Below, in pieces: positions 1 through 5,502 of a stretch of DNA of 5,502 bases (positions within the stretch are counted from its first letter, which is position 1; each line of letters begins with the position of its first letter). Source of the stretch: Candidatus Eiseniibacteriota bacterium (lineage in GTDB: Bacteria; JAFGKV01); NCBI GenBank assembly GCA_025453925.1, contig JALOPK010000243.1, positions 1 through 5,502 on the forward strand, read 5' to 3'. The notes beneath the pieces are model-generated. The model saw only the letters and a program-made list of their open reading frames with translations, ran no database searches and was not told where the DNA came from. The position numbers were made by a program, and so were the translations under genes.

Positions 1-83
1 GGAGGGAACAGCGAGTACTTGATGGGCCTGAAGTAGGGACTTCGGGCTTCAGTCAACGCAGGGAGGATGAGTCTGACCTTCAT
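1..83 (-). CDS. B12-binding radical SAM protein, N-terminal fragment (runs off left edge)
   Basis: Reading the complement from an ATG at 83-81 gives 27 uninterrupted codons to the window edge. The protein begins MKVRLILPALTEA and continues with SPYFRPIKYSLFP. An N-terminal MKV-x-LILPALTEA strand followed by PIKYSLFPPLG is what I know from cobalamin-binding-domain radical SAM proteins: the first strand of a Rossmann-like B12 domain, with the [4Fe-4S] CxxxCxxC domain normally much further downstream and outside this window. The start is well supported by AAGGAG (93-88, complement) four bases before the ATG. The leader upstream matches the leader of the membrane-protein gene at 1463, including an operator-like palindrome at 114-130. 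The specific reaction cannot be told from 27 residues. The family call rests on N-terminal resemblance only, since the iron-sulfur motif is not visible. Confidence 0.72.
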   Translation of the reverse strand, partial: MKVRLILPALTEARSPYFRPIKYSLFP

Positions 84-113
84 GGTGCTCCTTCATTGAG
101 TGATTCACAGAGT

Positions 114-130
114 GCTTTGGAATGCAGAGT
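114..130 (-). promoter_or_regulatory. Operator-like palindrome upstream of radical SAM gene (site 1)
   Basis: On the minus strand the site reads ACTCTG-CATTC-CAAAGC, a degenerate form of ACTTTG-N5-CAAAGT. Each 6-bp arm matches that ideal at 5 of 6 positions. A further ACTCTG half-site follows directly at 113-108. The site ends 30 bp before the ATG at 83 and is followed by CTCAATG (100-94) and AAGGAG. A second site with the same design lies before the membrane-protein/regulator operon (1484-1500). The two share 15 of 20 bases when aligned with the adjoining AAA. The natural candidate for the binding protein is the winged-helix regulator at 451-831. That is inferred from position, not shown. 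Confidence 0.55.
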
Positions 131-219
131 AAATGAGCAAAAAGGGGGACCCGTACTCGCGAAACGAGCGGGAGTCGTGCGGAGTGCGGTGAGAGGAGCA
201 CGGAGTTGAAGCGCCAACT

Positions 220-272
220 TGTAGCCACGCCGCTCTGCGGCGTGCGGCCCGGCGCAGAGCGCCGGGGCTACA
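220..272. repeat. Cloverleaf-like palindromic element bounded by GTAGCC/GGCTAC
   Basis: An outer 7-bp inverted repeat, TGTAGCC (220-226) and GGCTACA (266-272), encloses two perfect 7-bp hairpins. The first is ACGCCGC-TCT-GCGGCGT (227-243) and the second is CCGGCGC-AGA-GCGCCGG (249-265), with only GCGGC (244-248) unpaired between them. The arms can also refold into one long hairpin, because GCTCTGCG (232-239) is complementary to CGCAGAGC (253-260). The element is therefore nearly self-complementary overall and could extrude on either strand. Its compactness and intergenic position suggest a dispersed REP-like or miniature mobile element rather than a terminator. A second copy within this window was not seen. 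Confidence 0.7.
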
Positions 273-377
273 GCCTGAGCCCTCCCCCCGCGATTCAGTC
301 GACCGCATACTCTCAAGCGGGTAAGGACTCCGGGCACCGACGCATCCGGCATGGCGCCCTGTCGTCCTTGCGGCCTT

Positions 378-417
378 GATCCTTTGGATCTCGGATTTCG
401 TGCTTCGAGTTTCGTGC
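378..417. repeat. Short inverted repeat plus degenerate 14-bp tandem repeat
   Basis: GATCC-TTT-GGATC (378-390) is a 5-bp-arm inverted repeat. It runs straight into two adjacent 14-mers, CTCGGATTTCGTGC (390-403) and TTCGAGTTTCGTGC (404-417), that match at 11 of 14 positions. The block starts about 33 bp downstream of the regulator stop codon. It looks like non-coding intergenic repeat debris. It has no run of T on the minus strand, so it is not a convincing terminator. Confidence 0.4.
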
Positions 418-450
418 GTGTGGCGGTATTCAGCGTCCGCTCCGCAGACA

Positions 451-831
451 TCACGCCTTCGCAAGCCCCAACCCTTCCGCCGCCGGCGCATCCGCCTTTG
501 CCATCCGGGTGCCGAGTCGACGGGCGGCATCGTGGAGTACCGCCTCCAGCACCCCCAGATACTCCAGGAACCGCTCCCGACCTTCCGACGACAGGGTGAT
601 GGTGGTGCGCGGGTAGTTTCCGACGAAGCGCTTGTCGATCTCGACGATCCCCTCTTGAGCCAGGCTTCTGACGTGACGGTTGAGGTTGCCGTCGGTGAGG
701 CTGCAGCGGTCGCGCAACTCGGGAAACGGCATGCCGTGCGGCGCATCCAGCAGGTTGGTCACGATGGCCAGGCGCGGCGGCGAATGAAAGATGCGTTCAA
801 GCAATTCGAAGGGGACATCCCGTTGGGTCAT
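451..831 (-). CDS. Winged-helix DNA-binding transcriptional regulator (MarR/ArsR-like, 126 aa)
   Basis: A small cytoplasmic one-domain regulator. Residues 8-30 form the first helices (ELLERIFHSPPRLAIVTNLL). Residues 36-60 are the helix-turn-helix, with recognition helix TDGNLNRHVRSLAQEG (46-61). Residues 62-82 form the beta-wing, with IVEIDKRFVGN and RTTITLS. A C-terminal helix (83-105, EGRERFLEYLGVLEAVLHD) would serve dimerisation. This is the layout of stand-alone winged-helix proteins often filed as 'winged helix DNA-binding domain' regulators; no sensor domain or metal-binding cysteine cluster is visible. The ATG at 831 overlaps the TGA of the upstream membrane-protein gene as ATGA. It is preceded by AAGGA six bases away, which fixes the start and indicates translational coupling. 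I infer that it binds the palindromes at 1484-1500 and 114-130. Confidence 0.88.
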   Translation of the reverse strand: MTQRDVPFELLERIFHSPPRLAIVTNLLDAPHGMPFPELRDRCSLTDGNLNRHVRSLAQEGIVEIDKRFVGNYPRTTITLSSEGRERFLEYLGVLEAVLHDAARRLGTRMAKADAPAAEGLGLAKA

Positions 832-1463
832 GATCGGTCCTTCCCTGCGATGAAACCCTGGATCGAATCGTTGGGCATTCGGTTGCGGTGGAAGATGAAC
901 CCGCCCGCCACCTCACCCACGCAGAACACGATGCCCATGGGCCATGGGTTGGTGAAGGTGAGGCCTGGCGTGACGAACCACATCACCCCGCAGGAGACGT
1001 AGTACAGCCCCACCAGCCAGATTGCCCTGGGCAGCACTCGGCGCGAGGCGAGATTCGTGAGGCCGTACAGACACATCCAGGTGCCTGGCAAGAGGTCAAC
1101 CACACCGTCACGCACCAACACGAAAGACAGGATGGCACCGACCGCCAAGGCAGGCAGCGCATCAACCGTGGGCATGAGTCGCCGCACATCCCGTCGAGGT
1201 CCCGACGTGGTGATGAACCACACGATGAGGGCCGCGTAGTTGGCCACCACGGCCACGAGCAGCACCAGCCCCCACCCGACCAGATGCGCCTGAACGGTAA
1301 GTGGGAATCCCGGCCGGCTCATGACGGCGGCCGCCGCCAGCGCAACCGTCCCCGCCACGGCCCTGACGCGGCCCGAATACCCGGTGAACATCTGGGAATC
1401 CAGCACCCTGAGCTTCAGTTCCCGCACCTGCCGCAGGGCATCATGCACATGCGCAGCAATCAC
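828..1463 (-). CDS. Six-segment membrane protein of unknown function, partner of winged-helix regulator
   Basis: I chose the GTG at 1463 (211 aa). It has GGAGG (1472-1468) four bases upstream, and the leader aligns with that of the radical SAM gene at 83. The same frame stays open to an ATG at 1700, but that start has no ribosome binding site and its extra 79 residues look like translated spacer. Residues 1-33 form a charged helix (HDALRQVRELKLRVLD) ending in SQMFTGYSGR. About six hydrophobic segments follow at roughly 34-49, 60-84, 101-118, 125-138, 146-165 and 174-191, with basic loops (GPRRDVRR, ASRRVLPR) and a basic tail. No catalytic motif is visible. The layout recalls small inner-membrane proteins that begin with an amphipathic helix and sit next to a winged-helix regulator. 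A role in sensing or in controlling the regulator is possible but unproven. Confidence 0.8.
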   Translation of the reverse strand: MIAAHVHDALRQVRELKLRVLDSQMFTGYSGRVRAVAGTVALAAAAVMSRPGFPLTVQAHLVGWGLVLLVAVVANYAALIVWFITTSGPRRDVRRLMPTVDALPALAVGAILSFVLVRDGVVDLLPGTWMCLYGLTNLASRRVLPRAIWLVGLYYVSCGVMWFVTPGLTFTNPWPMGIVFCVGEVAGGFIFHRNRMPNDSIQGFIAGKDRS

Positions 1464-1483
1464 ACTGCCTCCATTGAGAGAGC

Positions 1484-1500
1484 ACTCTGCGATGCAAAGT
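1484..1500 (-). promoter_or_regulatory. Operator-like palindrome upstream of membrane-protein/regulator operon (site 2)
   Basis: The minus strand reads ACTTTG-CATCG-CAGAGT, with 5 of 6 arm positions symmetric. It ends 20 bp before the GTG at 1463. It is followed by CTCAATG (1478-1472), which overlaps the GGAGG ribosome binding site, and is preceded by TTTT. A weak promoter candidate overlaps it: TTGCGC, 17 bp, then TACTTT, each matching consensus at only 3 of 6. Binding here would block transcription start, which fits autorepression by the winged-helix protein encoded second in this operon. The same layout is found at 114-130. Confidence 0.58.
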
Positions 1501-1562
1501 AAAAGGCCATGAGTCGCCGCGCAAGGGATTCCGCCTATCTCCTCCCGTACACCGTGCTCATG

Positions 1563-1612
1563 TGTTGGAACGCCGTGGGGCGTGACCGATTGTGGCCCAC
1601 TCCGTTCCAACA
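1563..1612. repeat. Long imperfect hairpin in the spacer before the membrane-protein operon
   Basis: TGTTGGAACG (1563-1572) is the exact reverse complement of CGTTCCAACA (1603-1612). Inside it, after a 2x2 internal loop, GTGGG (1575-1579) pairs with CCCAC (1596-1600), leaving a 16-base loop. A separate 8-bp palindrome, TGGGCCCA, follows at 1626-1633. No T-run follows on either strand, so this is not a standard terminator. It lies about 60 bp upstream of operator site 2 and could be a distal regulatory site, a processed RNA structure or a palindromic repeat. Confidence 0.5.
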
Positions 1613-1689
1613 TGGGACCGGATGGTGGGCCCATAAGGCGTGATCGTCCTTCTACGCTGCCCCTGGCAGTCTGCGCCTCGGAGTTGCGC

Positions 1690-1707
1690 GGCCTCAGCAT
1701 GAGGGCC
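1690..1707. other. Small stem-loop just downstream of second glycosyltransferase
   Basis: GGCCTCA (1690-1696), loop GCA, then TGAGGGCC (1700-1707) pairs as a 7-bp stem with one bulged G. It begins 15 bp beyond the glycosyltransferase stop codon at 1722. The position suits a 3'-end or terminator stem, but no U-tract follows on the minus strand, so the call is only a stem-loop. Confidence 0.3.
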
Positions 1708-1721
1708 GGGTGCAGCTCAGA

Positions 1722-3260
1722 CTACCGGTTTTCCGGAGGGTGCTCAGGTGCTTCCGGCAGGTACATCCATAGCGGGCGCACACGCCATCCGGTACGCGGC
1801 CAGAACACGGTCGAGTCTCGAAACGCAGGAACCCTCCTCGGGTAGTATGCGCGAACCTCGTCCATGAAGAACCAATCATCGCGATCAAGCACGATGGCGG
1901 CGAATCGTCCTGCCGCGATGGCGTGCTCGTATTCCCGGCGCAACGCCGCTCCGGCGCCATCGGGATCGCAGCCGAGCACGTCGGACACCGCCATTCGGTG
2001 CGCAGCCGGCGCGCTGCCCGCCAACGACGGCAGGTACCCGTGGAAGGGCATGAGAATCTCCCCGGAGACCGAAGAAAGCCGGGACAGAAGCCATTGACCC
2101 TCCTGGCGATCGCGATCCGTGGGGATCTCCGCGCGGGGGTCGTAGGCGAGCATGCCCAGTTGGACGAGGACGAGTACGGCTGCAACGGTCGAGAGGAGCT
2201 GGCGTATACGTGGAGTCCCCCCTTCCCAACTCATCATCTCATGAACGCACAGCCCCGCAACTATGGCGACGATCACGTACGTCGGCATCAGGACGTTGTC
2301 ATACCCGCCGTACTGCATTCGCGGCAGCCACGATCCGGCAACCATTCCGATTGTGGCCCCGAGGTAGAGCCATACTGCCCTGTTCCGTGCCGCCATTCCG
2401 CGCAGCAGCCACACGGTCCCAAGGACCGAGGCAATGCCGAACTGGCGGAGGAGATCCCTCGTCCAGAACGCACTCACCTCCGAGTCGAGTATCCTCACCG
2501 AAAACCGCCGGGGAAGCTCGAACGCGTAGTAGCCGTACCATCCGTGGCTCATGAAGTGCATGAGCCCATGGCTTGCCGTCATCCCTGCCAGCACCAGGAG
2601 GCTGAAGGTCAGGCCTTTGCGCCAACCCGTGACAAGCGCCGCGATCGCCAGCGGCACCGCGACGGCGAACGCGGTCTGTTTCGTGAGGCTGGCGAGCACC
2701 AGCAGGGCGGCGGCCCACGCAGCGCTCCTGCATGACGTGCCGAATCTGAGCACGTAGAACGCCCCGAGCGAAAGGGCAAGGAACAGCGTATCGCCTCTTC
2801 CGATATCGAACCACGCGCCGCTCGCGCGGTAGGTGGCCGCGAACAGACCGGTCGACACGATGGCAGCGCACCAACTCCGCGTCTCGCGCCGCACCATGGC
2901 GAAGGTGAGCGAGAGGCATACCAGCGACGAGAGGATTGCCGTGAGACGAGTTGCGAGGAATCCCACGCCAGTGAGACGGGCGACGACAGCCGACACCCAA
3001 TAGAAAAGCGGTGGGTACGTGGCCGGCACGAACGTGGGCGACGGAGCGATGTACAGCGGCTGGCCCTGAAGAACTCGCGCAACGTGGTCGACCATGCCCC
3101 CCTCCATCCATTCAAGCTCGAACGGATAGGGGAATCGGCTCGCGGCGACCGCGAGACATGCACCGATCGCCACGAGCCCAGTAGAGCACGCCGCAAACAT
3201 GAGCGCACGAACAGCTATTCGGGAGCATGAAGATAGCTTCTGGGGTATGAATGCAGTCAT
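1722..3260 (-). CDS. GT-C family glycosyltransferase (PMT/ArnT-like polytopic membrane enzyme, 512 aa)
   Basis: A polytopic inner-membrane enzyme expected to move a sugar from a polyprenyl-phosphate donor to an acceptor on the outer face. A first membrane segment (about 16-41) leads into the extracytoplasmic loop YPFELEWMEGGMVDH. Its acidic residues E48, E50 and E53 occupy the place of the catalytic acid in GT-C enzymes. YPP (82-84) and FDIGRGD (151-157) are further loop motifs typical of GT39/GT83-like proteins. Hydrophobic segments continue to about residue 375, with a basic loop near TKQT (193-196). A soluble C-terminal region (about 376-512) is rich in aromatic residues and prolines. The ATG at 3260 overlaps the upstream TGA as TGATG, with GGGAG (3269-3265) four bases ahead, so the start is firm and coupled to the preceding glycosyltransferase. 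The sugar and acceptor cannot be predicted. Confidence 0.85.
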   Translation of the reverse strand: MTAFIPQKLSSCSRIAVRALMFAACSTGLVAIGACLAVAASRFPYPFELEWMEGGMVDHVARVLQGQPLYIAPSPTFVPATYPPLFYWVSAVVARLTGVGFLATRLTAILSSLVCLSLTFAMVRRETRSWCAAIVSTGLFAATYRASGAWFDIGRGDTLFLALSLGAFYVLRFGTSCRSAAWAAALLVLASLTKQTAFAVAVPLAIAALVTGWRKGLTFSLLVLAGMTASHGLMHFMSHGWYGYYAFELPRRFSVRILDSEVSAFWTRDLLRQFGIASVLGTVWLLRGMAARNRAVWLYLGATIGMVAGSWLPRMQYGGYDNVLMPTYVIVAIVAGLCVHEMMSWEGGTPRIRQLLSTVAAVLVLVQLGMLAYDPRAEIPTDRDRQEGQWLLSRLSSVSGEILMPFHGYLPSLAGSAPAAHRMAVSDVLGCDPDGAGAALRREYEHAIAAGRFAAIVLDRDDWFFMDEVRAYYPRRVPAFRDSTVFWPRTGWRVRPLWMYLPEAPEHPPENR

Positions 3261-4756
3261 CAGACTCCCGGAACGGCCGCAGGATCGACGAGTCTGAACA
3301 CGTCGACGCCCGAGTACCTCGGACTGCTGAAGCTCATCTCGAATCGGTACGCCTCATCGAACCAGGGAGCCTCCAGGAGCAGACGTTCATTCCCCCAGAG
3401 CTCCCGGTGGACGATCAGGTAGTCCGGCCTGAATCGACGGAGGGCGTAGGTGCCATCGCCCAACGCCATTGTGTGATGCCCAACATCCGGGGTCACCAAC
3501 CCCCATAGATCAATGATCCGGTGTTCCGATGCATACCCCACTGCCCCCACCTCGAAGGCCGCGATGGTCGCCTCCTGCGGAGAATGGGCCTCGATCCACT
3601 GGGCGGCTTCCACGTAGACCGGGTGCCGTGGGTACGGCAGCCAACGGTGGAACGCCTGTTCGCATTGGATGAACGCGACGAAGGCAGTGACCACTCCTGC
3701 TCCCGCGAGGAGCGCGCCGACCGGTCGCCTGCGGCCGGCCAGATCGGCGGTGCCGAGGCATGCCAGCATCACCAGCACGGGTGAGACGACGGAGTAGTAC
3801 CAGATGTAGACGTGCGGCACGTTGAGGATGGCGTATGCGCCCAGGTAGCAGAGCGCCCAGACGACCAGCGCGCCGCAGACTGTGAGCCGGAGACGGATGA
3901 TCCTGAGGAGCCCGATGGCCGCCAAGGGAGCGATGACCATCACCCATCGCGACTCGCCGAAGTATCGCATCGCGTAGAATGCGATTCCCTCAAGGAAGTC
4001 GGAGCCCCACACGTGCGCCTGCAGGCGCTTGATCGCCAACGTCTGCGGAATCGGCGTGCCGTAGTATGCCCATGCGAACATACCCCAGGCCCCCGCCAGG
4101 GTACCAAGGCCGATGACTGCGTGCACGGGAAGGCGGCGATTGCGCACTGTCCAGACCGCCAGGTACACAGCCGCCGCTACCACCGCGTCGCCGCGGCAGA
4201 CAATGGCACAACCAAGCAGGACACCGGCAATGACCTGTTTGGGGGAATCCAGAAGCAGAAACGCGCCGAAGATCAGCGAGACGTGCAAGAAGGTCTCCGA
4301 ACCGAACCCGCCGGTGATGAGTAGCGGATCGAGGACCGCCAACGCTCCGGCGACCAGCCACGCGAGACTCCGGTGTTCTCTGCGGGAAGCACCCCCGACC
4401 AATCGTCCCACGAGGACGCCGACAACGCCAAGAGACAGGCAGGAGACGAGCTTGCCCCAGAACGCCGGATCCCGCCCCAGGAGCGTCAGCCCGCCGAGTA
4501 TGAGCGCAAACAGTGGCGAAGTGGTACCGAGGACTCTCTCGCCCGGGTTGTACACCAGGCTGTTTCCCGTGGCCAGATTCCGGGCGTATCTGTAGGTGAT
4601 GTACGGATCGTCATTGTCGAACTGCCATAGCCGCAGCCCGACGAGGATGCCGAGCAGCAGGGGGGCACTGAGCGCCGGAAGCCAGCGTCGTTGACCGCAG
4701 CAATCAGAACGGCCAGGCACGCTTCCATTCAAAGACAGGTTCGTTCTTCTCTTCAC
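3260..4756 (-). CDS. GT-C family glycosyltransferase with DDxYITYRYA motif (AftB-like, about 498 aa)
   Basis: A polytopic membrane enzyme, numbered here from a GTG at 4756. After the first membrane segment (26-44) comes the loop DNDDPYITYRYARNLATGN. Its paired aspartates D49/D50 are the expected catalytic site of GT-C enzymes, followed by YNPGERVLGTTSPL (69-82). This loop is characteristic of a family that includes mycobacterial arabinofuranosyltransferase-like proteins, though that does not prove arabinose as substrate. About ten hydrophobic segments follow. The soluble C-terminal domain (about 366-498) contains IIDLWGLVTPD and RPDYLIVHRE, as is usual in these enzymes. The start is uncertain: a GTG at 4831 and another at 4720 are in frame, and none has a good ribosome binding site. 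I prefer 4756 because it gives a normal short cytoplasmic N-terminus. The stop overlaps the next glycosyltransferase start as TGATG. Confidence 0.83.
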   Translation of the reverse strand: MKRRTNLSLNGSVPGRSDCCGQRRWLPALSAPLLLGILVGLRLWQFDNDDPYITYRYARNLATGNSLVYNPGERVLGTTSPLFALILGGLTLLGRDPAFWGKLVSCLSLGVVGVLVGRLVGGASRREHRSLAWLVAGALAVLDPLLITGGFGSETFLHVSLIFGAFLLLDSPKQVIAGVLLGCAIVCRGDAVVAAAVYLAVWTVRNRRLPVHAVIGLGTLAGAWGMFAWAYYGTPIPQTLAIKRLQAHVWGSDFLEGIAFYAMRYFGESRWVMVIAPLAAIGLLRIIRLRLTVCGALVVWALCYLGAYAILNVPHVYIWYYSVVSPVLVMLACLGTADLAGRRRPVGALLAGAGVVTAFVAFIQCEQAFHRWLPYPRHPVYVEAAQWIEAHSPQEATIAAFEVGAVGYASEHRIIDLWGLVTPDVGHHTMALGDGTYALRRFRPDYLIVHRELWGNERLLLEAPWFDEAYRFEMSFSSPRYSGVDVFRLVDPAAVPGV

Positions 4757-4906
4757 CTCAAGCTTCAGGTTGGGAGACCAGGCAGGGCATCCAAGGGTTG
4801 CCTTCGGTTGGTGGCGGATGAGTCTCGGCACAATCGCCGGTTGATCGCGGAATCCTCATCCCCGATGTTCTGTCTTGCCCATCAAGCCGCCGATGCGACC
4901 TTGCGG

Positions 4907-5502
4907 CTATCGTAGTATCACCACCGGGGCTGCACCCGAAGACCCGAGGCCATCCAGTGGTCTCGCGAAGTAGACTCCCGGCCTTGTCCCTGCGACGCAA
5001 GATCTAATCACCAGACCCTCCTTTCGTCGCTCCCCGGTCCCCGGGTAATGGGTGCAAGTCGTCACTTTCCTGCCGAGAAGGTCGAACAACACAAAGGTCT
5101 CCGCGCGGACTGGCGCGGCATCCCCGGGAACCATTCCCTCTGGCTCATCCGCATCGCGATCTCTTCGTTCCGCTATCAGTACCGGGCTTCGCTCCGTTGG
5201 TGACCCATAGTGTATCCCGACTCTGAGGAAACAGCACGGAGGGATGCTCAGACCAAATGAGTTGCTGCGCCTGGACACGCCGTACTCGTACGGGACTTCA
5301 CATATGGTCTCCGAAGAGAGATTGTAGTCATCGTAGTCATCGTCGTGCGCAGGACCTTCAGAGGCGACCAGCCAGCTTTCCCAGGTGACCCCAATGACTG
5401 GCGGCGGCATGCCAAGATCCCCTCTGATCGTCGCAGAGTACTGCTGGCTAAGGTTCCGGTTGATGATGAACAGCACAACATCGGTTGGCGATGCTCTGGT
5501 GG
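4907..5502 (-). CDS. Secreted glycosidase-like protein with C-terminal sorting (T9SS/FlgD-like) tail, 3' part
   Basis: The frame is open from the right edge to the TAG at 4909-4907, giving 197 codons, so the 5' part lies outside the window. A GTG at 5476 is probably internal, since the frame continues upstream as TRASPTDV. Residues 7-90 resemble the beta-sandwich that ends GH30/39/51-type glycosidases: VVLFIINRNLSQQYSATI, then an acidic stretch with DDDYDDY, then FGLSIPP in the place of the usual LPP-hS-vtv strand. After a charged linker, residues 137-197 carry FVLFDLLGRKV (137-147), PGVYFARP (174-181) and a final VVILR. That is the pattern of C-terminal secretion-sorting or FlgD Ig-like tails that direct proteins to the cell surface. 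The catalytic domain is not in the window, so enzyme type is unknown. The NPFN-type strand usual at the start of such tails is absent or degenerate. Confidence 0.72.
   Translation of the reverse strand, partial: TRASPTDVVLFIINRNLSQQYSATIRGDLGMPPPVIGVTWESWLVASEGPAHDDDYDDYNLSSETICEVPYEYGVSRRSNSFGLSIPPCCFLRVGIHYGSPTERSPVLIAERRDRDADEPEGMVPGDAAPVRAETFVLFDLLGRKVTTCTHYPGTGERRKEGLVIRSCVAGTRPGVYFARPLDGLGSSGAAPVVILR
5324..5341 (-). repeat. Tandem 9-bp repeat encoding DDYDDY in the secreted protein
   Basis: GTAGTCATC occurs twice back to back on the plus strand (5324-5332, 5333-5341), giving GATGACTAC twice in the coding direction. It encodes DDYDDY and, with the preceding Asp codon, DDDYDDY. It preserves the frame and makes an acidic surface loop that could bind calcium or be a small slippage expansion. 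Confidence 0.55.

Follow-up and report, generated by a model that had tools for sequence, protein, structure and literature searches.

Two palindromes beside an HTH_34 regulator gene as most likely operators of a predicted local switch found in at least nine bacterial phyla

Organization of the locus

The window, a stretch of 5,502 nucleotides from a member of Candidatus Eiseniibacteriota, is an entire contig (C267) of a metagenome genome of 3.9 Mb that is 82% complete. On its minus strand lie, in order, a palindrome (operator 2), genes for a membrane protein and a winged-helix regulator, about 320 bp of intergenic DNA, a second palindrome (operator 1) and the start of a radical SAM gene. The features are as follows, the operator names being those of the proposed function.

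1496-1524, minus strand: tentative operon promoter, TTGCGC-17 bp-TACTTT, its -10 overlapping operator 2; proposed from sequence and from the geometry of nine homologous loci
1484-1500, minus strand: operator 2, ACTTTGCATCGCAGAGT, before the membrane-protein/regulator operon; kept in the relative L017 as ACTCTGTTTCGCAAAGT
828-1463, minus strand: six-helix membrane protein, 211 aa, GTG start; 4-bp overlap with the regulator start
451-831, minus strand: winged-helix regulator, 126 aa, proposed repressor; Pfam HTH_34 (PF13601), E 8.8e-17
114-130, minus strand: operator 1, ACTCTGCATTCCAAAGC, before the B12 radical SAM gene; kept in L017 as ACTCTGAATTCCAAAGT
108-113, minus strand: third half-site ACTCTG, abutting operator 1; homologous sites have a partial third ACTTTG after the palindrome
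3-83, minus strand: B12-binding radical SAM gene, first 27 codons, then contig end; full-length ortholog at L017:4653-6086

The positions that the initial annotation gave for the two palindromes were confirmed in the sequence, as was their identity at 15 of 20 bases (plus strand, adjoining AAA included). Both had been placed 20-30 bp before a start codon, and the measured distances are 30 bp from the end of operator 1 to an ATG (81-83, MKVRLILPALTEARSPYFRPIKYSLFP) and 20 bp from the end of operator 2 to the GTG of the membrane protein gene (1461-1463). This GTG start is the same in L017, the nearest relative in the collection (titled Candidatus Fermentibacteria, with a regulator 84% identical to that of the window), and many homologs of the membrane protein start with MIAxHIHDAL. 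Comparison with L017 shows that the intergenic DNA ahead of operator 1 is largely unalignable, that the operator 1 leader is 94% identical over a block of 100 columns including the gene start, and that the half-sites of operator 2 are kept. A CTCAATG box that had been described as common to both leaders is missing at site 2 of L017; it was rejected as a functional element and is regarded as a coincidence.

Between the regulator gene and operator 1 (220-272) there is an inverted repeat with 26-nt arms that are 85% complementary and 1 nt apart, not seen in the aligned region of L017. Upstream of the operon on the same strand (1722-4831) are two large multi-spanning membrane proteins that match the PMT_2 and, just below cut-off, GT87 glycosyltransferase families.

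The winged-helix regulator and its membrane partner

In profile searches, the regulator matched HTH_34 with 61.5 bits against a gathering cut-off of 27, and fell below the curated cut-off of HTH_metalloreg (ArsR/SmtB; 18.4 bits versus 55) and the gathering cut-off of MarR_2 (18.5 bits versus 27). The best PDB fold match to its AlphaFold model (pLDDT 87) is 1ub9, with a TM-score of 0.86 on the target, and the winged-helix fold is thus confirmed at the level of a predicted structure. PH1061, the protein of PDB 1ub9, resembles the regulator in sequence family, fold and size; the present cluster differs from what is described for this solved HTH_34 member in having a conserved operator and a membrane gene at a fixed place upstream. 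Neither an operator, membrane partner or regulon of HTH_34 proteins nor a description of the palindrome was found in the literature searched, a scope outside which most subscription journals fell. All 30 homologs in an alignment share the putative recognition motif TDGNLNRH without change, as would be expected with a single conserved operator; in some others the motif reads TDGNLSRH and the site is the same.

Local autorepressors of the MarR/ArsR type, such as MepR and MexR, combine a winged helix and autoregulation with a small local regulon and a palindrome that lies over promoter elements. The system described here is like them in its winged-helix fold (by fold matches), in the position of the site, in its local regulon and in having a palindrome over the promoter, but its regulator scores below the curated cut-offs of those families and is apparently co-transcribed with a six-helix membrane protein.

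A membrane protein gene or similar open reading frame directly precedes the regulator gene in about 74 of 80 homologous loci (1-2 of these probably being mis-called frames), often overlapping it, so that the partnership appears to be conserved. The model of the 211-aa protein of the window (pLDDT 89) has an N-terminal helix followed by a helical membrane bundle. No Pfam family was found for it in a search of 48 homologs, no similar solved structure in a fold search, and no sensor domain of a known type in the Pfam profile and fold searches; assignment to a known fold or Pfam family was therefore rejected. A role as a sensor is plausible for this protein.

Conservation of the palindromes in homologous loci

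Eighty loci from other genomes, gathered solely by similarity to the regulator protein, were scanned for the palindrome. Exact copies were found 40 times upstream of the membrane gene, 10 times just after the regulator gene and 4 times elsewhere, whereas 119 permuted control palindromes averaged 0, 0 and 0.03 at these places; at the upstream and downstream positions there were thus 50 exact matches to the real palindrome and none to any of the 119 controls. With up to 2 mismatches allowed, an upstream site is present in 65 of the 75 loci with enough sequence (approximately 87%); ten loci with room for one have no upstream site within this limit. At the same stringency, 31 of 80 loci have a downstream site between the regulator gene and the next gene, most of them loci in which these two genes do not overlap, and the site usually lies in a gap of 30-130 bp. 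Its typical absence where the next gene overlaps fits service to a separate promoter, and its presence in 31 loci supports control of the next gene. At a near-fixed distance, 15 to 5 bases before the downstream sites of many homologous loci, there is a T-tract, TTTTTTTGnC. It was considered as part of a hairpin terminator and rejected, with hairpin energies no better than those of shuffled sequences (mean z -0.34; 5 of 22 below -1.5).

The initial annotation had held a chance match of the two leaders to be unlikely, and the recurrence of the palindrome at both of these positions in homologous loci from other phyla excludes chance. By record titles, the loci belong to Fermentibacteria, Calditrichota, Verrucomicrobia/Kiritimatiellae, Lentisphaerae, Planctomycetota, Acidobacteria, Eremiobacterota, Neomarinimicrobiota and Alphaproteobacteria, so that the predicted switch appears to be common to at least nine bacterial phyla.

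Distribution of the motif in the host and other genomes

The possibility that the motif is scattered through the genome, or that the leaders are parts of a dispersed repeat, was raised in the initial annotation and addressed by pattern scans of the host genome (G000). The pattern ACTYTG-N5-CARAGY occurs in three places, two of them on this contig. ACTTTG-N5-CAAAGT with up to 2 mismatches, the consensus from which the two sites of the window differ by 1 and 2 mismatches, occurs in 15 places, whereas the reversed control occurs in 34, and the host genome as a whole is thus not enriched in the motif. The other matches that were checked lie inside long open frames (a locus designated L016 being the least clear), and only the two sites of the window are in promoter position within the 3.9 Mb. 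The motif is therefore not scattered, the host genome gives no support for a repeat, and a dispersed repeat was rejected for this genome.

Each of 34 regulator-bearing genomes outside the genus Cerasicoccus has 1-3 copies of the exact motif, and 35 of the 39 listed places are within 1.5 kb of a regulator gene; because the presence of exact sites was one of the reasons for choosing these genomes, what is informative is how seldom the motif occurs elsewhere in them. As a genome-level predictor of the regulator the exact motif is weakly informative, being present in 10 of 28 regulator-positive genomes and 26 of 165 others.

These distributions bear on whether the palindromes might be sites of another, global regulator, or copies of a dispersed repeat, that coincide with the operon by accident. 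Three Cerasicoccus genomes with 27-123 dispersed copies (described below) speak for such an explanation, but the host and the 34 other regulator-bearing genomes have few copies, concentrated at the regulator locus, and record titles place the association in at least nine phyla; we consider this explanation very improbable. Most likely, the two 17-base palindromes are bound by the winged-helix protein whose gene lies between them.

Site anatomy, promoter overlap and predicted regulation

The sequence logo of homologous sites is ACTTTG-Y-N-W-T-R-CAAAGT, symmetric, with the partial third half-site directly after. In loci of the Kiritimatiellae/Lentisphaerae type, the palindrome supplies the -35 element (TTGCAA), 17 bp ahead of a -10-like hexamer. 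In Acidobacteria, Planctomycetes and Alphaproteobacteria, TTGACA stands 16-18 bp before TACTTT and the palindrome covers the -10 element; this spacing of 16, 17 or 18 bp is found in all nine loci with a good TTGACA. In Eremiobacterota, the site ends a few bases before the start codon. The candidate promoter of the window resembles the -10-covering class, with a weak -35 element (3 of 6 bases). Across the family, then, the operon has its own operator over its own predicted promoter, tentatively so in the window.

A different interpretation is that the palindromes act as RNA hairpins, in the manner of an attenuator or of a structured 5' UTR. An inverted repeat in a leader may function as RNA, and the palindrome itself is the sole support for this here. 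The half-sites are conserved as sequence and not through compensatory change, in each of the two sites of the window some positions of the two halves do not pair, and many sites overlap promoter elements and would not be fully transcribed, all of which makes an RNA element extremely improbable.

We infer instead that the HTH_34 protein binds ACTTTG-N5-CAAAGT (ACTYTG-N5-CARAGY in the window) directly, presumably as a dimer through the TDGNLNRH helix. Bound there, it would cover the -35 or -10 element and repress the membrane-protein/regulator operon, and through operator 1 it would also repress the adjacent B12 radical SAM gene. Release from repression would most likely depend on a signal that the co-transcribed six-helix membrane protein provides or passes on. 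This reading, in which the regulator represses both its own operon and the radical SAM gene and the membrane protein provides the signal, is considered probable with good confidence. Autorepression is the likeliest mode because, wherever a promoter can be read, its -35 or its -10 element lies under the site. The local regulon proposed in the initial annotation, with predicted autorepression and co-control of the radical SAM gene, is thus largely supported by the pairing of regulator and operator and by the second site.

In an unlikely variant, the palindromes are indeed operators of the winged-helix protein, but this protein would activate the neighbouring gene or be a dual regulator of it. 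Some loci have the site upstream of or over the -35 element, a position used by some activators, and the T-rich element that precedes many downstream sites is not a hairpin terminator, so that an unusual kind of promoter may be present there. Repression, on the other hand, is fitted by the at least nine loci in which the site lies over the -10 element of a good TTGACA promoter, and by the Eremiobacterota sites so close to the start codon.

Predicted target genes

The classes of genes that follow the regulator gene encode a cis-prenyltransferase (UppS family), B12 radical SAM proteins (sometimes directly after UppS), HMG-CoA synthase, IspH, CreD, a cytochrome P450 with a short-chain dehydrogenase, and two unannotated membrane families. 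By gene names, the predicted switch would usually be located beside genes of lipid, isoprenoid or cell-envelope enzymes. The radical SAM ortholog of L017, which is full-length where the window has 27 codons only, contains Radical_SAM and B12-binding domains. It scores below the NCBIfam equivalog cut-offs of the hopanoid enzymes HpnR and HpnJ (76 bits versus 650 and 578) and is only a distant relative of these proteins. Identification as a tetraether synthase was rejected, the only PDB match being the AprD4-type structure 6fd2.

CreD (PF06123) is the neighbour in five homologous loci (L021, L048, L054, L081 and L086). As a predicted regulated neighbour it recalls the CreBC/CreD envelope system, but control would come here from a one-component winged-helix protein encoded at the locus and not from a two-component pair. 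In one genome (G192, L127:2363-2560), a copy of the operator is located before a creD gene away from the regulator locus, with an apparent decayed membrane-protein start between the two.

The analysis gives a little-studied regulator family a candidate operator, a conserved membrane partner and a list of predicted targets, including the P450. These targets suggest that, in many phyla that have received little study, the family controls isoprenoid, lipid or envelope functions. Cultured relatives, for example Cerasicoccus, Novosphingobium and Methylobacterium, would allow a direct test of the pairing.

Expansion of the palindrome in Cerasicoccus

Three Cerasicoccus genomes (G224, G228 and G229; loci L024, L026, L035, L139-L158 and L177-L216) contain 123, 106 and 27 exact copies of the palindrome, compared with 0-1 in 51 other genomes of the same order. 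In 800 kb of C. maritimus DNA not chosen around sites, CTTTG-N5-CAAAG occurs 63 times, versus 3-4 times with spacers of 4 or 6 and 0-7 times for other palindromes. The copies are clumped, and 41 of 49 exact sites are inside open reading frames, in stretches that were chosen around sites. The sites are kept at orthologous positions while their centres drift: of the C. frondis sites, 8 were alignable to C. maritimus DNA that had not been selected, and all 8 are kept, versus 15% of background windows (P approximately 3e-7). The Cerasicoccus genomes carry the same regulator family, C. frondis having one copy. It is possible, though on balance rather doubtful, that the code of winged helix and palindrome has become a genome-scale DNA-marking or large-regulon system in this genus, a once-local repressor having turned into a dispersed chromosome binder. 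If the same protein is the cause of the expansion, this would be a case of a local repressor becoming a chromosome-wide DNA binder.

A genome from Verrucomicrobiia (G230, which includes L038 and L159-L166) has eight exact copies, possibly a milder expansion of the same kind, and the wing sequence of its regulator resembles that of Cerasicoccus. In C. maritimus (G228) there is also a short repeat of approximately 60-90 bp with 75-93% identity, found at L140:2319-2464 and in dozens of places.
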